Assembly: GCF_018595675.2 (NCBI RefSeq) | Contig: NZ_CP092333.1 | Location: 3,620,001-3,684,000, forward strand | Origin: Flavihumibacter fluvii | GTDB taxonomy: Bacteria > Bacteroidota > Bacteroidia > Chitinophagales > Chitinophagaceae | Reading direction: 5' to 3' | Length of the DNA: 64,000 bases | Shown: piece by piece, positions 1 through 64,000 of the stretch | Layout of the letters: each line of letters starts with the position of its first letter | Numbering within the stretch: position 1 is the stretch's first letter | The notes under the pieces: generated by a model | Told to the model about the DNA's origin: nothing | Databases searched by the model: none | The model's input: only the letters and a program-made list of their open reading frames with translations | Program-made: the position numbers and the translations under genes

Positions 1-796
1 TTTCATTTTCCGGAAAATGCCCTTCCATAGCCGCCAGTTTTGCAGGCTGGTATTCTGCGACAACTTCTGCGCTTTTATGGCCCACCACTACTTGAGCATA
101 GGAAGAAAAGAGGGCAACAAATAATCCGATGGTGAATGCTGCTTTGGCAAACTCAAGGTGTTTCTTTTTCACGATATACCATGCGGCGATACTGGTCACC
201 AGGAATGCGCCGGATAAAAAAGCACCTATCCATACATGTGATATCCTTTCAAGGGAAGATGGGTTAAAGACCATCGCCCAGAAATCGGTTATTTCAGCAC
301 GGGCATCCAGGCCTTCGCCAACAATATGGAAGCCAGCCGGTGTTTGCTGCCAGCTATTGGCCACAACGATCCAGATGGCCGAAAACATGGAACCAAGGGT
401 AACCATAATGGTGGACAGGAAATGAACACGCGGGCTTACTTTGTTCCAGCCGAAAATCAGGACACCCAAAAAGCCGGACTCAAGGGCAAAAGCAAAAATG
501 CCCTCAGCTGCGAGGGCGCTACCAAAAACATCACCCACGTATTTCGAGTAGGTGGCCCAGTTAGTCCCAAATTCAAACTCCATAACTATACCGGTTGCTA
601 CACCGATGCCAAAAATAAGGGCAAAGATCCTGGTGAAATACCGGGTCATCTGCTCATACAGCGGGTTCTTTGTTTTTAGGTACAGCCCTTCCATAAAAAC
701 CATGCAAAGCCCTAACCCAATACTTAATGGCGGGTAGATATAATGGAAAGAAATAGTAAATGCGAACTGAATGCGCGAAAGGATTTCAACATCCAT
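1..796 (-). CDS. cydA: cytochrome bd ubiquinol oxidase subunit I (5' part; runs off the left edge)
   Basis: Translating the minus strand from the ATG at 796 gives about 265 residues beginning [20 protein letters not shown], which match the N-terminal part of CydA. CydA is the quinol-oxidising, haem b558/b595/d subunit of the high-affinity terminal oxidase in the inner membrane. Visible family marks are the early FHYIYPP segment with the axial histidine, the run of transmembrane helices, the [13 protein letters not shown] segment and the [12 protein letters not shown] motif near the edge. The C-terminal half and cydB lie outside the window. The gene begins 10 bp after the universal stress gene ends, so the two are probably cotranscribed. 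Identification is secure; the length is unknown. Confidence 0.95.
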
Positions 797-806
797 ATCT
801 CACATT

Positions 807-1637
807 TTATTTATGACCTGTGGGTAAAGCCAGCAGCGGGATCTTAATGCCATCTGCCACTTTTGAAGTTATGCTGTAGTTAAAGAGTTTTTCCAAAACG
901 GTCCGCTCATGCACAAACATCAGCAGAAGGGCATTATGATAGGTGGCGGTAAATTGCACCAGGTTGCGCCACATTGGCAAATCATCTTTTTTGGGAACCA
1001 AATGTGCCTTTATTTCCGGGTGAGCAGCCATGGCCTGGTCAAGGCTAACCTGGTCTATCTCCGGAATAGAACTGATGCAAACCAGTTCAGGGGATGCTTT
1101 CATCCATTGCGACCACTTCAGGATATCCCCGATGCATTTGCCGATCTCCTTCAATGAAACAGCAGCGATCAATTCGGTAAATACGGCTGCGTTCCAATTT
1201 CTTGGGATGGCCAGAATTGGAAATAAGGCGTGATTGATCATGGTTGCGGTATTGGAACCCCAAAACCGGTCAAGGGCATTCGTTGCACCATGTGTACCCA
1301 TAATGATCAGGTCGGCATGTGTTAATAACATCTGGTTGATCACACCGCCATTGATCATGGCACTTTCTTTTACCAGGCCGGTGATATCTATGGACCGATC
1401 GCCACACAAAACAGATTGCCTTTGTTGTATTGCATCATCAAGTCGGTGTTGAATGAATCCAACAGTTTTATGCGCCGGGTCTGATTTCCAGCCAACGGGA
1501 TAATCATGTACCACTTCTGCGTTGGTAATATGAAGCACTTCAATACTGATGGAATTCTGGTCGGCCAGTAAGATGGCCTGGTCCAATGCCGCTGTTGCAT
1601 TGGCTGAAAAATCAAAAGGAACTAAAATATTTGCCAT
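807..1637 (-). CDS. universal stress protein, tandem UspA domains
   Basis: 276 residues, about twice a single Usp domain. The N-terminal half starts MANILVPFDFSANATAALDQ, the usual Usp beta-strand and helix. Near residues 113-133 is the nucleotide-binding type motif GTHGATNALDRFWGSNT, close to the G-2x-G-9x-G(S/T) pattern of ATP-binding Usp proteins. The C-terminal half is a second, more divergent domain without a clear ATP motif. Usp proteins are cytosolic and respond to stress, energy shortage or low oxygen. The position directly upstream of cydA on the same strand suggests a shared response to low oxygen; this is inference from context. Confidence 0.88.
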   Translation of the reverse strand: MANILVPFDFSANATAALDQAILLADQNSISIEVLHITNAEVVHDYPVGWKSDPAHKTVGFIQHRLDDAIQQRQSVLCGDRSIDITGLVKESAMINGGVINQMLLTHADLIIMGTHGATNALDRFWGSNTATMINHALFPILAIPRNWNAAVFTELIAAVSLKEIGKCIGDILKWSQWMKASPELVCISSIPEIDQVSLDQAMAAHPEIKAHLVPKKDDLPMWRNLVQFTATYHNALLLMFVHERTVLEKLFNYSITSKVADGIKIPLLALPTGHK

Positions 1638-1759
1638 TGGTCATTAGTTATTCTTCATCTGTTCAGTTGTAAGCCCATCCGGCAAAGAAATATGACCAGG
1701 GTAATCGCTGATATATCTTTTCCTTCAAAGCAGAACTTTAGAACAAGATACGCCAGAAA

Positions 1760-2959
1760 CTACGCTGTTCCTTTTAAAATTTTATGCCAATACATCCATG
1801 GTAAAATATACTTTTTCAGGATCCACATACTCCAGCTGGGTTTGGATTGGTCGAAAGGAAATGTTTCATCCAGTTTATTATCATAGTCAAATTCTGCGAG
1901 GATAAGTTGGCCATACCCTACCACTAAAGGGCAGCTGCCATAACCAGAATACTTGCCTTCAAGGGCCAGGCCATCCATATGACTGAGCAGGTTCTGTACC
2001 AGCACCGGCGCCTGCTTGCGAACAGCCGCGCCAGTTTTTGAATTAGGCGTGCTGGTGGCATCTCCCAGGGCAAAAATATCAGGATAATTGCTGTGCTGCA
2101 GGGTAAATTTGTTTACATCTATCCATCCTGCTTCATTGGCCAGTTTACTGTTCCTGATAAAATCAGGAGCACTTTGCGGGGGGGTGACATGGATCATATC
2201 AAAATGCTTCTCTACAAGAGTGGAAACACCTTCAGCATCGGTTACTTTAAACGTTGCCTTTTTCCCGGGGCCATCAATTTCAACCAGGTCGTGTTTAAAA
2301 TTCAGTACGATACCATATTCCTTCACCTTCTTCATGAGTTCATCGGCATATTTTTTTATGCCAAAAATCACACCGCCCGCTGTTACCAGTTCCACCTTTA
2401 CCTTTCCGCCCAGGCCGTGCTTGCGCAGGTAGTCTGCGGTGAGGTACATGATCTTTTGTGGGGCACCGCCACATTTTACAGGGGTGCCAGGACTGGTAAA
2501 CAATGCGGTTTGCCCGGCTTTCAGTTGCTGGAGGCATTCATAGGTATAGTTCGCATATGCATAGGAATAATTACTGGTTACGCCATTCCTTCCAAGTGTT
2601 TCAGGCAACCCTTTCACCGCATTCCAGTTCAATTGGATGCCAGGTGCGACAACCATATAATCATACGTATATACGGCACCATTTTGTGTGGAAACAGCCT
2701 TTGATTCAGGCAGGAAACTGGCAGCGGCTTCCTTTATCCAGGTAACCCCTTTCGGCATCACCGCGGATTCATCCCGCACCGTATCCTTTAAGTCAAAAAC
2801 GCCACCACCAACCAGGGTCCATGCGGGTTGGTAATAATGTTTATCAGAAGGCTCAATAATGGCAATATTTAATCCTTTCCGCTTGCGAAGCAATTGAGCT
2901 GCCACGGAAATACCGGCATTTCCCCCACCTATAATGAGTATTTGAAAATGATTGTTCAT
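1760..2959 (-). CDS. sulfide:quinone oxidoreductase-type FAD flavoprotein
   Basis: 399 residues from the ATG at 2959. An upstream in-frame start at 3001 would add 14 residues before the FAD motif and is less likely. The N-terminus has the dinucleotide fold (ILIIGGGNAGISVAAQL), and a second FAD segment DIFALGDATSTPNSKTGAAV follows near residue 300. Cysteines lie in KCGGAPQKIMYL and in GYGSCPLVVGYGQ, the positions expected for the redox-active pair of SQR proteins. The enzyme would oxidise sulfide or a persulfide and pass electrons to quinone at the membrane. The nearby YeeE transporter, rhodanese, thioredoxin and quinol oxidase fit this. A related flavoprotein with another sulfur substrate cannot be excluded. 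Confidence 0.82.
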   Translation of the reverse strand: MNNHFQILIIGGGNAGISVAAQLLRKRKGLNIAIIEPSDKHYYQPAWTLVGGGVFDLKDTVRDESAVMPKGVTWIKEAAASFLPESKAVSTQNGAVYTYDYMVVAPGIQLNWNAVKGLPETLGRNGVTSNYSYAYANYTYECLQQLKAGQTALFTSPGTPVKCGGAPQKIMYLTADYLRKHGLGGKVKVELVTAGGVIFGIKKYADELMKKVKEYGIVLNFKHDLVEIDGPGKKATFKVTDAEGVSTLVEKHFDMIHVTPPQSAPDFIRNSKLANEAGWIDVNKFTLQHSNYPDIFALGDATSTPNSKTGAAVRKQAPVLVQNLLSHMDGLALEGKYSGYGSCPLVVGYGQLILAEFDYDNKLDETFPFDQSKPSWSMWILKKYILPWMYWHKILKGTA

Positions 2960-3064
2960 GGCAATATGTTTATTGCCTGAAGCTACTCTTTCATCCGCCA
3001 AATTTTAGTGACCAGAATCACTTAACCAGCTATAAATAATCATGCAAAAAGGGAAAGTAGCTGC

Positions 3065-3589
3065 TCAATGAGGCAGGTTATCCCGGAATTTCCCATACAC
3101 CCAGGTACCTGCAATGGCACTCAACAGGGTTATTATCACAACGGTTGAACCGGTGCCGATCTGGGCAAATAACGGACCAGGGCATGCACCCGTTAATGCC
3201 CAGCCAAAACCGAATAATAAACCACCGTAGATCTGGCCTTTATTGAATTTGCGGGGATGGAAATGGATCTCTTCCCCATAGATGGTTTTCACCTTAAATT
3301 TTTTGATCAGGAAAACGGAAATCATCCCGACTACTACTGCGGAACCAATAACACCATACATGTGAAAGCTCTGCAACCTGAACATTTCCTGTATCCTGAA
3401 CCAGGATACTATTTCTGCTTTCACAAATACGATCCCGAATAATATGCCAATGGCCAGGTATTTGAAATTACTGGTCCAGGGTTCTTTGGTTTCCATTTCA
3501 TTAATGCAAATGGTATCCAGTGAACGCACTTCGAAATCGGTATTCAATTCATTGATTGGGTCAGTTTGTACAAAAGCTGGGTTGGGCAT
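3065..3589 (-). CDS. YeeE/YedE family (DUF6691-like) sulfur transporter half
   Basis: 174 residues starting MPNPAFVQTDPI at 3589, 11 bp after the preceding gene ends. The longer open frame to 3730 only overlaps that gene and is not needed. Four hydrophobic segments are visible. The family signature GWALTGACPGPLFAQIGTG lies near residue 130; its cysteine is typical of YeeE/YedE channels, which pass thiosulfate or related sulfur compounds across the inner membrane. It pairs with the gene upstream (3601-4170), which carries the complementary GGCTSGH motif, so the two short proteins probably form one transporter. The soluble N-terminal 45 residues are of unclear use. Confidence 0.85.
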   Translation of the reverse strand: MPNPAFVQTDPINELNTDFEVRSLDTICINEMETKEPWTSNFKYLAIGILFGIVFVKAEIVSWFRIQEMFRLQSFHMYGVIGSAVVVGMISVFLIKKFKVKTIYGEEIHFHPRKFNKGQIYGGLLFGFGWALTGACPGPLFAQIGTGSTVVIITLLSAIAGTWVYGKFRDNLPH

Positions 3590-3600
3590 AATGGATTTAC

Positions 3601-4170
3601 TTACAAGGATAAAATGATGGGCAGGATAAGATTGGACATTATAAAACCGCCGGCCATAAAACAACAGGTAGCGACCAGCGAAGGCCATTGCAGGGTACTG
3701 AGTCCCATAATGGAATGGCCTGAGGTACAACCACCGGCATACCTGGTTCCAAATCCTACCATGAATCCGCCGGCGACCATCAGGATGAGCCCCCTGGCGG
3801 TAAATAATTGTGGCCAGTTAAACAGGTCTGGAGGAACGAGCCCGTGGTAATCATTCACCCCGTACTTCCCAAGGTCTTGCATGAGGTTGGGATTAACGGC
3901 AACAGGGTCTGGATTGGCCAGCAGGCTACCGGCAATGATGCCACCCAATAAAATCCCAAAAACGAAAAATAAATTCCAGGCTTCTTTTTTCCAGTCATAT
4001 TGAAAGAACGGAATTTTTGCAGGTATGCAAGCGGCACAGATGTGGCGAAGTGAGGAAGAGATGCCAAAAGATTTATTACCTGCAACCAGCAATGCCGGCA
4101 CCGTTAAACCAATTAACGGTCCGGCTACATACCAGGGCCAGGGCTGGCGAAGCCATTCAATAAAATGCAT
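3601..4170 (-). CDS. YeeE/YedE family sulfur transporter half
   Basis: 189 residues, a polytopic membrane protein. The conserved YeeE segment GFGTRYAGGCTSGHSIMG is near residue 140, with the cysteine that contacts the sulfur substrate in characterised homologues. An N-terminal membrane segment is followed by a cytosolic or periplasmic stretch with CAAC (residues 45-48), then further helices. It lies 6 bp after the thioredoxin gene and 11 bp before its partner half, which indicates one transcript from the rhodanese gene onwards. Sulfur-compound uptake is inferred from the family; the exact substrate cannot be told from sequence. Confidence 0.87.
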   Translation of the reverse strand: MHFIEWLRQPWPWYVAGPLIGLTVPALLVAGNKSFGISSSLRHICAACIPAKIPFFQYDWKKEAWNLFFVFGILLGGIIAGSLLANPDPVAVNPNLMQDLGKYGVNDYHGLVPPDLFNWPQLFTARGLILMVAGGFMVGFGTRYAGGCTSGHSIMGLSTLQWPSLVATCCFMAGGFIMSNLILPIILSL

Positions 4171-4176
4171 AACCGA

Positions 4177-4470
4177 CTATATGTTTTTTAATACAGATTC
4201 GATTTGTTTTGCTGGTACCACCCCGCTTTGCCGCCATTTAATATTACCCTTCTTAAAAACGATCAGCGTAGGTACACCCTGAATGCCATATTGTTGTGCA
4301 GCTTCCGGGTTTTTGTCCACGTCAACTTTTATCACGGTTACAGCATCGCCTAAATTGGCTTTCACTTCTTTTAAAATGGGTGCCATCATTTTGCAGGGGC
4401 CGCACCATTCAGCAAAAAAGTCGACCAATACCGGCTTTTCAGCCTGGATGATATCATTAAACTTCGACAT
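4177..4470 (-). CDS. trxA: thioredoxin
   Basis: 97 residues, a single thioredoxin fold with the canonical active site WCGPCK at residues 22-27 and the cis-proline segment GVPTLIVFKKG near residue 70. There is no signal peptide, so it is cytosolic. It lies in a run of sulfur genes (rhodanese, small membrane protein, thioredoxin, two YeeE halves, SQR-type enzyme), so it may reduce persulfide or thiosulfate adducts made by these proteins rather than serve as the general thioredoxin. That specialisation is inference. It is slightly shorter than the usual 105-110 residues but has all key residues. Confidence 0.9.
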   Translation of the reverse strand: MSKFNDIIQAEKPVLVDFFAEWCGPCKMMAPILKEVKANLGDAVTVIKVDVDKNPEAAQQYGIQGVPTLIVFKKGNIKWRQSGVVPAKQIESVLKNI

Positions 4471-4493
4471 TGCTTTAATTTACAATTTTTTGA

Positions 4494-4736
4494 TTATTTA
4501 ATCTCTTCAAACTGGATGTTTTCATTTTGGCCGGGTTCTTTTTTAACCGGTTTAAATGTGGTAGCACATCCGCCTACGCCACAGCATCCCACATTAAATA
4601 CAGCCATGGTCGTTAAAAACACACCGGCCACGGCCAAAAGCGGTTCATATTCAATAGCAGATTGAACCAAAGCATATACACCAATGATCAGCCTTAACCA
4701 CCGCATCAGGTTCCAGCCGGTAAGGATTTGTTTCAT
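4494..4736 (-). CDS. small membrane protein, DUF2892/YgaP-like
   Basis: 80 residues with two hydrophobic helices (about 10-26 and 30-47). A cysteine-rich turn GCCGVGGCA follows the second helix, and the tail is charged. It begins WNLMRWLRLIIGVYAL, as in DUF2892 proteins often fused or adjacent to rhodanese domains (YgaP architecture). Here the rhodanese is a separate gene 1 bp upstream, so a split YgaP-like pair is a reasonable reading. The CC...C cluster could carry sulfane sulfur or a metal; this is inference. No enzymatic function can be assigned. Confidence 0.72.
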   Translation of the reverse strand: MKQILTGWNLMRWLRLIIGVYALVQSAIEYEPLLAVAGVFLTTMAVFNVGCCGVGGCATTFKPVKKEPGQNENIQFEEIK

Positions 4737-4737
4737 A

Positions 4738-5043
4738 TTAATTTAATTGATTGATAAGAGAATCCCATGGGCCTCCGTTATAGGCTTCCAGTCCGGCTGC
4801 CGATAACTGGGATTTTGCCATACCACTCCTGGCACCGCTGCGGCAAACAGTAATCACTGGCACATTTTTTTTCTTCAGGTCGTTCAGTTTACTGTTTATT
4901 TGATCCAGTGGAATATTGATGGATCCGGGAATATGTCCTGATGCAAATTCGCCTTCTGAGCGAACGTCAACAATAATAGCGCCATTAGCTTTGATGGCTT
5001 TGAAATCGGCCTTTGGCCCAAATAAGTTTTGCAGGAAGCTCAT
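4738..5043 (-). CDS. rhodanese-like sulfurtransferase, single domain
   Basis: 101 residues, one rhodanese domain. The entry strand VDVRSEGEFASGHIPGSINI is followed by the active-site loop CRSGARSG with the catalytic cysteine at residue 67. Such proteins carry a persulfide on this cysteine and pass sulfur to thiols or cyanide. It is the first gene of the minus-strand sulfur run and is preceded by two palindromes (5086-5097 and 5119-5130). The Crp/Fnr gene lies just upstream on the same strand. No signal peptide is seen. Confidence 0.9.
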   Translation of the reverse strand: MSFLQNLFGPKADFKAIKANGAIIVDVRSEGEFASGHIPGSINIPLDQINSKLNDLKKKNVPVITVCRSGARSGMAKSQLSAAGLEAYNGGPWDSLINQLN

Positions 5044-5085
5044 ATTATGTCGTTTATTTAGTTACAAAATTTACATCCTTGTATA

Positions 5086-5097
5086 TGCAAATTTGCA
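5086..5097. promoter_or_regulatory. 12-bp perfect palindrome upstream of the rhodanese operon
   Basis: TGCAAATTTGCA is an exact palindrome 43-54 bp before the rhodanese start codon. It lies where an operator for the operon would be expected, next to the Crp/Fnr gene. A second dyad (TGACA TT TGTCA) is at 5119-5130. Binding by the neighbouring regulator is inferred from position only. Confidence 0.45.
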
Positions 5098-5118
5098 ACT
5101 GAATCAGCAGTCAGACTA

Positions 5119-5130
5119 TGACATTTGTCA
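5119..5130. promoter_or_regulatory. dyad TGACA-TT-TGTCA, possible Crp/Fnr box
   Basis: The 12-bp dyad is embedded in a longer imperfect symmetry (ACTA...TAGT outside it). It overlaps the stop codon of the Crp/Fnr gene and lies about 80 bp before the rhodanese start. It is the right size and symmetry for a Crp/Fnr-family dimer, although it matches neither the E. coli Crp nor the Fnr consensus exactly. Confidence 0.4.
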
Positions 5131-5778
5131 CATAGTGGGGAGTCCGGAAAGCTGGATAATTTCAATGACATTTCTATGGAGCCGAAGCTTGCCCAGCTGC
5201 TCCATTTTTTTGAGCAGGCGGGAAATCACTTCACGGGAAGAATTTAACTCATCGGCGATCTCCTGGTGACTCAGTGGGATGTTATTGGTTTGAAGTGTTT
5301 GCTGGTGTTTTTTCAGGTAGAATTCAAGTCTTTCATCCATGGCGCGAAAGGCGATATGGTCAATAGTGACCAGCAATTCCTCAAAGCGGGCACGGTAAGT
5401 GCCTAATACAAAATTGGTCCAGGACCTGTAGCGGGTCATCCATTGGTCCATATAATTCAGCGGGATGGCCAGAACTTCCGTATCCTTTACAGCTTTGGCC
5501 ATTATTTCGCTGGATTCCTGTTTCAGGGCGCAGACCATGCTTAGTGCGCAAGCTTCACCGGGCTCCAGGTAGTACATGAAAAATTCGTTACCCTGGTCGT
5601 CTTCCCGGTATACTTTTACCAATCCATTCAGGATAAGCATAGTGCTCCTGAAATACTGCCCGGTTTTCATTAATTCATCTCCCGCCCTGAATTCCCGGAT
5701 CTCGCTATGCTGTTCCATTTCCTGCAGGAGCCCGGTTTCGAATCCGGGGAAAAGTTTTTGTATTTCTGATATGACCAT
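5128..5778 (-). CDS. Crp/Fnr family transcriptional regulator
   Basis: 216 residues. An N-terminal cyclic-nucleotide-binding-like beta barrel (about 10-120) is followed by a long dimer helix. The C-terminal winged helix-turn-helix has the recognition segment LSHQEIADELNSSREVISRL at about residues 168-187. No N-terminal cysteine cluster is seen, so an Fnr-type iron-sulfur sensor is unlikely; the ligand is unknown. It sits at the head of the sulfur genes and shares a 43-bp divergent region with rnhB. The minus strand there contains TAAATTTG (5784-5791), matching the Bacteroidota -7 consensus. Control of the downstream operon is likely from position but unproven. Confidence 0.9.
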   Translation of the reverse strand: MVISEIQKLFPGFETGLLQEMEQHSEIREFRAGDELMKTGQYFRSTMLILNGLVKVYREDDQGNEFFMYYLEPGEACALSMVCALKQESSEIMAKAVKDTEVLAIPLNYMDQWMTRYRSWTNFVLGTYRARFEELLVTIDHIAFRAMDERLEFYLKKHQQTLQTNNIPLSHQEIADELNSSREVISRLLKKMEQLGKLRLHRNVIEIIQLSGLPTM

Positions 5779-5783
5779 TTCAC

Positions 5784-5815
5784 CAAATTTACAATAAAAG
5801 AATCGTTTACATTTG
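5784..5815. promoter_or_regulatory. divergent -7 boxes for the Crp/Fnr gene and rnhB
   Basis: Two TAnnTTTG elements face away from each other in a 43-bp gap: TAAATTTG on the minus strand (5784-5791) and TACATTTG on the plus strand (5808-5815). No clear -33 element is visible for either. The plus-strand box ends 6 bp before the ATG at 5822, which suggests a nearly leaderless rnhB transcript. Confidence 0.5.
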
Positions 5816-5821
5816 AAGGGT

Positions 5822-6421
5822 ATGTTAGCGCCTTATTACCAGGAAACTTTATTGGAAGCCGGTTGTGATGAAGCAGGAAGAGGTTGTTATGCAGGTCCGG
5901 TTTTCGCCGCAGCAGTGATACTACCCCCAGGGTTTAACCACCCCTTGCTGAATGATTCAAAACAGGTAAAGGCAAAAGACCGGTATGCATTACGCAGCAG
6001 CATTGAAGAAAATGCGCTGGCCTGGGCAGTTGGAAAGGCTTCGGAAGAAGAGATCGACCGGATCAATATACTGCAGGCTTCCTGGCTGGCTATGCACCGG
6101 GCCATTGAAGCATTGCAGGTAAGACCTGGATTATTACTGATTGATGGCAATCGTTTCAGGCCTTATCCCTTTATTCAACATCAATGTATTATTAAAGGAG
6201 ATAGCTTATACAGGTCTATTGCGGCTGCCAGTATTTTAGCCAAGACCTATCGTGATGACCATATGTTATCACTACACCAGCAATTTCCCCAATATGGCTG
6301 GAAAGAAAACAAAGGTTATGGCACTAAAATTCACCGCCAGGCGATTGAAGCATATGGACTATGTGTTTACCACAGGAAAAGTTTTCAGATCGATCCGGCA
6401 AAATCAGAGCCGGTTCAGTAA
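5822..6421 (+). CDS. rnhB: ribonuclease HII
   Basis: 199 residues from ATG 5822. A TTG at 5813 would add three residues but lies inside the -7 box, so ATG is preferred. RNase HII cuts the RNA strand of RNA-DNA hybrids, including single ribonucleotides in DNA. The first conserved block [20 protein letters not shown] holds the Asp-Glu metal ligands, LLIDGN holds the third acidic residue, and [12 protein letters not shown] the fourth. KGYGTKIH, a typical HII segment, is near residue 165. The length is normal. Its last 18 bp overlap, tail to tail, the end of the acetyltransferase gene on the other strand. Confidence 0.95.
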
Positions 6422-6997
6422 TGATTCCTTTGCAGCAGGCCATTCTGATTTAAGCAGGCTATAGTAGACAGAGTCACGCCGCCGGTTACCAGGCATTTGC
6501 ATGTGGCTTCTTAAAATTCCCTCCTGGGTCATGCCCAATTTAAGGATCGCCGCCCTGGACCGGGCATTTAAGGCATCGGTTTTAATTTCCACCCTTTCAA
6601 AATCCATGGTGTCGAAGGCATAATTCAATAAGAGGTACTTGCAATGAAGGTTAATGCCGGTTCCCCTGAAATCTTCACCATACCAGGTTGATCCGATTTC
6701 AATCCTGCGGTCAGGAAAGGACATACTCATTAAACTAGTGCTTCCGGCGATAGAATCAGACAGCCGGTCTATGACAACAAATGGACAACGGATTTTTTGT
6801 TCTTGCTGGAGCAGGGCTTCGGCCACCCAGGTTTCCAATTCACTGCGGATAAAGAGGTGCCGGTTGAACCAGGTCCAAATGGCAGGCTCCTGTGAAATAG
6901 CCCAAAGGCTTTCAAGGTCATCGGGTTGCAACACCCGCATAATCACGCGATCGCTGCGCAATTGTAGTCCGGGTTGAAAGAATTCGTCGTAGGCCAT
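6404..6997 (-). CDS. GNAT family N-acetyltransferase (RimJ/RimL-like)
   Basis: 197 residues with the GNAT fold of the RimJ/RimL/SpeG type. It opens with an [20 protein letters not shown]-like strand, continues with [20 protein letters not shown] (the acetyl-CoA loop, slightly divergent) and ends with [19 protein letters not shown] and [12 protein letters not shown]. Members acetylate protein N-termini, amino acids or small amines; the substrate here is unknown. It is 6 bp downstream of the Sua5/YciO gene on the same strand, so the two probably share a transcript. Confidence 0.9.
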
Positions 6998-7003
6998 AGT
7001 AGA

Positions 7004-7618
7004 TTATGCTTCATATTCCCAAATGCCAGCCCCCTGCCGCAGTACTTCAGGCGGCTCCTGCTGGCAATCAATGATCGTTGAAGGTACCCAGCCACCAATA
7101 CCGCCATCGACAACCAGGTCCACCTGGTTCCTGAAATTTTCGAACATCAGCTCCGGGTCTGTATATTCTTCAATCATATCACCAGGTAAGGAGGCGCTCA
7201 GGATGGGGCGACCCAATTCATGAACAATAGTCCTGGCGATATTATTTCCCGGTACCCTAAGGCCAATAGTATCCTTTTTACTTTTAAGGATTTTAGGTAC
7301 TTCGCGGCTTGCCGGAAGAATAAAAGTGTAGGGGCCCGGTAAATGGCTTTTCAGGAGGCGGTAAAGCGGGGTGGAAATGGTTTTTGTGTACTTGCTAAGG
7401 TCACTCAGGTCATAACAGATAAAGGAAAGCTGCGCCTTCTGCGGAACAACCTGTTTAATCCGGCAAATACGTTCAATAGCTTTAGGATGGAAAATATCAC
7501 AGCCTATTCCGTATATTGTATCGGTGGGGTAAATAATGACACCCCCATTCTGCAAGGTTTCGACAATGGTTTTAATGGCTCGTGGTTGGGGATTATCAGG
7601 ATGCACATGGATTAGCAT
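7004..7618 (-). CDS. L-threonylcarbamoyladenylate synthase-like protein (Sua5/YciO/YrdC)
   Basis: 204 residues from ATG 7618; a longer frame to 7663 adds 15 residues not seen in the family. A YrdC-type domain spans the protein, with GGVIIYPTDTIYGIGCD near residue 25 and KAQLSFICYDLSDLSKYT (in place of KxR/K plus ATP-binding residues) around 60. GPYTFILPAS and IGLRVPGN are also typical. YrdC/TsaC enzymes make threonylcarbamoyl-AMP for t6A37 of tRNA. The sequence resembles the YciO branch, whose role is less certain, so tRNA modification is probable but not proven. Confidence 0.85.
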   Translation of the reverse strand: MLIHVHPDNPQPRAIKTIVETLQNGGVIIYPTDTIYGIGCDIFHPKAIERICRIKQVVPQKAQLSFICYDLSDLSKYTKTISTPLYRLLKSHLPGPYTFILPASREVPKILKSKKDTIGLRVPGNNIARTIVHELGRPILSASLPGDMIEEYTDPELMFENFRNQVDLVVDGGIGGWVPSTIIDCQQEPPEVLRQGAGIWEYEA

Positions 7619-7689
7619 AGTGTAAGTTAGGAAGAATTTGAGTGTTCCTCTTTTACCCTCCAAAAGTCATTAAGAAAAAATATTCATCC

Positions 7690-7697
7690 TAGATTTG
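7690..7697 (+). promoter_or_regulatory. -7 box of the cupin-like gene
   Basis: TAGATTTG matches the Bacteroidota TAnnTTTG consensus and lies 19 bp before the ATG at 7717. No convincing TTG element is seen at the expected -33 distance, so this is a partial promoter match. Confidence 0.4.
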
Positions 7698-7716
7698 TTC
7701 GCAAAAAAAGTACTGC

Positions 7717-8586
7717 ATGTTGTTGAACCCGGTTGACGTGGTTGATGCAATTGACCCTGCATCTTTCAGAAAGAAATATTATGACACCATGAAGCCCGTG
7801 GTGATCAAAAATATGTCGAAGGATTGGCCTGCCAGTACAAAATGGGATTGGGATTATTTTAAATCAAAGGTTGGTAGCGTTAATGTGGGGGTGTACAATA
7901 ATATTAAAAGTGATTCCCGCACCCCGGTAAATAAGGCGGATGGCTATATGCTTTTTGGTGATTACCTGGACAAGGTGAAACAAGGCCCGGTTGAACTGCG
8001 CATCTTCCTTTTCAACCTGTTCTTACATGCTCCAGAGCTGGTACAGGATTTTTCCTGGCCCGATGAATTGATGACCGGATTTGTAAAGCGATTTCCCATG
8101 TTGTTTGTTGGCGGTGCCGGTTCAGTAACACACATGCACTTTGATATTGATATGTCACATATCCTGCATACCCAATTCATGGGTCGAAAGCGGGTATTGC
8201 TTTTCCCCTTTGAAGAGCAACACAATTTATATCGAAAACCCTGGGAGGTGCTCAGTTTTGTGAATTTTGAGAAATACTATGACCCTGTTAACAGTAAACT
8301 GGATATAGAGCAATTCCCGGCCCTTCAGAAAGCCAGAGGATATGATATCATCCTGGAACATGGCGATACGTTGTTTATGCCTGCCGGCTACTGGCACCAT
8401 ATGGAATATATTGACAGTGGTTTTGCGATGAGTTTGCGGGCCCTTCAAAACTCTATGACCGGGAAATTAAAAGGCGCATGGAACCTCTTCGGCATGCGCA
8501 ATATTGATACCCTCATGAAAAGAACAGCGCCGGAATGGTGGTATAATTTTAAAAAATCCAGGACTTTTGATACGGCAAACCAATAA
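7717..8586 (+). CDS. cupin-like / JmjC-domain Fe(II) and 2-oxoglutarate-dependent oxygenase-like protein
   Basis: 289 residues resembling Cupin_8 proteins of the FIH/JmjC group. The iron-binding HxD is in THMHFDIDMSHILH around residues 140-153. The distal histidine lies in HGDTLFMPAGYWHHM near 220. MGRKRVLLFPFEEQHNLY is the strand that follows HxD in this family. Such enzymes hydroxylate proteins or small molecules; the substrate here is unknown. It stands alone on the plus strand between the Sua5/YciO gene (divergent) and the korB-like gene. All three metal ligands appear present. Confidence 0.85.
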   Translation: MLLNPVDVVDAIDPASFRKKYYDTMKPVVIKNMSKDWPASTKWDWDYFKSKVGSVNVGVYNNIKSDSRTPVNKADGYMLFGDYLDKVKQGPVELRIFLFNLFLHAPELVQDFSWPDELMTGFVKRFPMLFVGGAGSVTHMHFDIDMSHILHTQFMGRKRVLLFPFEEQHNLYRKPWEVLSFVNFEKYYDPVNSKLDIEQFPALQKARGYDIILEHGDTLFMPAGYWHHMEYIDSGFAMSLRALQNSMTGKLKGAWNLFGMRNIDTLMKRTAPEWWYNFKKSRTFDTANQ

Positions 8587-8597
8587 ACCCTTGCTTT

Positions 8598-8810
8598 TTA
8601 ATAAGAGTTTCCATGCATTTTCAGGAATGTTAATAAGTCATGAACTTTTTTTTCAATTAAATGTTGCATCGTAACCGTTCTGGCTTTAATTTTAAGCATC
8701 ATTTGCCGATACTTCGAACAGACATCCAATTTTTCGGCTAGATTTCCCTTAGACCTATCCTCCTGCAATATCCAGTAAAAGCCGCCCCGATCAAATACTC
8801 CTTTTGAATC
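8598..8810 (-). other. possible decayed or unannotated 70-codon open frame
   Basis: In the otherwise gene-free stretch 8587-9065 the minus strand stays open for 70 codons and then a TAA (8598-8600). It includes segments such as GGFYWILQEDRSKGNLAEKL and YRQMMLKIKARTVTMQHLIE that look protein-like (helical, mixed charge). An in-frame stop lies directly upstream at 8811-8813, and no ATG is found in the first half. It may be a remnant of a larger gene, a small gene with an unusual start, or chance. I do not recognise it. Confidence 0.2.
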
Positions 8811-8911
8811 TTATTTTCATGTAATCCACCCCTTGGAGCTAATCACCCATGTAGATTATTGAAAACCCATATATCACCTCTTTCTTTTTGTGGTTTCAGA
8901 GGTAAGCACAG

Positions 8912-8941
8912 GCCGGCGATATCCATCGCTGGCTTTTTTTG
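8912..8941 (+). terminator. intrinsic terminator, plus strand
   Basis: A 9-bp stem (8912-8920 with 8925-8933, one G-T pair) and ATCC loop are followed by a T run. It lies 325 bp beyond the cupin-like gene, whose mRNA it may end. The intervening 8587-8911 shows no clear plus-strand gene. Confidence 0.7.
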
Positions 8942-8950
8942 TGGTGAACG

Positions 8951-9065
8951 GGAAGCAGGAAGCAGTGAGCAGGAAGCAGTACACCAACAAAAAAGCCATC
9001 TTAAAAAGATGGCTTAAAAATTCTTCTTTCTTTTCCTGCTCACTGCTTCCTGCTCACTGCTTCCT
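8951..9065. repeat. inverted pair of heptad-repeat blocks flanking a hairpin
   Basis: The left block (8951-8980) is a run of 7-bp units of the form GCAGGAA/GCAGTGA. The right block (9035-9065) is its reverse complement. The loop between them contains the 10-bp hairpin at 8993-9015. The right block touches the stop codon of the korB-like gene. The same heptads occur at 27113-27152, 28718-28730 and 44706-44731. Confidence 0.85.
8989..9015 (-). terminator. intrinsic terminator of the korB-like gene
   Basis: The perfect 10-bp stem AAGCCATCTT / AAGATGGCTT with an AAA loop is followed on the minus strand by a T run (A run at 8989-8994 on plus). It is about 50 bp after the stop of the korB-like gene. 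The plus strand also has a T-rich stretch after it, so it may act both ways. Confidence 0.75.
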
Positions 9066-10103
9066 CTACGATATCGTCCACACCTCATTCCCCCGTAATA
9101 ATTTATCCAGGTCGCCTTTACCCCGCTTAGCAATGGCTTCATCAATTTGCAAAGCCAATTGATCTTCATAGCAGGCGCGTTCGGTTTCGTAAAAGACCCC
9201 AAAAGGCCGGGGCAGATGTCCTTCCATGGTTGGATTATCAAAAAAGCGGACCAATATCTGGGCTTTAAAAAAATCCTTTTCGTCGTGAATCCAGCAATCA
9301 TCAGCACTATCCCCATTGGCCAAATCTGCCAAAACAGGTTTAAGGCCATCCAATTTAATACCCTTGTCTTTTGCTGCGCCAAATAAAAGGGGCTTGCCTT
9401 GTTCCAGGAATAAGTCCTGGTCTGCTTTGGAGGATTTCTCAGTAAACACCTCAAAAGCGCCGTCATTGAAAATATTACAGTTCTGGTAGATCTCGAGGAA
9501 GGAAGCGCCTTTGTGCTGGTAACTCCTGGTCAGCATGTCCTGCAAATGCTTAGGATCACGGTCCATGCTCCTGGCTATGAAACTGGCATCGGCACCCATG
9601 GCAAGGGCAAGAGGGTTAAATGGATGGTCAATAGAACCAAAGGGTGTGCTCTTGGTCACTTTATGTTCTTCCGAAGTCGGGGAATACTGGCCTTTGGTCA
9701 GGCCATAAATCTGGTTATTGAACAACATGATATTCACGTCAAAATTCCGGCGCAACAAATGTATGGTATGATTTCCCCCAATGCTCAGTCCATCCCCATC
9801 CCCTGTTACGATCCAAACACTCAATTCGGGCCTTGTTGCCTTCAATCCGCTGGCGATGGCTGTTGCCCGGCCATGGATAGAATGCATACCATACGTATTC
9901 ATGTAATATGGGAAACGGCTACTGCAGCCAATACCTGAAACAATTACAATATTTTCCCTGGGTATGCCCATCGTTGGCATAATCTTCTGAACCTGGGCAA
10001 GGATGGAATAATCACCACAGCCCGGGCACCAGCGTACTTCCTGGTCGGTAGTAAAGTCTTTGGGGGTAAGGGCCGGTTGGGGTGTTGCAGATGTAGTATT
10101 CAT
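9066..10103 (-). CDS. korB: 2-oxoacid:ferredoxin oxidoreductase, beta subunit (KorB-like)
   Basis: 345 residues from ATG 10103; a start at 10124 would add seven residues. The beta subunit binds thiamine diphosphate and a [4Fe-4S] cluster and, with the alpha/gamma subunit, interconverts a 2-oxoacid and acyl-CoA with ferredoxin. CPGCGDYSIL near residue 26 is the conserved entry motif, IVSGIGCSSRFPYY follows, and VTGDGDGLSIGGNH is the ThDP-Mg motif. PFGSIDHPFNPLALA is typical of KorB. The partner korA normally lies next to it but is not on either side here. The gene is bounded by terminators and a heptad repeat touches its stop codon. Confidence 0.88.
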   Translation of the reverse strand: MNTTSATPQPALTPKDFTTDQEVRWCPGCGDYSILAQVQKIMPTMGIPRENIVIVSGIGCSSRFPYYMNTYGMHSIHGRATAIASGLKATRPELSVWIVTGDGDGLSIGGNHTIHLLRRNFDVNIMLFNNQIYGLTKGQYSPTSEEHKVTKSTPFGSIDHPFNPLALAMGADASFIARSMDRDPKHLQDMLTRSYQHKGASFLEIYQNCNIFNDGAFEVFTEKSSKADQDLFLEQGKPLLFGAAKDKGIKLDGLKPVLADLANGDSADDCWIHDEKDFFKAQILVRFFDNPTMEGHLPRPFGVFYETERACYEDQLALQIDEAIAKRGKGDLDKLLRGNEVWTIS

Positions 10104-10164
10104 AACCTCGGAGTATACTAACAAATGTACTAACTATTTATATCGTTTCCCCAGGCTTAAATGC

Positions 10165-10188
10165 AAAAAAAGGGGGCCAAAAGCCCCC
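10165..10188 (-). terminator. intrinsic terminator facing the korB-like gene from upstream
   Basis: The GC-only stem GGGGGC / GCCCCC (10172-10177 with 10183-10188) has a 5-nt loop. On the minus strand it is followed by seven T. It ends about 60 bp before the start codon of the korB-like gene, so it stops a short minus-strand transcript that starts near 10,200-10,430, or acts as an attenuator of korB. Confidence 0.8.
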
Positions 10189-10317
10189 CGAATTAACCAA
10201 AACCACGATGAAAATCTAATTTTATACAACCAGCCTTAACCATATTATTACTTAAACTTCCATCATGGCTGCCTCGTATGACAATAAAATTGGATAATAT
10301 AACCCGATAAAAAACAG

Positions 10318-10329
10318 GCAATCGATTGC
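10318..10329. promoter_or_regulatory. 12-bp palindrome, probable LacI-family operator
   Basis: GCAATCGATTGC is a perfect palindrome with a central CG, the hallmark of LacI-family operators. It lies about 105 bp before the LacI-type gene (autoregulation). The 10-bp core CAATCGATTG recurs at 11462-11471, before the glycosidase gene the regulator faces. Confidence 0.65.
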
Positions 10330-10362
10330 GTTCAATTACTGCTATTTTTCGTGTGAAATGTA

Positions 10363-10395
10363 CATTACAGTAATATTGACTGCAATCCTGTAATG
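10363..10395. promoter_or_regulatory. inverted repeat CATTACAG-N17-CTGTAATG
   Basis: Perfect 8-bp arms (10363-10370, 10388-10395) lie 38-70 bp before the LacI-type start codon. It could be a second operator or an RNA hairpin in the leader. No T run follows, so it is not a terminator. Confidence 0.4.
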
Positions 10396-10432
10396 ATATT
10401 TTATCAGTACTTTTAACATTGACTTTCCTGGC

Positions 10433-11452
10433 ATGACACATAAGAAACTCCCGACTATTAAGGAAATTGCCAAACAACTGAATATCTCTGTTTCTACCGT
10501 ATCCAGGGCGCTGCATGATCACCCGAGTATTGGTTTACGCACAAAAACAAGGGTTCAGCAATTGGCCAAGGAATTAGGGTATGAACCCAATCAAACTGCT
10601 ATTTTCTTCAAACAGGGAAAGACTTTTACAATTGGCGTCGTACTACCTTACCTCATGGAAGATTTCTTTGCAGGGGCGATCAGTGGCATTGAGGAAGTAG
10701 CCAACGCCAATAAATACAATGTGCTGATCGGCCAATCCAACGACAGTGTAGAAAGGGAAAAAGATATCATCACCGCAATGAAGAACCAGCGTGTAGATGG
10801 AATTATCATTTCCCTTTCAAAGCATACCAAAAATCTTGATCACTTTACGGCCCTTGAGAAATATGATATACCGGTTGTATTTTTTGATCGCGTCCCGGCT
10901 GCGAATACTTACAATAAAGTGGCTTTTGATATGCCACAGGGAACGCACCAGGCCATATCTTTCCTGATGGAAAAAGGGCACCGCAGGATCGGTATAATCA
11001 ACGGGCCAAAAGAGATGAAATCCTCTAAGGAAAGGACTGATACATACATGCAGGTGTTACAGAAAAAAAGGCTGAAGATCGACCTTTCCCTGGTAGCCTA
11101 TTGTGACCTTACCCGAAATGGAACTGCCGAAGCCATGGAGACCCTCCTCAGCCTTAAGCAGCCACCCACGGCTATCCTGGCCATTAATGATTATGTTGCC
11201 TTAGACGCCATTCAATATGCCAAATCAAAGAAACTGAAGAATAATAAGGATATCTTTTTTGTGAGTTATGCCAATCTTCCCATTACCAACTACCTGGAAA
11301 ACCCGCCAATGGCATCCATTGAGCAATACCCCAAAAAGCAAGGCAGTAAGGCTGCAGAAATTTTAATGGACCTGATGAGTAGTCCAAATCCCGATGAAAT
11401 AGCCCCACAGAATATCCTGATCGAGGGGGAACTTGTTGTACACAAACGTTGA
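10433..11452 (+). CDS. LacI family transcriptional regulator
   Basis: 339 residues. The N-terminal helix-turn-helix IKEIAKQLNISVSTVSRALH (residues 8-27) and hinge region RVQQLAKELGYEPNQTA are typical of LacI/GalR. The periplasmic-binding-type effector domain follows from about residue 60 (FTIGVVLPYL, VDGIIISLSK, PVVFFDR, RRIGIINGP). It would bind a sugar or sugar phosphate and release its operators. Palindromes with central CG upstream of this gene and of the next gene (11531) support control of the adjacent glycosidase/DUF5107 locus. The effector is unknown. Confidence 0.95.
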   Translation: MTHKKLPTIKEIAKQLNISVSTVSRALHDHPSIGLRTKTRVQQLAKELGYEPNQTAIFFKQGKTFTIGVVLPYLMEDFFAGAISGIEEVANANKYNVLIGQSNDSVEREKDIITAMKNQRVDGIIISLSKHTKNLDHFTALEKYDIPVVFFDRVPAANTYNKVAFDMPQGTHQAISFLMEKGHRRIGIINGPKEMKSSKERTDTYMQVLQKKRLKIDLSLVAYCDLTRNGTAEAMETLLSLKQPPTAILAINDYVALDAIQYAKSKKLKNNKDIFFVSYANLPITNYLENPPMASIEQYPKKQGSKAAEILMDLMSSPNPDEIAPQNILIEGELVVHKR

Positions 11453-11461
11453 TCTTTTACT

Positions 11462-11471
11462 CAATCGATTG
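11462..11471. promoter_or_regulatory. 10-bp palindrome CAATCGATTG, probable LacI-family operator
   Basis: It shares its 10-bp core with the palindrome upstream of the LacI-type gene and lies 60-69 bp before the glycosidase start codon at 11531. This is the expected place for a repressor site on the downstream operon. Confidence 0.65.
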
Positions 11472-11530
11472 CAAAAAGAACGGGGTGCTTTAATGAGTAG
11501 CTTTAATCACCATTCAACTGCCCGATCTGC

Positions 11531-14524
11531 ATGAATAAATTAATTTTCCTTTTTTTCCTGCTCTCCTCTCCTATAGCTGCCAGTGCCCAACAGATGAAAT
11601 ATACCGACGGCCAAAGCAGTTGGAACGAAGACTCATTGGGTAACCATCGTGCGGTGGTAAGTTATTTGGGCAAACAAGGTCCGGCCCGGGTAATTATCCC
11701 CTGGAGAAGACCCGACACTTCCCCTGAATTGAAGCGGATCATTGTACAGGATGCCAGGACGATGGAAAAAATCTCCAATGTAACCAGCCTCCTCATCAAT
11801 AATGAAAAAGGCGATATTGTTTTCGAACCAGTATCCGGTGCCGGCGATTATTATATTTATTACCTCCCCTATAAAAATGAAGGCCGTGCCAACTACCCGA
11901 AAGGCGTTTACCTGGCTCCGGAAAAGACCGCCAATAGCAACTGGTTACAATTGGTGAAACAAACGTTGCCGGTGAATGCAACAGTAAAAGAGATCCAGTC
12001 AATTGATGCCTATAACAGTTTCTACCCGATGGAGGTTTGTGCAACGGCAGCAGAAACAAAGGCAATGGTTAACAAATCACCCCGGAAAGATTTTATCCTC
12101 TTTACCGAAGACCGCATGAACCCCATAAAAATGAAGGGGGCGCTGCCTTATAGCTGGATACAAAAAGGACCCAATGCAAAATTTTCAGGGACAGCAGCGC
12201 GAGGCGAACAGTATAGTTTTCAAATTGGCCTGTATGCGTTGCAGCAAACCGAAAATATAGAAATTTCCTTTGCTCCGCTGACCGGCAAAAATGGTGCAAT
12301 TATTCCTGTAGAAAATTTTTCCTGTATCAATGCCAGCGGCACAGATTACAAAGGTGATACATTCACAAAAACCATCAGTGTCGCCCCTAACCAGGTACAG
12401 GCGCTTTGGTGCCTTTTACACATTCCGGCTGACACAAAAGCCGGAATCTATACCGGTAAAGTGATCATTAAGGCCGCAAACGCCAAACCATATCCTGTAG
12501 CCCTTACCATCCAGGTAGGCCATACAGTGCTTGCTGATGGCGGCATCAATGAGCCCTGGAAGCAAACCCGGCTGCACTGGCTGAACTCCACGCTGTTCCA
12601 GGAAAATACGGTGATCGACCCTTATATTCCCATCCAGGTAAATAATAATACGCTTAGCATTCTGGGTCGTAAAGTAGAATTGAACGATGATGGTTTGCCA
12701 AAGCAAATCCAGACTTTTTTTACGCCCGAGATGACCGGGTATTCCAAAACACCCACTGATTTACTGCACCACCCGATCAGGATCGAGGTCTTAAATGAGG
12801 AGAACGCCAATGTCGCGTCAACAGTCAGGCGCCCGCTGAATTTTACAACAAAAAAGGAAGGCACCGTTGAATGGGCTGCAACTACCGGCAATGATCAACT
12901 GCAAATGCAGGTTAATGGCAGCCTGGAATTTGATGGTTTCATGACATATACAATAAAAATCATCCCCCAGGCCCATCTTTCGTTAAAGGATATCAGCATG
13001 CAGATTCCCCTGAACCTACAAGCTGCCAGGTACATGATGGGGCTGGGCCAGATCGGCAGCCAACGACCAGCCAGCTTTGACTGGAAATGGGATGTGGCAC
13101 ATAAAAACCAGGACGGGGCGTGGATTGGAAATGTAAACTGCGGCCTGCAATATTCCCTGCGTGATGAACACTATAGCCGGCCGTTAAATACAAATTTTTA
13201 CCTGCAAAAACCATTGCTGTTACCTGTTTCATGGGGTAATGAAAACAAGGGCGGGATCAGGATTGCAGAAGACAGCCAGTCTGTACTGGTCAACAACTAC
13301 AGCGGCGAGCGTACCGTTAATAAAGGCGATACCTTATATTATAATTTTACGCTGCTGATCACACCATTCCATCCCATCAATACAGATTTCCAGTGGGAGA
13401 ACCGTTTCTATCACCGCGCCCACCCGATCGATACCATTAAGGCCAGTGGCGCAACTGTGGTAAATATCCACCATGCCAACCGCATCAATCCATGGATAAA
13501 TTACCCATTCATCGAGCACCGTCAAATGAAGGCATTTATCGATTCCGCACACCAGGCCGGTTTGAAAGTTAAAATCTATAATACAGTCCGTGAGCTTTCA
13601 GACAAAGCCTATGAAACCTTCCCCATGCGCAGCCTGGGCCATGAAATATATTCGCCAGGCAAGGGTGGTGGGTTCAGCAGGCTGCAGGAACACCTCGTAT
13701 CAGATTATATTGCTGCGTGGTTTGTGCCAGAAATAAAAGATGCAGCAATCGTCAACAGTGGCATGAGCCGCTGGCATAATTATTATGTAGAGGGCATGAA
13801 CTGGCTTACCCAAAATGTAGGCATCGATGGAATCTACCTTGATGATGTTGCATTCGACCGCATCACCATGAAAAGGATCAAAAGGGCAATGACAAAAGAT
13901 GGACATCCGGGTATTATCGACCTTCATTCGGCCAACCAGTTCAATAAGAATGACGGCTTTAACAACAGCGCAAATCTTTATCTGGAACATTTTCCCTACC
14001 TCAACAGGTTATGGTTCGGTGAATACTTTGATTATGAAAAAAACAATCCAGATTTCTTTCTCACTGAAATCAGCGGTATACCGTTCGGACTGATGGGAGA
14101 AATGCTGGAAGGCGGTGGTAATCCATGGCGGGGAATGATCTATGGTATGACCAACCGCTATCCGTGGACGGCAGAGGCCGATCCCCGCAGCATCTGGAAA
14201 GCCTGGGATAATTTCGGGATGAAGGGCGCTGAAATGATCGGGTACTGGAGCCCGGGTTGCCCGGTAAGAACCAGCAACCCGAAAGTGCTGGCGACGGTGT
14301 ACCGCAAACCAGGCGAGGTAATGATATCCATTGCCAGCTGGGCTGAAAATACCTGCACGGTTAACCTGCAGATCAATTGGGAAAGCCTGGGCATGCATCC
14401 TTATAAAGCTTCCCTGACTGCGCCTTACATTAAAAATTTCCAGGAAGCAAAATCCTTCCGCCAGAATGAGCCGATCACTGTTGAGAAAAATAAGGGCTGG
14501 CTCATCATCATTAAAGAAAGTTAA
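11531..14524 (+). CDS. secreted glycoside hydrolase-like protein (GH123-like/DUF6067)
   Basis: 997 residues with a signal peptide ending about ASAQQ (residue 20). The N-terminal 600 residues are beta-rich domains as in GH123-type proteins of Bacteroidota. A TIM-barrel-like catalytic region covers about 640-930. VGIDGIYLDDVAFDR near residue 765 has paired aspartates, as in the nucleophile strand of related retaining barrels, and GHPGIIDLHSANQFN and YLEHFPYLNRLWFGEYFDYE follow. The substrate is probably a glycan with an amino sugar or alpha-linked residue, but this cannot be fixed. It is the first gene after the LacI regulator, followed 18 bp later by the DUF5107-TPR gene. Confidence 0.78.
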   Translation: MNKLIFLFFLLSSPIAASAQQMKYTDGQSSWNEDSLGNHRAVVSYLGKQGPARVIIPWRRPDTSPELKRIIVQDARTMEKISNVTSLLINNEKGDIVFEPVSGAGDYYIYYLPYKNEGRANYPKGVYLAPEKTANSNWLQLVKQTLPVNATVKEIQSIDAYNSFYPMEVCATAAETKAMVNKSPRKDFILFTEDRMNPIKMKGALPYSWIQKGPNAKFSGTAARGEQYSFQIGLYALQQTENIEISFAPLTGKNGAIIPVENFSCINASGTDYKGDTFTKTISVAPNQVQALWCLLHIPADTKAGIYTGKVIIKAANAKPYPVALTIQVGHTVLADGGINEPWKQTRLHWLNSTLFQENTVIDPYIPIQVNNNTLSILGRKVELNDDGLPKQIQTFFTPEMTGYSKTPTDLLHHPIRIEVLNEENANVASTVRRPLNFTTKKEGTVEWAATTGNDQLQMQVNGSLEFDGFMTYTIKIIPQAHLSLKDISMQIPLNLQAARYMMGLGQIGSQRPASFDWKWDVAHKNQDGAWIGNVNCGLQYSLRDEHYSRPLNTNFYLQKPLLLPVSWGNENKGGIRIAEDSQSVLVNNYSGERTVNKGDTLYYNFTLLITPFHPINTDFQWENRFYHRAHPIDTIKASGATVVNIHHANRINPWINYPFIEHRQMKAFIDSAHQAGLKVKIYNTVRELSDKAYETFPMRSLGHEIYSPGKGGGFSRLQEHLVSDYIAAWFVPEIKDAAIVNSGMSRWHNYYVEGMNWLTQNVGIDGIYLDDVAFDRITMKRIKRAMTKDGHPGIIDLHSANQFNKNDGFNNSANLYLEHFPYLNRLWFGEYFDYEKNNPDFFLTEISGIPFGLMGEMLEGGGNPWRGMIYGMTNRYPWTAEADPRSIWKAWDNFGMKGAEMIGYWSPGCPVRTSNPKVLATVYRKPGEVMISIASWAENTCTVNLQINWESLGMHPYKASLTAPYIKNFQEAKSFRQNEPITVEKNKGWLIIIKES

Positions 14525-14542
14525 GTTCAAAATATACGCTGT

Positions 14543-17500
14543 ATGAAAAAATTAGTCACCAGTATCGCACTCCTCGCCATAGTCCTGGTATCCAATGCCC
14601 AGTTGCATCCGGCCACTGCAAAAGAATACCAGAAAACCTATACCACCTATCCTTTTTCTGATCCAAATCCGGTTGCCTTACTAAGTGCGGTGTATCCTTA
14701 TTTCCGTTTCGATGGCTTTACCAATACGCCTGTCCGGAAATCCTGGAAAGTAGTGGAATTGGAGAATGATTTTATCAAACTGCTTATCCTGCCTGAAATT
14801 GGTGGAAAGATCTGGACAGCCATCGATAAATCAACGAACAAGCCTTTTTTATATGATAACGGGGTGATAAAATTCAGGGATATTGCCATGCGCGGCCCCT
14901 GGACCAGTGGCGGATTAGAAGCGAACTATGGTATTATCGGGCACACCCCGAACTGCGCCACACCAGTAGATTATGTCATCCAGAAAAAAGAGGATGGAAG
15001 TGTGAGCTGTTTTATTGGGGTACTTGAAATGCTCAGCCGTTCATACTGGCGTATGGAGATTAACCTGCCTGCCGATAAAGCATATTTCACGACAAGGTCC
15101 TTCTGGTATAATGCATCCCCCATTGAGCAACCCTATTACCACTGGATGAATGCCGGCCTGAAAGCGGCAGGCAACCTCGAATTCATTTATCCTGGTAATA
15201 AATATCTTGGCCATGAGGGTGAGCATGCTGATTGGCCGGTGAATAGTGATGGGAAAAAAATATCCTTTTACGAGGACAACAATTTCGGTGGTTACAAGTC
15301 TTATCATGTCTTTGGTAAATTTGCTGAATTCTCAGGTGCCTATTGGCACGATGATGAAATGGGAATGGTCCGTTATGCCTCACGCGAAAACAAAGCAGGA
15401 ACAAAAATCTGGATCTGGGGGCTGTCCAACCAGGGGATGATCTGGGAAAAATTACTCACTGATAAAGATGGCCAGTATGTTGAGTTGCAGAGCGGGCGGC
15501 TGTTCAACCAGAACGCCGAAAGAAGCAGCCTGACGCCATTCAAGCATATTTCATTTGCACCTTATGCAACAGACACATGGACCGAATACTGGTATCCTGT
15601 AGGGCCTACAAAAGGAATGGTTAAGGCAAACGCATTGGGTGCATTAAACCTGCAGCAGGAAAATGGCTGGGTAAAGATCAGGTTCTCGCCGGTGCAATCA
15701 TTTAAAGACACGCTGCAGGTATGGAATGGTGATAAACTGCTCTACAGTAAATTCATCGGGTTCAACACGATGAAAACTTTTGTTGACTCCGTTCAGTTCG
15801 CAGCGGATAAGCAATCGCTTTCTGTAAAATTCACAGAACATGAGTTCTATTACGATAATGACCCTTCAGCAGATGACCTGGCCCGGCCCGCAGATGCTCC
15901 TGCAAATTTTAACTGGACATCTGCCTATGGACTTTTCATTGAGGGTAGTGAGGCGATGGCTATGAAAAATTATCCGGTGGCAGAAGAAAATTTACTGGCA
16001 TCCCTGGCGGTTGATGAAAACTTCCTGCCTGCGCTGGTACAATTGGCAGAATTGTATTACCGTAATATGCGTTATTCTGAAGCCCTGGCCCTGTCCAGGA
16101 AAGCGATCAGTATAGACGCCCACCATGGGGCTGCCAATTATGTTTACGGGCTCGCCAATGAAGCGCTAGGCCATACTGTTGATGCTAAAGATGGCTTTTC
16201 ACTGGCCACACTAACAACAGAATACAGGTCTGCTGCCTATACCCGGTTAAGTCGACTGGCATTAAAAGAAAAGAACTGGCAAAAAGCACTTGAATTTGCC
16301 AACCAGGCACTGGCGTATAATATATTCAATATGGATGCCGCACAGTTAAAAGTAGTTATACAACGGCTCATGGGCAATGCCAGCCAGGCTGATGCCGGCA
16401 TACAGGCCATCCGAGAACTGGATCCCTTAAATCATTTTGCTGCCATTGAAACTTTCCTGGTGAACCCTACAAAGGAAAACCAAAGCTTCCTCAGTAAACT
16501 GATCGTCAATGAAATGCCCCAGCAGTCTTACCTTGAAACCGGCACCTGGTATGCATCGATTGGACAAACAGAGGATGCGCTTACAGTATTTAACTTATCG
16601 CCCGGCTGTGCTGAAATCGAATTCTGGAAAAGCTATCTCACAAAAAGCCGGTTAGATTATAGTAAAATAGATTGCCGTTTATCATTCCCTTTCAGGTCAG
16701 AAACAGCAAAAGTGCTTGAAGCATTATTACTACAGGACAATCACTGGATACTCAGGTACCAGCTCGCCCTTATATATAAAGACAGGAACAGGATTAAAGA
16801 AGCAAAAAGTTTATTGAACAGTTGTGGAAATGAGCCGGACTTCGCCCCGTTTTATGCTACCCGTGCAACAATCTGCCAGGGAGACGACGCAGGGAAGACC
16901 CTGGCCGATCACCTGAAATCCGTATCCATCGATACCAGCTGGCGTTACCAGAAATTGCTGGCACAATATTACCTTGATCAGCACCAGCCGGAAAAGGCAT
17001 TGCCGGTAGTCCAGCAATATTATGCTGCACACCCCGGCAATTATATCATGGGGATGCTGTATGCAAAGACCCTGCTGCTGAATAAAAAATATGCAGCGAC
17101 TGATGCAGTCCTGAAAAAATTAGAGATCATTCCATTTGAAGGTGCAACAGATGGCCGTGAATTATACCGTGAAACAAAATTGATGCAGGCTGTTGATCAG
17201 ATGAAAGCCAGGCAATACAAAAAGGCACTTGGATTTATCTCGGCCTCGAGGTTGTGGCCGGAAAACCTTGGTGTTGGCAAACCTTATGAAGCAGATATTG
17301 ATTACAGGCTGGAAAACTGGCTTACCTATTATTGTAATTCAAAAACAGGGAAAACCGCAAAAAACCCGGCTTTGTTGAAAGATATCCTTGCATTCAGTCC
17401 TCAGGTAGACAATACTGTCAGAAATTTCCAGCCTGCCAATGAACTCGTTACCGCATGGGCGTACAAGGCGATGAATTCACCGGAAAAAGCCATAGCATGG

Positions 17501-17653
17501 CTGGAACAACAATCAAAGTCATATCCTGAAAACAAATCCATTGCCTGGGCTAAGGCAGTGTATGAAAACCAACCGGTAAATACAACCGTTGTTATGGAAA
17601 GAGATGCTAATGCCAGGATACTGGATGCTTTTCTTCCATTGATGAGCAAATAA
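14543..17653 (+). CDS. DUF5107 domain protein with C-terminal TPR repeats
   Basis: 1036 residues with a signal peptide cleaved near VSNAQ. The region of about 50-400 matches DUF5107 (VVELENDFIKLLILPEIGGKI, GGLEANYGIIGHTPN), a galactose-mutarotase-like fold found beside carbohydrate genes. From about 470 to 1000 runs a series of TPR-like helical hairpins (PVAEENLLASLAVDENFLPA, SEALALSRKAISIDAHHG). DUF5107 proteins are thought to bind or process sugars; the catalytic role is not established. It is translationally close to the GH123-like gene, so the two probably act on the same exported substrate under LacI control. Confidence 0.85.
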   Translation: MKKLVTSIALLAIVLVSNAQLHPATAKEYQKTYTTYPFSDPNPVALLSAVYPYFRFDGFTNTPVRKSWKVVELENDFIKLLILPEIGGKIWTAIDKSTNKPFLYDNGVIKFRDIAMRGPWTSGGLEANYGIIGHTPNCATPVDYVIQKKEDGSVSCFIGVLEMLSRSYWRMEINLPADKAYFTTRSFWYNASPIEQPYYHWMNAGLKAAGNLEFIYPGNKYLGHEGEHADWPVNSDGKKISFYEDNNFGGYKSYHVFGKFAEFSGAYWHDDEMGMVRYASRENKAGTKIWIWGLSNQGMIWEKLLTDKDGQYVELQSGRLFNQNAERSSLTPFKHISFAPYATDTWTEYWYPVGPTKGMVKANALGALNLQQENGWVKIRFSPVQSFKDTLQVWNGDKLLYSKFIGFNTMKTFVDSVQFAADKQSLSVKFTEHEFYYDNDPSADDLARPADAPANFNWTSAYGLFIEGSEAMAMKNYPVAEENLLASLAVDENFLPALVQLAELYYRNMRYSEALALSRKAISIDAHHGAANYVYGLANEALGHTVDAKDGFSLATLTTEYRSAAYTRLSRLALKEKNWQKALEFANQALAYNIFNMDAAQLKVVIQRLMGNASQADAGIQAIRELDPLNHFAAIETFLVNPTKENQSFLSKLIVNEMPQQSYLETGTWYASIGQTEDALTVFNLSPGCAEIEFWKSYLTKSRLDYSKIDCRLSFPFRSETAKVLEALLLQDNHWILRYQLALIYKDRNRIKEAKSLLNSCGNEPDFAPFYATRATICQGDDAGKTLADHLKSVSIDTSWRYQKLLAQYYLDQHQPEKALPVVQQYYAAHPGNYIMGMLYAKTLLLNKKYAATDAVLKKLEIIPFEGATDGRELYRETKLMQAVDQMKARQYKKALGFISASRLWPENLGVGKPYEADIDYRLENWLTYYCNSKTGKTAKNPALLKDILAFSPQVDNTVRNFQPANELVTAWAYKAMNSPEKAIAWLEQQSKSYPENKSIAWAKAVYENQPVNTTVVMERDANARILDAFLPLMSK

Positions 17654-17815
17654 TTGCCTATGACCTGGTGCTGACCATTTCCTCCGAGTATTCGGCTGCA
17701 CGTCGGTGTGTGGAATTACCATGGTGCATTTAGTTGCTCATATCTGTCATTTTACACCGCCAAATTTAAGGCGGCAGAACCGCACATTTCGTACATTGGT
17801 CAACAAAGCATTAGT

Positions 17816-19960
17816 ATGAAATTCCGCTTATTTATATTGCTGCAGGCTTTAGTGGTCGTTGTTTTCGCACAATCGGGAAAAGACCAAATTAAGCTGACAG
17901 ATATGCTCCGCATTAAACAAGCCTCGAATATCCAGCTCAGCGTTGATGGAAAAACCGCTTTTTTTACGCTGACCAGCATAGAACCTGAAACTGATAAAAA
18001 ATGGGAGTACCAGTTTCAAAGCCAACTTTGGGCTGTAAATACTGATGGGCTTTCCTCCCCGCGGCAGCTAACCTCTTCCAAAGAAGGCTCCGCACAATTT
18101 GCCCTAAGTCCGGATTCCCGGCAAATCGTATTTATCCGGAACATTGACAGCAAACCACAGCTTTTCCTCCTCGCCATGAACGGTGGAGAGGCTTTCCAGC
18201 TGACGCGCTCAAAATATGGTGTCTCATCACCCAGGTGGAGCCCTGATGGCAAACAAATTGTTTACCTGGACAATATTCCCTGGAAGAACCTTGCCAATGA
18301 TTCCTTATTAAATGCAGCGCACTCCTTACCCGGATGGTCAGCCGAAAGGCCCGGATTAACAGATAACAGCTTCCTTAACAATAGTAAACAGGATCCCAAC
18401 CCCGATGGCTCCATAAATGAAGCAAGGGCCTGGCTGCAACAAAATGAAAAGGATAAAAAAGCTAAGGTGATCAACCGGCTTCAGTTCCAGGAAGAATCTG
18501 TCACCAATGGCGACCTTTCTGTTTCACAGGTATTCCTTATAACGGCATCTCCGGGTGCCATTCCGAGGCAATTGACAACAGGTTTCAATAGTTATTCGAA
18601 TCCCCAGTTTATTTCAGATACACAGATCATGGTAAACGGTGAAGCGGATGAATCGGTACACCCAGACCGTAACCTGGCTATGGGCATATATACGCTGCAA
18701 ACGGATGGCTCGGGGTTGAAACCATTCCTTGTTAAGAAAGACTATAATTATATAGGAGCTGCTGTTTCCGCTTCGGGGAAATGGATTGCAGTACAACACG
18801 GTCCTGTTAGTTATTTATCCATTCCAGCCCTGGCCATACTCCCGACTGGAGGAACAGAAAAGGACCTCATTACTATACCCGCAGACCGTGATAAGGGGAA
18901 TGTTTCCTGGAAAGGTGATGAACAGGTGTATGCTACCACAGCAAGTAATGGTGGAACTGTTTTGATCCAGTACGACCTGAAAACAAAAAAAGTACAAACT
19001 ATGGGTACTCCCAATGAAGGGATTGGCAGTTTCTCTATAGCAGGTAATACTATGGCCTATGTAAAAACCACCATCAGCAACCCATTTGAAATATATACCG
19101 CAGACCAATATGCGAAAAGCGAAAAAAGGATAACCGGGTTTAACGAAGATTGGCTAAAAACCAAACTGCTGGTGCAACCCGAAAAAAACAGCTTTGTCAA
19201 TGAAAAAGGGCAATCCATTGAATATTGGGTTATGAAACCCGGTGGCTACGCAACCGGGAAGAAATATCCATTGTTATTGGAGATCCATGGTGGGCCAACG
19301 GCTATGTGGGGGCCTGGCGAAAGCACCATGTGGCACGAATTCCAGTTTTGGTGTGCCAAAGGATATGGGGTAGTATACTGCAATCCAAGGGGATCAGGCG
19401 GGTATGGAAATGATTTACTGAAATCAAATGTCAATGACTGGGGCAATGGGCCGATGGGAGACGTGTTAACCGCACTCGATAAAGCAGTAGCACAGGGATG
19501 GGCGGATACCAGCAGGTTATTCGTAACGGGAGGGTCCTATGCCGGATACCTGGTGGCCTATATACTGGGACATGACAAGCGCTTCAAAGCAGCCTGCAGC
19601 CAGCGTGGAGTGTATGACCTCCGCACTTTTTTTGGTGAAGGAAACGCCTGGAGGCTGGTGCCTAATTATTTTGGCGGGTACCCATGGGAAAAACCAACGA
19701 AAGATATCCTGGAGCGTGAATCACCAATATCCTATGTGCAAAATATTTTCACACCCCTGATAATTTTTCATGGGGAGAACGATTTGCGGACCGGGGTGAT
19801 TTCAAGTGAACAATTGTATAAAAGCCTCAAAGTGCTGGGGCGCCCCGTAGAATATGTACGTCATCCCGGTGCAACCCACGAGATTACCCGAAGCGGCAAT
19901 AACCGGCAGCGAATGGACCAGATGTTAAGAACCTGGGAATTCTTCGAGCGCTTCAGGTAA
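17816..19960 (+). CDS. S9 family peptidase (prolyl oligopeptidase/acylaminoacyl peptidase type)
   Basis: 714 residues from ATG 17816, which begins a signal peptide (MKFRLFILLQALVVVVFAQ); an upstream frame from 17708 lacks one. Residues of about 30-430 form the WD40/TolB-like propeller (QIVFIRNIDSKPQLFLL, SSPRWSPDGKQIVYLD). The C-terminal alpha/beta hydrolase has the nucleophile in TGGSYAGYLVAYIL, the aspartate in FHGENDLRTG and the histidine in HPGATHEITRSG. It would cleave peptides in the periplasm. A small hairpin (CCGCC/GGCGG, 17757-17774) lies in its leader. It follows the DUF5107 gene by 162 bp and may have its own promoter. Confidence 0.92.
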   Translation: MKFRLFILLQALVVVVFAQSGKDQIKLTDMLRIKQASNIQLSVDGKTAFFTLTSIEPETDKKWEYQFQSQLWAVNTDGLSSPRQLTSSKEGSAQFALSPDSRQIVFIRNIDSKPQLFLLAMNGGEAFQLTRSKYGVSSPRWSPDGKQIVYLDNIPWKNLANDSLLNAAHSLPGWSAERPGLTDNSFLNNSKQDPNPDGSINEARAWLQQNEKDKKAKVINRLQFQEESVTNGDLSVSQVFLITASPGAIPRQLTTGFNSYSNPQFISDTQIMVNGEADESVHPDRNLAMGIYTLQTDGSGLKPFLVKKDYNYIGAAVSASGKWIAVQHGPVSYLSIPALAILPTGGTEKDLITIPADRDKGNVSWKGDEQVYATTASNGGTVLIQYDLKTKKVQTMGTPNEGIGSFSIAGNTMAYVKTTISNPFEIYTADQYAKSEKRITGFNEDWLKTKLLVQPEKNSFVNEKGQSIEYWVMKPGGYATGKKYPLLLEIHGGPTAMWGPGESTMWHEFQFWCAKGYGVVYCNPRGSGGYGNDLLKSNVNDWGNGPMGDVLTALDKAVAQGWADTSRLFVTGGSYAGYLVAYILGHDKRFKAACSQRGVYDLRTFFGEGNAWRLVPNYFGGYPWEKPTKDILERESPISYVQNIFTPLIIFHGENDLRTGVISSEQLYKSLKVLGRPVEYVRHPGATHEITRSGNNRQRMDQMLRTWEFFERFR

Positions 19961-20010
19961 GCCCTGACCTAAATTATTTATCTTTCAACACTAATCTGAT
20001 AACCACCAAT

Positions 20011-22431
20011 ATGAAGTGCGGCGAATTGTTAAGAACCAGTTTTTTGGCTATCCTATTCTTTACCTGTTCCCATCTAAAGGCACAGGTTTTCGATTCATTA
20101 CTGACCAAACTGGATAAACAGTATCCACAGGAAAAACTGTATTTCCAGTTTGATAAGTCATCGTACAACCCGGGTGAGACCATATGGTTCAAGGCGTACC
20201 TGACATCCGCCAATTTATTGTCTACCATCAGCAAAAACCTGTACGCAGAATTATATGACCAGCAAGGCAAGTTGCTGCAACGTAAAATTTCACCATTTGC
20301 CATGGCCGGTGCAGCCGGCGGTTTTGAACTGCCAACAGATCTTGCTGATTCGGTCCTCTATCTGCGGGCCTACACGAATTGGATGCTCAATTTTGATACC
20401 ACCTTCCTGTATTATAAGACGATACCCATCTTTACAGAAAAAACAGCTACGGCAAAAAAAACGGTTGCTGCGCCAGTAACCACCCTGCAATTTTTTCCGG
20501 AAGGGGGCGACCTGGTGCAAGGGATAGAATCTTTTGTTGCTTTTAAAGCCACAGATGCCAGGGGGCTTCCCGTAAAAGTCAGCGGTGATATCGTTGATGC
20601 CAAAGGTGCAAAAATCATCCCGTTCACCACAGCGCACGATGGCATGGGGAAATTTTTATTTAAGCCGGAACCCGGTAATCAATATAAGGCTGTTTGGAAA
20701 GATGCTGCAGGAAAACAACAACAAAGCAATTTGCCCGCCGCAAAAAACAAGGGGATTGTACTCTCCGCTTATGTTGTAGCTGATGCCATTCAATTCACCA
20801 TAAAAAGGCAGGAGGATGGGGCAGCCGATTATCCATCGGTAAATATAGTAGCGCAAATGCAGCAGCAGTTGATCTATGAGGCTAAAGCCAACCTATCGAA
20901 TTCAATTGGTGTGCGGGCATCCATTCCACTAGAAAACATTCCAACCGGAATCGTACAGATCACCCTATTTTCCCCTGACAATAAGCCCCTTGCCGAAAGA
21001 ATTGTTTTTGTGAACCGGCAGGATTATTATTTCATTACAGACCTGAACACACCGGTAAAAAGCTTTCAAAAAAGGGCAAAAAATGTGATCCAGGTGGATG
21101 TGCCTGATACCCTGATCTGTAACCTGTCAATTGCCGTAACCGACCTGGGGGTTAATCCTGCGCATCCTGGTGAGGAGGATATATTCTCCCATTTACTATT
21201 AACCAGCGATATAAAAGGGTATGTACATAATCCGGGATATTATTTTTCCAGTGAGGCAGATTCGGTGGCGCGGCACCTCGACCTGGTCATGATGACAAAT
21301 GGATGGCGCAGATTTAAATGGGAAGATGTACTGGCAGATAAATGGCCTGTGATAACGCACCAACCGGAAAACTACATAACGTTTGAAGGTTCTATATCGG
21401 GATTAACGAAGTCTGAATTGATAAACCAGGAATTGACAGGTTTCTTTATCCTTAAAAACAGTGGCCAGCAAATGATGCAAATACCGGTTGGACGCGATGG
21501 TAAGTTTACGGTACCCGGATTATTTTATTATGATACAGCAAAACTGTATTACCAATTCAATAATGACAAGAACAAGGTACTGACCACAAAGGCTATCATA
21601 GATATTAAAAATAATTTTTTACAGCGCCCGGCTGGTTTTACAGCTGACCCGGTTTGGTCCTCCAGGATTTTCAGGCCTGAAAGCCAGGTGCTGAACAGGA
21701 ATATCCAAATGGCGAGAAAAAATAATGATATCCTGGATGTTGAGCGTAAAGTGAAGACCCTGGCAAATGTTACAGTTGTTGCCAAGCAAAAATCGAACAA
21801 ACAGAAGATGGAGGAAGAGTATGTTACGGGCTTTTTCTCAGGTGGGGATGGCTATACATTTGTTTTAGAAGATGATCCAAGTGCAAATGGCAGTTTAAGT
21901 GTGTTGACTTATTTACAGGGTAAGGTCGCAGGTTTGCAAATTTCCGGAGCCGGCACGCAAATAAGCATGAATTGGCGGGGAAGTACACCCACCTTGTTTT
22001 ACAATGAAATGCAAAGTGACGTTCAGCTCATCCAAAACTTAACCATGAGTGATGTCGCAATGATCAAGGTATTCAAGCCGCCATTTTTTGGGGCACCAGG
22101 TGGCGGTAGTGGCGGCGCGATAGCCGTGTACACTAAAAAAGGCGCAAAAACGAACACAGCCAATATAAAAGGGTTGAGTTTCAGTAAGGTACCGGGCTAT
22201 CTTGCAGAAAAGCAATTCTATTCCCCTGATTATTCCCTTGCGGAAACTGATCGCAGCCAGGAGGATAACCGCACCACACTATACTGGAATCCATTCCTGC
22301 TAACGGAGAAAAATAACCGTCGGATATTTATAACCTTTTACAATAATGATGTAACCAAAAAATTCAGGGTCATCGTAGAAGGGTTGAATGTGGAAGGCAA
22401 ATTAACCCGGATTGAAAAAATTGTAGAATAG
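20011..22431 (+). CDS. large exported protein with MG2-like and TonB-receptor plug domains
   Basis: 806 residues with a signal peptide ending near HLKAQ. The N-terminal part (DKQYPQEKLYFQFDKSSYNP, GETIWFKAYL) is the alpha-2-macroglobulin MG2-like domain. Near residues 590-720 is a plug-like domain (LSVLTYLQGKVAGLQISGAG, DVAMIKVFKPPFFGAPGGG) as in TonB-dependent receptors, but no beta barrel follows. This architecture is common and uncharacterised in Bacteroidota; roles in surface binding or assembly have been suggested. It is followed by a strong terminator. It is not a complete TonB receptor. Confidence 0.8.
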   Translation: MKCGELLRTSFLAILFFTCSHLKAQVFDSLLTKLDKQYPQEKLYFQFDKSSYNPGETIWFKAYLTSANLLSTISKNLYAELYDQQGKLLQRKISPFAMAGAAGGFELPTDLADSVLYLRAYTNWMLNFDTTFLYYKTIPIFTEKTATAKKTVAAPVTTLQFFPEGGDLVQGIESFVAFKATDARGLPVKVSGDIVDAKGAKIIPFTTAHDGMGKFLFKPEPGNQYKAVWKDAAGKQQQSNLPAAKNKGIVLSAYVVADAIQFTIKRQEDGAADYPSVNIVAQMQQQLIYEAKANLSNSIGVRASIPLENIPTGIVQITLFSPDNKPLAERIVFVNRQDYYFITDLNTPVKSFQKRAKNVIQVDVPDTLICNLSIAVTDLGVNPAHPGEEDIFSHLLLTSDIKGYVHNPGYYFSSEADSVARHLDLVMMTNGWRRFKWEDVLADKWPVITHQPENYITFEGSISGLTKSELINQELTGFFILKNSGQQMMQIPVGRDGKFTVPGLFYYDTAKLYYQFNNDKNKVLTTKAIIDIKNNFLQRPAGFTADPVWSSRIFRPESQVLNRNIQMARKNNDILDVERKVKTLANVTVVAKQKSNKQKMEEEYVTGFFSGGDGYTFVLEDDPSANGSLSVLTYLQGKVAGLQISGAGTQISMNWRGSTPTLFYNEMQSDVQLIQNLTMSDVAMIKVFKPPFFGAPGGGSGGAIAVYTKKGAKTNTANIKGLSFSKVPGYLAEKQFYSPDYSLAETDRSQEDNRTTLYWNPFLLTEKNNRRIFITFYNNDVTKKFRVIVEGLNVEGKLTRIEKIVE

Positions 22432-22442
22432 GGGAAAAAAAA

Positions 22443-22475
22443 CAGGCCATCATTTCTGATGGCCTGCAAATTTTT
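22443..22475. terminator. intrinsic terminator between the MG2/plug gene and the RRM gene
   Basis: The perfect 10-bp stem CAGGCCATCA / TGATGGCCTG with a TTTC loop is preceded by an A run and followed by a T-rich stretch on plus. It sits between two convergent genes and can serve both. Confidence 0.85.
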
Positions 22476-22504
22476 GGGTGATGACCTAAGTCATCTGTTG
22501 GTAA

Positions 22505-22834
22505 TTACCAACGGCTTCCGCCACCGCTGTTAGAACCGCTGAAAGAACGACGGTTTCCACCGCCACCGTTTCCGCCAGTGCTGCTGCGCTCTTCACGAGG
22601 CTTTGCAACAGATACGCGGATAGCGCGACCTTCAACCATACCACCGTCCAGTTCGCCAATAGCTTTCTGGGCTGCAGTTTCATCAGGCATTTCAACAAAA
22701 CCGAAACCACGGCTTTTGTTGGTGAATTTGTCCATGATTACACGGGCAGAAGATACTTCGCCATACTCGGCAAAAAATTCTCTCAGGTCTTCGTCTTCAA
22801 CGTTGAAGCTAAGATTTGAAACGTAAATGTTCAT
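22505..22834 (-). CDS. RNA-binding protein with one RRM domain and Gly-rich tail
   Basis: 109 residues from ATG 22834; the longer frame to 22987 is leader sequence. RNP2 is at the start (MNIYVSNLSFNVEDEDLREF) and RNP1 is RGFGFVEM near residue 41. The domain ends about residue 80, and a tail rich in Gly, Ser and Arg (residues 85-109) follows. Such proteins in Bacteroidota and cyanobacteria are RNA chaperones, often cold-induced. A good promoter (TATATTTG at 22957-22964 on the minus strand, TTG 20 bp upstream) gives a leader of about 115 nt, consistent with post-transcriptional control of the cold-shock kind. Confidence 0.92.
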   Translation of the reverse strand: MNIYVSNLSFNVEDEDLREFFAEYGEVSSARVIMDKFTNKSRGFGFVEMPDETAAQKAIGELDGGMVEGRAIRVSVAKPREERSSTGGNGGGGNRRSFSGSNSGGGSRW

Positions 22835-22956
22835 ACTAGAAATAAAAAATAAATAAATAATGAGCGATACGATACAGGCGGGAGATGTCCAGATAGCAGA
22901 AAATGCGTAGCAGAATAACTCGATCCAATCCGGGATCCTTAACTCAAATAACGGCG

Positions 22957-22987
22957 CAAATATACATCCGAATTGTTGCGCAACCAA
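22957..22987 (-). promoter_or_regulatory. Bacteroidota-type promoter of the RRM gene
   Basis: On the minus strand TTG (22987-22985) and TATATTTG (22964-22957) are separated by 20 bp, fitting the TTG-N19-23-TAnnTTTG pattern. Transcription would start near 22950, leaving a 5' UTR of about 115 nt. Confidence 0.6.
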
Positions 22988-23018
22988 GTAAACTATGTTA
23001 ATTAGCCATGAAATCTGG

Positions 23019-24251
23019 TTATTTCGAGGCCCGTTGCAGCTTTATGGTATCGTGAAGGCTTCTGTACGCCAGGAATGAGCTGGCCAGCACTAAAACTGCT
23101 GCCATCAGGAATGGGGCACCCGGAAAGCGAATATTTGCCTGTGGCCGTGTAAACCAGGAAAAAAGATTGGTCATCAGGGGTGGGCCGACAATGGATGTTG
23201 CGCTCATCAGGCTGGTAAGCGCGCCCTGCAACTCGCCCTGTTCATTGGATGGAACGGCTGAGGAAATGATCCCCTGGATGGCCGGACCGGCAATACCACC
23301 CATACTATATACCACGGTAAATGCAAACATCATCCAACTTTGGGAAGCAAATGCAAATAACAGGAAACCGATACTATAAAATAGCAATCCGATATATACA
23401 CTTCGTTCATTGCCCAGTCTTGGAATAATCACCCTGATCAATCCGCCTTGTACAATAGCAATCATCAATCCCACAAAACCCAGTGAATACCCAATCAGTT
23501 TCTCGCTCCAGCCGAATTTCTCAATATTGAAGAAAGTCCAGGTACTCTGCACCGCATGCGCTGAAATATACACCAGCACAAGGGATACGATTAACCCTGC
23601 AACAGCGGGATACTTTTTCAATTGAACCAGGGAGCCTAATGGATTCGCTCTTTTCCAGTCAAACCGCCTTCGGTTTTCTCCTGGCAGGGATTCAGGTAAA
23701 ACCAGGTATCCATATACCGCATTCAATAAACTAAGGACTGCAGCAGCAATAAAAGGAACCCTTGCGCCATATTGTCCGAGCAATCCGCCGACCACTGGTC
23801 CAATAATGAAGCCTAATCCAAATGCTGCGCCAATCATACCAAAATTCTGTGCCCTGTTTTCCGGGGTACTGATATCGGCGATATAAGCAGATGCGGTAGT
23901 AAAGCTGGCGCCAAAAATGCCGGCAATAAGGCGACCAACAAATAGCCAGGCAATGGTGGGAGCAAAAGCCAGGAAAAGATAATCCACCCCAAAACCCAGC
24001 AGAGATAGCAATAAAACAGGCCGGCGCCCATACTGGTCACTAAGATTTCCGATAATCGGTGCAAACAGAAATTGCATAATGGCATATGCGAAGCCCAGCC
24101 AGCCGCCATATTTTGACGCTTCGCTGATATTCCCGTGAATAAGTCCTTCAATTAATTTGGGAATAACGGGAATGATAATACCCAGCCCCGTAACATCGAG
24201 TAAAAGCGTTACAAAAATAAATCCAAGCGCTGCTTTACGGTTTGTAGCCAT
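23019..24251 (-). CDS. MFS transporter, TetA(TCR)-like drug efflux family
   Basis: 410 residues, 12 predicted transmembrane segments. Motif A ([19 protein letters not shown]) between helices 2 and 3, the N-terminal [17 protein letters not shown] and motif C region [18 protein letters not shown] identify a drug:H+ antiporter of the 12-helix TCR/TetA group. Substrate and resistance phenotype cannot be predicted; most chromosomal members are not tetracycline pumps. It stands alone, 91 bp from the divergent sugar transporter at 24345, and shares that regulatory region. There is no sign of transfer in base composition. Confidence 0.88.
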
Positions 24252-24278
24252 ATATTGATTGGTCGCATTTTGCCAATG

Positions 24279-24290
24279 AAAACGATTGCG
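24279..24290. promoter_or_regulatory. LacI-type half-symmetric site AAAACGATTGCG
   Basis: It contains the ACGATTGC core of the palindromes at 10318 and 11462 (CGATTGC half) and lies 55-66 bp upstream of the sugar transporter gene. A related box (GAAACGATTGTT on the minus strand) is upstream of susC at 42548-42559. It may be bound by the LacI protein of this window or a paralogue; weak on sequence alone. Confidence 0.35.
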
Positions 24291-24344
24291 TGAAATTAAT
24301 CCCTTTTGATTGACTATTTTAGGTATAACTAACTGAAATACTAC

Positions 24345-25640
24345 ATGTCCGCACTATCAGCCGCAAACCAACGCACAGCGATCATCATCATTGGTATCCT
24401 TTTTTTCTGTTTTGGGTTCGTTACCTGGTTAAATGGTACATTGATCCCTTTCTTAAAATTGGCCTGCCAGTTGGAAAATGATATACAAGCCTTTTTCGTT
24501 ACTTCAGCTTTTTACATGGCCTATTTTTTCCTGGCACTTCCGTCTGCAAAAATCCTTGGTAAGGTTGGTTACAAAAAAGGGATGGCATTGGGCTTGTTTG
24601 TAATGGCTATTGGGTCTTTGATATTTATTCCAGCTGCAAACAGTCGAAGTTTCCCTTTATTTCTTGTTGGGTTATTCACACAGGGCATGGGTCTTGCCTT
24701 GCTACAAACCGCATCCAATCCCTATATCAGTATAGTAGGACCCATTGAAAGCGCAGCCAAAAGAATCAGTATCATGGGCATTTGTAATAAACTGGCCGGT
24801 GCGTTAAGTCCACTAATTTTAAGTGCGATCGTTCTTAAAAATGCACAATCCATTGAAAATAATATTGCCACTACCACAGACCCTGTAGCCAGGGAAGTGT
24901 TGCTGGGCGAACTTGCGCAAAGGATCATTCCCCCGTATATAATCATTGCCGTTGTGCTTACTATACTGGCGATTTTGATCGTATTGTCAAAGCTGCCAGA
25001 AATATCTAATCCCGAGGAACCGCAATCAAACGGCAAGGCTGAAAAAACCTCTGTTTTTGGCTTCCCCCACCTGTTACTTGGGGTACTTTGCATTTTCTTT
25101 TATGTAGGGGTGGAAGTCCTGGCAGGAGATGCCATTGGCACCTATGGAAAAGCAATGGGCATCAGCCTTGATACCACCAAATACTTTACTACCCTTACGC
25201 TGGTAGCCATGCTGGTAGGTTATATAGTAGGCATTTTCACCATTCCCAAATACCTGAGCCAGCAAAAAGCATTACTTGGCTCTGCCATCCTGGGCATCCT
25301 GCTTTGTGTCTTTATATATTTCACACATGGTTATGTAGCCATTGCCGGTATTGCGTTACTTGGCCTTGCAAATGCCCTGATGTGGCCTGCATTATGGCCA
25401 ATGGCCATTGATGGACTCGGAAAGTTTACCCAGGTAGGTGCAGCAATGCTGGTGATGGGTATTGTTGGCGGGGCAATTATACCTCCATTATACCCGGCCC
25501 TGAAAGATAGCCTTCAGTTCAGCAATGAGTTGTCTTTTTTCTGCTGTGCTTTTCCTGCCTATATCTATATATTGTATTACGCGCTTTCCGGTCATAAAGC
25601 CGGTAAAACAAATATCGCCATGCCGATTCCTGCTGTTTAA
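24345..25640 (+). CDS. sugar MFS transporter, FucP/GluP family
   Basis: 431 residues, 12 transmembrane helices of the fucose/glucose-galactose:H+ symporter family. Marks are [20 protein letters not shown] at the N-terminus, [20 protein letters not shown] after it, the long [20 protein letters not shown] segment (residues 108-127) and a second half with [20 protein letters not shown]. It would take up a hexose or deoxyhexose. The pentose phosphate genes gnd, zwf and pgl follow, suggesting delivery of glucose for NADPH production. A LacI-like half site precedes it, and gnd, 59 bp downstream, has its own promoter overlapping the end of this region. Confidence 0.9.
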
Positions 25641-25647
25641 TCCAGCT

Positions 25648-25678
25648 TTTGCTGTTTAGGGTAACGGGCTTACCTTTG
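25648..25678 (+). promoter_or_regulatory. Bacteroidota-type promoter of gnd
   Basis: TTTG (25648-25651) and TACCTTTG (25671-25678) are spaced by 19 bp, an exact match to the TTTG-N19-TAnnTTTG consensus. Transcription would begin around 25684, about 16 nt before the gnd ATG. Confidence 0.8.
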
Positions 25679-25699
25679 CCGCCTACCCAAACAATTGCA

Positions 25700-27139
25700 A
25701 TGGATAATCAACTATTCGATTTTGGAATGGTAGGCCTCGGCGTAATGGGACGCAACCTCCTGCTGAATGTAGCTGACCATGGTTTTAAAGCTATAGGATT
25801 CGATAAAGACCCTGTAAAAACCGCAGATTTTGAAAAATCTGCAAATCCCGGTACCACCGTCAAGGGTGTGAATACCCTGCAGGAAATGGTCAGCCAGCTA
25901 TCCACGCCACGTCGGATCATGATCCTCGTGCCAGCTGGCAAACCGGTTGATGATGTTATAGAAAGCCTGTTGCCCCTCGTGAATGAGGGTGATATCATTA
26001 TCGATGGTGGAAATACCTTTTATACAGATACCCTCCGACGTTATCAATACCTGCAACCTAAAGGCATTCATTTTATTGGTATTGGTGTTTCAGGTGGGGA
26101 AGAAGGCGCACGTTTCGGCCCAAGTATGATGCCAGGAGGTGACCTGGTTGCATGGGAGCACCTCAAGCCGGTCTTACAATCCATCGCCGCTAAGGTAAAT
26201 GGTGAACCATGCGTGGATTATATGGGAAAAGGCGCTGCCGGGCATTTCGTTAAGATGGTGCATAATGGTATAGAATACTCGATCATGCAATTGATCTGTG
26301 AGGTCTACGATATCCTGCACCGTGGTGCGGGTTTGACAAATGAAGACCTGCATCAACTCTTTAGCCAATGGAATGAAGGGGAATTAAAATCTTACCTGAT
26401 CGAAATCACGGCAGATATTTTTACGCAGAAAGATGACAAAACAGCTGCCCACCTGGTAGATATGATCCTGGATAAAGCCGGTTCGAAAGGAACAGGAAAA
26501 TGGACCTCCCAGATTGCCATGGACATGGGAGTTGCCATACCATCCATCGATATGGCCGTCACCATGAGAAATATTTCATCCCTGAAAAAGGAAAGGCTGG
26601 CTGCTGCTGCTTTGCACCAGCGTGATGGACAACCAGCATCGCTAAAGGCCGCTAACCTTGATGATGATTGCCGGAAAGCTTTATATACCGCCATCATTTT
26701 AAGTTATGTCCAGGGCATGGCCATGCTGCATACTGCATCCAAAGACCTCGGGATGGAAATACCGCTGCACAATGCTGTAAAAGTATGGCGTGGGGGATGT
26801 ATCATCAGATCTACCCTATTGGAGACCTTTTACAGTGCTTACCAGAAAAACCCCGGCACACCCAATCTCCTGCTTGATGATACCATCACAGCACTGGTAA
26901 GAAGTAATATTAATTCCCTGCGAAAGATAGTAGCATCGGCGGCAATTGGTGGTTATCCGGTAGGGGCTTTAATGAATGCCCTTACCTATTATGAGGCCTA
27001 TACAACCGGCCGCCTGCCACTGAATTTATTACAGGCACAGCGCGATTTTTTTGGCGCGCATACTTATGAAAGAATTGACCAGGAAGGGAAGTTTCATACA
27101 CAGTGGGGAAAGGAGGAAGCAGGAAGCAGTAAGCAGTAA
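25700..27139 (+). CDS. gnd: 6-phosphogluconate dehydrogenase (decarboxylating)
   Basis: 479 residues from ATG 25700; upstream in-frame codons overlap the promoter. It oxidatively decarboxylates 6-phosphogluconate to ribulose 5-phosphate, making NADPH. GLGVMGRNLLLNVADHGF is the NADP fold, GVSGGEEGARFGPSMMPGG the substrate loop, and KMVHNGIEYS holds the catalytic lysine and histidine. The normal C-terminus ends about FHTQWGKEE; the last residues (AGSSKQ) and the stop are encoded by the heptad repeat at 27113-27152. Length is normal for the dimeric long-chain form. Next come zwf and pgl, completing the oxidative branch. Confidence 0.96.
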   Translation: MDNQLFDFGMVGLGVMGRNLLLNVADHGFKAIGFDKDPVKTADFEKSANPGTTVKGVNTLQEMVSQLSTPRRIMILVPAGKPVDDVIESLLPLVNEGDIIIDGGNTFYTDTLRRYQYLQPKGIHFIGIGVSGGEEGARFGPSMMPGGDLVAWEHLKPVLQSIAAKVNGEPCVDYMGKGAAGHFVKMVHNGIEYSIMQLICEVYDILHRGAGLTNEDLHQLFSQWNEGELKSYLIEITADIFTQKDDKTAAHLVDMILDKAGSKGTGKWTSQIAMDMGVAIPSIDMAVTMRNISSLKKERLAAAALHQRDGQPASLKAANLDDDCRKALYTAIILSYVQGMAMLHTASKDLGMEIPLHNAVKVWRGGCIIRSTLLETFYSAYQKNPGTPNLLLDDTITALVRSNINSLRKIVASAAIGGYPVGALMNALTYYEAYTTGRLPLNLLQAQRDFFGAHTYERIDQEGKFHTQWGKEEAGSSKQ

Positions 27140-27152
27140 GCAGTGAGCAGAA
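27113..27152. repeat. heptad repeat block over the gnd stop codon
   Basis: Successive 7-bp units GCAGGAA, GCAGTAA, GCAGTAA, GCAGTGA run through the last codons and stop (27137-27139) of gnd into the intergenic gap. They are continuous with a decayed GCAGAAA AGAAGTGA stretch up to about 27170. The block belongs to the same family as 8951-8980, 28718-28730 and 44706-44731. Confidence 0.85.
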
Positions 27153-27202
27153 AGAAGTGAATGGTGAGCAGAAAATGGATTATTTAATTAACAAAATGAC
27201 TA

Positions 27203-28720
27203 ATGTCTTCGAATCATAAAAGACCACCGGCTTCACTCATTTTTATCTTTGGTGGAAGCGGTGACCTGAACCATCGAAAATTATCGCCGGCACTATATAA
27301 TCTCTTCATTGATGAATGGATGCCGGAAAAATTTGATATAGTTGGCATCGGCCGCCGACCATATGATAATGACAGTTATCGCCAGCATCTTTTCAATGGA
27401 ATCGGTCAATTCAGCCGCAGGAAAGACGACCAGGGTGGTAAATGGCAGACCTTCTCTTCCCATGTAACCTACCTGCAAATGGATGCGGAGAAGGAGGAGG
27501 AATTTGAAAAGATCGCTGAAATCGTAAAACAAAAGGAAGCAGAATATGGGGAGCATCCCAATGTGATTTTTTACCTGGCTGTTGCCCCGCAATTAGTGCC
27601 GGGCATTGTGAGCAAACTGGGACCGTTAAATATTTGTGCTGATACCAAATGTACCCGGGTGGTCGTGGAAAAGCCCTTTGGCCATGACCTGGAAAGCGCA
27701 CTAAAGCTGAATAAGTTGCTGGCGAGTATGTTTGATGAAAAGCAGATTTACCGCATCGACCATTACCTGGGTAAAGAAACCGTGCAGAATATCCTTGCGA
27801 TGCGATTTGCCAATGCCTTGTTCGAGCCTATCTGGAACCGGAATTATATCGACCATATCCAGATCACGGCTTCCGAAACGGTTGGTGTTGAGGGCCGAGG
27901 TGATTTTTATGAAAGTTCCGGAGCCCTTCGCGATATGGTGCAAAACCATATCCTGCAATTGCTTTGTATGGTGGCCATGGAAGCCCCGGTAAATTTTGAT
28001 GCAGACGAGATCCGCAATAAAAAAGTTGATGTGTTGCACGCCATGCGCAAAATCACCCGCGAAGAGGTGCACCAGTTTGCGGTGCGTGGACAATACAGTG
28101 CGGGCTGGATGAAAGGCAACCAGGCTAGTGGTTACCGGCAGGAAAAAAATGTTGCCCCGGATTCACCAGTTGATACTTTTGCTGCGGTAAAATTTTATAT
28201 AGATAACTGGCGCTGGCAGGATGTACCCTTTTATGTGCGTACCGGAAAGAGAATGCACGACAAGGAAACCATCATTACCATCCAGTTTAAAGCGGCACCT
28301 AATTATGCCTTTCCACCTGAAGCAGCTGAAACCTGGCGGCCCAACAGGCTGACCATCAGCATTGCCCCCGTTATGGATATCCGTTTGCGGTTCCAGGCCA
28401 AGAGGCCCGGACAAGGGGTATCGCTTAGTCCGGTCGACATGATCTTTAGTTATAAAGATGCCTATGAAGAACAGGAACCGGAAGCCTACGAGACCTTGTT
28501 ATTGGATGTGATGGAAGGAAATGCAACATTGTTTATGCGTGAAGACCAGGTAGCCGCCGCATGGAAAGTAATCATGCCTATACAAGAAGCATGGGAACAA
28601 AGGCCCCCTGTTGACTTTCCGAATTATGCACCGGACTCCTGGGGCCCGGAAGATGCTGAAGCACTGATAGCCCGTGATGGAAGGAATTGGGTTACCTTGC
28701 CACCACCGCACCAGGAGTAA
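27203..28720 (+). CDS. zwf: glucose-6-phosphate 1-dehydrogenase
   Basis: 505 residues. It oxidises glucose 6-phosphate to 6-phosphogluconolactone, the entry step of the oxidative pentose phosphate pathway. FIFGGSGDLNHRKLSPALYN at residue 14 is the NADP-binding site, YRIDHYLGKETVQN near 183 the active site with the catalytic histidine, and ITASETVGVEGRGDFYESSG follows. VRTGKRMHDKETIITIQFK is the usual C-terminal-domain segment. It is 63 bp after gnd and 90 bp before pgl on the same strand, one functional unit. The stop codon is part of another GCAGGAA-type repeat. Confidence 0.97.
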   Translation: MSSNHKRPPASLIFIFGGSGDLNHRKLSPALYNLFIDEWMPEKFDIVGIGRRPYDNDSYRQHLFNGIGQFSRRKDDQGGKWQTFSSHVTYLQMDAEKEEEFEKIAEIVKQKEAEYGEHPNVIFYLAVAPQLVPGIVSKLGPLNICADTKCTRVVVEKPFGHDLESALKLNKLLASMFDEKQIYRIDHYLGKETVQNILAMRFANALFEPIWNRNYIDHIQITASETVGVEGRGDFYESSGALRDMVQNHILQLLCMVAMEAPVNFDADEIRNKKVDVLHAMRKITREEVHQFAVRGQYSAGWMKGNQASGYRQEKNVAPDSPVDTFAAVKFYIDNWRWQDVPFYVRTGKRMHDKETIITIQFKAAPNYAFPPEAAETWRPNRLTISIAPVMDIRLRFQAKRPGQGVSLSPVDMIFSYKDAYEEQEPEAYETLLLDVMEGNATLFMREDQVAAAWKVIMPIQEAWEQRPPVDFPNYAPDSWGPEDAEALIARDGRNWVTLPPPHQE

Positions 28721-28759
28721 GCAGGAAGCCAGCCTTCGCCAAGGCCAAACCTGGCGAAG
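28718..28759. repeat. heptad repeat remnant and 8-bp inverted repeat after zwf
   Basis: The zwf stop TAA opens into TAAGCAGGAAGCC (28718-28730), the heptad repeat in short form. It is followed by CTTCGCCA (28734-28741) and its exact inverse TGGCGAAG (28752-28759) with a 10-nt loop. No T run follows, so it is not an obvious terminator. Confidence 0.6.
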
Positions 28760-28810
28760 CAGGAGTTTGTAATTTGTGCTTCGGTTTAATTCACCTATTA
28801 TCTATTCAAC

Positions 28811-29536
28811 ATGGACCCGATCATCCATATAGAACCCAATACAGAAGCAGTTGCTCAGACAGCTGCTGCCTTTATTGCTAACCGTATCTCCAGCGTTTTG
28901 AAATATCAGGACCGTTTTACCATTGCATTGTCAGGTGGCAGCACCCCAAAAAGGTTGCATGAAATTCTCGCTAAGTCGCCATACAAGGAATCTATCGACT
29001 GGAACCGTATCCATATTTTCTGGGGTGATGAGCGATATGTACCCCTGGATGATGAGCGTAATAATGCCAGGATGGCCTACGATACACTCCTGAACCATGT
29101 GGTTGTACCCGAAGACCAGGTCCATATTATGCGTACCGATTCCCCGGATCCCAGGGAAGCAGCCCTGCAATATGAAAGCATCTTACACCGCTATTTCGAT
29201 AACAGCGACCATAGTTTTGATCTTCTATTGCTTGGAATGGGTGATGACGGACATACCTTATCCTTATTTCCGGGAACTGAAATTGTACATGAGACCAAAA
29301 GATGGTGTGCTGCATTTTTCCTGCAGCAGCAGGATATGTTTCGGGTCACGATCACCAAAACCATCGCCAATAAATCGGCCTGCATTTTGTTCCTTACCAC
29401 CGGGAAGGCAAAAGCGCCGGCTTTGAAACAAGTACTTCAAGGACCGGTAAATATCAACCTTTACCCGGCCCAAACCATACAGCCAGAGGCCGGCGAGCTC
29501 CACTGGATTATCGATTCGGCCGCTGCCGGACTATAG
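28811..29536 (+). CDS. pgl: 6-phosphogluconolactonase
   Basis: 241 residues of the DevB/NagB-like lactonase family. It hydrolyses 6-phosphogluconolactone to 6-phosphogluconate, joining zwf and gnd. FTIALSGGSTPKRLHEIL near residue 37 is the phosphate-binding site, WNRIHIFWGDERYVPLDD near residue 65 the second conserved block, and LLLLGMGDDGHTLSLFPGT near 137 holds the catalytic segment. Its presence beside zwf and gnd makes the oxidative branch complete. The product is a cytosolic enzyme of normal length. Confidence 0.95.
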   Translation: MDPIIHIEPNTEAVAQTAAAFIANRISSVLKYQDRFTIALSGGSTPKRLHEILAKSPYKESIDWNRIHIFWGDERYVPLDDERNNARMAYDTLLNHVVVPEDQVHIMRTDSPDPREAALQYESILHRYFDNSDHSFDLLLLGMGDDGHTLSLFPGTEIVHETKRWCAAFFLQQQDMFRVTITKTIANKSACILFLTTGKAKAPALKQVLQGPVNINLYPAQTIQPEAGELHWIIDSAAAGL

Positions 29537-29671
29537 CCTAACCTCAATTTAATCCCAATTATCGGGTAAAACCTGCCCCCCATCTAAGAAGTTTCGGGTA
29601 GCGGGAAAGCCTTGCTTTATTTGTATTGTCAAGCAGGCCCAACCTGCCAGGCAATCACCAACCTAATCAAG

Positions 29672-30277
29672 ATGAAGGCATTTACTTACTTTCTCTTCGT
29701 GATGTTTTACGTTTCGGGACCAAAGTTTTTGTTTGCCCAATCCCAAACGACCAGTGAAACTAAGTTTCATATCACCTGGGAGGCACCAAAATGCACCCAG
29801 ATACCAGGGATGAAAAATCGCATAACCTGGACTACCGCTGAAACGGTGGAAACAAAAATATATGAGGTGCAGCGGTCATCAGACGGGATTAACTTCAAGA
29901 CCATTGGATCGGTAACTGTTTCCAGCCAAAACTTTACCAATTATATGTTTGAAGATGAGCATCCGTTGCCGGTTGGCTATTACCAGATTTGCTCAATTAG
30001 TTCATTAGGAAAAAAGACATATTCTGCGAAAATAAAGGCAATATCCACCGGTGGCAATATCGTCATCAGGCAAGGGTATAATACAACAACCTTATTATTT
30101 AAAGACAATACACCAAGAGATATTATACTGGTAAACACAAATGGTCAAAAAATCAGCCGGACTACAACAACGCTTAACCAGCACACCTTCCATACCTCTG
30201 CTTTAAGCAAGGGCATGTACCTGGTAGTTATTCATGCAGAAGGTGGCAGTGATATTCAAAAAATAATGGTCCTCTGA
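29672..30277 (+). CDS. secreted protein with a type IX secretion C-terminal domain
   Basis: 201 residues from ATG 29672, which starts a signal peptide (MKAFTYFLFVMFYVSGPKFL, cleaved near FAQS). The middle 45-125 resembles an immunoglobulin/fibronectin-like module (VEVQRSSDGINFKTIGSVTV pattern; here EVQRSSDGINFKTIGS). The C-terminal 65 residues (IILVNTNGQKISRTT, FHTSALSKGMYLVVIHAEGG, IQKIMVL) are the Por/T9SS type A sorting domain that directs cargo across the outer membrane. Function beyond secretion is unknown. It stands alone and meets the Dabb gene tail to tail with 3 bp between them. Confidence 0.82.
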   Translation: MKAFTYFLFVMFYVSGPKFLFAQSQTTSETKFHITWEAPKCTQIPGMKNRITWTTAETVETKIYEVQRSSDGINFKTIGSVTVSSQNFTNYMFEDEHPLPVGYYQICSISSLGKKTYSAKIKAISTGGNIVIRQGYNTTTLLFKDNTPRDIILVNTNGQKISRTTTTLNQHTFHTSALSKGMYLVVIHAEGGSDIQKIMVL

Positions 30278-30280
30278 TAA

Positions 30281-30694
30281 TTAACCTTCTTCAACGGCAT
30301 CATAAACAACTACCTTTTCCCAGAGCATACTACACTCCTCAACAAATTTCAGGTGAACAGGATCCTTCTGGTACCTTTCCTGGTCTTCCGGATTATCAAA
30401 AACCAGTAACCAGGAAACCGAATAGGTTGTATCGATAACATCCCGTTTAGTCGCCGCAGGAACTCCGATCTGGAACATCCTGATGGTTTTAACCGAAGAG
30501 AGTTTGTGAAGTCCGGCAAGAAGTTTTTTCTTGTCTTCGCTACTTTCAGGATGCTTTAGCCAAAAAAAGACATGGTGAATAAACTTATGGGCTAACTGGT
30601 TTTCCCAGGTTGCTGCAGGAAATGCGCCCAATCCACCCATGACCGTTGCCCGACCTGTTTCGGAAATAAATTCCCGACGAGTTTTGGTATCCAT
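30281..30694 (-). CDS. Dabb (stress-responsive alpha/beta barrel) protein with twin-arginine N-terminus
   Basis: 137 residues from ATG 30694. The start reads DTKTRREFISETGRATVMGG, a Tat-like RR motif (TRREFIS), so export by the Tat route is plausible. From residue 35, FIHHVFFWLKHPESSEDKKK and YSVSWLLVFDNPEDQERYQK, HLKFVEE are the Dabb ferredoxin-like barrel. Dabb proteins are dimeric; several are oxygenases, cyclases or stress proteins, so no reaction can be assigned. It is 60 bp downstream of the CRTAC1 gene and may be the last gene of the susC-susD cluster. Confidence 0.82.
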   Translation of the reverse strand: MDTKTRREFISETGRATVMGGLGAFPAATWENQLAHKFIHHVFFWLKHPESSEDKKKLLAGLHKLSSVKTIRMFQIGVPAATKRDVIDTTYSVSWLLVFDNPEDQERYQKDPVHLKFVEECSMLWEKVVVYDAVEEG

Positions 30695-30754
30695 GAAGTT
30701 GCTACGTTTTAGGAGATTTAAGCTACGAAAAATTACCAAAAGATGCGTGATTCC

Positions 30755-32434
30755 TCATTTTTTAAGCCTATTCCACCATAAAATGCCCAGAATTACCAGG
30801 ATAACAGCAACAAAGCCATACAATTTAAACTTTTTGGTTTCTTTATGGGGGATTTCAGTAATGGTGAGGAGCTGGTTACACTTTACACCGGTCATTTCCT
30901 GCTTATTTCCGCCAGTCCAATAGATGGTTATTTTGTCAACTGACCTGGCATTTCCAAGACCAAAATGGGCAATTACTGAGTTTTGTGAGAGGTGGCTTGA
31001 ACTTCCTCCATCGATTTCCCGGATCATTTTCCTGCCCCCGGCTTCAATTTCAACTTTAGAACCAATGCCATGGGTTTCGGCATTAATCCCTTTAAGGGCA
31101 ATTTTGATCCAGTTACCAGTCGTGGAATCATTCCGGAAAAGTTTTGTCAGAGAGGGTAATGGGTAAGTCAAAACGGGCTCCTGGTTTACCACAAGCACAT
31201 CGAGATCGCCGTCATTATCATAATCAAATACCACGGAACCACGGCCTATTCCATAATCGGCTAATCCAACTTTCCGTGCATTATCCTGAAATTTATTCCC
31301 GATGTTCTCAAAATAAAAATTTGCCATGGGTACACAATTCGGATTCAGGTCACCATTGGCAACAAACAGGTCAACATCGCCATCAAGGTCAAAGTCCGCA
31401 AAATTTGCGCCCCAGCTAATGGAGAAAAAGTCCAGCCCCAGTTCGCGGGCCTTATTCACAAAGGGCTTTCCTACACCCTGGTTGACCATAAAATAATTGA
31501 ATTTGATATTGGTCATGTAATAATCCATCAGTCCATCATTGTTATAATCACCAACTGCAGTACCCATTGAATTGATCTTCAGGTCCATGCCTGTTTCTTT
31601 GGAAATGTCCCTAAATAATTTATTGGGGTACTTGTTTTCCAGCAACATATCAGGAGTACGTTTATAGCCGAAGTCGTGGTTCACAAAGAGATCCTGGTCG
31701 CCATCATTATCGAAATCAGTAAATATGCCCCCAAAACCAAAACCCCGGTAATCCAGGCCATAATCACTATAAACATCGATGAACTTCTTTCCCTTTTCAT
31801 TCAGCAACAGGTAACCTTTGGCGATCTGGTTAGCCCCAACAACAGTATTATCATTGATCACACTCAGCTTACCCTCAAATTGGTTGAAATAATTACCCAC
31901 ATAGATATCCGGCCATCCGTCGGCATTGATATCACCAAAACTAACGCCAGTGCTAAATGAATACTGTTGGTCTAATCCATACTCCTTTGTAGCATCCCGA
32001 AAAGTGCCATCCCCTTTATTCAGAAAAAAGAGGTTGATTTCCCTGGGAATTTCCAATTTCTTATCCCGCCGGGTTATTGTTGTTATAAAGAGATCAACAA
32101 ATCCATCCCGGTTTACATCAGCGCCAGCCACTCCCTGTGTTACAAACTTTTTCGTACCAGTCATGCCGGATTGTTCAAAGACATTGGTAAATGTTCCGTT
32201 ACCGTTATTTTTATAAAGCTGGTCGTCATTCATACCCCCGGTTATATACACATCCTCGAAGCCGTCGTTATTAAAATCAACTACACAGGCACCGCCACCA
32301 AACATGCCCTCATATACCTTAAAAACATGCTGAATGCCAGCGGCTGAAGTAACATCTGTAAAATGCGTTTGGCAGAAGCTATCCTGCACAGCAATGATGA
32401 AAAGAAAATGGATGGTCAGTAAACATTGCCGCAT
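30755..32434 (-). CDS. CRTAC1 family protein: FG-GAP/VCBS repeats and ASPIC/UnbV domain
   Basis: 559 residues from ATG 32434, which opens a signal peptide (LLTIHFLFIIAVQDSFCQ); a start at 32494 would overlap the previous gene. Repeated DxDxDGxxD calcium-binding FG-GAP motifs (DFNNDGFEDVYITGG, DVNRDGFVDLFITT, DINADGWPDIYVGN, DFDLDGDVDLFVAN) form a seven-bladed-propeller-like region. The ASPIC/UnbV domain follows (GIGSKVEIEAGGRKMIREID, IAHFGLGNARSVDKITIYW). A C-terminal hydrophobic helix (FVAVILVILGILWW) could anchor it to the membrane. Such proteins are surface or periplasmic binding proteins of unknown ligand. Confidence 0.9.
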   Translation of the reverse strand: MRQCLLTIHFLFIIAVQDSFCQTHFTDVTSAAGIQHVFKVYEGMFGGGACVVDFNNDGFEDVYITGGMNDDQLYKNNGNGTFTNVFEQSGMTGTKKFVTQGVAGADVNRDGFVDLFITTITRRDKKLEIPREINLFFLNKGDGTFRDATKEYGLDQQYSFSTGVSFGDINADGWPDIYVGNYFNQFEGKLSVINDNTVVGANQIAKGYLLLNEKGKKFIDVYSDYGLDYRGFGFGGIFTDFDNDGDQDLFVNHDFGYKRTPDMLLENKYPNKLFRDISKETGMDLKINSMGTAVGDYNNDGLMDYYMTNIKFNYFMVNQGVGKPFVNKARELGLDFFSISWGANFADFDLDGDVDLFVANGDLNPNCVPMANFYFENIGNKFQDNARKVGLADYGIGRGSVVFDYDNDGDLDVLVVNQEPVLTYPLPSLTKLFRNDSTTGNWIKIALKGINAETHGIGSKVEIEAGGRKMIREIDGGSSSHLSQNSVIAHFGLGNARSVDKITIYWTGGNKQEMTGVKCNQLLTITEIPHKETKKFKLYGFVAVILVILGILWWNRLKK

Positions 32435-32456
32435 GGCTATTGATCTTTTTATGGTG

Positions 32457-33809
32457 TTATTTATTCCAATGAAGTCCATTGACATTGTTTCCAATTATTT
32501 TACCCTTCTCCAGCCCCCTTTCATTATCCTGGGGAATATGTATACCACCATAAAACCTTGACATTGCAGTTTCTTCGGCTGCTTCCCAGAAGGAATTAAA
32601 ATGCCGGGCTTTAAATTCCGTATCCCTTATTTCATCCTTAGGCCGACCGACATGGGCGCTATCGGTAAATTCAAAATGATCGCCGTACAAACTGGTCAGT
32701 ACGGTGGCAGCGGCGCCAGCCTGGATAGCATGACCCGAAGGAAAGGCCGGAAAGGGCGGATCTGGCCAGAAGGATTCCCAATGTTCATCAATATGTTGGG
32801 GTACAAAAGTATTCGCACGTTCCGTAAAGAACTCAAACTTCCATTTCCAGCAATTCCTGAAAGCATCTGCAACAGCCATACCCATCCGGGCATAGGTTTC
32901 AGCTGCTTTCAGTAAATCCGGTTTTGTTTTTCTGATAGCGATAGTGGCCAGGTAATACGAATGGCCTGGGGGTGTGAAGGTTACATCCGGATCATCACTC
33001 CACCATATTGCTGCTTCTTTTTCATCCTGTGTCAGTATTTTTCTTTTTTCGTACACCTGTTTAAATTGCTGGTAATACGCAGAACCAGGGGTTGTATCAT
33101 AAGGAATAAATACCGGAGGCTCAATAGCAGAATCAACCGCCAGGAAAGTACGGTTCCTGCCCCAATGCGGGTGCAATGGAAAATGGCTGAATGACTGGGC
33201 AAATAAAGGTGGCTTCCAGCTGCCAGGTTTTTCAGCAAATACCAGCTGTTTATCAAAATTTCGTAGATAGGCCCGGTGCCCGCCATCAGTTTTTGACCAT
33301 TCAAAAATTAACTGTGCGATATTTTTGCCGTATGCGACAGATCGTTCAACGATAGCATTATCCTTTGCCTGTTCAGCATAAATAGTTTTAAATGCCTGCT
33401 CGAGTGAATCAATTTTAGCCTTATTCTGATCAGAGGTTTGGATATAAATACTCCTAAGTATTTCTGCCTGTCCGGCATTTAAAGCCAGCTGCCAATTATA
33501 GCTTAGACCCTTTTCAGGCTGGGGCAAAGCACCAAGTCCATTCAGTTGGGTCGCCACCGATTGTGCACCAGGATATCCCGGCACAACAGACTCGTACATG
33601 GTCAACCCAATATATCCTAAACAGCGCGACGCGAAGGTGGGTGAATTAGCAGGCGTAGTCATCGCAATAAAGTTGGTAAGATCTGCCCAGGCTGTGGCCA
33701 GTTCATAGTCTTCCGGCAATTTTTTATTTGCCTGGTTGCAGGAAAGAGCGATCCAGCACACCATCAGGCAGGCAAAAAAACCCGGCATATATACACTTAC
33801 CTTTTTCAT
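32457..33809 (-). CDS. vanadium-dependent haloperoxidase-like PAP2 lipoprotein
   Basis: 450 residues with a lipoprotein signal (lipobox IALSC, Cys24). The C-terminal half has the PAP2/haloperoxidase active-site set: K324-x6-R331 in KFEFFTERAN, PSGH at 357-360 (FPAFPSGHAIQ) and SR at 417-418 with His424 (SRFYGGIHIPQDNERG). These residues bind vanadate or phosphate. The residue after the first arginine is Ala rather than the common Pro. Known relatives are haloperoxidases or acid phosphatases; which one this is cannot be told. Its ATG overlaps the stop of the 33806-37141 gene by 4 bp, so the two are translationally coupled. Confidence 0.85.
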   Translation of the reverse strand: MKKVSVYMPGFFACLMVCWIALSCNQANKKLPEDYELATAWADLTNFIAMTTPANSPTFASRCLGYIGLTMYESVVPGYPGAQSVATQLNGLGALPQPEKGLSYNWQLALNAGQAEILRSIYIQTSDQNKAKIDSLEQAFKTIYAEQAKDNAIVERSVAYGKNIAQLIFEWSKTDGGHRAYLRNFDKQLVFAEKPGSWKPPLFAQSFSHFPLHPHWGRNRTFLAVDSAIEPPVFIPYDTTPGSAYYQQFKQVYEKRKILTQDEKEAAIWWSDDPDVTFTPPGHSYYLATIAIRKTKPDLLKAAETYARMGMAVADAFRNCWKWKFEFFTERANTFVPQHIDEHWESFWPDPPFPAFPSGHAIQAGAAATVLTSLYGDHFEFTDSAHVGRPKDEIRDTEFKARHFNSFWEAAEETAMSRFYGGIHIPQDNERGLEKGKIIGNNVNGLHWNK

Positions 33810-36800
33810 TTCTTTTGCTTTTGCATTGTATACATAACCAGTGACTTAGCATTGCGCGCAAAATACAGTTTGTCTTTTATTTGTACACAGCTCCTTATAT
33901 CTCCCCATAAATTAAATCCGGAGGCAGATTGCGGAATATAATTAAAGTGGCCCTTACCATCACCGGCCAATAATACCCCATAATTTGCATCAAACTTACC
34001 CAACCTGATTTTTGTGCGACTATTATTTCCGCACAATAACAGATCTGTATGTCCATCTTTATTAAAATCAAGTTGATTGATCGTATGGACCGGGGAATAC
34101 TGCGCTTCTGCCGGCAATTCCGCGATAGAAAATTTGCCGGAAGGGCCGTTGATAAAACAAGTTGTACCAAGGTATTCGGCAACCAAATGTTTGGCATCCT
34201 TTAATTCATTAGCAGGAAAAAGTTCGTCAAGGGTAATATCAGCATAACTACTGAAATTAGAAAAGCGTTTACGCATTGCTGGTAATTGGCTTACCAGTTC
34301 ATCCCGGGTTATATAAGGATATCTCTTGCCCTGGATATAAAAACTGAAAACAGGATCAACCGAACCATTCTGGTCAAAGTCTTTGTAATACATTTCCAGG
34401 GGTTCTTTTTCCGAAGCATTGAACTGGGCATTCCGTCCCATGTTTCCAATGATCAGGTCCGGACGCTGATCGCCATTCAGGTCAGTTACTGAAACAGTAT
34501 TCCACCACCCGGTATAAGATTTCTCAAAAAACTGTTGTGTACTGTTGACAAGCCTGCGGGCTACTTCACGAAATACTGTAACCGGCATCCATTCCCCTAC
34601 CACAACCAGTTCATTTTTTTTGTCAAGATCCAGGTCAACCCACTGAGCATCTGTTACCATACCTATCGATAACAAATCCGGACATATTTTTTCTGTTTGG
34701 TCCGAAAATTTTCCATTTCCGTCATTCATCAAAATATACGAGTGTGGTGTTTCAGGGTAGCGGCCAGGAACAACCCTGCCGCCTACAAAAACATCCACAA
34801 AGCCATCCCCATTAATATCCTGGACCTTTACGCAGGACTTGCTGCCAATCACCTTTGGCAATCCGCTACTTTTTAAAAAATCATTGTGGCCATCATTCAG
34901 GTAAAGCCGGTCCTGCAGTAGTGTGTCTGTTGCATTAAATTCATGGTAGCCGCCACTGGCAATATAAATATCCTGGTGCCCATCACCATTAGCATCAAAA
35001 ACGGCAATTGCTGCATCATCAAAGGCTTTATCCTTTTCAAAAACAGGAATCTTCCTGGCAATAAAAGACCCATTCTTTTGCTGCATAAACAGACTGGTCG
35101 CCCTACCGACTTCACCACCAATCAGAACATCCTGCAGTCCGTCGTTATTCAGGTCAAATTTTTCCATGCAAGGACCATGATAACTAAACTGGCTGATCAG
35201 TAAGGGCTGGCGGTTGAAATCATTAATGGTTGTATCGGCACCTGAATACTTAATATCTGGAGTCGTTTCAGCAAACCATTTACGGGATGGCGGATTGGCT
35301 GAAAAAATCTCCTTGGCATCTTTTTCAACAAGGGCCAGTTCCTGGTTGGCCTTGATATTATATTTCCTTTGCACTTTACCGCTGTTCCAGGTGATTACGA
35401 GGCTGTCTGCTGATTCAGCATCGCCCAAACCAAAATGAAGCGTGTGAGAAACAGCAGAGAGATAGCCTCTTGCCGGATTTTGTTCCACAGTTTGTGGCTG
35501 ACCTTTCTGATAGATAGTGACCCTGGCACCCAATCCTTGTGTATTGCCACCTTCCCCTACAAGATGAACCTGCAGAAAATGATTTTTGCTAAGGCTTTGG
35601 GATCCGTTCTTATAAACAAAAGCCGGCAGGTTGATATTATTTACAACAAGGTCCAGGTCTCCATCATTATCCAGGTCGGCATATATTGCACCATTACTGT
35701 TTGATGCCTGGGTGATGCCCCATTCCTGGTTGGCGTTACTGAATTGGCCATTATGATTGTTCTGGAAAATATAGTTCACCACATTGGAAGACGGCATTTG
35801 TTTGATGATCTCCATGACATCTTCCCGCTGTAGCCGCCCTTTTTGTTGCACATAATCATTCATGTAATTGATAAAATCGAGATTGGTATAATCCCTGAAA
35901 TATCCGTTGGTCACAAAGAGATCTTTCCAGCCGTCATTGTCGTAGTCGGCCAGTAAAGCCGACCAGCTCCAGTCGGTGTTGGATATGCCTGCCATTTGTC
36001 CGATTTCACTGAATGTTCCGTTGCCATTATTCAGTTGGAGCATGTTACGCATATACTGGTAATAAAATCCGTTGCGCAGGTTCAGGTTAAATTTGTCGTA
36101 GTTATCTGGTGCGAGTAATAATTTTTGCCGGTGGTTATCTGCCGGAAGCATATCAAGGGTAAGAATATCGGTAAGGTTATCATTATTGATGTCAGCAACA
36201 TCATTCCCCATGGAAAACTGGCTGGTATGGCCGAGGCTCGAATTCAGCTGGTTGGTGAATGTGCCATTTTTATTGTTGATATAGTAATAATCAGGGACAG
36301 CGTAGTCATTGGAGACATAGAAATCGGGCCAGCCATCCTGGTTAAAGTCTGAAATGCCCAAACCGAGTCCATAACTCAGTTCAGACCCGTTAATACCAGC
36401 AGGAACAGTCACATCTTTAAAAACTCCGCTATTTTGTTGAAACAGGCGAAGGCCTTTATCGGGATTATCTACCTTAAATAATTGGGCTGTACTGACTTCA
36501 TTAAGAATAGGCAGGTTTTTAGGATTATGGTTCAGCAGGAGCATATCCAGGTCGCCGTCTTTATCGTAATCGAGGAAATAGGATTGGTTGCTGAACCCGG
36601 TACTGGCGAGTCCGAATTCTGCAGCTTTTTCTTCAAAGACCGGGATACCCTGGCTATCGTTACCCTTGTTGATAAACAGCTGGTTGGCCCGTTTCTCTGG
36701 TGGTAAAGCACCCGAATAACAAAGATAAATATCCAGTTTACCATCCGCATTGATATCTACCGTATTGACACCGGTTTTCCAGGGTCCGGGCCTTCCGCCT

Positions 36801-37141
36801 GCCCTTGATTCAAGAGTAATATCCTGGAATTTCAGTTGTCCCTTATTAAGGTAGAATTTATTCTCGCCCATATTTGAGGTGAAATAAATATCTGTTAACC
36901 CGTCATTATTAAAATCGCCGGCTGCAATTCCGCCACCATTATAGAAATACTCGTACATGAGGATATTGGTGTTCAATCCTTCTGTAAGGGTGTTTTGAAA
37001 ATTAATATTTGTTTCCTCCGGGCTGAGTTGTACAAATATTGGGTTACCCTCTTTTGTGGTTGTTTGATCTGGCTGGTTTTGGCAGCCGCATAACATCAAA
37101 AAAATAAAAGGACAAGTAATGTACAGGAGGCGCATTAGCAT
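33806..37141 (-). CDS. large VCBS/FG-GAP lipoprotein with ASPIC/UnbV domain
   Basis: 1111 residues with a lipoprotein signal ending in LCGCQNQ. FG-GAP repeats occur in two blocks, about 70-500 (DFNNDGLTDIYFTSNMG, DFNQDGWPDFYVSND, DYDNDGWKDLFVTNGYFRDY) and about 660-1100 (DLNNDGLQDVLIGGEVG, DINGDGFVDVFVGG). Between them is an ASPIC/UnbV domain (GLGARVTIYQKGQPQTVEQN, HTLHFGLGDAESADSLVITW). Proteins of this architecture usually accompany SusC/SusD pairs and are thought to sit on the outer membrane. It follows the susD terminator-like hairpin and overlaps the next gene by 4 bp. Confidence 0.9.
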   Translation of the reverse strand: MLMRLLYITCPFIFLMLCGCQNQPDQTTTKEGNPIFVQLSPEETNINFQNTLTEGLNTNILMYEYFYNGGGIAAGDFNNDGLTDIYFTSNMGENKFYLNKGQLKFQDITLESRAGGRPGPWKTGVNTVDINADGKLDIYLCYSGALPPEKRANQLFINKGNDSQGIPVFEEKAAEFGLASTGFSNQSYFLDYDKDGDLDMLLLNHNPKNLPILNEVSTAQLFKVDNPDKGLRLFQQNSGVFKDVTVPAGINGSELSYGLGLGISDFNQDGWPDFYVSNDYAVPDYYYINNKNGTFTNQLNSSLGHTSQFSMGNDVADINNDNLTDILTLDMLPADNHRQKLLLAPDNYDKFNLNLRNGFYYQYMRNMLQLNNGNGTFSEIGQMAGISNTDWSWSALLADYDNDGWKDLFVTNGYFRDYTNLDFINYMNDYVQQKGRLQREDVMEIIKQMPSSNVVNYIFQNNHNGQFSNANQEWGITQASNSNGAIYADLDNDGDLDLVVNNINLPAFVYKNGSQSLSKNHFLQVHLVGEGGNTQGLGARVTIYQKGQPQTVEQNPARGYLSAVSHTLHFGLGDAESADSLVITWNSGKVQRKYNIKANQELALVEKDAKEIFSANPPSRKWFAETTPDIKYSGADTTINDFNRQPLLISQFSYHGPCMEKFDLNNDGLQDVLIGGEVGRATSLFMQQKNGSFIARKIPVFEKDKAFDDAAIAVFDANGDGHQDIYIASGGYHEFNATDTLLQDRLYLNDGHNDFLKSSGLPKVIGSKSCVKVQDINGDGFVDVFVGGRVVPGRYPETPHSYILMNDGNGKFSDQTEKICPDLLSIGMVTDAQWVDLDLDKKNELVVVGEWMPVTVFREVARRLVNSTQQFFEKSYTGWWNTVSVTDLNGDQRPDLIIGNMGRNAQFNASEKEPLEMYYKDFDQNGSVDPVFSFYIQGKRYPYITRDELVSQLPAMRKRFSNFSSYADITLDELFPANELKDAKHLVAEYLGTTCFINGPSGKFSIAELPAEAQYSPVHTINQLDFNKDGHTDLLLCGNNSRTKIRLGKFDANYGVLLAGDGKGHFNYIPQSASGFNLWGDIRSCVQIKDKLYFARNAKSLVMYTMQKQKK

Positions 37142-37160
37142 AGTATCAAAGGGGTAATAT

Positions 37161-37196
37161 AAAAAAATCTACCCCAAAATTGGGATAGATTTTTTT
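37161..37196 (-). terminator. hairpin between susD and the VCBS lipoprotein gene
   Basis: Near-symmetric arms AATCTA-CCC and GGG-ATAGATT (one A/C mismatch) are followed by a T run on the minus strand, 21 bp after the susD stop. It probably ends or attenuates the susCD message before the next four genes, giving more susCD than the downstream proteins. Confidence 0.65.
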
Positions 37197-37216
37197 ATCA
37201 ACTGGTAATAATTTAT

Positions 37217-39097
37217 TTACTCGTACCCTGGGTTTTGAACCAGTGCAGTATTCGTATTCATTTCATCCCTGGCTATAGGACGATAATACATCTTATCCTT
37301 CCAGGTCCTTGTTTCATTTTCTGTATTATTAACTGGTGTATAGGTATAATTATACACAGTTTTATCATGACGGTAAGGAACCAGTGGTGTTTTACCAGGT
37401 TTAAGCGTTGCTTCAACTTTTATGGCTTTAATACCACGTCCAACAGTTTCTGCCGGAATCATCCACCTTCTGGCATCATGGTAGCGATGTTCTTCATACG
37501 CCAGTTCAATACGTCTTTCGTTGCGATACTGATCAATCAATGCCTGACCCGTTGCTGTAATGGCAGGCATTCCGGCCCTGAACCTGATCTTATTCAGCCA
37601 GGTTTTTGCTTCCGCTTCATCATTCAGTGCTAAGCAGGCTTCGACATAATTCAGTACAACTTCTGTATACCGTAAAAATGGCCATGGAATAACCTGTGCG
37701 TTGGATTGATTATCCGGCAAAGCAGGGTTTGGATCAATGAACTTACGGGTATAATAGTGTGTACGACTACCGTTCCAGTTTTCAATAGGCGATTCCCTGG
37801 TATCAACACCGTTAATAAACCCACCAGCGCCATCCGCATAATAACCGGTTTGGATCTGGTTGGCTTTATCTACACCAACTACATCAGCAGGTCTTGGCTT
37901 CCAATCAGAACCATCATACAGGATGGTTGCATAAAAACGTGGATCACGACCGGTATATGGATCGGCTTTGTGTTCCGGGTTATCCCAGTCAAATTTGCTG
38001 CCATCCATCATTTCATAGTCATCCACCAATTGCTGGATGGGCGTATTTCCTGCCCAGTTGTGGTAACCATTGGGGCCATTATTGATACCATAGTGGATAC
38101 CACCCAAAGGCCAGTTATCTTCCTGGGTATATAAGGCGGTATGTGTACGTTGAAAAATGAGTTCAATGGCAGCAGATTTATCCCCTATAGCGCTTTGGCC
38201 ACCCATTGCGATAGAGATGTAGTTATTCTTGCCTTCTTCGGGGGTTGCCGGGGCGCCCAGGTCCAGTTTATACCCACTGGTTGCATCCAACACCACCTTT
38301 GCGGCAGCTTTCGCTGCCTGCCAACGGGTTGCCCTGTCACCACTTTCATAAGCAACGATTCCAATATTCGGATACGCACTTAAGGTGGCAGATTTTGATT
38401 TTGCGGTAGCCGCATCATGCAGATCGCTGGCTGCATATAACAGAACGCGGGATTTCAAACCAAGGGCAGCCAATTTTGAAGCACGACCGTCAGTAACTGA
38501 TTTGCCATCTAAAAGCAATGCAGCACTATCGAGGTCTGAAATTATCGAATTAACACACTCTTCATAGGTGCTCCTGGCAATAGTATAATCTTCATTCAAC
38601 TCATAAGGCCTTTTAACCAGGGGCACACCACCATAAAACCTTACCAATTGCTGGTAATAATAACCCCTTAAAAAATACGCTTCACCCAACAGCCTTTCTT
38701 TTAATACCTCGTCGGTGAAGGTTGAAGTCGGCAAACGGCTAATAGCGGTATTCGCATCACGGATTGCCTCATACATACGGTTCCATCCGTATGTGTCACT
38801 TACCCAGGCCATGCTACCAGGCGTTTCGGTACCTTCTGTAAAGTTGTTGATATTCCTTCCGGAGTGCGTGAACATCGCCTCATCCGTATAGGCTGCCAGC
38901 GCCTGCTCTTCAAATCCACCATACCCAAGTGCAGAATATACACCGTAAACAAAGGCTTGTGAAAGTGCGCCATCTGCCCAGGTCGCCTCACTATCAATCC
39001 TGTCCTGTGGAACAGTATTGAGGAATTTCTTACTGCAGGCGCTGAACAATACCATCGTTGCAGCGACGCAGCCAAGAATGATTTTCATATTTTTCAT
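37217..39097 (-). CDS. susD: RagB/SusD family nutrient-uptake lipoprotein
   Basis: 626 residues. A lipoprotein signal (MKNMKIILGCVAATMVLFSAC) leads to CSKKFLNTVPQD, the typical SusD start. Tetratricopeptide-type helices follow (LLGEAYFLRGYYYQQLVRFY at about 125-145). The C-terminal region carries the usual SusD segment with paired tyrosines and a conserved RYTEVVLNYVEACLALNDEA. SusD is the surface lid that hands ligands to its SusC partner, here 11 bp upstream. The ligand is unknown; no glycosidase lies beside it, which is unusual for a polysaccharide locus. Confidence 0.95.
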   Translation of the reverse strand: MKNMKIILGCVAATMVLFSACSKKFLNTVPQDRIDSEATWADGALSQAFVYGVYSALGYGGFEEQALAAYTDEAMFTHSGRNINNFTEGTETPGSMAWVSDTYGWNRMYEAIRDANTAISRLPTSTFTDEVLKERLLGEAYFLRGYYYQQLVRFYGGVPLVKRPYELNEDYTIARSTYEECVNSIISDLDSAALLLDGKSVTDGRASKLAALGLKSRVLLYAASDLHDAATAKSKSATLSAYPNIGIVAYESGDRATRWQAAKAAAKVVLDATSGYKLDLGAPATPEEGKNNYISIAMGGQSAIGDKSAAIELIFQRTHTALYTQEDNWPLGGIHYGINNGPNGYHNWAGNTPIQQLVDDYEMMDGSKFDWDNPEHKADPYTGRDPRFYATILYDGSDWKPRPADVVGVDKANQIQTGYYADGAGGFINGVDTRESPIENWNGSRTHYYTRKFIDPNPALPDNQSNAQVIPWPFLRYTEVVLNYVEACLALNDEAEAKTWLNKIRFRAGMPAITATGQALIDQYRNERRIELAYEEHRYHDARRWMIPAETVGRGIKAIKVEATLKPGKTPLVPYRHDKTVYNYTYTPVNNTENETRTWKDKMYYRPIARDEMNTNTALVQNPGYE

Positions 39098-39108
39098 ACA
39101 TAAATAGT

Positions 39109-42100
39109 TTAGAAAGTTAAGGAGAATCCGAGGTTAATCACCCTTGGTTGTGGATAGTAAACCCCGCTTTCTACAGTAGCCTCAGGGTCATACACTTTCG
39201 TTTTATCAATTGTAAACAAGTTCAATCCATTAGCAAATACCCTGAAATTGCTGATTTTGGCTTTTTGTAAAATGCCTGGCTGCAAATTATACCCTATCTC
39301 AAGATTCTTCAAACGTAAATAGTCCTTATCGAATAAATAGTAGGTATTATTTCCATAGCCACCGCCTGTGAAATAGGTATCACCCCTGCTGGCCAGCCTT
39401 GGATCTGTACTACTTGGGTTTTCAATAGACCATCTATGATCGTTAAAATATTTCAAATAGTTGCCTATGTCACCAGATTCTGTTTGAATGCGGATTGCAG
39501 CTCCAGATGCTCCCTGAAAAAGCAGGCTTAGATCAAAGCCTTTATATCGAAGTTCAAAAGTTGCTCCATAATTAAAGGTTGGGATGGTATTCTTATCCAA
39601 ACGAACCTGGTCATCACCATTTATTTTACCATCGCCATTTACATCCTCAAACTTCATGTCTCCGGGAATAAGCGTAGTCGTTACGCCACTATAATCAAGT
39701 GTATTTTTGTTGATGTCTTCCTGATCACGGAAAACTCCTGCAGACTTATACACGAGGAAAGCGTTAATCGGCTTACCCGTAGCCAGCTGGTACTCAGGTG
39801 CCCCGGCTCTTTCACTGGCAAAAACCACTTTATTCTTGGCGTAGCCACCATTGATACCGGCTCTTATAGAAACATCCTTACCTATTTTTGTATTGTAGGC
39901 AAAACTAAATTCATAGCCCCTGTTATCTACCCTTCCGCCATTAACCGGGGGCAGCCTGTTTACAAATCCTGTTGAATAAGGCGTAGCTCCAGTTAATGGG
40001 ATAAGAATCTGGTCGCGTCTGTTGTAAAAATACTCCAGGGTAACGTCCAACTTGTTCCCAAAGAAGCTACCATCCAAACCTACGTTATAGTTATTGGCCA
40101 CCTCCCAGGTGAAATCCTGGTTCCTTACCACTGGCTCGTATAATGTAGTCATCACTTCCCTGTTGATTGGGTAAGATCCAAAACTATATGCTGCTGTGTA
40201 TGCATACTCCTGCAGTTTTCCATTGTAATACACCACGTCATTACCCATCTGACCGTAAGAAGCCCTTAATTTCAAATAATCGATCCCTTTAACTTTAAAC
40301 CAATCTTCATTAGTCATGTTCCAGCCTAAGAGGATTCCAGGGAAAAATCCAAACCGATGGTCTTCAGGGAACATGTATGATCCATCATAACGCCATACAA
40401 ATTCGGCCAGGTATTTTTCCTTGTAGTTGTATTGTGCGCGACCATAATATCCTAAGCGGGCCCTGTTATAACCACCGCCATCAGTATTTTGTCCCAAAGA
40501 ACCTCCTGCAAAAAGTTGGGCAATAGCCGGGGAAATAAAATTTCTACGGAAGGCCAGGAAGTTTTCCCCTTTAAATTCTTCCTTGGTAACCCCGGCCAAT
40601 AAGTTAATGGTATGTCCTTCACCAAATTTCCGGTCATAGCTTAGCATTCCCGTAAGGTTGGTGTTTATAATCTGACCATAGGTTTGTGTTAAGCGGGGAT
40701 CCGTGAAATTGGACCTAATGCTACCAACCAGCAGAGGGGTTGTGCCATCATCCTCATAGGTTATCTTATCCCAGGTATACAAGGTCCATGGCGTTTGCCA
40801 GATTTTATTTACTGTGGTGGACTTATCCACAGCAGCTGACAAAGTTAACTTCAGGCCCTTTACCCAGGGATTGGTAATGTCTAACGATCCATTTGACTGG
40901 AAGAAGTCGGTTGGATTTTTTTGGTATCCTGTTGCATTGGTCGTAATCACGTAAGGATTCTGGCCGTTTTCAATATCCGGGCCAGGTTTACCGTTTGGCC
41001 AAACCTCAGGTTCGGTCGGACGGCCACGCATCAGCATCCTGAAGATGGAACCTGCACTTTCCGTAGGAAAATTACGCTCTTCACGACGCGCAAGTATGCC
41101 AATATTCGCAGTGATGTAAGGATTTATCTTCGCGGTAATATTAGTTCTGAAATTATACTGCTGGTAGCGGGTGGCTGAGTTCTTGTAATAGGCATCCTGG
41201 TTGATATAACCCAGGGATGTGAAGAACCGTATACTTTCATTACCCCCTGTTAACTGCAAATTGTGACGGGACTGCGGGGACCAGGTTTTAAAAGCATCTC
41301 CAAACCAATCGGTATCGGGATATTTCCAGGGGTCGCTGCCGTCTTTGTGTTTTTGAACAGCTTCCGGACTATAATTCGCATTGAGGGTATTTATTCCAGG
41401 CGTTGGTGAATCATAAGAACCTGTTGTTTTAATGCTTTCCCAGGCTGCATCCCACTCATTTGCCGGAATGCTCTTATAAATTGGAATCTCATTCATGATG
41501 GTAGCATACTCATAGGCATTAGACATTTCCGGAATCCTGGCCGGCTGACTCCAGCCCTGGTTAAAGTCGTAGGTGATCTTGGGTTTCCCTGAACTACCTT
41601 TTTTGGTAGTAACAAGGATTGCTCCATTTGCTGCCCTTGCTCCATAAATGGCTGCTGAGGCATCCTTCAAAACGGAGATGGACTCAACATCCTTTGGGTT
41701 CAGGCGACCCAGACCGCCGTCACGATCGGGGATACCGTCAATAATAACCAATGGGCTGCTATTTCCCAGGGTATTTGTACCACGGATACTAACAGTAGCG
41801 CCATCATAACCCGGCTCACCGCTTTGCTGAATAACCACAAGGCCAGGCAAACGGCCGGCGAGGGAGTTCGTAAGGTCAACTGCGGGAGATTTTACCAGGG
41901 CTTCGCCCTTAACTGCGCTAACAGCCCCGGTTACGGTAACTTTCCGTTGTGTTCCATAACCTACCACAACTACATCAGAAAGGGTTCCTGATTCCTGACG
42001 AAGTACAATAGATACATTATTTGAACTGCTTAATGGATATTCTGTCGTCTTAAATCCAACATAACTGATTACCAGGGTGTTTTTACCGTCTGGAACCATA

Positions 42101-42366
42101 ATCTTAAAAAATCCATCATCATTGGTGGTAGTACCGACTGAGGTACCTTTTACGACCACGCTGACATTGGATATCGGACTACCTTTTTCATCCGTAATTC
42201 TACCGGTGACTTCCCTGTCTGCATAATAAGGGGCGTCAACTGGATTTTTTGGTGCGGCATCACTATATAATGGCACCGAAATGGTGAGTCCAAGAAGTGC
42301 AACCAGCATTGTGAAGTTGCTACTTCTCCTACCAATAGTTTGGTGAAGCTTAAATGAATGATTCAT
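39109..42366 (-). CDS. susC: SusC/RagA family TonB-linked outer-membrane receptor
   Basis: 1085 residues. After the signal peptide comes a carboxypeptidase-like regulatory domain (VTGRITDEKGSPISNVSVVV, TTTNDDGFFKIMVP). A plug domain follows (SVLKDASAAIYGARAANGAI, SIRGTNTLGNSSPLVIIDG), then a 22-strand barrel to the C-terminal FSLTF. SusC takes the ligand delivered by SusD across the outer membrane, driven by TonB. The pair opens the set susC-susD-VCBS-haloperoxidase-CRTAC1 on the minus strand. No sigma/anti-sigma pair is adjacent; a LacI-like box (42548-42559) is the only regulatory hint. Confidence 0.96.
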   Translation of the reverse strand: MNHSFKLHQTIGRRSSNFTMLVALLGLTISVPLYSDAAPKNPVDAPYYADREVTGRITDEKGSPISNVSVVVKGTSVGTTTNDDGFFKIMVPDGKNTLVISYVGFKTTEYPLSSSNNVSIVLRQESGTLSDVVVVGYGTQRKVTVTGAVSAVKGEALVKSPAVDLTNSLAGRLPGLVVIQQSGEPGYDGATVSIRGTNTLGNSSPLVIIDGIPDRDGGLGRLNPKDVESISVLKDASAAIYGARAANGAILVTTKKGSSGKPKITYDFNQGWSQPARIPEMSNAYEYATIMNEIPIYKSIPANEWDAAWESIKTTGSYDSPTPGINTLNANYSPEAVQKHKDGSDPWKYPDTDWFGDAFKTWSPQSRHNLQLTGGNESIRFFTSLGYINQDAYYKNSATRYQQYNFRTNITAKINPYITANIGILARREERNFPTESAGSIFRMLMRGRPTEPEVWPNGKPGPDIENGQNPYVITTNATGYQKNPTDFFQSNGSLDITNPWVKGLKLTLSAAVDKSTTVNKIWQTPWTLYTWDKITYEDDGTTPLLVGSIRSNFTDPRLTQTYGQIINTNLTGMLSYDRKFGEGHTINLLAGVTKEEFKGENFLAFRRNFISPAIAQLFAGGSLGQNTDGGGYNRARLGYYGRAQYNYKEKYLAEFVWRYDGSYMFPEDHRFGFFPGILLGWNMTNEDWFKVKGIDYLKLRASYGQMGNDVVYYNGKLQEYAYTAAYSFGSYPINREVMTTLYEPVVRNQDFTWEVANNYNVGLDGSFFGNKLDVTLEYFYNRRDQILIPLTGATPYSTGFVNRLPPVNGGRVDNRGYEFSFAYNTKIGKDVSIRAGINGGYAKNKVVFASERAGAPEYQLATGKPINAFLVYKSAGVFRDQEDINKNTLDYSGVTTTLIPGDMKFEDVNGDGKINGDDQVRLDKNTIPTFNYGATFELRYKGFDLSLLFQGASGAAIRIQTESGDIGNYLKYFNDHRWSIENPSSTDPRLASRGDTYFTGGGYGNNTYYLFDKDYLRLKNLEIGYNLQPGILQKAKISNFRVFANGLNLFTIDKTKVYDPEATVESGVYYPQPRVINLGFSLTF

Positions 42367-42547
42367 TTAAAATAATTGACAAAGGTTAAATAATAAGGAT
42401 CGCTCTATTTGTAGTGCTTCCTTTAACCATAACAAAATCAGGACACTGCCTGAAATTCATTATTGTTGTTCATGAAATTGGGAACCAGTAAGAGTTGTAG
42501 GGGAGATAGCGGAAAAGTCATCGCTTCGTTTATGGCGTAGCCATTTT

Positions 42548-42559
42548 AACAATCGTTTC
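42548..42559. promoter_or_regulatory. possible LacI-type box upstream of susC
   Basis: AACAATCGTTTC on plus (GAAACGATTGTT on minus) is close to the box at 24279 and shares CAATCG with the palindromes at 10318 and 11462. It lies about 180 bp before the susC start. The gap 42367-42798 otherwise holds AT-rich sequence in which I see no gene; a weak AACCTTTG (minus, near 42379-42386) resembles the -7 consensus. Confidence 0.3.
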
Positions 42560-42791
42560 ATTTTTTGGCAGTTTTTGGTTAAATTCTATAGCACTAAAAA
42601 AACTTCGAATCAATTTCAATTACAGCATCTAGACCCACATTTACTATGCTGCACCAATTAACATTTATACTTCAATTATGGTATGAATTATACGTAAGTC
42701 TTTAGCTCAAATCAACCTCACCATTTCTTCCTTACCTGTTAATTTAAACCCAATTTAATACTATTTTATTATAAAAGTCAACTTAACACTT

Positions 42792-42819
42792 AAAAAAAAT
42801 CCCGGTCCAAAACCGGGAT
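42792..42819 (-). terminator. intrinsic terminator of the acyl-CoA dehydrogenase gene
   Basis: The perfect 8-bp stem ATCCCGGT / ACCGGGAT with a CCAAA loop is followed on the minus strand by eight T. It lies 54 bp past the stop of the acyl-CoA dehydrogenase gene. Confidence 0.85.
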
Positions 42820-42872
42820 GTTTAATTTATTCAGGACAAACTGTCCGAAAGCCTTAACAGGGCTGCTTTTTA

Positions 42873-44669
42873 CTAAAGCGGATACCTGTTATCCTTGATA
42901 ATTTTAGCGGAAATCCGGCGTCGGGCTTCCTTGCTGCTAAAAGCAGCTACTTTAGTAAAACGCTTCAAACCAAGTAACATCATTCGCTGTTCATCGCCTT
43001 CAGCAAAGCCATTAATGGCGTCTTTTCCATATTTATTGATTCGATCGGCTGCATCATATATATAGGTACGGGTAATGTCCAGTTCAAGCTGGCAGGCAGC
43101 TTCGCCCCGCTGATCAACCATTTTCATGACCCTGAGCAATGCGCTTTCTGCATTGAAGGTCTCAATGGCCATATCCGCAATATTCATAAGGATCTCCTGC
43201 TCGTTCTCAATTTTAGCCATTAATTTTTGCACTGCACCACCGGCCGCCAATAAAATGGCCTTTTTGAAATTGGCAATGCTTTTCTTTTCGGCATCAAAGG
43301 GTTGCTCATCGCCGGATCCGAAATCGGGGATGGCCATCAGCTCCTTCATCACATTCATCGCCGGTCCCATCAGGTCAAGTTTACCTTTCATTGCGCGTTT
43401 CAATACCATATCAACCGTCAGTAGCCGGTTAATTTCATTGGTACCCTCATAGATTCTGTTGATACGGCTATCACGATAAGCCTTTGAAATAACATACTCA
43501 TCGCTATAGCCATTACCACCATGGATCTGGACGCCCTCATCCACTACAAAATCGAGTACCTCACTGCCATACACTTTTAACATGGCACACTCAATAGCAT
43601 ATTCTTCCGCTGCACCCAACAATGCTTCAGCAAATGATTTACCACCTGCCACCAGTTCAACTTCCTTGTTATCGATCCATTTGGAAGTGCGGTATAAGGC
43701 AGATTCGCAGACCCAGATCCTGATGGCCATCTCTGCAATCTTGTGCTTAATTGCGCCGAAATTGCTGATCGGCTGTTTAAATTGCTCACGGGTATTGGCA
43801 TATACAATTGAAGTATTAAATGCTCTTTTCGCGCCACCCAATGCAGCGGCACATAATTTTAAACGGCCAATGTTCAGGATATTAAAAGCAATAATATGTC
43901 CCTTGCCAATTTCACCTAATACATTTTCTACAGGCACCTTACAATCCTGGAAATAAAGCTGGACCGTTGATGAACCCTTGATACCCATCTTATGCTCCTC
44001 CGGGCCCTGGGTGAAGCCTTCCATCCCTCTTTCAATGATAAATGCGGTGAACTTATCGCCATCAACTTTAGCAAATACGGTATATACATCAGCGAAGCCG
44101 CCATTGGTTATCCAGCATTTTTGACCATTAAGGATATAATGCTTCCCATCTGCGCTTAATTTTGCATTTGTTTTGGCCCCAAGAGCATCACTTCCGCTAT
44201 TGGGTTCTGTTAACCCATAAGCACCCTTCCATTCACCTGTACCCAGTTTGGTAACATATTTTTCTTTCTGTGCAGGTGTGCCAAAATACAGGATCGGCAA
44301 CGTACCTATACCCGTATGCGCAGCGACAGCCACTGAAAATGAAAATCCACCACCCAATCCTTCATTCACCAGGGTTGATGTGATAAAATCTTTACCCAGT
44401 CCGCCCAGGTCTTCAGGGATGGAGGTGCCCAATAAGCCCTGCTCACCTGCCTTTAAAACCAGGGATGGCATAAGGCCCGCTTCCAGTTTATCAATACGGT
44501 CAATAATCGGCAGGACCTCTGTATCGAGAAAACCTGCACACATGTCTTTCACCATCTGCTGCTCTTCGTTATAATCCTCTGGTATAAAGGTTTCAAACGC
44601 TGCGCTTTCTTTAATCAACCATTCCCCGCCTTTCAGGACGGTGGTTTGTTGTTGTGCTGCACCTGACAT
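42873..44669 (-). CDS. acyl-CoA dehydrogenase with C-terminal helical extension
   Basis: 598 residues. The ACAD domains cover about 30-450. AYGLTEPNSGSDALGAKTNA is the FAD contact region, IHGGNGYSDEYVISKAYRDS and INRIYEGTNEINRLL are the classic C-terminal FAD/dimer motifs, the latter with the catalytic Glu in YEGTNEI. A helical tail of about 140 residues follows, as in the very-long-chain ACAD and ACAD9 type. It catalyses alpha-beta desaturation of acyl-CoA in fatty-acid degradation. It lies 60 bp downstream of a MarR-type gene on the same strand, a common fatty-acid control arrangement in Bacteroidota. Confidence 0.94.
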   Translation of the reverse strand: MSGAAQQQTTVLKGGEWLIKESAAFETFIPEDYNEEQQMVKDMCAGFLDTEVLPIIDRIDKLEAGLMPSLVLKAGEQGLLGTSIPEDLGGLGKDFITSTLVNEGLGGGFSFSVAVAAHTGIGTLPILYFGTPAQKEKYVTKLGTGEWKGAYGLTEPNSGSDALGAKTNAKLSADGKHYILNGQKCWITNGGFADVYTVFAKVDGDKFTAFIIERGMEGFTQGPEEHKMGIKGSSTVQLYFQDCKVPVENVLGEIGKGHIIAFNILNIGRLKLCAAALGGAKRAFNTSIVYANTREQFKQPISNFGAIKHKIAEMAIRIWVCESALYRTSKWIDNKEVELVAGGKSFAEALLGAAEEYAIECAMLKVYGSEVLDFVVDEGVQIHGGNGYSDEYVISKAYRDSRINRIYEGTNEINRLLTVDMVLKRAMKGKLDLMGPAMNVMKELMAIPDFGSGDEQPFDAEKKSIANFKKAILLAAGGAVQKLMAKIENEQEILMNIADMAIETFNAESALLRVMKMVDQRGEAACQLELDITRTYIYDAADRINKYGKDAINGFAEGDEQRMMLLGLKRFTKVAAFSSKEARRRISAKIIKDNRYPL

Positions 44670-44705
44670 AATTATTAATTTATATGGTCAAAAATTGATT
44701 TGTTT

Positions 44706-44731
44706 TCCTCCTGCTTGCTGCTTACTGCTTA
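44706..44731. repeat. heptad repeat block at the marR-type stop codon
   Basis: On the minus strand the stop codon of the MarR-type gene opens TAAGCAGTAAGCAGCAAGCAG, followed by GAGG, in 7-bp register with the units at 8951-8980 and 27113-27152. The block ends 37 bp before the acyl-CoA dehydrogenase start. Confidence 0.8.
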
Positions 44732-45169
44732 CTTAAGATTATCATACACAATCTGTAATACCTGCTTACAAATTTCCACCTGGTCTGCAGGCACTTTTTC
44801 GAGTGCTTCATTTAAGGTCTCTTCCGCTAATTCCATAGAAGTTTCCTGCATTTTCCTGGCTTCACTGGTAAGAAAAATCATATTCATGCGGCGATCTTCC
44901 TTGGAAGAAACCCGCTTAACCAGCTTTAATTTCTCCAGATTATCTACCAGTCTTGTAATACTGGGCTTATCCCTGAAGGTTGCATTGCATAATTCTTGCT
45001 GACTAATGCCATCCTGCTTCCATAAATGATACAGTACACTCCACTGCTCTATCGTGAGATTGAGACTGGCTGTATTGAATTTCTTCTGCAGGCGACGGGC
45101 GATGGCTGTGGATGCCTTGCCCGTGATAAAACTGTATAGCTCCCCTTTTTTAAATTGGTTGTTTGGCAT
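44729..45169 (-). CDS. MarR family transcriptional regulator
   Basis: 146 residues from ATG 45169; a start at 45193 would add eight residues and overlap the operator-like dyad. The winged helix is clear: LTIEQWSVLYHLWKQDGISQ, then QELCNATFRDKPSITRLVDN as recognition helix and the wing LVKRVSSKEDRRMNMIFLT. It is a dimer that would repress until a phenolic, fatty-acyl or oxidant ligand binds. The downstream gene encodes acyl-CoA dehydrogenase, so an acyl ligand is likely but unproven. The dyad ATAGTT/AACTAT at 45170-45189 suggests autoregulation. The stop codon is part of a heptad repeat. Confidence 0.92.
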   Translation of the reverse strand: MPNNQFKKGELYSFITGKASTAIARRLQKKFNTASLNLTIEQWSVLYHLWKQDGISQQELCNATFRDKPSITRLVDNLEKLKLVKRVSSKEDRRMNMIFLTSEARKMQETSMELAEETLNEALEKVPADQVEICKQVLQIVYDNLK

Positions 45170-45189
45170 ATAGTTAGTTAAACAACTAT
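45170..45189. promoter_or_regulatory. inverted repeat ATAGTT-N8-AACTAT, probable MarR operator
   Basis: Perfect 6-bp arms lie directly against the MarR-type start codon (45169) in the divergent gap shared with the hydrolase gene at 45245. Size and position are those of MarR-family operators. The site could control both directions. Confidence 0.55.
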
Positions 45190-45244
45190 TCAAATTTAAG
45201 GTTAATTGTCCATATTTACAAGATCTATTTTAGCAATACATAAG

Positions 45245-46060
45245 ATGTTTATCCAGGTTAACCAACATACAATTCACTACGTACGATATGGTAATGGGCC
45301 TGAATTATTATGCTGCCTGCCCGGTTACGGGGAAACCGGGACAGAATTTGAAGCCCTGGCCGGTATCCTTCACAGACAATTCACGGTCATTTGCCCTGAC
45401 TTACCGCTACATGGTCAAAGTTCCTGGCTATCAGATAAATTTGATCCGGATGACCTTTACCTGGTACTCCGGGAACTTAGCCGTCAAGAAGGTTTTGGGG
45501 AAAAAACAATGGCATTAGCCGGTTATAGCATGGGGGGCAGGCTGGCCCTTGCTTACGCTGAGAAATTTCCCCAAACATTGAATCGGTTAATCCTTATTGC
45601 CCCTGATGGGCTTCACCAGAATTTCTGGTATTGGCTGAGCACTCAGACTAAAACCGGCAACCGGCTTTTTTACGCCACCATGCAACATCCCGGCTGGCTT
45701 TTCCGGGGTATGAAATGGGGCCGGAAACTGAAACTGCTGAACCAGAGTATTGTTAAATTCAGCCACCGCTACCTGGACGACCCAATGCAAAGAAAAAACC
45801 TGTATGAGCGCTGGACCCTGTTCAGGAAATTCAGGCCAAACATTGGTGCGGTTAAAGTCCTTATTAATCGGCAACCTTTGCCTGCCTTGTTGGTCTTCGG
45901 CAAATATGACCGCATCATCCCGCCTGCACTTAGCAAAAAACTAATTGCAAAAAATACCCCCCAAATGAAAATAGTGGTACTAGAAGCCGGGCACCGTTTG
46001 TTAAGACCGCAATTTGCTGCTACCATTGCATCGGCCATTTCATCTTTAACCGTTACATGA
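45245..46060 (+). CDS. alpha/beta hydrolase
   Basis: 271 residues from ATG 45245; a TTG frame start at 45206 is less likely. LPGYGETGTEFEALAGIL is the oxyanion region, LAGYSMGGRLALAYAEKFP around residue 93 holds the nucleophile serine, GKYDRIIPP the acid, and EAGHRLLRPQF the histidine. The fold is that of MenH/haloalkane-dehalogenase-like esterases; the substrate is unknown. Its last four bases overlap the start of the glycosyltransferase gene, so the two are coupled and may share a pathway. It is divergent from the MarR-type gene. Confidence 0.88.
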   Translation: MFIQVNQHTIHYVRYGNGPELLCCLPGYGETGTEFEALAGILHRQFTVICPDLPLHGQSSWLSDKFDPDDLYLVLRELSRQEGFGEKTMALAGYSMGGRLALAYAEKFPQTLNRLILIAPDGLHQNFWYWLSTQTKTGNRLFYATMQHPGWLFRGMKWGRKLKLLNQSIVKFSHRYLDDPMQRKNLYERWTLFRKFRPNIGAVKVLINRQPLPALLVFGKYDRIIPPALSKKLIAKNTPQMKIVVLEAGHRLLRPQFAATIASAISSLTVT

Positions 46061-47199
46061 TCATCATCTATACCATAACGTTAGTGCTGCTAACCGCATA
46101 TGCCATCCTGTTGGGATATTATCATCGGAGTTTTAAAGAGGTGCCCGAAAACGATCCGGTTCCAAATGATTATTTGCCTTCAACTACCATTAGTTTGCTG
46201 ATACCTGCAAGAAATGAGGAACAAAAGATTGCGACCTGCATTGAATCAGTACTTGCCCAGAATTATCCACATGAATTATTACAATGTTTCATCATAGATG
46301 ACCATTCGGATGACCAGACTTCTGCTATTGTACTTCGCTATAAAGACCCGCGGATCAGGTTATTATCATTGAAAGAGCTGCTTCCGCCTGAAGCGATCAA
46401 TGCCTACAAGAAAAAAGCCCTGGAGACCGGAATAGCAAAATCGGGCGGGGATCTCATTGTTACGACAGACGCAGATTGCACAGCAGGTACAGACTGGTTA
46501 AGAACTATTGCGCACAATTATGAAAAAAGGGGGTCGGTTTTTATGGCAGGCCCCGTAAAAATGTCCCGTAAAAAAGGTGGCCTCTTCATCTTCCAGTCCC
46601 TTGATTTCCTTAGCCTGCAAGGGATTACCGCAGCATCTGTCTTTAAAGGGTTTCATAGCATGTGCAATGGCGCCAACCTGGCATATAGCAGAAAGGCCTT
46701 CTATTCGGTGGATGGATTTACAGGCATAGACTCCCTGGCATCAGGTGATGACATGTTGCTGATGCATAAAATCGCAAAGGCTTTTCCTGCGCAAATCAAT
46801 TACCTGAAAAGCTGTTCCGCCATAGTAACTACTGAACCCGCGCCCTCCGTTCAAGCATTTCTGCAACAAAGGATCAGGTGGGCAAGTAAAGCCCGGGCCT
46901 ACGAAGACAAATCAGTTTTCCTTGTGTTGTTATTGGTGTATATCATGAACCTGTTCCTGTTGCTCATTATTCTTACAGGGGTTCTTTCATTGCAGCATTT
47001 ATTTTGGGCCTTCCTGTTTCTGGCTATCAAAACGGGCATTGAATGGCCTTTTATGCATTCTATTACCCGTTTCTACCAGGAAAAACAACTCATGAAATTT
47101 TTTCCCCTTTGCCAACCCTTCCATATTATCTATACAGTAATTGCCGGCAGTTTTGGACAAATCGGTACCTATGAATGGAAAGGGAGGAAGGTGCGTTAA
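46057..47199 (+). CDS. membrane glycosyltransferase, family 2
   Basis: 380 residues with an N-terminal membrane anchor (residues 1-22) and C-terminal helices (about 285-310, 315-335). The GT-A domain shows ISLLIPARNEEQKIATCIES, DDHSDDQT, VTTDADC (DxD-type metal site), SGDDMLL and the QQRIRWASKA motif (QxxRW) of processive or polyisoprenyl-linked GT2 enzymes. It would transfer a nucleotide-activated sugar to a lipid or growing chain at the inner membrane. Acceptor and sugar are unknown. It starts inside the upstream hydrolase stop (ATGA overlap). Confidence 0.9.
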   Translation: MIIIYTITLVLLTAYAILLGYYHRSFKEVPENDPVPNDYLPSTTISLLIPARNEEQKIATCIESVLAQNYPHELLQCFIIDDHSDDQTSAIVLRYKDPRIRLLSLKELLPPEAINAYKKKALETGIAKSGGDLIVTTDADCTAGTDWLRTIAHNYEKRGSVFMAGPVKMSRKKGGLFIFQSLDFLSLQGITAASVFKGFHSMCNGANLAYSRKAFYSVDGFTGIDSLASGDDMLLMHKIAKAFPAQINYLKSCSAIVTTEPAPSVQAFLQQRIRWASKARAYEDKSVFLVLLLVYIMNLFLLLIILTGVLSLQHLFWAFLFLAIKTGIEWPFMHSITRFYQEKQLMKFFPLCQPFHIIYTVIAGSFGQIGTYEWKGRKVR

Positions 47200-47226
47200 C
47201 CCAACCGGTTTGTTTATTTTTATCAT

Positions 47227-48309
47227 ATGGCAATAGCGACTCCTGCCAATGGATGGCAAAAATTCCTGAAACACAGGTCCGCATTAATCGGGCTGGCCAT
47301 CATAACTATTTCCCTCTTCATCGCCGTTTTTGCGTATTGGATATCTCCTGATAGCTCACCGGATGCCAACCGTATGATCGTTGAAATTGGGGGCCGGAAA
47401 CCAGGTTTCACACAGGAGTTTTTTTTATCACCAAAGGAATCAGCTGTACAACAAAATAATTGGATCAGAAGAACCTTCATTGGTCAACCAGATACAGTTG
47501 AATATATTCCCATTTCGGGTTATGCTGTTAATGCCAATGAGGTGATTATCAACAAGTATATTGATGAAGGATTGGTCGAACCAATTGCTTATCCGCGCTC
47601 AATTTTAGCAATGCCGGTATCGAAAAACTTTTTAATCCAGTCCTTTCCGCTTGGCACTGATAAATACGGTCGTGATATTTTAAGCCGATTGCTGGTTGGG
47701 GTCAGGGTGAGCCTGCTGGTTGGCGGAATTGCCATGCTGCTATCCCTGACAATCGGTTTATTACTTGGCGCATTGGCCGGGTATTACGGCGGTAAAACTG
47801 ACAACTGGATCATGTGGCTAATTAATGTGATCTGGAGTATTCCGACACTATTATTGGTATTTGCCATAACCTTATTACTGGGCAAGGGGTTTTGGCAGGT
47901 ATTTATTGCTGTTGGCCTCACCATGTGGGTTAATGTGGCCAGGATCGTCCGCGGACAATTACTCGGCATCAGAAACCTCGAATATGTTGAAGCAGGCAGG
48001 GCTTTAGGATTCAGTGACCTGCGAATCATTTGCAAACATATCCTGCCCAATATTATGGGTCCCGTGCTGGTAGTGGCTGCTGCTAATTTTGCATCAGCCA
48101 TCATTATCGAAGCAGGATTAAGTTTTCTCGGAGTTGGCGTACAACCACCTCAACCCAGCTGGGGTGGCATGATTAAGGAAAACTACAATTTCATCATTAC
48201 CAATAATCCTATGCTCGCACTCGCTCCGGGCTTTGCCATTATGCTGTTGGTGCTCGCTTTTAACTTACTGGGAAATGGAATCAGGGATGCATTGGACGTG
48301 AGGGGGTAA
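47227..48309 (+). CDS. ABC transporter permease, DppC/OppC type
   Basis: 360 residues, one polytopic permease of the peptide/nickel importer group. The first helix is about 22-42. A large extracytoplasmic insert of about 95 residues (residues 43-140, with FTQEFFLSPKESAVQQNN and VEYIPISGYAVNANEVII) precedes the core. The core opens with FPLGTDKYGRDILSRLLVGV and contains the EAA-type loop EAGRALGFSDLRIICKHILP that contacts the ATPase. Substrate-binding protein, DppB and ATPases are not nearby, so it works with subunits encoded elsewhere. Substrate unknown. A short hairpin (GTAAGCA-G-TGCTTAC) sits at its stop codon. Confidence 0.87.
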   Translation: MAIATPANGWQKFLKHRSALIGLAIITISLFIAVFAYWISPDSSPDANRMIVEIGGRKPGFTQEFFLSPKESAVQQNNWIRRTFIGQPDTVEYIPISGYAVNANEVIINKYIDEGLVEPIAYPRSILAMPVSKNFLIQSFPLGTDKYGRDILSRLLVGVRVSLLVGGIAMLLSLTIGLLLGALAGYYGGKTDNWIMWLINVIWSIPTLLLVFAITLLLGKGFWQVFIAVGLTMWVNVARIVRGQLLGIRNLEYVEAGRALGFSDLRIICKHILPNIMGPVLVVAAANFASAIIIEAGLSFLGVGVQPPQPSWGGMIKENYNFIITNNPMLALAPGFAIMLLVLAFNLLGNGIRDALDVRG

Positions 48310-48320
48310 GCAGTGCTTAC
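48306..48320. repeat. 15-bp hairpin over the permease stop, heptad-like
   Basis: GTAAGCA-G-TGCTTAC spans the stop TAA (48307-48309). The left arm TAAGCAG has the heptad register, the right arm is its inverse. No T run follows (TTTC only), so termination is doubtful. Confidence 0.5.
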
Positions 48321-48736
48321 TTTCTGGAATACAGATAAAACCCTGTCGCATTATTCGTTGCCTTGGAAACAGATGTAACAGTTACGGTCACACGACAGAT
48401 GACTGTTTGCGGGGTGTTGGTGATCACAAAACTTGTTGTAGAGCTACTGGTGGTCTTCGTGTCTGTAAAAAAATTCGTCGATGAACCATCCTCCTTTACC
48501 GTTATTTCAATTTTAACGCCCTGCGGTGGCATCTTGGAAGTCACATTGACTGATAATGGGAAATTTGGTCCGGGCGCAGGTGATTCCTGTTGTCCATTGA
48601 GTGCTGGAATTGCCGATATCACCAGGTTTTCTTCAGCTGGTGGTTCAGGGTCTTTCCCGCTTCCGCCGCCACAAGATGGCATAGTTATCGTAGCAAGTCC
48701 CGCCGCTGTAAACAACACCAAAAAAGCTTTTTTCAT
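48317..48736 (-). CDS. small lipoprotein of unknown function
   Basis: 139 residues. A lipoprotein signal ends at Cys22 (lipobox TMPSC, followed by GGGSGKDPEPP). The mature part is Ser/Thr-rich and beta-type (VKIEITVKEDGSSTNFFTDT, QTVICRVTVTVTSVSKATNN), like an immunoglobulin-type module. I do not recognise a family. It lies between the permease and Lrp genes and meets the permease tail to tail with 7 bp between. Surface exposure is plausible from the GGG-rich linker after Cys, but this is inference. The 108 bp between it and the Lrp gene show no further gene. Confidence 0.65.
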   Translation of the reverse strand: MKKAFLVLFTAAGLATITMPSCGGGSGKDPEPPAEENLVISAIPALNGQQESPAPGPNFPLSVNVTSKMPPQGVKIEITVKEDGSSTNFFTDTKTTSSSTTSFVITNTPQTVICRVTVTVTSVSKATNNATGFYLYSRK

Positions 48737-48844
48737 GTATGCCGAATTAGGTAGTTCCTGACCCGATTTAAAGATACAGGTTCTGCGGATGTTTCAAAAT
48801 TATTGTATAGGGGTTCCCTTATTGTACAAGTATTCCTTATCCGC

Positions 48845-49312
48845 TTATGGTTGAACCATAACATTTCTGTTAAGGCTTTCATCCAAAGAAATAAATGTTT
48901 CCGTTCGTTCGATTCCCTTGATTTTTTGTAACTGGTCATGCAATACGTTTCGCAACTGATTGATATCTTTACAAACGATCTCGGCAAAAATGCTGTAATT
49001 ACCGGTGGTATAGTTCATGCGAACAATTTCAGGGATTTTTCCCAGCTCACGCGCAACGGTATCGTACAAAGAGCTCTTTTCAAGGTATATACCGATAAAT
49101 GCGATCACGTCATAACCCAGTAATTTCAGGTCTACATTCAACCGTGTTCCACGAACAATGCCCATTTCTTGTAACTTCTTGATCCTGACATGGATGGTGC
49201 CGCCAGAAACAAAGAGCTTTTTGCCCAGGTCGGCATAGGAAGTTTCTGCATTTTCCATCATTTCATGAATGATCTGGTAATCAAGTTTGTCTAAATTTAA
49301 TTTGATAGCCAT
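48845..49312 (-). CDS. Lrp/AsnC family transcriptional regulator
   Basis: 155 residues. The N-terminal helix-turn-helix (LDYQIIHEMMENAETSYADL, KLFVSGGTIHVRIKKLQEMG) is followed by the RAM ligand-binding domain (GYDVIAFIGIYLEKSSLYDT, TGNYSIFAEIVCKDINQLR). Such proteins sense an amino acid and act as global or local regulators. The dyad AAACAAT-N4-ATTGTTT at 49360-49377 directly upstream of its start is probably its own operator. It lies between the gene and the divergent promoter for the tRNA-like RNAs, so the regulator may also affect those RNAs. Confidence 0.93.
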   Translation of the reverse strand: MAIKLNLDKLDYQIIHEMMENAETSYADLGKKLFVSGGTIHVRIKKLQEMGIVRGTRLNVDLKLLGYDVIAFIGIYLEKSSLYDTVARELGKIPEIVRMNYTTGNYSIFAEIVCKDINQLRNVLHDQLQKIKGIERTETFISLDESLNRNVMVQP

Positions 49313-49359
49313 TTTACAGTTCGATTTTAGAAATTTTCTACATAAATATATAAAAAACT

Positions 49360-49377
49360 AAACAATTTCGATTGTTT
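49360..49377. promoter_or_regulatory. inverted repeat AAACAAT-TTCG-ATTGTTT, probable Lrp site
   Basis: Perfect 7-bp arms with a 4-bp spacer lie 48-65 bp upstream of the Lrp-type start codon and 20 bp upstream of the -33 box of the plus-strand RNA promoter. The location suits both autoregulation and control of the divergent transcript. Confidence 0.5.
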
Positions 49378-49396
49378 TCAAATTTTAATTGAAACA

Positions 49397-49429
49397 TTTG
49401 CAATGAATGCTCCATTCGTTGTATGTTTG
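49397..49429 (+). promoter_or_regulatory. Bacteroidota-type promoter for the tRNA-like RNAs
   Basis: TTTG (49397-49400) and TATGTTTG (49422-49429) are separated by 21 bp, fitting the TTTG-N19-21-TAnnTTTG consensus. A start near 49435 lies about 20 nt before the first tRNA-like RNA, and no protein gene follows on this strand up to 51159. Confidence 0.7.
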
Positions 49430-49456
49430 CATTGTCGTAGTTCTTAAGACATATAC

Positions 49457-49575
49457 TGTGGGATGATGAAATTTTCGGCAGACATGCCCTCTCGTCTCGG
49501 GGGTGGGGATTATCGGATAAAACAGGCGAAAGTCTGGCTAACGACCCCGTGGAGGTTCGACTCCTCCTCCTACAG
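49457..49575 (+). ncRNA. tRNA-like RNA 1, type II shape with a 47-nt variable arm
   Basis: The acceptor TGTGGGA pairs with TCCTACA (49457-49463 with 49568-49574), extended by C49456-G49575. The D arm is ATG/CAT with GG in the loop (49466-49484), and the anticodon-like stem is CCCTC/GGGGG with loop TCGTCTC. The T stem is GGAGG/CCTCC with a canonical TTCGACT loop. The variable arm (49504-49550) has outer GGGG/CCCC and inner CAGGC-GAAA-GTCTG, a GNRA-capped hairpin. Position 33 of the loop is C rather than the invariant U; a literal anticodon would be GUC. CA follows G73, not CCA. It may be a non-decoding tRNA-like RNA. Confidence 0.7.
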
Positions 49576-49605
49576 CAACCGTATTTTTGAGTTTGTTCTT
49601 TATAC

Positions 49606-49794
49606 TGTGGGGTGATGAAATCTTTGGCAGACATGCCCTCTCGTCTCGGGGGTGGGGAATCCAGGATAAACGTAGCATAGAGCCGACTGGTATTCCAGTT
49701 CCGTAAGGAATCGGAATGAAGCCGACCAGGGTTGACCACTAATCTTTGTACTACAGCTAACTGCCCCGTGGAGGTTCGACTCCTCCCCCTACAG
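49606..49794 (+). ncRNA. tRNA-like RNA 2, type II shape with a 117-nt variable arm
   Basis: This is a paralogue of RNA 1: the anticodon-like arm and the whole T arm are identical, and the D arm differs by two bases. The acceptor is TGTGGGG with CCCTACA, so the last pair has changed from A-T to G-C in both strands, a compensatory change. The variable region (49653-49769) is far longer. It contains three stacked helices CTGGT/ACCAG (49687-49691, 49725-49729), ATTCC/GGAAT and TTCC/GGAA, capped by the GNRA loop GTAA. A strong terminator follows at 49802-49832. The loop again lacks U33. Confidence 0.7.
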
Positions 49795-49801
49795 CATTTT
49801 T

Positions 49802-49832
49802 AAAATCCCGCCCCCATTGGTGGGATTTTTTT
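49802..49832 (+). terminator. intrinsic terminator after the tRNA-like RNAs
   Basis: AAAATCCC pairs with GGGATTTT across an internal C-rich loop, followed by a T run. It lies 8 nt after RNA 2 and bounds a transcript of about 400 nt from the promoter at 49397-49429. Confidence 0.8.
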
Positions 49833-49951
49833 GTACCGCAAGCAACGATTGCGACCTGTGTAGATCGCAAAAAATTAGGTACACACGATTTTCTCATGTG
49901 TGTGTTTACAGCTGTTAGGTAGCCCCTCTTCGAAGAGGGGCTTTTTTTTGC
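49833..49951 (+). other. structured gap ending in a second plus-strand terminator
   Basis: Between two terminators lie a hairpin TTGCGA/TCGCAA (49849-49854, 49865-49870) and a hairpin ACACAC/GTGTGT (49881-49886, 49898-49903). The terminator AGCCCCTCT-TCGA-AGAGGGGCT with eight T (49921-49949) ends the stretch. No start or promoter is evident, and no protein gene lies here. It may be a read-through RNA or a small RNA. Confidence 0.4.
49921..49949 (+). terminator. strong intrinsic terminator, plus strand
   Basis: The near-continuous stem AGCCCCTCT / AGAGGGGCT with a TCGA loop is followed by eight T. On the minus strand no T run follows, so it serves a plus-strand transcript rather than the glycosidase gene ending at 49952. 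Confidence 0.8.
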
Positions 49952-51058
49952 TCAGTTTTTTTGACGGAGGTCCCGCCAGGTTTGTAATACTGGCCTGGGT
50001 TGATTGTTTTCATCATAAAGGCCGGTATCCCGCCAAAAAAGAAAGAGGGGTTGGTAATCGCCCGAAGCCTCCAGGGTTGGAATCAGGGCATCATAATCGG
50101 TATAACAAAACCATACGGCAAACTGTCCGTTTCTCGCCCGCATCAACTCCCCTAATTTTTGCAGGTACCGGTTTTGCCAAAGCTGCGTACCCTCTTTGTG
50201 CAGGCTGTATTCCGGCACATCCAGGTTTTCGGCGATATAACCTGTCTCGGCAAAACACCAGGGTTTAGCCGGGGCAAGGTCTAGCCATCGTTCAAAGTAC
50301 CCTTCCGGAAAACGGTCAGGATCCGTATTGCCATTGGCACTGCTGCTGACATGTGTATACGGGTACGCACTCAGCGCCACCCAATCGGAATAAGGCAATA
50401 ATTGCCGGGCGTAATGCATGCTCCTCTCCTCTTCATTCACCACCAGGCTTAAAAAAACGGGTATACCGGGATGGGATATTTTAAGGGCAGCATACACACC
50501 CGCGCAAAAGGCCTTATAACGTGCAAACTCAGCCGGATCCCATGTATCGAGGTTACTTTCCACGCCAAAATTGATCCATTGGGGAGAAAATTGGCCCGCC
50601 AGGTATTCCACATAATTCACATAAGCAGTGATCACATCCGGATGGTCAAAAGGCAGTGATTCCCAATATTGTTTTTTATCAGGAGGCGTTTCATTGGCCA
50701 GGCGGTAGTAGCTGGTTTTCGACTTCCGTGTCAGGCTCAGGGCTGATACACTCAGGAAGACAGGTTTTGTGCCGGTATATAGTTTCCGGAATCCAATATC
50801 CTCTGAAAGGGCTTTGGGCATTGGCTCCTTATTAAAGGCTTCTTCATAGGGAATCCCTTCGTCAATCTGTTGCATTACGAAATCACATTCCCGGTTAATA
50901 AAATCATATGCACTTGCCACCGATGCCAGCGAATATTCTGCCGGCCAGGGCGTAACACCCAATTTAACCGGCGTGGGAATGGTGTCTTTCTTTTTCTGGC
51001 ATTGTGTCAAAAAAAATAACCCAAATAAACAGCCTATTATTCTTTTAGGTACATACAT
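49952..51058 (-). CDS. glycosidase-like lipoprotein (clan GH-A TIM barrel)
   Basis: 368 residues with a lipoprotein signal ending at FLTQC. The fold appears to be a TIM barrel of the clan GH-A kind. INFGVESNLDTWDPAEFARY around residue 163 puts a glutamate where the acid/base should be, and WCFAETGYIAENLDVP near 263 places the nucleophile. YSDWVALSAYPYTHVSSS lies between them. The family is not identified with certainty (similar to arabinogalactan endo-galactanase and cellulase-like proteins). Divergent from it, 100 bp away, is the GH95-like gene, so they may act on related plant glycans at the cell surface. Confidence 0.65.
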   Translation of the reverse strand: MYVPKRIIGCLFGLFFLTQCQKKKDTIPTPVKLGVTPWPAEYSLASVASAYDFINRECDFVMQQIDEGIPYEEAFNKEPMPKALSEDIGFRKLYTGTKPVFLSVSALSLTRKSKTSYYRLANETPPDKKQYWESLPFDHPDVITAYVNYVEYLAGQFSPQWINFGVESNLDTWDPAEFARYKAFCAGVYAALKISHPGIPVFLSLVVNEEERSMHYARQLLPYSDWVALSAYPYTHVSSSANGNTDPDRFPEGYFERWLDLAPAKPWCFAETGYIAENLDVPEYSLHKEGTQLWQNRYLQKLGELMRARNGQFAVWFCYTDYDALIPTLEASGDYQPLFLFWRDTGLYDENNQPRPVLQTWRDLRQKN

Positions 51059-51158
51059 ATTATCGCTTGTTGCTCCATTTTTAACTTCCCATGATTAGAA
51101 ACGATTCCTCACTTAACTTATGCTAACTTTTGTGGGAATTTTTTGAAACTGTCGCATT

Positions 51159-53444
51159 ATGCAAAAATTTATCCTCCTATTTCTAAGCACCTTACTCATC
51201 CCCAGGCTTTCCGCCCAGCCAAATACAGCTGACCTAAAACTCTCGTCCCTGGCTAAACAATGGGACGAAGCTGTTCCTTTGGGTAATGGAATGCTGGGTG
51301 CCCTGGTCTGGGAAAAAGACCAGCAACTGCGCATTTCCCTGGACCGGGCTGATCTTTGGGATGCGCGCCCGATGAAGGGGTTGCACCGCGAGGAATTTAG
51401 CTATGCCTGGGTGCAAAAACAGGTTAATAAGAAAGATTATGCCATTGTTCAGCAATATTTTGACGCCCCCTATGATCATCAGCCGGCACCCTCCAAAATA
51501 CCGGGTGGTGCCCTGCAAATCAATACCTCTGCCTGGGGAATTGTACAATCTGTACAACTAACCCTTCAAAGTGCCGTTTGTGAAATTAAATGGGAAAACG
51601 GCACCATTCTTAAAACTTTTGTACAGTCGAATGCCCCGGTCGGTTGGTTCAGGCTGGAGAAGATTTCCGGTAGTTTTGACCCCCGACTCCTGGCACCCAG
51701 GTACCAGGGTGAGGTGAAAACCAGTGGTGATCCTGTTGGTGGCGATGACCTGTCACGGTTGGGCTACAGGCAGGGAAGTATAGTGAAAGGCACTAATAAT
51801 ATTTCTTACCACCAGGATGGGTGGGGTGGATTTAGTTATGAAATCTCATTACGCTGGAAGAAGATAGATGCACAAACGATCGAAGGCGTTTGGAGTATTT
51901 CCAGCCATTACCCCAAAGAAAAAACCAGTATATCAGCCCAACAAATTACCAAAAATGCCATGGCTGATACCTATGCATCTGCCATGAAACAGCACCTTAA
52001 ATGGTGGATGGATTTTTGGGGTAAGTCCAACCTGCATATCCCCGATACCCTTATTGAAAAACAATGGCGGCTCGAACAGTACAAATTCGGATCTGCAGCC
52101 CGAAAAAATGCTCCACCTATTTCACTGCAAGCGATATGGACGGCAGACAACGGCCGGCTTCCCCCATGGAAAGGGGATTACCACCACGACCTCAATACCC
52201 AACTTAGCTATTGGCCGGCATATAGTGGCAATCACCTTGAAGAAGCAGCCGGCTACCTGGATCATTTATTGAAAAATACCCCCAATTATAAACGCTATAC
52301 CAAAACCTTTTTTGGGGTGGATGGTATAGCGGTGCCTGGCGTAACTACCCTGGATGGTACTGAAATGGGCGGCTGGATCCAATATTCCCTTTCACCCACC
52401 GTTTCTGCATGGCTTTCCCAACATTTTTTTTGGCATTGGAAATATACCATGGACCATCAATTCCTGCAAAAAACCGCTTATCCATGGGTGAAGGAAGTGG
52501 CGCATTTCCTGGAAAAAATAACCGTCCTTGACCCGTCCGGAAAAAGAAAACTGCCAATTAGTTCTTCTCCTGAAATCAATGACAACAGCCTGAGCGCATG
52601 GTTTACCGAGACCACAAATTATGACCTGGCCCTGATGAAATTTGCGTTTAAAGCTGCAACAGAAATGGCAGATGCATTGCATATGGCAAAAGAAGCAGCG
52701 CATTGGAAAATTATTGGTGACCAGTTCAATGACTTAAGTCTTTCCAGTAACCATGAATTGAAAATTACACCTTCCCTGGGCTATAACCAATCCCATCGCC
52801 ATTTTTCCCATATGATGGCCATCCACCCACTTGGATTGATCCAATGGGAAGACGGTCCGGCTGCACAACAAATCATCCATAATAGCATCGCCTTACTAGA
52901 TAGTATTGGCCCGGATTTCTGGATGGGTTATTCCTATGCCTGGCTGGCTAACCTGAAAGCCCGGGCAAAAGATGGCGAAGGTGCCGCTAAAGCCCTGACC
53001 ATTTTCGCGAAGGCATTTTGCTCAGCTAATAGTTTTCACCTGAACGGCGACCAGACGAACCTTGGCTATTCTAGCGCTCATTACCGGCCCTTTACACTGG
53101 AGGGAAATTTTGCTTTTGCTGCTGGCCTCCAGGAGATGCTCTTACAGAGTTATGGCGGGCAAATTGCAATTTTCCCAGCCATTCCGGCCAGCTGGAAGAC
53201 CCTTTCCTTTGATCAATTGCGCGCAGAAGGGGCCTTCCTGGTAAGCGCCGCAATGGAGAATGGCATCGTTACCCGGATAAAGATTCTAAGTGAAAAAGGC
53301 GGAAAGGTCCGGCTCAAATTACCCTCCTCAGGTGAGCTGAAAATAACCGCAAGCAATGGCATTCAAACCACTAAAGTCCGGGATGGCGAACTAATCATTA
53401 CAGCCACACCCGGCGGGTATATCCTGTTTGAAACGGTGCAATAA
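51159..53444 (+). CDS. glycoside hydrolase family 95-like enzyme
   Basis: 761 residues with a signal peptide ending near RLSAQ. The N-terminal beta-sandwich begins KQWDEAVPLGNGMLGALVWE and LRISLDRADLWDARP, the classical GH95/GH65-like start. The catalytic alpha/alpha barrel spans about 280-670 (PLGNG, HDLNTQLSYWPAYSGNHLEE and SPEINDNSLSAWFTETTNYD contain the expected acidic and Asn residues). Family members are 1,2-alpha-L-fucosidases or alpha-L-galactosidases; substrate not determined here. It acts in the periplasm or outside. It is somewhat divergent, so an unusual substrate is possible. Confidence 0.75.
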   Translation: MQKFILLFLSTLLIPRLSAQPNTADLKLSSLAKQWDEAVPLGNGMLGALVWEKDQQLRISLDRADLWDARPMKGLHREEFSYAWVQKQVNKKDYAIVQQYFDAPYDHQPAPSKIPGGALQINTSAWGIVQSVQLTLQSAVCEIKWENGTILKTFVQSNAPVGWFRLEKISGSFDPRLLAPRYQGEVKTSGDPVGGDDLSRLGYRQGSIVKGTNNISYHQDGWGGFSYEISLRWKKIDAQTIEGVWSISSHYPKEKTSISAQQITKNAMADTYASAMKQHLKWWMDFWGKSNLHIPDTLIEKQWRLEQYKFGSAARKNAPPISLQAIWTADNGRLPPWKGDYHHDLNTQLSYWPAYSGNHLEEAAGYLDHLLKNTPNYKRYTKTFFGVDGIAVPGVTTLDGTEMGGWIQYSLSPTVSAWLSQHFFWHWKYTMDHQFLQKTAYPWVKEVAHFLEKITVLDPSGKRKLPISSSPEINDNSLSAWFTETTNYDLALMKFAFKAATEMADALHMAKEAAHWKIIGDQFNDLSLSSNHELKITPSLGYNQSHRHFSHMMAIHPLGLIQWEDGPAAQQIIHNSIALLDSIGPDFWMGYSYAWLANLKARAKDGEGAAKALTIFAKAFCSANSFHLNGDQTNLGYSSAHYRPFTLEGNFAFAAGLQEMLLQSYGGQIAIFPAIPASWKTLSFDQLRAEGAFLVSAAMENGIVTRIKILSEKGGKVRLKLPSSGELKITASNGIQTTKVRDGELIITATPGGYILFETVQ

Positions 53445-53455
53445 TTTTCATTTAT

Positions 53456-53463
53456 TAGCTTTG
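53456..53463 (+). promoter_or_regulatory. -7 box of trmB
   Basis: TAGCTTTG matches TAnnTTTG and ends 5 bp before the trmB ATG (53469), pointing to a leaderless transcript. The nearest TTTG is 25 bp upstream, slightly farther than usual. Confidence 0.5.
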
Positions 53464-53468
53464 CACCC

Positions 53469-54179
53469 ATGGGTCAAAATAAACTTGCGCGGTTTGCGGC
53501 TATTAAAGCGTTCCCGAACGTCTTACAGAACCCGCCTGAGATGGCAGGGAAATGGTATAAACTATTTGGAAACCAACATCCCATTACCCTTGAACTAGCT
53601 TGCGGAAAGGGGGAATATACAGTTGGTCTTTCTGCTATATATCCTGAAAGGAATTTTATTGGCGTAGATGTAAAAGGGAACAGGTTGTATGTTGGTGCTA
53701 AGCAATGCATCGCCGCTAATCGCCAGAATGCCGCTTTCCTTCGTACAAAAATTGACCAAATCACTTCATATTTTGGTCCGGCTGAAATCAATGAAATCTG
53801 GATCACTTTTCCCGATCCCCAATTGCGCCGGGCACATGCTAAAAAAAGGCTGACACACCCTAAATTTTTACGGTTATACCAACAATTCCTGGTTCCCGGT
53901 GGTTTAATACATCTGAAGACGGATTCACCGGTGCTGTATCGTTTTACGCTGATGGTGATAGAATTGTATCAATTGGAACTGGTTAGTGAAACCGACAACC
54001 TGTACGGGCAGCAAAATATTAGTGCTGAATTGCAGATCAAAACACATTACGAATCATTAGATATAGCTGGTAGCAATCGAATTCATTACATTATTTTCAA
54101 ACTCCCTGACACTGTTTTGCCAGACAGGGACAATGAACTGAAAGAATTGGTATTTCAACATGAAGAAGCAACTTTTTGA
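53469..54179 (+). CDS. trmB: tRNA (guanine(46)-N7)-methyltransferase
   Basis: 236 residues. TrmB transfers a methyl group from S-adenosylmethionine to N7 of G46 in the tRNA variable loop. LELACGKGEYTVGLSAIYPE is the SAM site, NFIGVDVKGNRLYVGAKQ the second strand, and EIWITFPDPQLRRAHAKKRL the tRNA-binding/catalytic segment (family FPDPxxKxxHxKRR, here with Gln-Leu-Arg). THPKFLRLYQQFLVPGGLIH follows. The last 20 bp overlap the DUF5522 gene. It lies about 3.7 kb from two RNAs with exceptional variable arms; the link is coincidence unless shown otherwise. Confidence 0.94.
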   Translation: MGQNKLARFAAIKAFPNVLQNPPEMAGKWYKLFGNQHPITLELACGKGEYTVGLSAIYPERNFIGVDVKGNRLYVGAKQCIAANRQNAAFLRTKIDQITSYFGPAEINEIWITFPDPQLRRAHAKKRLTHPKFLRLYQQFLVPGGLIHLKTDSPVLYRFTLMVIELYQLELVSETDNLYGQQNISAELQIKTHYESLDIAGSNRIHYIIFKLPDTVLPDRDNELKELVFQHEEATF

Positions 54180-54363
54180 AGGCATAGATTTCTATTATAA
54201 CCAGGAAGGATTTATCGTTCTTACCGAAAAATACCACCTTGAAAAGGGTGTTTGCTGTGGTAATGGATGCCTGCATTGTCCATTTGATTATATCCATGTT
54301 GATGAACCGCGCAGATCAGAATTATTGATCATAAAAGCGAGCCGCCATGTTAAAACCGGTTAA
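54160..54363 (+). CDS. DUF5522 small cysteine protein
   Basis: 67 residues. The conserved cysteine signature HLEKGVCCGNGCLHCPFDY (CC...C..C) suggests a small metal site, probably zinc or an iron-sulfur cluster. Function is unknown; the family is frequently next to trmB or tRNA-related genes in Bacteroidota. It overlaps trmB by 20 bp and the alkyltransferase-like gene by 17 bp, so all three are on one transcript with coupled translation. Confidence 0.85.
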   Translation: MKKQLFEGIDFYYNQEGFIVLTEKYHLEKGVCCGNGCLHCPFDYIHVDEPRRSELLIIKASRHVKTG

Positions 54364-54769
54364 ACCAGTAATAATATCCATCAGCAAAGGGAAAACGAAA
54401 AAACAGTCGCTTAAAGAACTGCAGCCATCCGGCAAAGCAGCATCTTCATTTTTTGAGCAGGTCTATGATATTGTAGAACAGGTACCAAAAGGCAAAGTCA
54501 CTACATATGGTGCCATTGCAAAAGCATTGGGGTCAGGATTATCGGCACGCATGGTAGGTTGGGCATTGAATGGGGCACATAATGGTATCCGTCCAATTCC
54601 AGCCCAGCGGGTAGTAAACCGCAATGGACAGCTTAGCGGGAAGTCCCATTTTTCCACCCCGACCCGCATGCAGGAGCTATTGGAAAAAGATGGTATAACT
54701 GTTGAAAATGACACCGTAAAGAACTTCAGCTTCCATTTTTGGGATCCGGCAGCTGAACTTGAAGTATAA
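54347..54769 (+). CDS. alkyltransferase-like (ATL/MGMT-family) protein without active cysteine
   Basis: 140 residues. The MGMT DNA-binding domain is seen from residue 34: FEQVYDIVEQVPKGKVTTYG, AIAKALGSGLSARMVGWALN. The usual PCHRV motif is replaced by PAQRV at residues 85-89, with Ala in the place of the reactive Cys and Gln in that of His. Such ATL proteins bind O6-alkylguanine lesions without removing the alkyl group and recruit nucleotide excision repair. The first 25 residues are basic and probably unstructured. It overlaps DUF5522 by 17 bp and belongs to the trmB transcript. Confidence 0.85.
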   Translation: MLKPVKPVIISISKGKTKKQSLKELQPSGKAASSFFEQVYDIVEQVPKGKVTTYGAIAKALGSGLSARMVGWALNGAHNGIRPIPAQRVVNRNGQLSGKSHFSTPTRMQELLEKDGITVENDTVKNFSFHFWDPAAELEV

Positions 54770-54777
54770 GTGGTTTA

Positions 54778-55248
54778 TCACATTCCGGTTACATCAGTAT
54801 CACTTAACCTTAACTGTAACATTACCTTTTGCTTAAACGGGTTCAATCCGCCAAAAACAGCCAATAACATGATGGCCAGTCCAAGAAATGACCAGTTGCC
54901 GGTAATGATATAACAGATAATACAAAATATGCCTGCACCTTCGAGCAAGGCCCATTGTACTATTGAGGCACTTTTATATTGAATCAGTTTGTCCCTTGCA
55001 GGGATATCCAGCAACTTAATGGATTCAAGCCTCCGGCGGAATAATTGGAGTCCAACGATTACTGCAATAAAAGAATAAAAAACCGCGATCACCTGAAGCA
55101 GGCGATCTAATGATTCAGCAGCAAAGGGTTGAAATATGTTGAACTGGATAAGCAAGAGGGCAATTATCCAAAAGCCTATCTGGCTATACAACAAAACCCG
55201 GTAAATAATTTGCAATTCCCTGAACGGAGATGAAGGCAGCATTGTCAT
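54778..55248 (-). CDS. conserved membrane protein of unknown function
   Basis: 156 residues with four likely helices (about 15-40, 48-70, 95-113, 117-133) and short polar loops such as RRRLESIKLLDIPARDKLIQ. No catalytic motif is seen and I do not recognise the family. It stands between the ATL gene (convergent, 8 bp) and the FtsX-like permease gene (ends 55319, same strand, downstream of that operon by 70 bp). A role in the ABC operon is possible but unproven. Confidence 0.65.
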   Translation of the reverse strand: MTMLPSSPFRELQIIYRVLLYSQIGFWIIALLLIQFNIFQPFAAESLDRLLQVIAVFYSFIAVIVGLQLFRRRLESIKLLDIPARDKLIQYKSASIVQWALLEGAGIFCIICYIITGNWSFLGLAIMLLAVFGGLNPFKQKVMLQLRLSDTDVTGM

Positions 55249-55318
55249 TGCTGAATATTAATGGTGGGTAAGTTACGGAAAAAGGTAAACGGCTTCACCC
55301 GCATTTGATTTTACTTTT

Positions 55319-57871
55319 TTACAGGTCATTCTGCAACACTTCAAGCGGTGGGCGGTTCAGGATATCGCGACTGTTGAACAGGCCAATTATTACTGTTAGG
55401 CAACAAATTCCCAGAAATATGAGCAATACGGGAATCAACGCAGGAGTAAAGTTTGTTTTAAAACTAAACCGTGCAAGGGCCCATCCACCGGCCATTGCCA
55501 GCAGTATGCCAGTCAACGCTGCCAATGAACCAAGAAAGAAATATTCAAGGGCCGTTATGACCAGTATCTGTTTTCCAGTGGCCCCAAGAGTTCGCAATAA
55601 TACAGTTTCCCGCATCCGTTGGTATTTACTGATGATAACAGAAGCAATCAATACCACCAAGCCTGTGACAATGCTGAACCCGCCAATAAACCGGACAACA
55701 AATCCGATTTTATCGAGAACATCATCAACCACACTCAGGATCAATCCAAGGTCAATGACTGATACTGTTGGGAATGATTTTACCAGCGCCTGCTGGAACT
55801 TTGCCGAAACTTCCTGTGAAGGCACCCTGGTTACAAGCACATGGAATTTTGGTGCAGATTCCAATACACCAGTTGGGAAGATTACCCTGAAATTGGTTTG
55901 TACCCGGTTCCAGTCTACCTGTCTGAAACTGCCAACAATGGTAGACACAAGGACGCCCTGTACATTGAAAACCAGCCGGTCCCCGCGTTTTACATGCAGT
56001 CGGCGGGCGTACCCTTCTTCCAGCGATACCAGGATGCTGTCACGTCCTGAATTTGCTGGTTGTAAAACACCTTCAGAAAGTTTTTCAGAATCGGTCAGTG
56101 AATCCCGGTAGGAGGCCCTGATCTCCCCTTCATAAGCCTGGGGGGATATATCCAGGGTTGAGTCATTCCTGGCTTCGGCAGCATTGATACCATTAATCTC
56201 CTCGATCCGCATGGTCACAATGGGAACCTCCTGGTTCACCGGTAACCGGAACGATCGGGTCAGGGACGCTACCTGGCTTTTCTGGTTATCCTGGATATCG
56301 AATATCACCATATTGGGCTGGTTACCACTGGCGGACAGTTCAACTTTCCTTGTCAGGATACTTTGTACAAAATAAAGCAGGCAGATAAAGGAAGTACCAA
56401 GCCCGATGGCGACCACCAAAATCACCGTCTGGTTATTTGGGCGGAAAAGATTGGCAAATCCCTGGCGCCACAAATAACTCCAGGATGAAGGGAAGAATTT
56501 CCGCGCAAGCACCATCATCAGCCTTGCCATACCTGCCAATAATGCAAAAGCCCCTATGACACTCACGGTAAAGGTTAGAGCCTGAAATAAGCTGTTCAGC
56601 TGTAACCAGCTGAAGCCAAGAATGAAGATGAAGATCAGTGATCCAACCAGCCATTGCATGGGATCCTGAAACAACCGGCTCCGGTATTCACTGATACGCA
56701 ACGTGTGCAATGGAGAAATATTCCGGATAGCGATCAGTGGCAGCAGGGCAAACAGTACTGATACCAGCAATCCTACTGCAACACCCTGGCCGATAGCCCG
56801 CCAGGAAACCTGCATATGGATATCTATGGGCAGGAAATCCTGGAAGAGTGCAGGCAATAAAAACTGTATGCAAGTACCAATTATTGCGCCAATCATTGAA
56901 CCAATTAATCCTATCCCCGCAATCTGTAAAAGATAAATGAGGAAGGCCTGGCGATTGGTGGCACCCAAACACTTCAACATAGAAATGGATGCCAGTTTTT
57001 CACGAATATAAATATGGATGGAGCTGGCTACACCAATACATCCCAGTAAAAGGGCAATAAAACTTACCAGCTGTAAAAATTCATTCAGGTCCTCGAAAGA
57101 CTGGCCGGTATTGCGCTTCCTGGATGCCACGGTCTCGATGTCGATGCCTTCGGTCTCCAGCCTGGGTTCAATATTTGACAGCAATTTATCCAGGTTGACC
57201 GGTATATCAAATTTGACGTATTGCGTATACGTGATACGGCTGCCTTTTTGCAGCAGACCTGTTGCGTCAAGGTATTGGAGGGGAATCCACACGGCCGGCG
57301 CCACTGCAGTTGAAAAGCCTGTTTTCCCGGGAGCTTTAAGGATCTCTCCAACAATCAGGAAACTCAGTTCACCCACTTTGATAGAGTCACCCACTGCAGC
57401 CTGGAATTGCAGCATCAATGTCTTTTCAACGAGTGCATGCCTTGCCTGCTGAAATGTTTTGGCAACCTGTGCCGGCTTCGTTTCAATAGTGCCATAATAA
57501 GGAAAACCACCCTCCAGTGCACGGACCTGTGCCAACCGGGTACCACCTGTCTTTATAAAATACACCATGGAGGCAAAGCTTCTTTCCCTGGACCGTTGAT
57601 CACCTATTGAATCGATGAGGGCCTGAGCGGCCGGACTGAAGGGCCGGTTATTATCAAAAACAAGGTCGGCACCAATAAGGGTCTTTGCCTGGGCATCAAC
57701 ATCTTTTTCTATGGTATAGCCCAATGAATAAATGGCCACCAGGGCAGCAATACCAAGAATTACAGAAGAAACAAACAGGAAAAGCCTGCTCCGGTTTTTT
57801 CGGCTGTCGCGCCAGGCCATTTGCAATAACCAGCGAAATTTCAGGGTAGGTTTTTGTGGCTGGGTTATCAT
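55319..57871 (-). CDS. ABC transporter permease, FtsX/MacB type (YbbP-like)
   Basis: 850 residues. Two FtsX blocks of helices are separated by large extracytoplasmic domains. The N-terminal helix is followed by a MacB-periplasmic-core-like domain (about 65-250), then helices (about 265-450), a second soluble domain (500-720) and three C-terminal helices (RMRETVLLRTLGATGKQILV between them). It pairs with the ATPase 57868-58572, sharing a 4-bp overlap. YbbP-type permeases act with YbbA and TesA-like esterases, probably in lipid or membrane-lipoprotein handling. Substrate unknown. Confidence 0.9.
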   Translation of the reverse strand: MITQPQKPTLKFRWLLQMAWRDSRKNRSRLFLFVSSVILGIAALVAIYSLGYTIEKDVDAQAKTLIGADLVFDNNRPFSPAAQALIDSIGDQRSRERSFASMVYFIKTGGTRLAQVRALEGGFPYYGTIETKPAQVAKTFQQARHALVEKTLMLQFQAAVGDSIKVGELSFLIVGEILKAPGKTGFSTAVAPAVWIPLQYLDATGLLQKGSRITYTQYVKFDIPVNLDKLLSNIEPRLETEGIDIETVASRKRNTGQSFEDLNEFLQLVSFIALLLGCIGVASSIHIYIREKLASISMLKCLGATNRQAFLIYLLQIAGIGLIGSMIGAIIGTCIQFLLPALFQDFLPIDIHMQVSWRAIGQGVAVGLLVSVLFALLPLIAIRNISPLHTLRISEYRSRLFQDPMQWLVGSLIFIFILGFSWLQLNSLFQALTFTVSVIGAFALLAGMARLMMVLARKFFPSSWSYLWRQGFANLFRPNNQTVILVVAIGLGTSFICLLYFVQSILTRKVELSASGNQPNMVIFDIQDNQKSQVASLTRSFRLPVNQEVPIVTMRIEEINGINAAEARNDSTLDISPQAYEGEIRASYRDSLTDSEKLSEGVLQPANSGRDSILVSLEEGYARRLHVKRGDRLVFNVQGVLVSTIVGSFRQVDWNRVQTNFRVIFPTGVLESAPKFHVLVTRVPSQEVSAKFQQALVKSFPTVSVIDLGLILSVVDDVLDKIGFVVRFIGGFSIVTGLVVLIASVIISKYQRMRETVLLRTLGATGKQILVITALEYFFLGSLAALTGILLAMAGGWALARFSFKTNFTPALIPVLLIFLGICCLTVIIGLFNSRDILNRPPLEVLQNDL

Positions 57872-58572
57872 AGCGAGGCTTCTTCGTTTTGTACAATTCT
57901 TTCGTCTGAAATGATATGTCCGCCCTTTAACCTGATGATACGATCTGTTTTTGCAGCAAGGTCCAGGTCGTGTGTAACTATAACCAGGGTAGTACCAGCT
58001 TCTTTGTTGAGGTCAAAAAGCAGTTTTACTATTTTTTCGCTGGTCTCGGCATCTAGGTTACCGGTAGGTTCATCTGCAAACAATATCCTTGGCTCGTTAG
58101 AGAATGCACGGGCGATAGAAACCCGTTGTTGTTCACCCCCTGATAATTGCGACGGATAATGGTGAACCCTGTCAGCAAGCCCTACTTTATCCAGCAGGTT
58201 CAGCGCGCGGTTACGGATATTTTTTTCACCCCTGAGTTCCAGCGGTACCATTACATTTTCAAGTGCGGTTAAAGTTGGCAGTAGCTGGAAATTCTGAAAG
58301 ATGAATCCGACATACCTGTTACGTATGCGGGCCAACTGGTCTTCGCTTAATTGGTTAAGGGCGACCTGGTTCAATTCAACTATGCCGGTACTGGAGCGGT
58401 CAAGTCCGGCACATAAACCCAGTAAGGTTGTCTTCCCACTTCCCGATGGCCCCACAATACTCATGGTTTCTCCAGCCTTCACCTCAAAATTGATGTCTGT
58501 CAGTACATGCAGCATCCTGCCCGCATTCTGGTAATTTTTGCCAAGTTGGGCGACCCTTAGAATTGTTTCCAC
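57868..58572 (-). CDS. ABC transporter ATP-binding protein (YbbA/LolD-like)
   Basis: 234 residues, a MacB/LolD-type nucleotide-binding subunit. Walker A is GPSGSGKTTL, the signature LSGGEQQRVSIARAFSNEP, Walker B ILFADEPTGNLD, and the switch histidine is in VIVTHDLDLAAK. It supplies energy to the FtsX-like permease encoded 4 bp into its stop. The divergent TesA-like esterase (58655) completes the ybbA-ybbP-tesA arrangement known from proteobacteria. The cytosolic ATPase docks on the permease at the inner membrane. Confidence 0.93.
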   Translation of the reverse strand: METILRVAQLGKNYQNAGRMLHVLTDINFEVKAGETMSIVGPSGSGKTTLLGLCAGLDRSSTGIVELNQVALNQLSEDQLARIRNRYVGFIFQNFQLLPTLTALENVMVPLELRGEKNIRNRALNLLDKVGLADRVHHYPSQLSGGEQQRVSIARAFSNEPRILFADEPTGNLDAETSEKIVKLLFDLNKEAGTTLVIVTHDLDLAAKTDRIIRLKGGHIISDERIVQNEEASL

Positions 58573-58654
58573 AAGTGTATGTTTAGTTAAAGGTATTTTT
58601 GCTGGTGACTACCATTTAAGGTATTGATTTTATTATAACATCATTTATCCGTTT

Positions 58655-59335
58655 ATGCCAAGAAACAGTTTAATCTATCTTTTTGTTGTCACAATAACGA
58701 TTTGGGCTTGTGGCAGTAACGACACCAGGCCAGCTAAAATAGCGGAAAAAAAAGTGGCAGATACAACAGTGGTAACAGCCTCCTCCAAAACCATTCTATT
58801 CTTTGGTAATAGCCTTACTGCTGGTTATGGTCTTGAACAGGCTGAAGCATTTCCGGCCCTGATACTTCACAAGATTGATTCGCTGCAATTGCCTTATACC
58901 GTAATTAATGCGGGCTTGAGCGGGGAAACTTCATCCGGTGGCCTGGGCCGGATTGACTGGCTTATCCGGCAGAATGTGGATGTATTTGTGCTGGAACTCG
59001 GCGCCAATGATGGTTTGAGAGGCATTCCCCTGGTGGAAACACAAAAAAACCTGCAGGCCATAATCGATAAGGTAAAAGCAAAAAATCCGGCTGTAGTGCT
59101 CGTCCTGGCCGGTATGGAAGTGCCGCCGAATATGGGTAAGGCCTATACAACTGAATTCCGGACGATGTATAAAAATCTTGCAGTCCAGAATAAAATGATA
59201 CTGGTACCCTTCCTGCTAAAAGGAGTAGGTGGTAACCCTGAACTGAACCAAGCAGATGGTATACATCCCACTGCAGAAGGGCATAAGATTGTTGCCAATA
59301 ATTTGTGGGAATACCTTAAACCTGTTGTGAAATAA
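58655..59335 (+). CDS. TesA-like arylesterase/lysophospholipase (SGNH hydrolase)
   Basis: 226 residues with a lipoprotein signal (lipobox IWACG, Cys19). The SGNH blocks are: I FFGNSLTAGYG (with Asn instead of the usual Asp of GDSL), II GLSGETSSGG, III LGANDG and V DGIHPTAEGH, whose Asp and His belong to the triad. Blocks II and III supply the oxyanion Gly and Asn. TesA hydrolyses acyl esters and thioesters in the periplasm. It is divergent from the YbbA/YbbP-like ABC genes, a conserved gene neighbourhood. Confidence 0.9.
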   Translation: MPRNSLIYLFVVTITIWACGSNDTRPAKIAEKKVADTTVVTASSKTILFFGNSLTAGYGLEQAEAFPALILHKIDSLQLPYTVINAGLSGETSSGGLGRIDWLIRQNVDVFVLELGANDGLRGIPLVETQKNLQAIIDKVKAKNPAVVLVLAGMEVPPNMGKAYTTEFRTMYKNLAVQNKMILVPFLLKGVGGNPELNQADGIHPTAEGHKIVANNLWEYLKPVVK

Positions 59336-59462
59336 TATGCGACCGACGCCTTTGGCATGTCACCGGGTTTTACCAGGAACATACGTTGATCTTTTTAATA
59401 TCTTGTTGAAGATTGGATTTTTCAGGAGCAGTTTGATCGTTTACAATTAAAAACACTAACTA

Positions 59463-60785
59463 ATGCTTGACAGAAGAAAATTTCTGCTTCAAACCACGTT
59501 GGCCGGAACCGGACTTGTACTTGGAAGCAGATTGAATGCGCTTGCTAAAAGTCCCAATGAAAAAATTATTATTGGGGCTGTTGGTACAAATAGCAGGGGC
59601 TTTTACCTGGCCCGGATGTTTGCTTCGCTACCCAATGTAGAAGTTGCCTATATCTGTGATGTAGATGAGCATGTGCTGGCCAAAACCATTGCGGAGATTG
59701 AAAAATTGACAGGGAAAAGACCAAAAGGCTATAAAGATGTCCGGAAAATGCTGGAACAAAAAGACCTTGATGCGATCTTTATAGCTACGCCAGACCATTG
59801 GCATGCTCCAGCTACTTTAATGGCTTTGCAGGCCGGAAAAAATGTATATGTTGAAAAACCTTGTTCGCATAATCCCGCTGAAGGCGAGATACTCGTAGCC
59901 GGCCAGCATAAATATGGAAAACTGATCCAGATGGGTAACCAGCGCCGGTCTTTCCCGAATGTTATAGCCGCTATGAATGAACTACACAGTGGTGCCATCG
60001 GCCGGGTTTACTTTGCAAAGGGCTGGTATGCCGCCAACCGTAAATCAATCGGAAAAGGAAAACCAATTGCAATACCGACCCACCTTGATTTCGACCTCTG
60101 GCAAGGACCTGCGCCACGAAAGACTTATATGGATAACCTTGTACCATATAACTGGCATTGGTTCTGGCATTGGGGAACCGGAGAAGCACTGAATAATGGC
60201 ACCCATGAAATTGATGTGATGCGTTGGGGGCTAGGTGTTGACTATCCAACCAAAGTAGTTTCTGCTGGTGGCAGATTTGCGTTTAATGATGATTGGGAGA
60301 CACCCGATACACAAACGATAAGCTTTGAATTCCCCGATAAAAAAGCGATGCTTTGGGAAAGCCGTAGTTGTAATCCATTTGAAGAACAGGGAAGCAGCCG
60401 TGGAGTTATTTTCTATGGTGAAAAAGGCACTATGGTTATTCCTGGTGGTGATGATTATAAAATATTTGACCTGGAAAATAAATTGATCCGCGAGGTGAAA
60501 ACATCTATTCAAAAAGCCGATACAACCAATACAATGGGCATGGGTGAGCAGTTGGATTCCATGCATTTAATTAATTTTGTTGACGCTATAAGAGGTAAGT
60601 CAAAGTTGGTTTCGCCGATACAGGAAGGTTTCAGGTCGACCCTATTACCGCAATTGGGCAATATCGCTTATAGAACAGGAACTGCTTTGCACTGTGATCC
60701 GTCCAATGGTCACATTATTAATAATACTGAGGCTGTAAAACTATGGCAGCGGGAGTATGCGCCAGGCTGGGAAATGAAGCTATGA
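59463..60785 (+). CDS. Gfo/Idh/MocA family oxidoreductase with Tat signal
   Basis: 440 residues. The N-terminus has a twin-arginine signal (DRRKFLLQTTLAGTGLVLGS), so it is exported folded with its cofactor. The NAD(P) fold follows (IIGAVGTNSRGFYLARMF), with IFIATPDHWHAPATLMALQ and the family motif VEKPCSHNPAEG, which holds the catalytic lysine. The C-terminal dimer domain begins about residue 165 (QMGNQRRSFPNVIAAM). Such periplasmic oxidoreductases oxidise or reduce sugars, often forming 3-keto sugars. The next gene encodes a 3-keto-disaccharide hydrolase-like protein, which supports a joint role. Confidence 0.9.
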   Translation: MLDRRKFLLQTTLAGTGLVLGSRLNALAKSPNEKIIIGAVGTNSRGFYLARMFASLPNVEVAYICDVDEHVLAKTIAEIEKLTGKRPKGYKDVRKMLEQKDLDAIFIATPDHWHAPATLMALQAGKNVYVEKPCSHNPAEGEILVAGQHKYGKLIQMGNQRRSFPNVIAAMNELHSGAIGRVYFAKGWYAANRKSIGKGKPIAIPTHLDFDLWQGPAPRKTYMDNLVPYNWHWFWHWGTGEALNNGTHEIDVMRWGLGVDYPTKVVSAGGRFAFNDDWETPDTQTISFEFPDKKAMLWESRSCNPFEEQGSSRGVIFYGEKGTMVIPGGDDYKIFDLENKLIREVKTSIQKADTTNTMGMGEQLDSMHLINFVDAIRGKSKLVSPIQEGFRSTLLPQLGNIAYRTGTALHCDPSNGHIINNTEAVKLWQREYAPGWEMKL

Positions 60786-60819
60786 CCATCATGATCAATT
60801 AAAAAAGTTAAACAGTATA

Positions 60820-62181
60820 ATGAAAAGAATTGCGTTTTTAACCCTTTTAATGGGTTGGGTAATCCTGCTGTCAGCGCAAGTGAAACCAAAAAAGGAAAAT
60901 TGGATACCCTTATTTAACGGTAAAGACCTTACTGGTTGGAAGCAATTGAATGGGCAGGCAAAATATGAGGTAAAGAATGGTGTCATTGTGGGCACTACAG
61001 TTTTGAACCAACCCAACTCTTTTCTTGCGACCGAAAAATATTATGATGATTTTATCCTTGAGTTGGAATTTAAGGTGGATCCTAAAATGAATTCAGGAAT
61101 ACAGTTCAGAAGTGAAAGTAAGCCAGATTACAATAATGGCCGGGTGCATGGTTACCAGATGGAAATCGATCCTTCTGCAAGGGCATGGAGCGGAGGTATT
61201 TATGATGAAGGAAGGCGCTCCTGGTTGTATCCCCTTGAATACAATGAAGGGGCTAAAATAGCTTTCCGCAATGGGGAATGGAACCTTTATCGTATAGAAT
61301 GCATCGGCAGTACTGTTCGCACCTGGGTCAATGGAGTGCCAGCGGCCCACCTTGTTGACGATCTGAAAACCACGGGCTTTATTGCTTTACAAGTGCATTC
61401 CATCGGTAAGCCCGATGAGGTTGGACGCCAGGTTTTGTGGCGTAATATCCGGATTCAAACGACCAACCTCAAACCTTCTCCGGAGACGGGAATTTTTGTG
61501 GTCAATCTTGTGGCCAACAACCTTACTGATTCAGAAAAAAAGAACGGCGTTAAATTACTTTGGAATGGCATAAATACCGATGGCTGGCGCGGTGCCAAAA
61601 AAGATAAATTTCCCGAAAAAGGCTGGAAAATCGAAGATGGTCTCTTAAGGGTGATGCCATTTGACGGGGGTGAATCCGTTAATGGTGGTGATATTGTGAC
61701 CAATGAGCTGTTTGGCGCTTTTGAACTGCAGTTTGAATTCCGGCTTACAGACGGTGCGAATAGTGGTGTGAAATATTTTGTTACGGAACAGGAAAAAAAT
61801 ACCGGCTCTGCCATCGGCTTGGAATACCAGATTCTGGATGATGATAAGCACCCGGATGCAAAACTGGGCGTTGTTGGCAATCGCACGATGGCTTCATTGT
61901 ATGACTTAATCCCTTCTATCAAATTTGGCGCGGCAAAAAAGGAAATCGGCGAATGGAACCGTGGAATGATCAGGGTGTATCCCGACAATCGGATCGAACA
62001 TTTTCTAAATGGATATAAAGTAGTTGAATACAAACGGGGTACGCCCATATTTAATGCACTGGTGGCGCGTAGCAAATATGCCAACTGGCCCAATTTTGGT
62101 ATGTCTGAAAAGGGCAGGATCTTATTGCAGGACCACGGTAATGCAGTTGATTTCAGGAGTATCAAAATCCGTGAATTATAA
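60820..62181 (+). CDS. double DUF1080 (3-keto-disaccharide hydrolase-like) protein
   Basis: 453 residues with a signal peptide ending near LLSAQ. Two DUF1080 beta-jelly-roll domains are present: the first (about 25-215) begins WIPLFNGKDLTGWKQLNGQA, the second (about 240-450) begins GVKLLWNGINTDGWRGAKKD. The first has GIQFRSESK and GYQMEIDPSARAWSGGIYDE, the second SGVKYFVTEQEKNTGSAIGL and EYQILDDDKHPDAKLG. The fold is concanavalin-like. Some relatives hydrolyse 3-keto-glycosides produced by Gfo/Idh/MocA dehydrogenases, and such a dehydrogenase is the previous gene (34-bp gap). One domain may have become a binding module. Confidence 0.88.
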   Translation: MKRIAFLTLLMGWVILLSAQVKPKKENWIPLFNGKDLTGWKQLNGQAKYEVKNGVIVGTTVLNQPNSFLATEKYYDDFILELEFKVDPKMNSGIQFRSESKPDYNNGRVHGYQMEIDPSARAWSGGIYDEGRRSWLYPLEYNEGAKIAFRNGEWNLYRIECIGSTVRTWVNGVPAAHLVDDLKTTGFIALQVHSIGKPDEVGRQVLWRNIRIQTTNLKPSPETGIFVVNLVANNLTDSEKKNGVKLLWNGINTDGWRGAKKDKFPEKGWKIEDGLLRVMPFDGGESVNGGDIVTNELFGAFELQFEFRLTDGANSGVKYFVTEQEKNTGSAIGLEYQILDDDKHPDAKLGVVGNRTMASLYDLIPSIKFGAAKKEIGEWNRGMIRVYPDNRIEHFLNGYKVVEYKRGTPIFNALVARSKYANWPNFGMSEKGRILLQDHGNAVDFRSIKIREL

Positions 62182-62188
62182 GCAAGGA

Positions 62189-62737
62189 CTACCCTGTGGC
62201 ATAATATGGGCTGATCATCAGGTAAACAATAACGCCTGTTACTGCCACATAGAACCAGATTGGCCAGGTAATTCGCGCCAGTTTCTTATGAGCGGCAAAT
62301 TCACCAACAAGGGCGCGATAAGCCGTGAACAAAATAAAGGGAAGGATGATCGCTGCTAGAAAAATATGTGTGATCAGTATAAAATAATAGGCTGGCCTGA
62401 TGATACCTGTACCCCCGAATTTTGTGTCGCCTGCAAATAGGTGATGGCAAATATAGGAGACCAAAAAAAGTGCTGATAATGACATTGCAGCAAACATGAT
62501 ATTTCGGTGCAGCCTTTGTTTGCCCTGTTTGATAGTTACTAATGCTACAATCAGTAATATACTTACGAGAGAATTTATCAACGCATTGATCTTCGCGAAG
62601 ATATGCACATCAAAACCAAGGTCTACTTTCAACTGAACACGTGATAAGAATACCACTGCGGCAAAAACCACAAATGACACTACTCCGATAAGCATCCTGG
62701 CCTGCTTATCATTCTTATTCATCATAGCAGCTAACAT
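62189..62737 (-). CDS. DUF420 membrane protein (CtaM-like oxidase assembly factor)
   Basis: 182 residues with about five transmembrane helices and histidines inside or near the membrane (SYICHHLFAG, LITHIFLAAIILPFILFTAY, FAAHKKLARITWPIWFYVAV). DUF420/CtaM proteins are needed for haem A-containing cytochrome oxidase assembly. It lies 10 bp downstream of the SCO gene and is on the same strand as the cytochrome oxidase subunit IV gene, which supports that role. It is convergent with the DUF1080 gene, 7 bp away. Confidence 0.9.
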   Translation of the reverse strand: MLAAMMNKNDKQARMLIGVVSFVVFAAVVFLSRVQLKVDLGFDVHIFAKINALINSLVSILLIVALVTIKQGKQRLHRNIMFAAMSLSALFLVSYICHHLFAGDTKFGGTGIIRPAYYFILITHIFLAAIILPFILFTAYRALVGEFAAHKKLARITWPIWFYVAVTGVIVYLMISPYYATG

Positions 62738-62747
62738 AATAGGTCCT

Positions 62748-63467
62748 TTATTTTCTGAACAGATTGCGTTTTTTCTTTTTGTCCTTTTCCAGCATGATCT
62801 TAACTATATCACCACCAAGCTTTGCCATGGCCATACTGTCGAGACCATTATAATAGCCTCTTACCACACGGTCTTTATCGATCAACACCATTTTTTCTGT
62901 ATGAATAAAGTTCGTATCAACCCCTTCACCATCAACCAATCCAAGCTTCACTTCATTTAGGGCAAAATCATAAATGGTTTTTTTATCCCCGGTTAACATC
63001 CACCATACATCGTGATTAACCCCATAGCGGTCCGCATATTTTTTTAGTTGTACGGCAGAATCTCTTTCAGGGTCAACTGAAAAAGACAAAAACTGAACAA
63101 AGGTGGTATCTTCCAGGCTCATCTCATCTTTCAACTTCAACGCATCCTGAATGCGTTTCATATTTTGGGTGAGTGTTGGGCAAATCGATGGACAATGCGT
63201 AAAAAAGAAATCGGCGACAATAACCTTACCCTGTAAATCATCAAGAGATACTGTATTTCCCAGCTGATTGGTCAATTTAAAATTGGCCACTTTGTGCCAA
63301 ATTGTATCAGACTCTTCCTTTCCATCAACAACGCTGGTTAAAACAGTATCTGCATAATACCTCCTGGGCATATCCACTGCACCTTCGCTGTAGACCTTTA
63401 CGATCCAATAAGATATCACCGGTAGCAAAAGAGCTACACATAGTCCAAGAAGTGCTTTTCTGTTCAC
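62748..63467 (-). CDS. SCO1/SenC family copper chaperone
   Basis: 239 residues. An N-terminal membrane anchor (residues 4-22) is followed by a thioredoxin-like domain facing the periplasm. The copper site is formed by the CxxxC of FFTHCPSICPTLTQ near residue 94 and the histidine of TNFIHTEKMVLID near 190, all present. SCO delivers copper to the CuA centre of cytochrome oxidase. The gene sits between oxidase subunit IV and the DUF420 assembly protein on the same strand. A palindromic element lies just upstream (63557-63600). Confidence 0.94.
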   Translation of the reverse strand: MNRKALLGLCVALLLPVISYWIVKVYSEGAVDMPRRYYADTVLTSVVDGKEESDTIWHKVANFKLTNQLGNTVSLDDLQGKVIVADFFFTHCPSICPTLTQNMKRIQDALKLKDEMSLEDTTFVQFLSFSVDPERDSAVQLKKYADRYGVNHDVWWMLTGDKKTIYDFALNEVKLGLVDGEGVDTNFIHTEKMVLIDKDRVVRGYYNGLDSMAMAKLGGDIVKIMLEKDKKKKRNLFRK

Positions 63468-63556
63468 GATGAGCGGATTATGCCTGATTTATACAATATA
63501 AAAAACCACCGCAAATATACGATGGTTCAATTTTACGAAGACTTATTTAAAGAGTG

Positions 63557-63600
63557 TGTCAGACACCTATAGGTGTCTGACATCTTAAAGATGTCAGACA
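63557..63600. repeat. nested palindromes, REP-like element
   Basis: A 26-bp perfect palindrome (63557-63582) shares its right arm with a second perfect inverted repeat of 12-bp arms (63574-63585 with 63589-63600, TAA loop). The shared strand can pair with either neighbour, so two alternative hairpins exist. It lies 90 bp upstream of the SCO start and just after the subunit IV stop. It resembles small REP-like intergenic elements. Confidence 0.85.
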
Positions 63601-63604
63601 AAAA

Positions 63605-64000
63605 TTATTCCTTACCACTTTCTTTTTTAGCGTCAGGATGTTCTCCACCTTCGTGAGCTGGTGCTTCCACTTTGGTTTTGCTTTGTTCAAGGTGGTGGGG
63701 GTCATATGTATTTTTCAGGTTCTTGTAGGAATTACCATCAGCGAGGAATGCGATAATAAACCAAACGAAAAGTAATAAGGGAACCACAATGGTCATGATC
63801 ATATTGCGCAACTCATGCTTAAGGTGCATGAAATAGCCAACAATGTAAAATGCTTTGGCAAGCATGAAAATACAAATGAATCCTTTAATCAGGTTGCGCA
63901 TGAGAAGGCCTTCTATGCCCATCATCCAAAAACCCAATGCCAATTCTATCAATGTAATGACAGTAAGTATAATGGTTACCCTGATAACTTCTTTCTTGCC
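63605..64000 (-). CDS. cytochrome c oxidase subunit IV, caa3/bo3 type (partial at the right edge)
   Basis: The frame stays open to the edge, giving at least 131 residues; the segment KKEVIRVTIILTVITLIELA at the edge shows that the true start lies outside the window. Three hydrophobic helices are seen (about 8-24, 35-57 and 70-87 of the visible part). VGYFMHLKHELRNM carries the typical FMHL/H motif of the subunit IV family. The C-terminal 35 residues are polar and His/Glu-rich. Subunit IV assists assembly of the haem-copper oxidase. Upstream genes, off the edge, are presumably further oxidase subunits. Confidence 0.88.
   Translation of the reverse strand, partial: GKKEVIRVTIILTVITLIELALGFWMMGIEGLLMRNLIKGFICIFMLAKAFYIVGYFMHLKHELRNMIMTIVVPLLLFVWFIIAFLADGNSYKNLKNTYDPHHLEQSKTKVEAPAHEGGEHPDAKKESGKE

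Follow-up and report, generated by a model that had tools for sequence, protein, structure and literature searches.

Giant-armed tRNA-like RNAs of Bacteroidota, candidate aminoacyl carriers for GatCAB

In tRNA-dependent asparagine synthesis, AspRS and GatCAB act on tRNA-Asn, a route described for Deinococcus and Thermus and proposed for Bdellovibrio (PMC4206432, in part). For bacterial AspRS, G73, G34, U35, C36 and C38 are strong determinants, and the G1-C72 pair, which is strictly conserved in bacterial tRNA-Asp, is said to matter as well (PMC9976931, in part). GatCAB requires U1-A72 in Asp-tRNA(Asn) and Glu-tRNA(Gln), and G1-C72 and U20a act as its antideterminants in Asp-tRNA(Asp) (PMC9976931 and PMC4206432, both in part). 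E. coli AsnC, which responds to asparagine, regulates the divergent asparagine synthetase gene asnA (PMC8707732, in part).

Here we describe a locus of Flavihumibacter fluvii that recalls elements of these systems in an RNA pair of a different kind. We propose, with a probability of about 0.6, that the pair belongs to a family of tRNA-derived, non-decoding RNAs serving as aminoacyl carriers for GatCAB, with aspartate converted to asparagine on the RNA and asparagine supplied in this way.

The RNA pair, its relatives and their structure

The window, that is, the whole stretch of DNA analysed, comprises 64,000 nt of contig NZ_CP092333.1. It holds a tandem pair of tRNA-like RNAs, both read 5' to 3' on the + strand, at the site claimed by the first-pass annotation. 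Their lengths (119 and 189 nt, from nt 1 to the discriminator), the 30-nt spacer between G73 of RNA 1 and nt 1 of RNA 2, and the variable arms of 47 and 117 nt all match that description. The features of the locus are the following.

48845..49312, - strand: Lrp/AsnC-family regulator gene, divergent from the RNA unit (Pfam AsnC_trans_reg 60.8 bits, HTH_AsnC-type 48.8 bits)
49422..49430, + strand: promoter-like box TATGTTTGC (pattern TAnnWTTG), of the Bacteroidota -7 type
49457..49575, + strand: RNA 1, nt 1 to discriminator G73, 119 nt; encoded C74 at 49576
49487..49503, + strand: RNA 1 anticodon-type stem-loop CCCTC-TCGTCTC-GGGGG, with triplet GUC, C33, U37 and C38
49504..49550, + strand: RNA 1 variable region, 47 nt, GAAA cap; arm in the short form with a GGATAAA/CTAA internal loop
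49551..49567, + strand: RNA 1 T arm GGAGG-TTCGACT-CCTCC
49606..49794, + strand: RNA 2, nt 1 to discriminator G73, 189 nt; encoded C74 at 49795
49636..49652, + strand: RNA 2 anticodon-type stem-loop, same sequence as in RNA 1
49653..49769, + strand: RNA 2 variable region, 117 nt, with basal helices, GRYAAA/CUAA internal loop, long helix and two apical hairpins
49770..49786, + strand: RNA 2 T arm
49802..49832, + strand: intrinsic terminator closing the two-RNA unit, recognized from the sequence

The cloverleaf of both RNAs consists of a 7-bp acceptor, U8 and G9, a 3-bp D stem with a Leu-like loop, a 5-bp anticodon-type stem and a standard T arm. The T arm, the 5-bp anticodon-type stem and the TCGTCTC loop with its C33 are shared by the two copies, as had been reported, and the acceptors differ by a compensated change, A7-U66 in one copy and G7-C66 in the other. 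One apical hairpin of the RNA 2 variable region has its loop around GGTTGACCA. The tetraloops GAAA and GTAA do cap the window arms as described, but such GNRA caps are not universal across the family. By eye, part of the giant arm seems similar to 23S rRNA.

ARAGORN makes no tRNA call anywhere in the window, nor at the family RNAs within the scanned loci. The view that the RNAs lie outside Rfam agrees with the absence of gathering-level matches in the window and in 14 family loci; the Rfam tRNA model finds nothing at 49300-50000 even up to E 10, and neither RNA is among the 35 RF00005 matches of the host genome. A DNA search found no other copies in the F. fluvii genome.

Relatives are numerous. 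Of 147 genomes from the window's own taxonomic family searched at the DNA level, 123 have a match at E ≤1, which in some cases is weak. We took 38 sequences from 30 loci, the window locus included, and aligned 28 long forms to build covariance model R1, leaving out the long forms L010 and L015 as near-duplicates; RNA 2, itself part of the model, scores 188.6 bits. At E ≤0.01, the class-level search of 396 genomes gave R1 matches in 118, and the order-level search of 248 gave them in 169. Strong matches (<1e-12) occur in 155 of the 248 order genomes, and the other 14 of the 169 are weaker and were not counted as RNA-bearing. Carriers among the loci listed (80 of 120, from a pattern scan and confirmed by R1) include Chitinophaga, Niabella, Terrimonas, Dyadobacter, Spirosoma, Cyclobacterium, Algoriphagus, Echinicola, Fulvivirga and Neolewinella. 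The weak class-level matches that were fetched proved to be ordinary tRNAs, namely eight tRNA-Leu (seven GAG, one CAG) and otherwise Tyr, Ser or Gln. These were excluded from the family counts, together with two partial arm-only matches (L063/L045) and one 22.6-bit match (L080:817). That the ordinary tRNAs caught by R1 are mostly tRNA-Leu(GAG) bears out the earlier suggestion of a tRNA-derived RNA with a Leu-like D arm.

We regard it as near certain that these RNAs form a genuine, conserved family that has apparently not been described before. A literature search at the level of titles and abstract openings, mostly within openly available publications, returned no description of such an RNA. 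The family is large and was overlooked by the annotation tools used (ARAGORN, Rfam).

Copy number varies within the family (G636 and G673 are among the examples), with up to five R1 matches per order genome. Locus L071 (G335; 1193-1564, - strand) carries three almost identical copies in tandem with 20-nt spacing. In L063 (G424), two additional partial copies, of the half that comprises the arm and the T arm, lie downstream of the full RNA (1203-1270 and 1521-1588, - strand), each with about 100 nt of other sequence within the T loop before the acceptor end, an arrangement that resembles repeated attachment-site insertion at a tRNA gene. The copy in L096 (G258; 1055-1203) has lost the anticodon-type loop and keeps the arm, T arm and acceptor; it is either degenerate or a sequencing fault.

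The first-pass annotation held that the pairing is selected, and the relatives support this. In the MAFFT alignment of the 28 long forms, the fraction of paired cells is 95.3%, and 18 of 47 pairs have changed on both sides; in 76 distinct relatives, fitted to the model for alignment, the values are 96.5% and 38 of 47. The covariation of the 76 sequences exceeds all 500 shuffles and all slides. It is strong in the acceptor, D, anticodon and T stems, and also in the giant arm, where covarying pairs across species had been named in advance as support for a functional RNA. The arm measures 38-129 nt (median 80, 161 parsed sequences), its most constant element is the internal loop with GRYAAA opposite CUAA, and in long forms a covarying helix and two hairpins are also present. 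Helix 8 is the weakest part of the model, paired in only 67 to 72% of cells.

The single-sequence folding energy of the window RNAs is not significant (z -1.43 and -0.80), and we accept the cloverleaf because the comparison of relatives shows covarying pairs beyond those of the shuffles. Both the minimum-energy fold and RNAalifold favour a different pairing in the D/anticodon part. The alternative hairpins of RNAalifold are ruled out, since compensated changes are seen in the wider sequence set, both in the anticodon stem (CCCGC/GCGGG, CCAGC/GCTGG) and in the D stem.

Transcription unit and identity elements

The TAnnWTTG pattern is found in 146 of 198 distinct upstream regions of family loci, against a mean of 21.8 in Markov-resampled sequence, and terminator-like sites are found in 115 of 196 distinct downstream regions, against a mean of 3.1 after Markov resampling. 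The 3' end had been read as GCA without a clear CCA. This is what the sequence holds, but it is not unusual, as discriminator plus C is the normal host form: a C directly follows the discriminator in all 24 host tRNA genes listed (of the 35 RF00005 matches), as in the window RNAs, and at least two of the 24 (L119, L124) encode the full CCA. The GC end (discriminator and C74) is kept in 164 of 165 relatives. Judged by these signals, the RNAs look as if they are produced and finished in the manner of tRNAs.

A divergent AsnC/Lrp homologue lies 122-360 nt upstream of the RNA in 141 of 213 family loci, some of which share one genome; in L081, the gene is located on the opposite side of the RNA pair. 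It is missing from 60 loci with at least 700 nt of upstream sequence, and 11 loci are too short to judge. Many of the named loci lacking it belong to what we take to be Saprospiraceae or Cyclobacteriaceae. Within about 1.5 kb of the RNA, AsnC/Lrp genes recur at 48 loci, and the next protein-coding cluster, a transporter permease, at 13. An AsnA gene adjoining an Lrp gene was searched for in two RNA-less genomes and was not found.

Identity elements were tallied in 165 unique sequences not picked by the loop-fixing pattern, 161 of which could be parsed and 4 could not. The named loci of the pattern scan were kept out of the anticodon tally because that pattern fixed GTCTC. In this set, which contains several sequences from one genome or genus and for which search query and model include the loop, the triplet at 34-36 is GUC in 155 of 161, UUC in 3, CUC in 2 and other in 1 (loop lost). 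C38 is present in 158 of 161, U37 in 148 of 161 and G73 in 164 of 165. The GUC triplet read earlier is not incidental, being kept in relatives alongside C38 and G73. U1-A72 and G2-C71 are both present in 165 of 165, and the G1-C72 pair of bacterial tRNA-Asp is absent from the family. There is also no U20a, the D loop reading GGCAG in nearly all sequences listed (the loop numbering is our own).

The host AspRS is of the bacterial type. Ordinary tRNAs of the host include tRNA-Asp(GUC), tRNA-Asn, tRNA-Gln and five tRNA-Leu, and among the 24 tRNA genes listed only those for Asn and Gln begin with U1. No tRNA-Ile(GAU) or tRNA-Ala(UGC) was seen among the ordinary host tRNAs scanned; they perhaps lie in missed rRNA operons. 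Since Asp determinants are combined with U1-A72, the sequence suggests an AspRS substrate that has become a substrate of GatCAB. The signals point to a non-decoding aminoacyl carrier, for which aspartylation and amidation to Asn-RNA would follow from the determinants. AspRS may, however, clash with the giant arm.

Decoding tRNAs generally have U33 and a purine at 37. The window copies have C33 and U37, in line with the earlier judgement that they are unlikely to decode. Across the family, position 33 is U in 115, C in 32 and G in 14 of 161 parsed sequences, so that this nucleotide alone does not exclude decoding; U37 together with the varied nt 33 speaks against it. It is accordingly very improbable that the RNA is an odd decoding tRNA for Asp codons. 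The GUC triplet and the U33 majority would suit such a tRNA, but the host already has an ordinary tRNA-Asp(GUC), U37 is kept in 148 of 161 sequences, C33 or G33 occurs in 46 of 161, and the arms reach 38-129 nt. A role as a stand-in for a missing host tRNA is ruled out by the ordinary tRNA-Leu(GAG) and tRNA-Asp(GUC) of the genome.

The UUC copies are found in L076 (G431) and L290 (G497), where the loop is CTTTCTC, and in L095, which has a worn body. UUC and CUC are glutamate triplets, and glutamate represents the other substrate class of GatCAB; if the Asn-RNA reading holds, these variants would be Glu/Gln forms. The CUC lineage, G318 and G465 (RNAs L289 and L077), contains AsnRS-like frames of 346 and 195 aa (L339, L340), which cover only model positions 133-447 and 269-448. 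An alternative source of Asn may have freed the RNA of this lineage from aspartate.

Co-occurrence with GatB and with asparagine synthetases

We scored the presence of GatCAB by GatB, and the link to GatB was predicted from the identity elements before genomes were searched. Among 64 hand-chosen genomes, GatB is found in 32 of 32 with the RNA and in 13 of 32 without it. Thirteen of the RNA-less genomes belong to the window's own family, and none of these has GatB. AsnRS is present in all 64 and GlnRS in 47. Twelve of the 13 RNA-less genomes with GatB have no GlnRS and would therefore need GatCAB for Gln-tRNA, and the remaining one (G447) has a weak GatB match. The window genome's own GatB is named by NCBIfam.

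The 248 genomes of the order formed a systematic draw, in which GatB is present in 152 of the 155 RNA-bearing genomes. With a GlnRS cut-off of E ≤1e-100, 198 of the 248 bear GlnRS, and of these 131 have both the RNA and GatB, 2 the RNA only, 8 GatB only and 57 neither (Fisher test, 3e-38). This value ignores kinship, and the within-genus cases are therefore better evidence. The 50 genomes without GlnRS include 47 with GatB and 22 with the RNA; of the latter, a single one (G609) lacks GatB. Both genomes with the RNA only (G078 and G663) are assemblies in hundreds of contigs. As to the eight with GatB only, the RNA of G126 is cut by a contig end, R1 matches are weak in G037, G540, G583 and G683, and none is found in G596, G658 and G699.

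For comparison within genera, we considered the 36 genera with at least two GlnRS-bearing genomes (133 genomes). Six of them (g34, g101, g10, g302, g104 and g349) contain both members with RNA and GatB and members with neither; the discordant genomes there are G596 (g302) and, only through the contig end, G126 (g34). Three more genera have one discordant genome each, G658 (g105), G683 (g341) and G663 (g346). These comparisons strongly support the view that the RNA works with GatCAB, a partner enzyme that the data point to and that is new relative to the first-pass annotation.

The association statistic does ignore phylogeny, and the host tRNA-Asn likewise begins with U1. GatCAB and the RNA might then be functionally unlinked, both being ancestral and lost in the same lineages, or GatCAB being kept for Asn-tRNA(Asn) made through a non-discriminating AspRS, a route proposed for genera with AsnRS, GlnRS and GatCAB, including Bacteroidetes (PMC4206432, in part). 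We consider this improbable in view of the joint presence and joint absence inside six separate genera, the restriction of the RNA without GatB to two fragmented assemblies among GlnRS-bearing genomes, and the U1-A72 pair, whose presence in every relative would have no evident reason.

A large structured arm with conserved loops, dedicated transcription signals and an adjoining regulator gene would also fit a regulatory RNA, either one that binds AspRS or GatCAB as a decoy or sensor or one that reports aspartate/asparagine status through the arm, with no substrate turnover. This reading is unlikely: a decoy leaves unexplained both the conserved tRNA 3' end and the retention of GatB mostly with the RNA in GlnRS-bearing genomes.

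Turning to asparagine synthetases, AsnA is found in 2 of the 32 hand-chosen RNA-bearing genomes (G318, G441) versus 4 of the 32 without the RNA (G110, G718, G705, G533). An AsnB of about 556 aa, recognized by a two-piece match pattern, occurs only in G028, G662, G166 and G403, genomes that have neither the RNA nor GatB, and in 0 of 32 RNA-bearing genomes. In a comparison of nine proteins, these four share 75-92% identity among themselves and 27-32% with five other AsnB homologues; by their length, we take them to be the housekeeping, E. coli-like type. Either AsnA or this AsnB is thus present in 2 of 32 RNA-bearing versus 8 of 32 RNA-less genomes. In the mixed genera g10 and g34, all four RNA-less genomes tested (G110, G718, G705, G662) have one of the two enzymes, and the RNA-bearing G034 has neither, with longer AsnB homologues present.

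AsnB homologues above the cut-off are found in 27 of 32 RNA-bearing genomes; the five with neither AsnA nor AsnB above the cut-off are G022, G087, G362, G399 and G431. Of the two AsnB homologues in the window genome, the first belongs to a polysaccharide cluster, and the second is encoded next to a Cys/Met enzyme and may be a real Asn synthetase. G431, whose RNA is of the UUC type and which has GlnRS and GatB, is a poor fit with asparagine supply, as it combines a Glu/Gln-type RNA with the absence of a synthetase. Moreover, G031, G125 and G684 have AsnRS but no RNA, GatB or AsnA and no AsnB above the cut-off; they may obtain Asn from another source or be auxotrophs. The absence of a synthetase therefore does not prove the RNA route.

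With AsnB homologues so frequent and AsnA in 2 of 32 RNA-bearing genomes, free asparagine is perhaps not the point. Asn-RNA could instead act as the aminoacyl donor in a non-ribosomal reaction such as envelope, lipid or peptide modification, for which the special tRNA-Gly of staphylococcal cell walls is a precedent. The same determinants and the same GatB coupling apply to such a donor. We nevertheless hold it to be unlikely: AsnA or the AsnB of about 556 aa is found more often in genomes without the RNA, and no transferase gene is prominent beside the RNA, where AsnC/Lrp genes (48 loci) and the permease (13) are the recurrent neighbours.

Proposed mechanism and known systems compared

In the preferred reading, a carrier on which GatCAB turns aspartate into asparagine, the RNA would be made from its own transcription unit, probably under the divergent AsnC/Lrp regulator, and would undergo tRNA-type end processing and CCA completion. 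AspRS would load aspartate through G34, U35, C36, C38 and G73, and GatCAB would amidate the Asp-RNA to Asn-RNA; we propose that it accepts Asp-RNA because U1-A72 is present and G1-C72 and U20a are absent. The giant arm, U37 and the variable nt 33 would hold Asn-RNA off the ribosome, where GUC would place Asn at Asp codons. Deacylation of Asn-RNA would then yield asparagine for AsnRS.

Sequence comparison shows the family, its structure, its determinants, the GatB coupling and the synteny, and the case for coupling to GatCAB is strong. From these we infer the chemistry of the steps, above all ribosome exclusion and deacylation, and likewise the Asn product and its use, free asparagine appearing to be the most economical end product. 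We see about even odds that the family represents a new RNA class, a dedicated non-coding carrier for amino-acid synthesis. Such an RNA would combine the AspRS set with U1-A72, keep its product off the ribosome by the giant arm and let bacteria with a discriminating AspRS make Asn, and some lineages would have been re-tuned to Glu/Gln by UUC/CUC.

If true, the proposal would describe a tRNA that left decoding for a role as metabolic carrier, with nearly every unusual base accounted for. It would also give a reason why many Bacteroidota retain GatCAB despite having AsnRS and GlnRS, a question raised in PMC4206432 (in part).

Among described RNAs, class II tRNAs, and tRNA-Leu(GAG) in particular, come closest in body, sharing the 7-bp acceptor, U8, the 3-bp D stem, a near-identical D arm and 5-bp anticodon and T stems. 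In contrast to tRNA-Leu(GAG), the family has a 38-129-nt arm that forms helices and an internal loop of its own, and it also differs in U1-A72, G73 and the GUCUC loop; unlike class II tRNAs, it escapes both ARAGORN and the tRNA model of Rfam. Allo-tRNAs, the nearest comparison offered by the first-pass annotation, are also non-canonical bacterial tRNAs with lengthened variable arms. They are not an apt comparison: their acceptor/T branches measure 8/4 or 9/3 and their identity elements are those for Ser (PMC7609411, in part), whereas the family has a 7-bp acceptor with a 5-bp T stem and Asp-type determinants. The pseudo-tRNA tRNA-Other of Bacillus cereus is similarly a tRNA-like gene apparently outside translation; it is embedded in a larger regulatory RNA of Bacilli (PMC3399842, in part), whereas the present RNAs form short stand-alone units in many families, with another anticodon, arm and partners.

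With E. coli asnC/asnA, the RNA unit shares the layout of an AsnC-type regulator divergent from its neighbour (PMC8707732, in part). The likeness to tRNA-dependent asparagine synthesis lies in a U1-A72 RNA as the presumed aspartate carrier and in the presence of GatCAB alongside AsnRS and GlnRS. There, the carrier is ordinary tRNA-Asn and AspRS is non-discriminating (PMC4206432, in part), whereas here the carrier would be a dedicated, non-decoding RNA with an Asp-type loop, for which a discriminating AspRS would therefore suffice.
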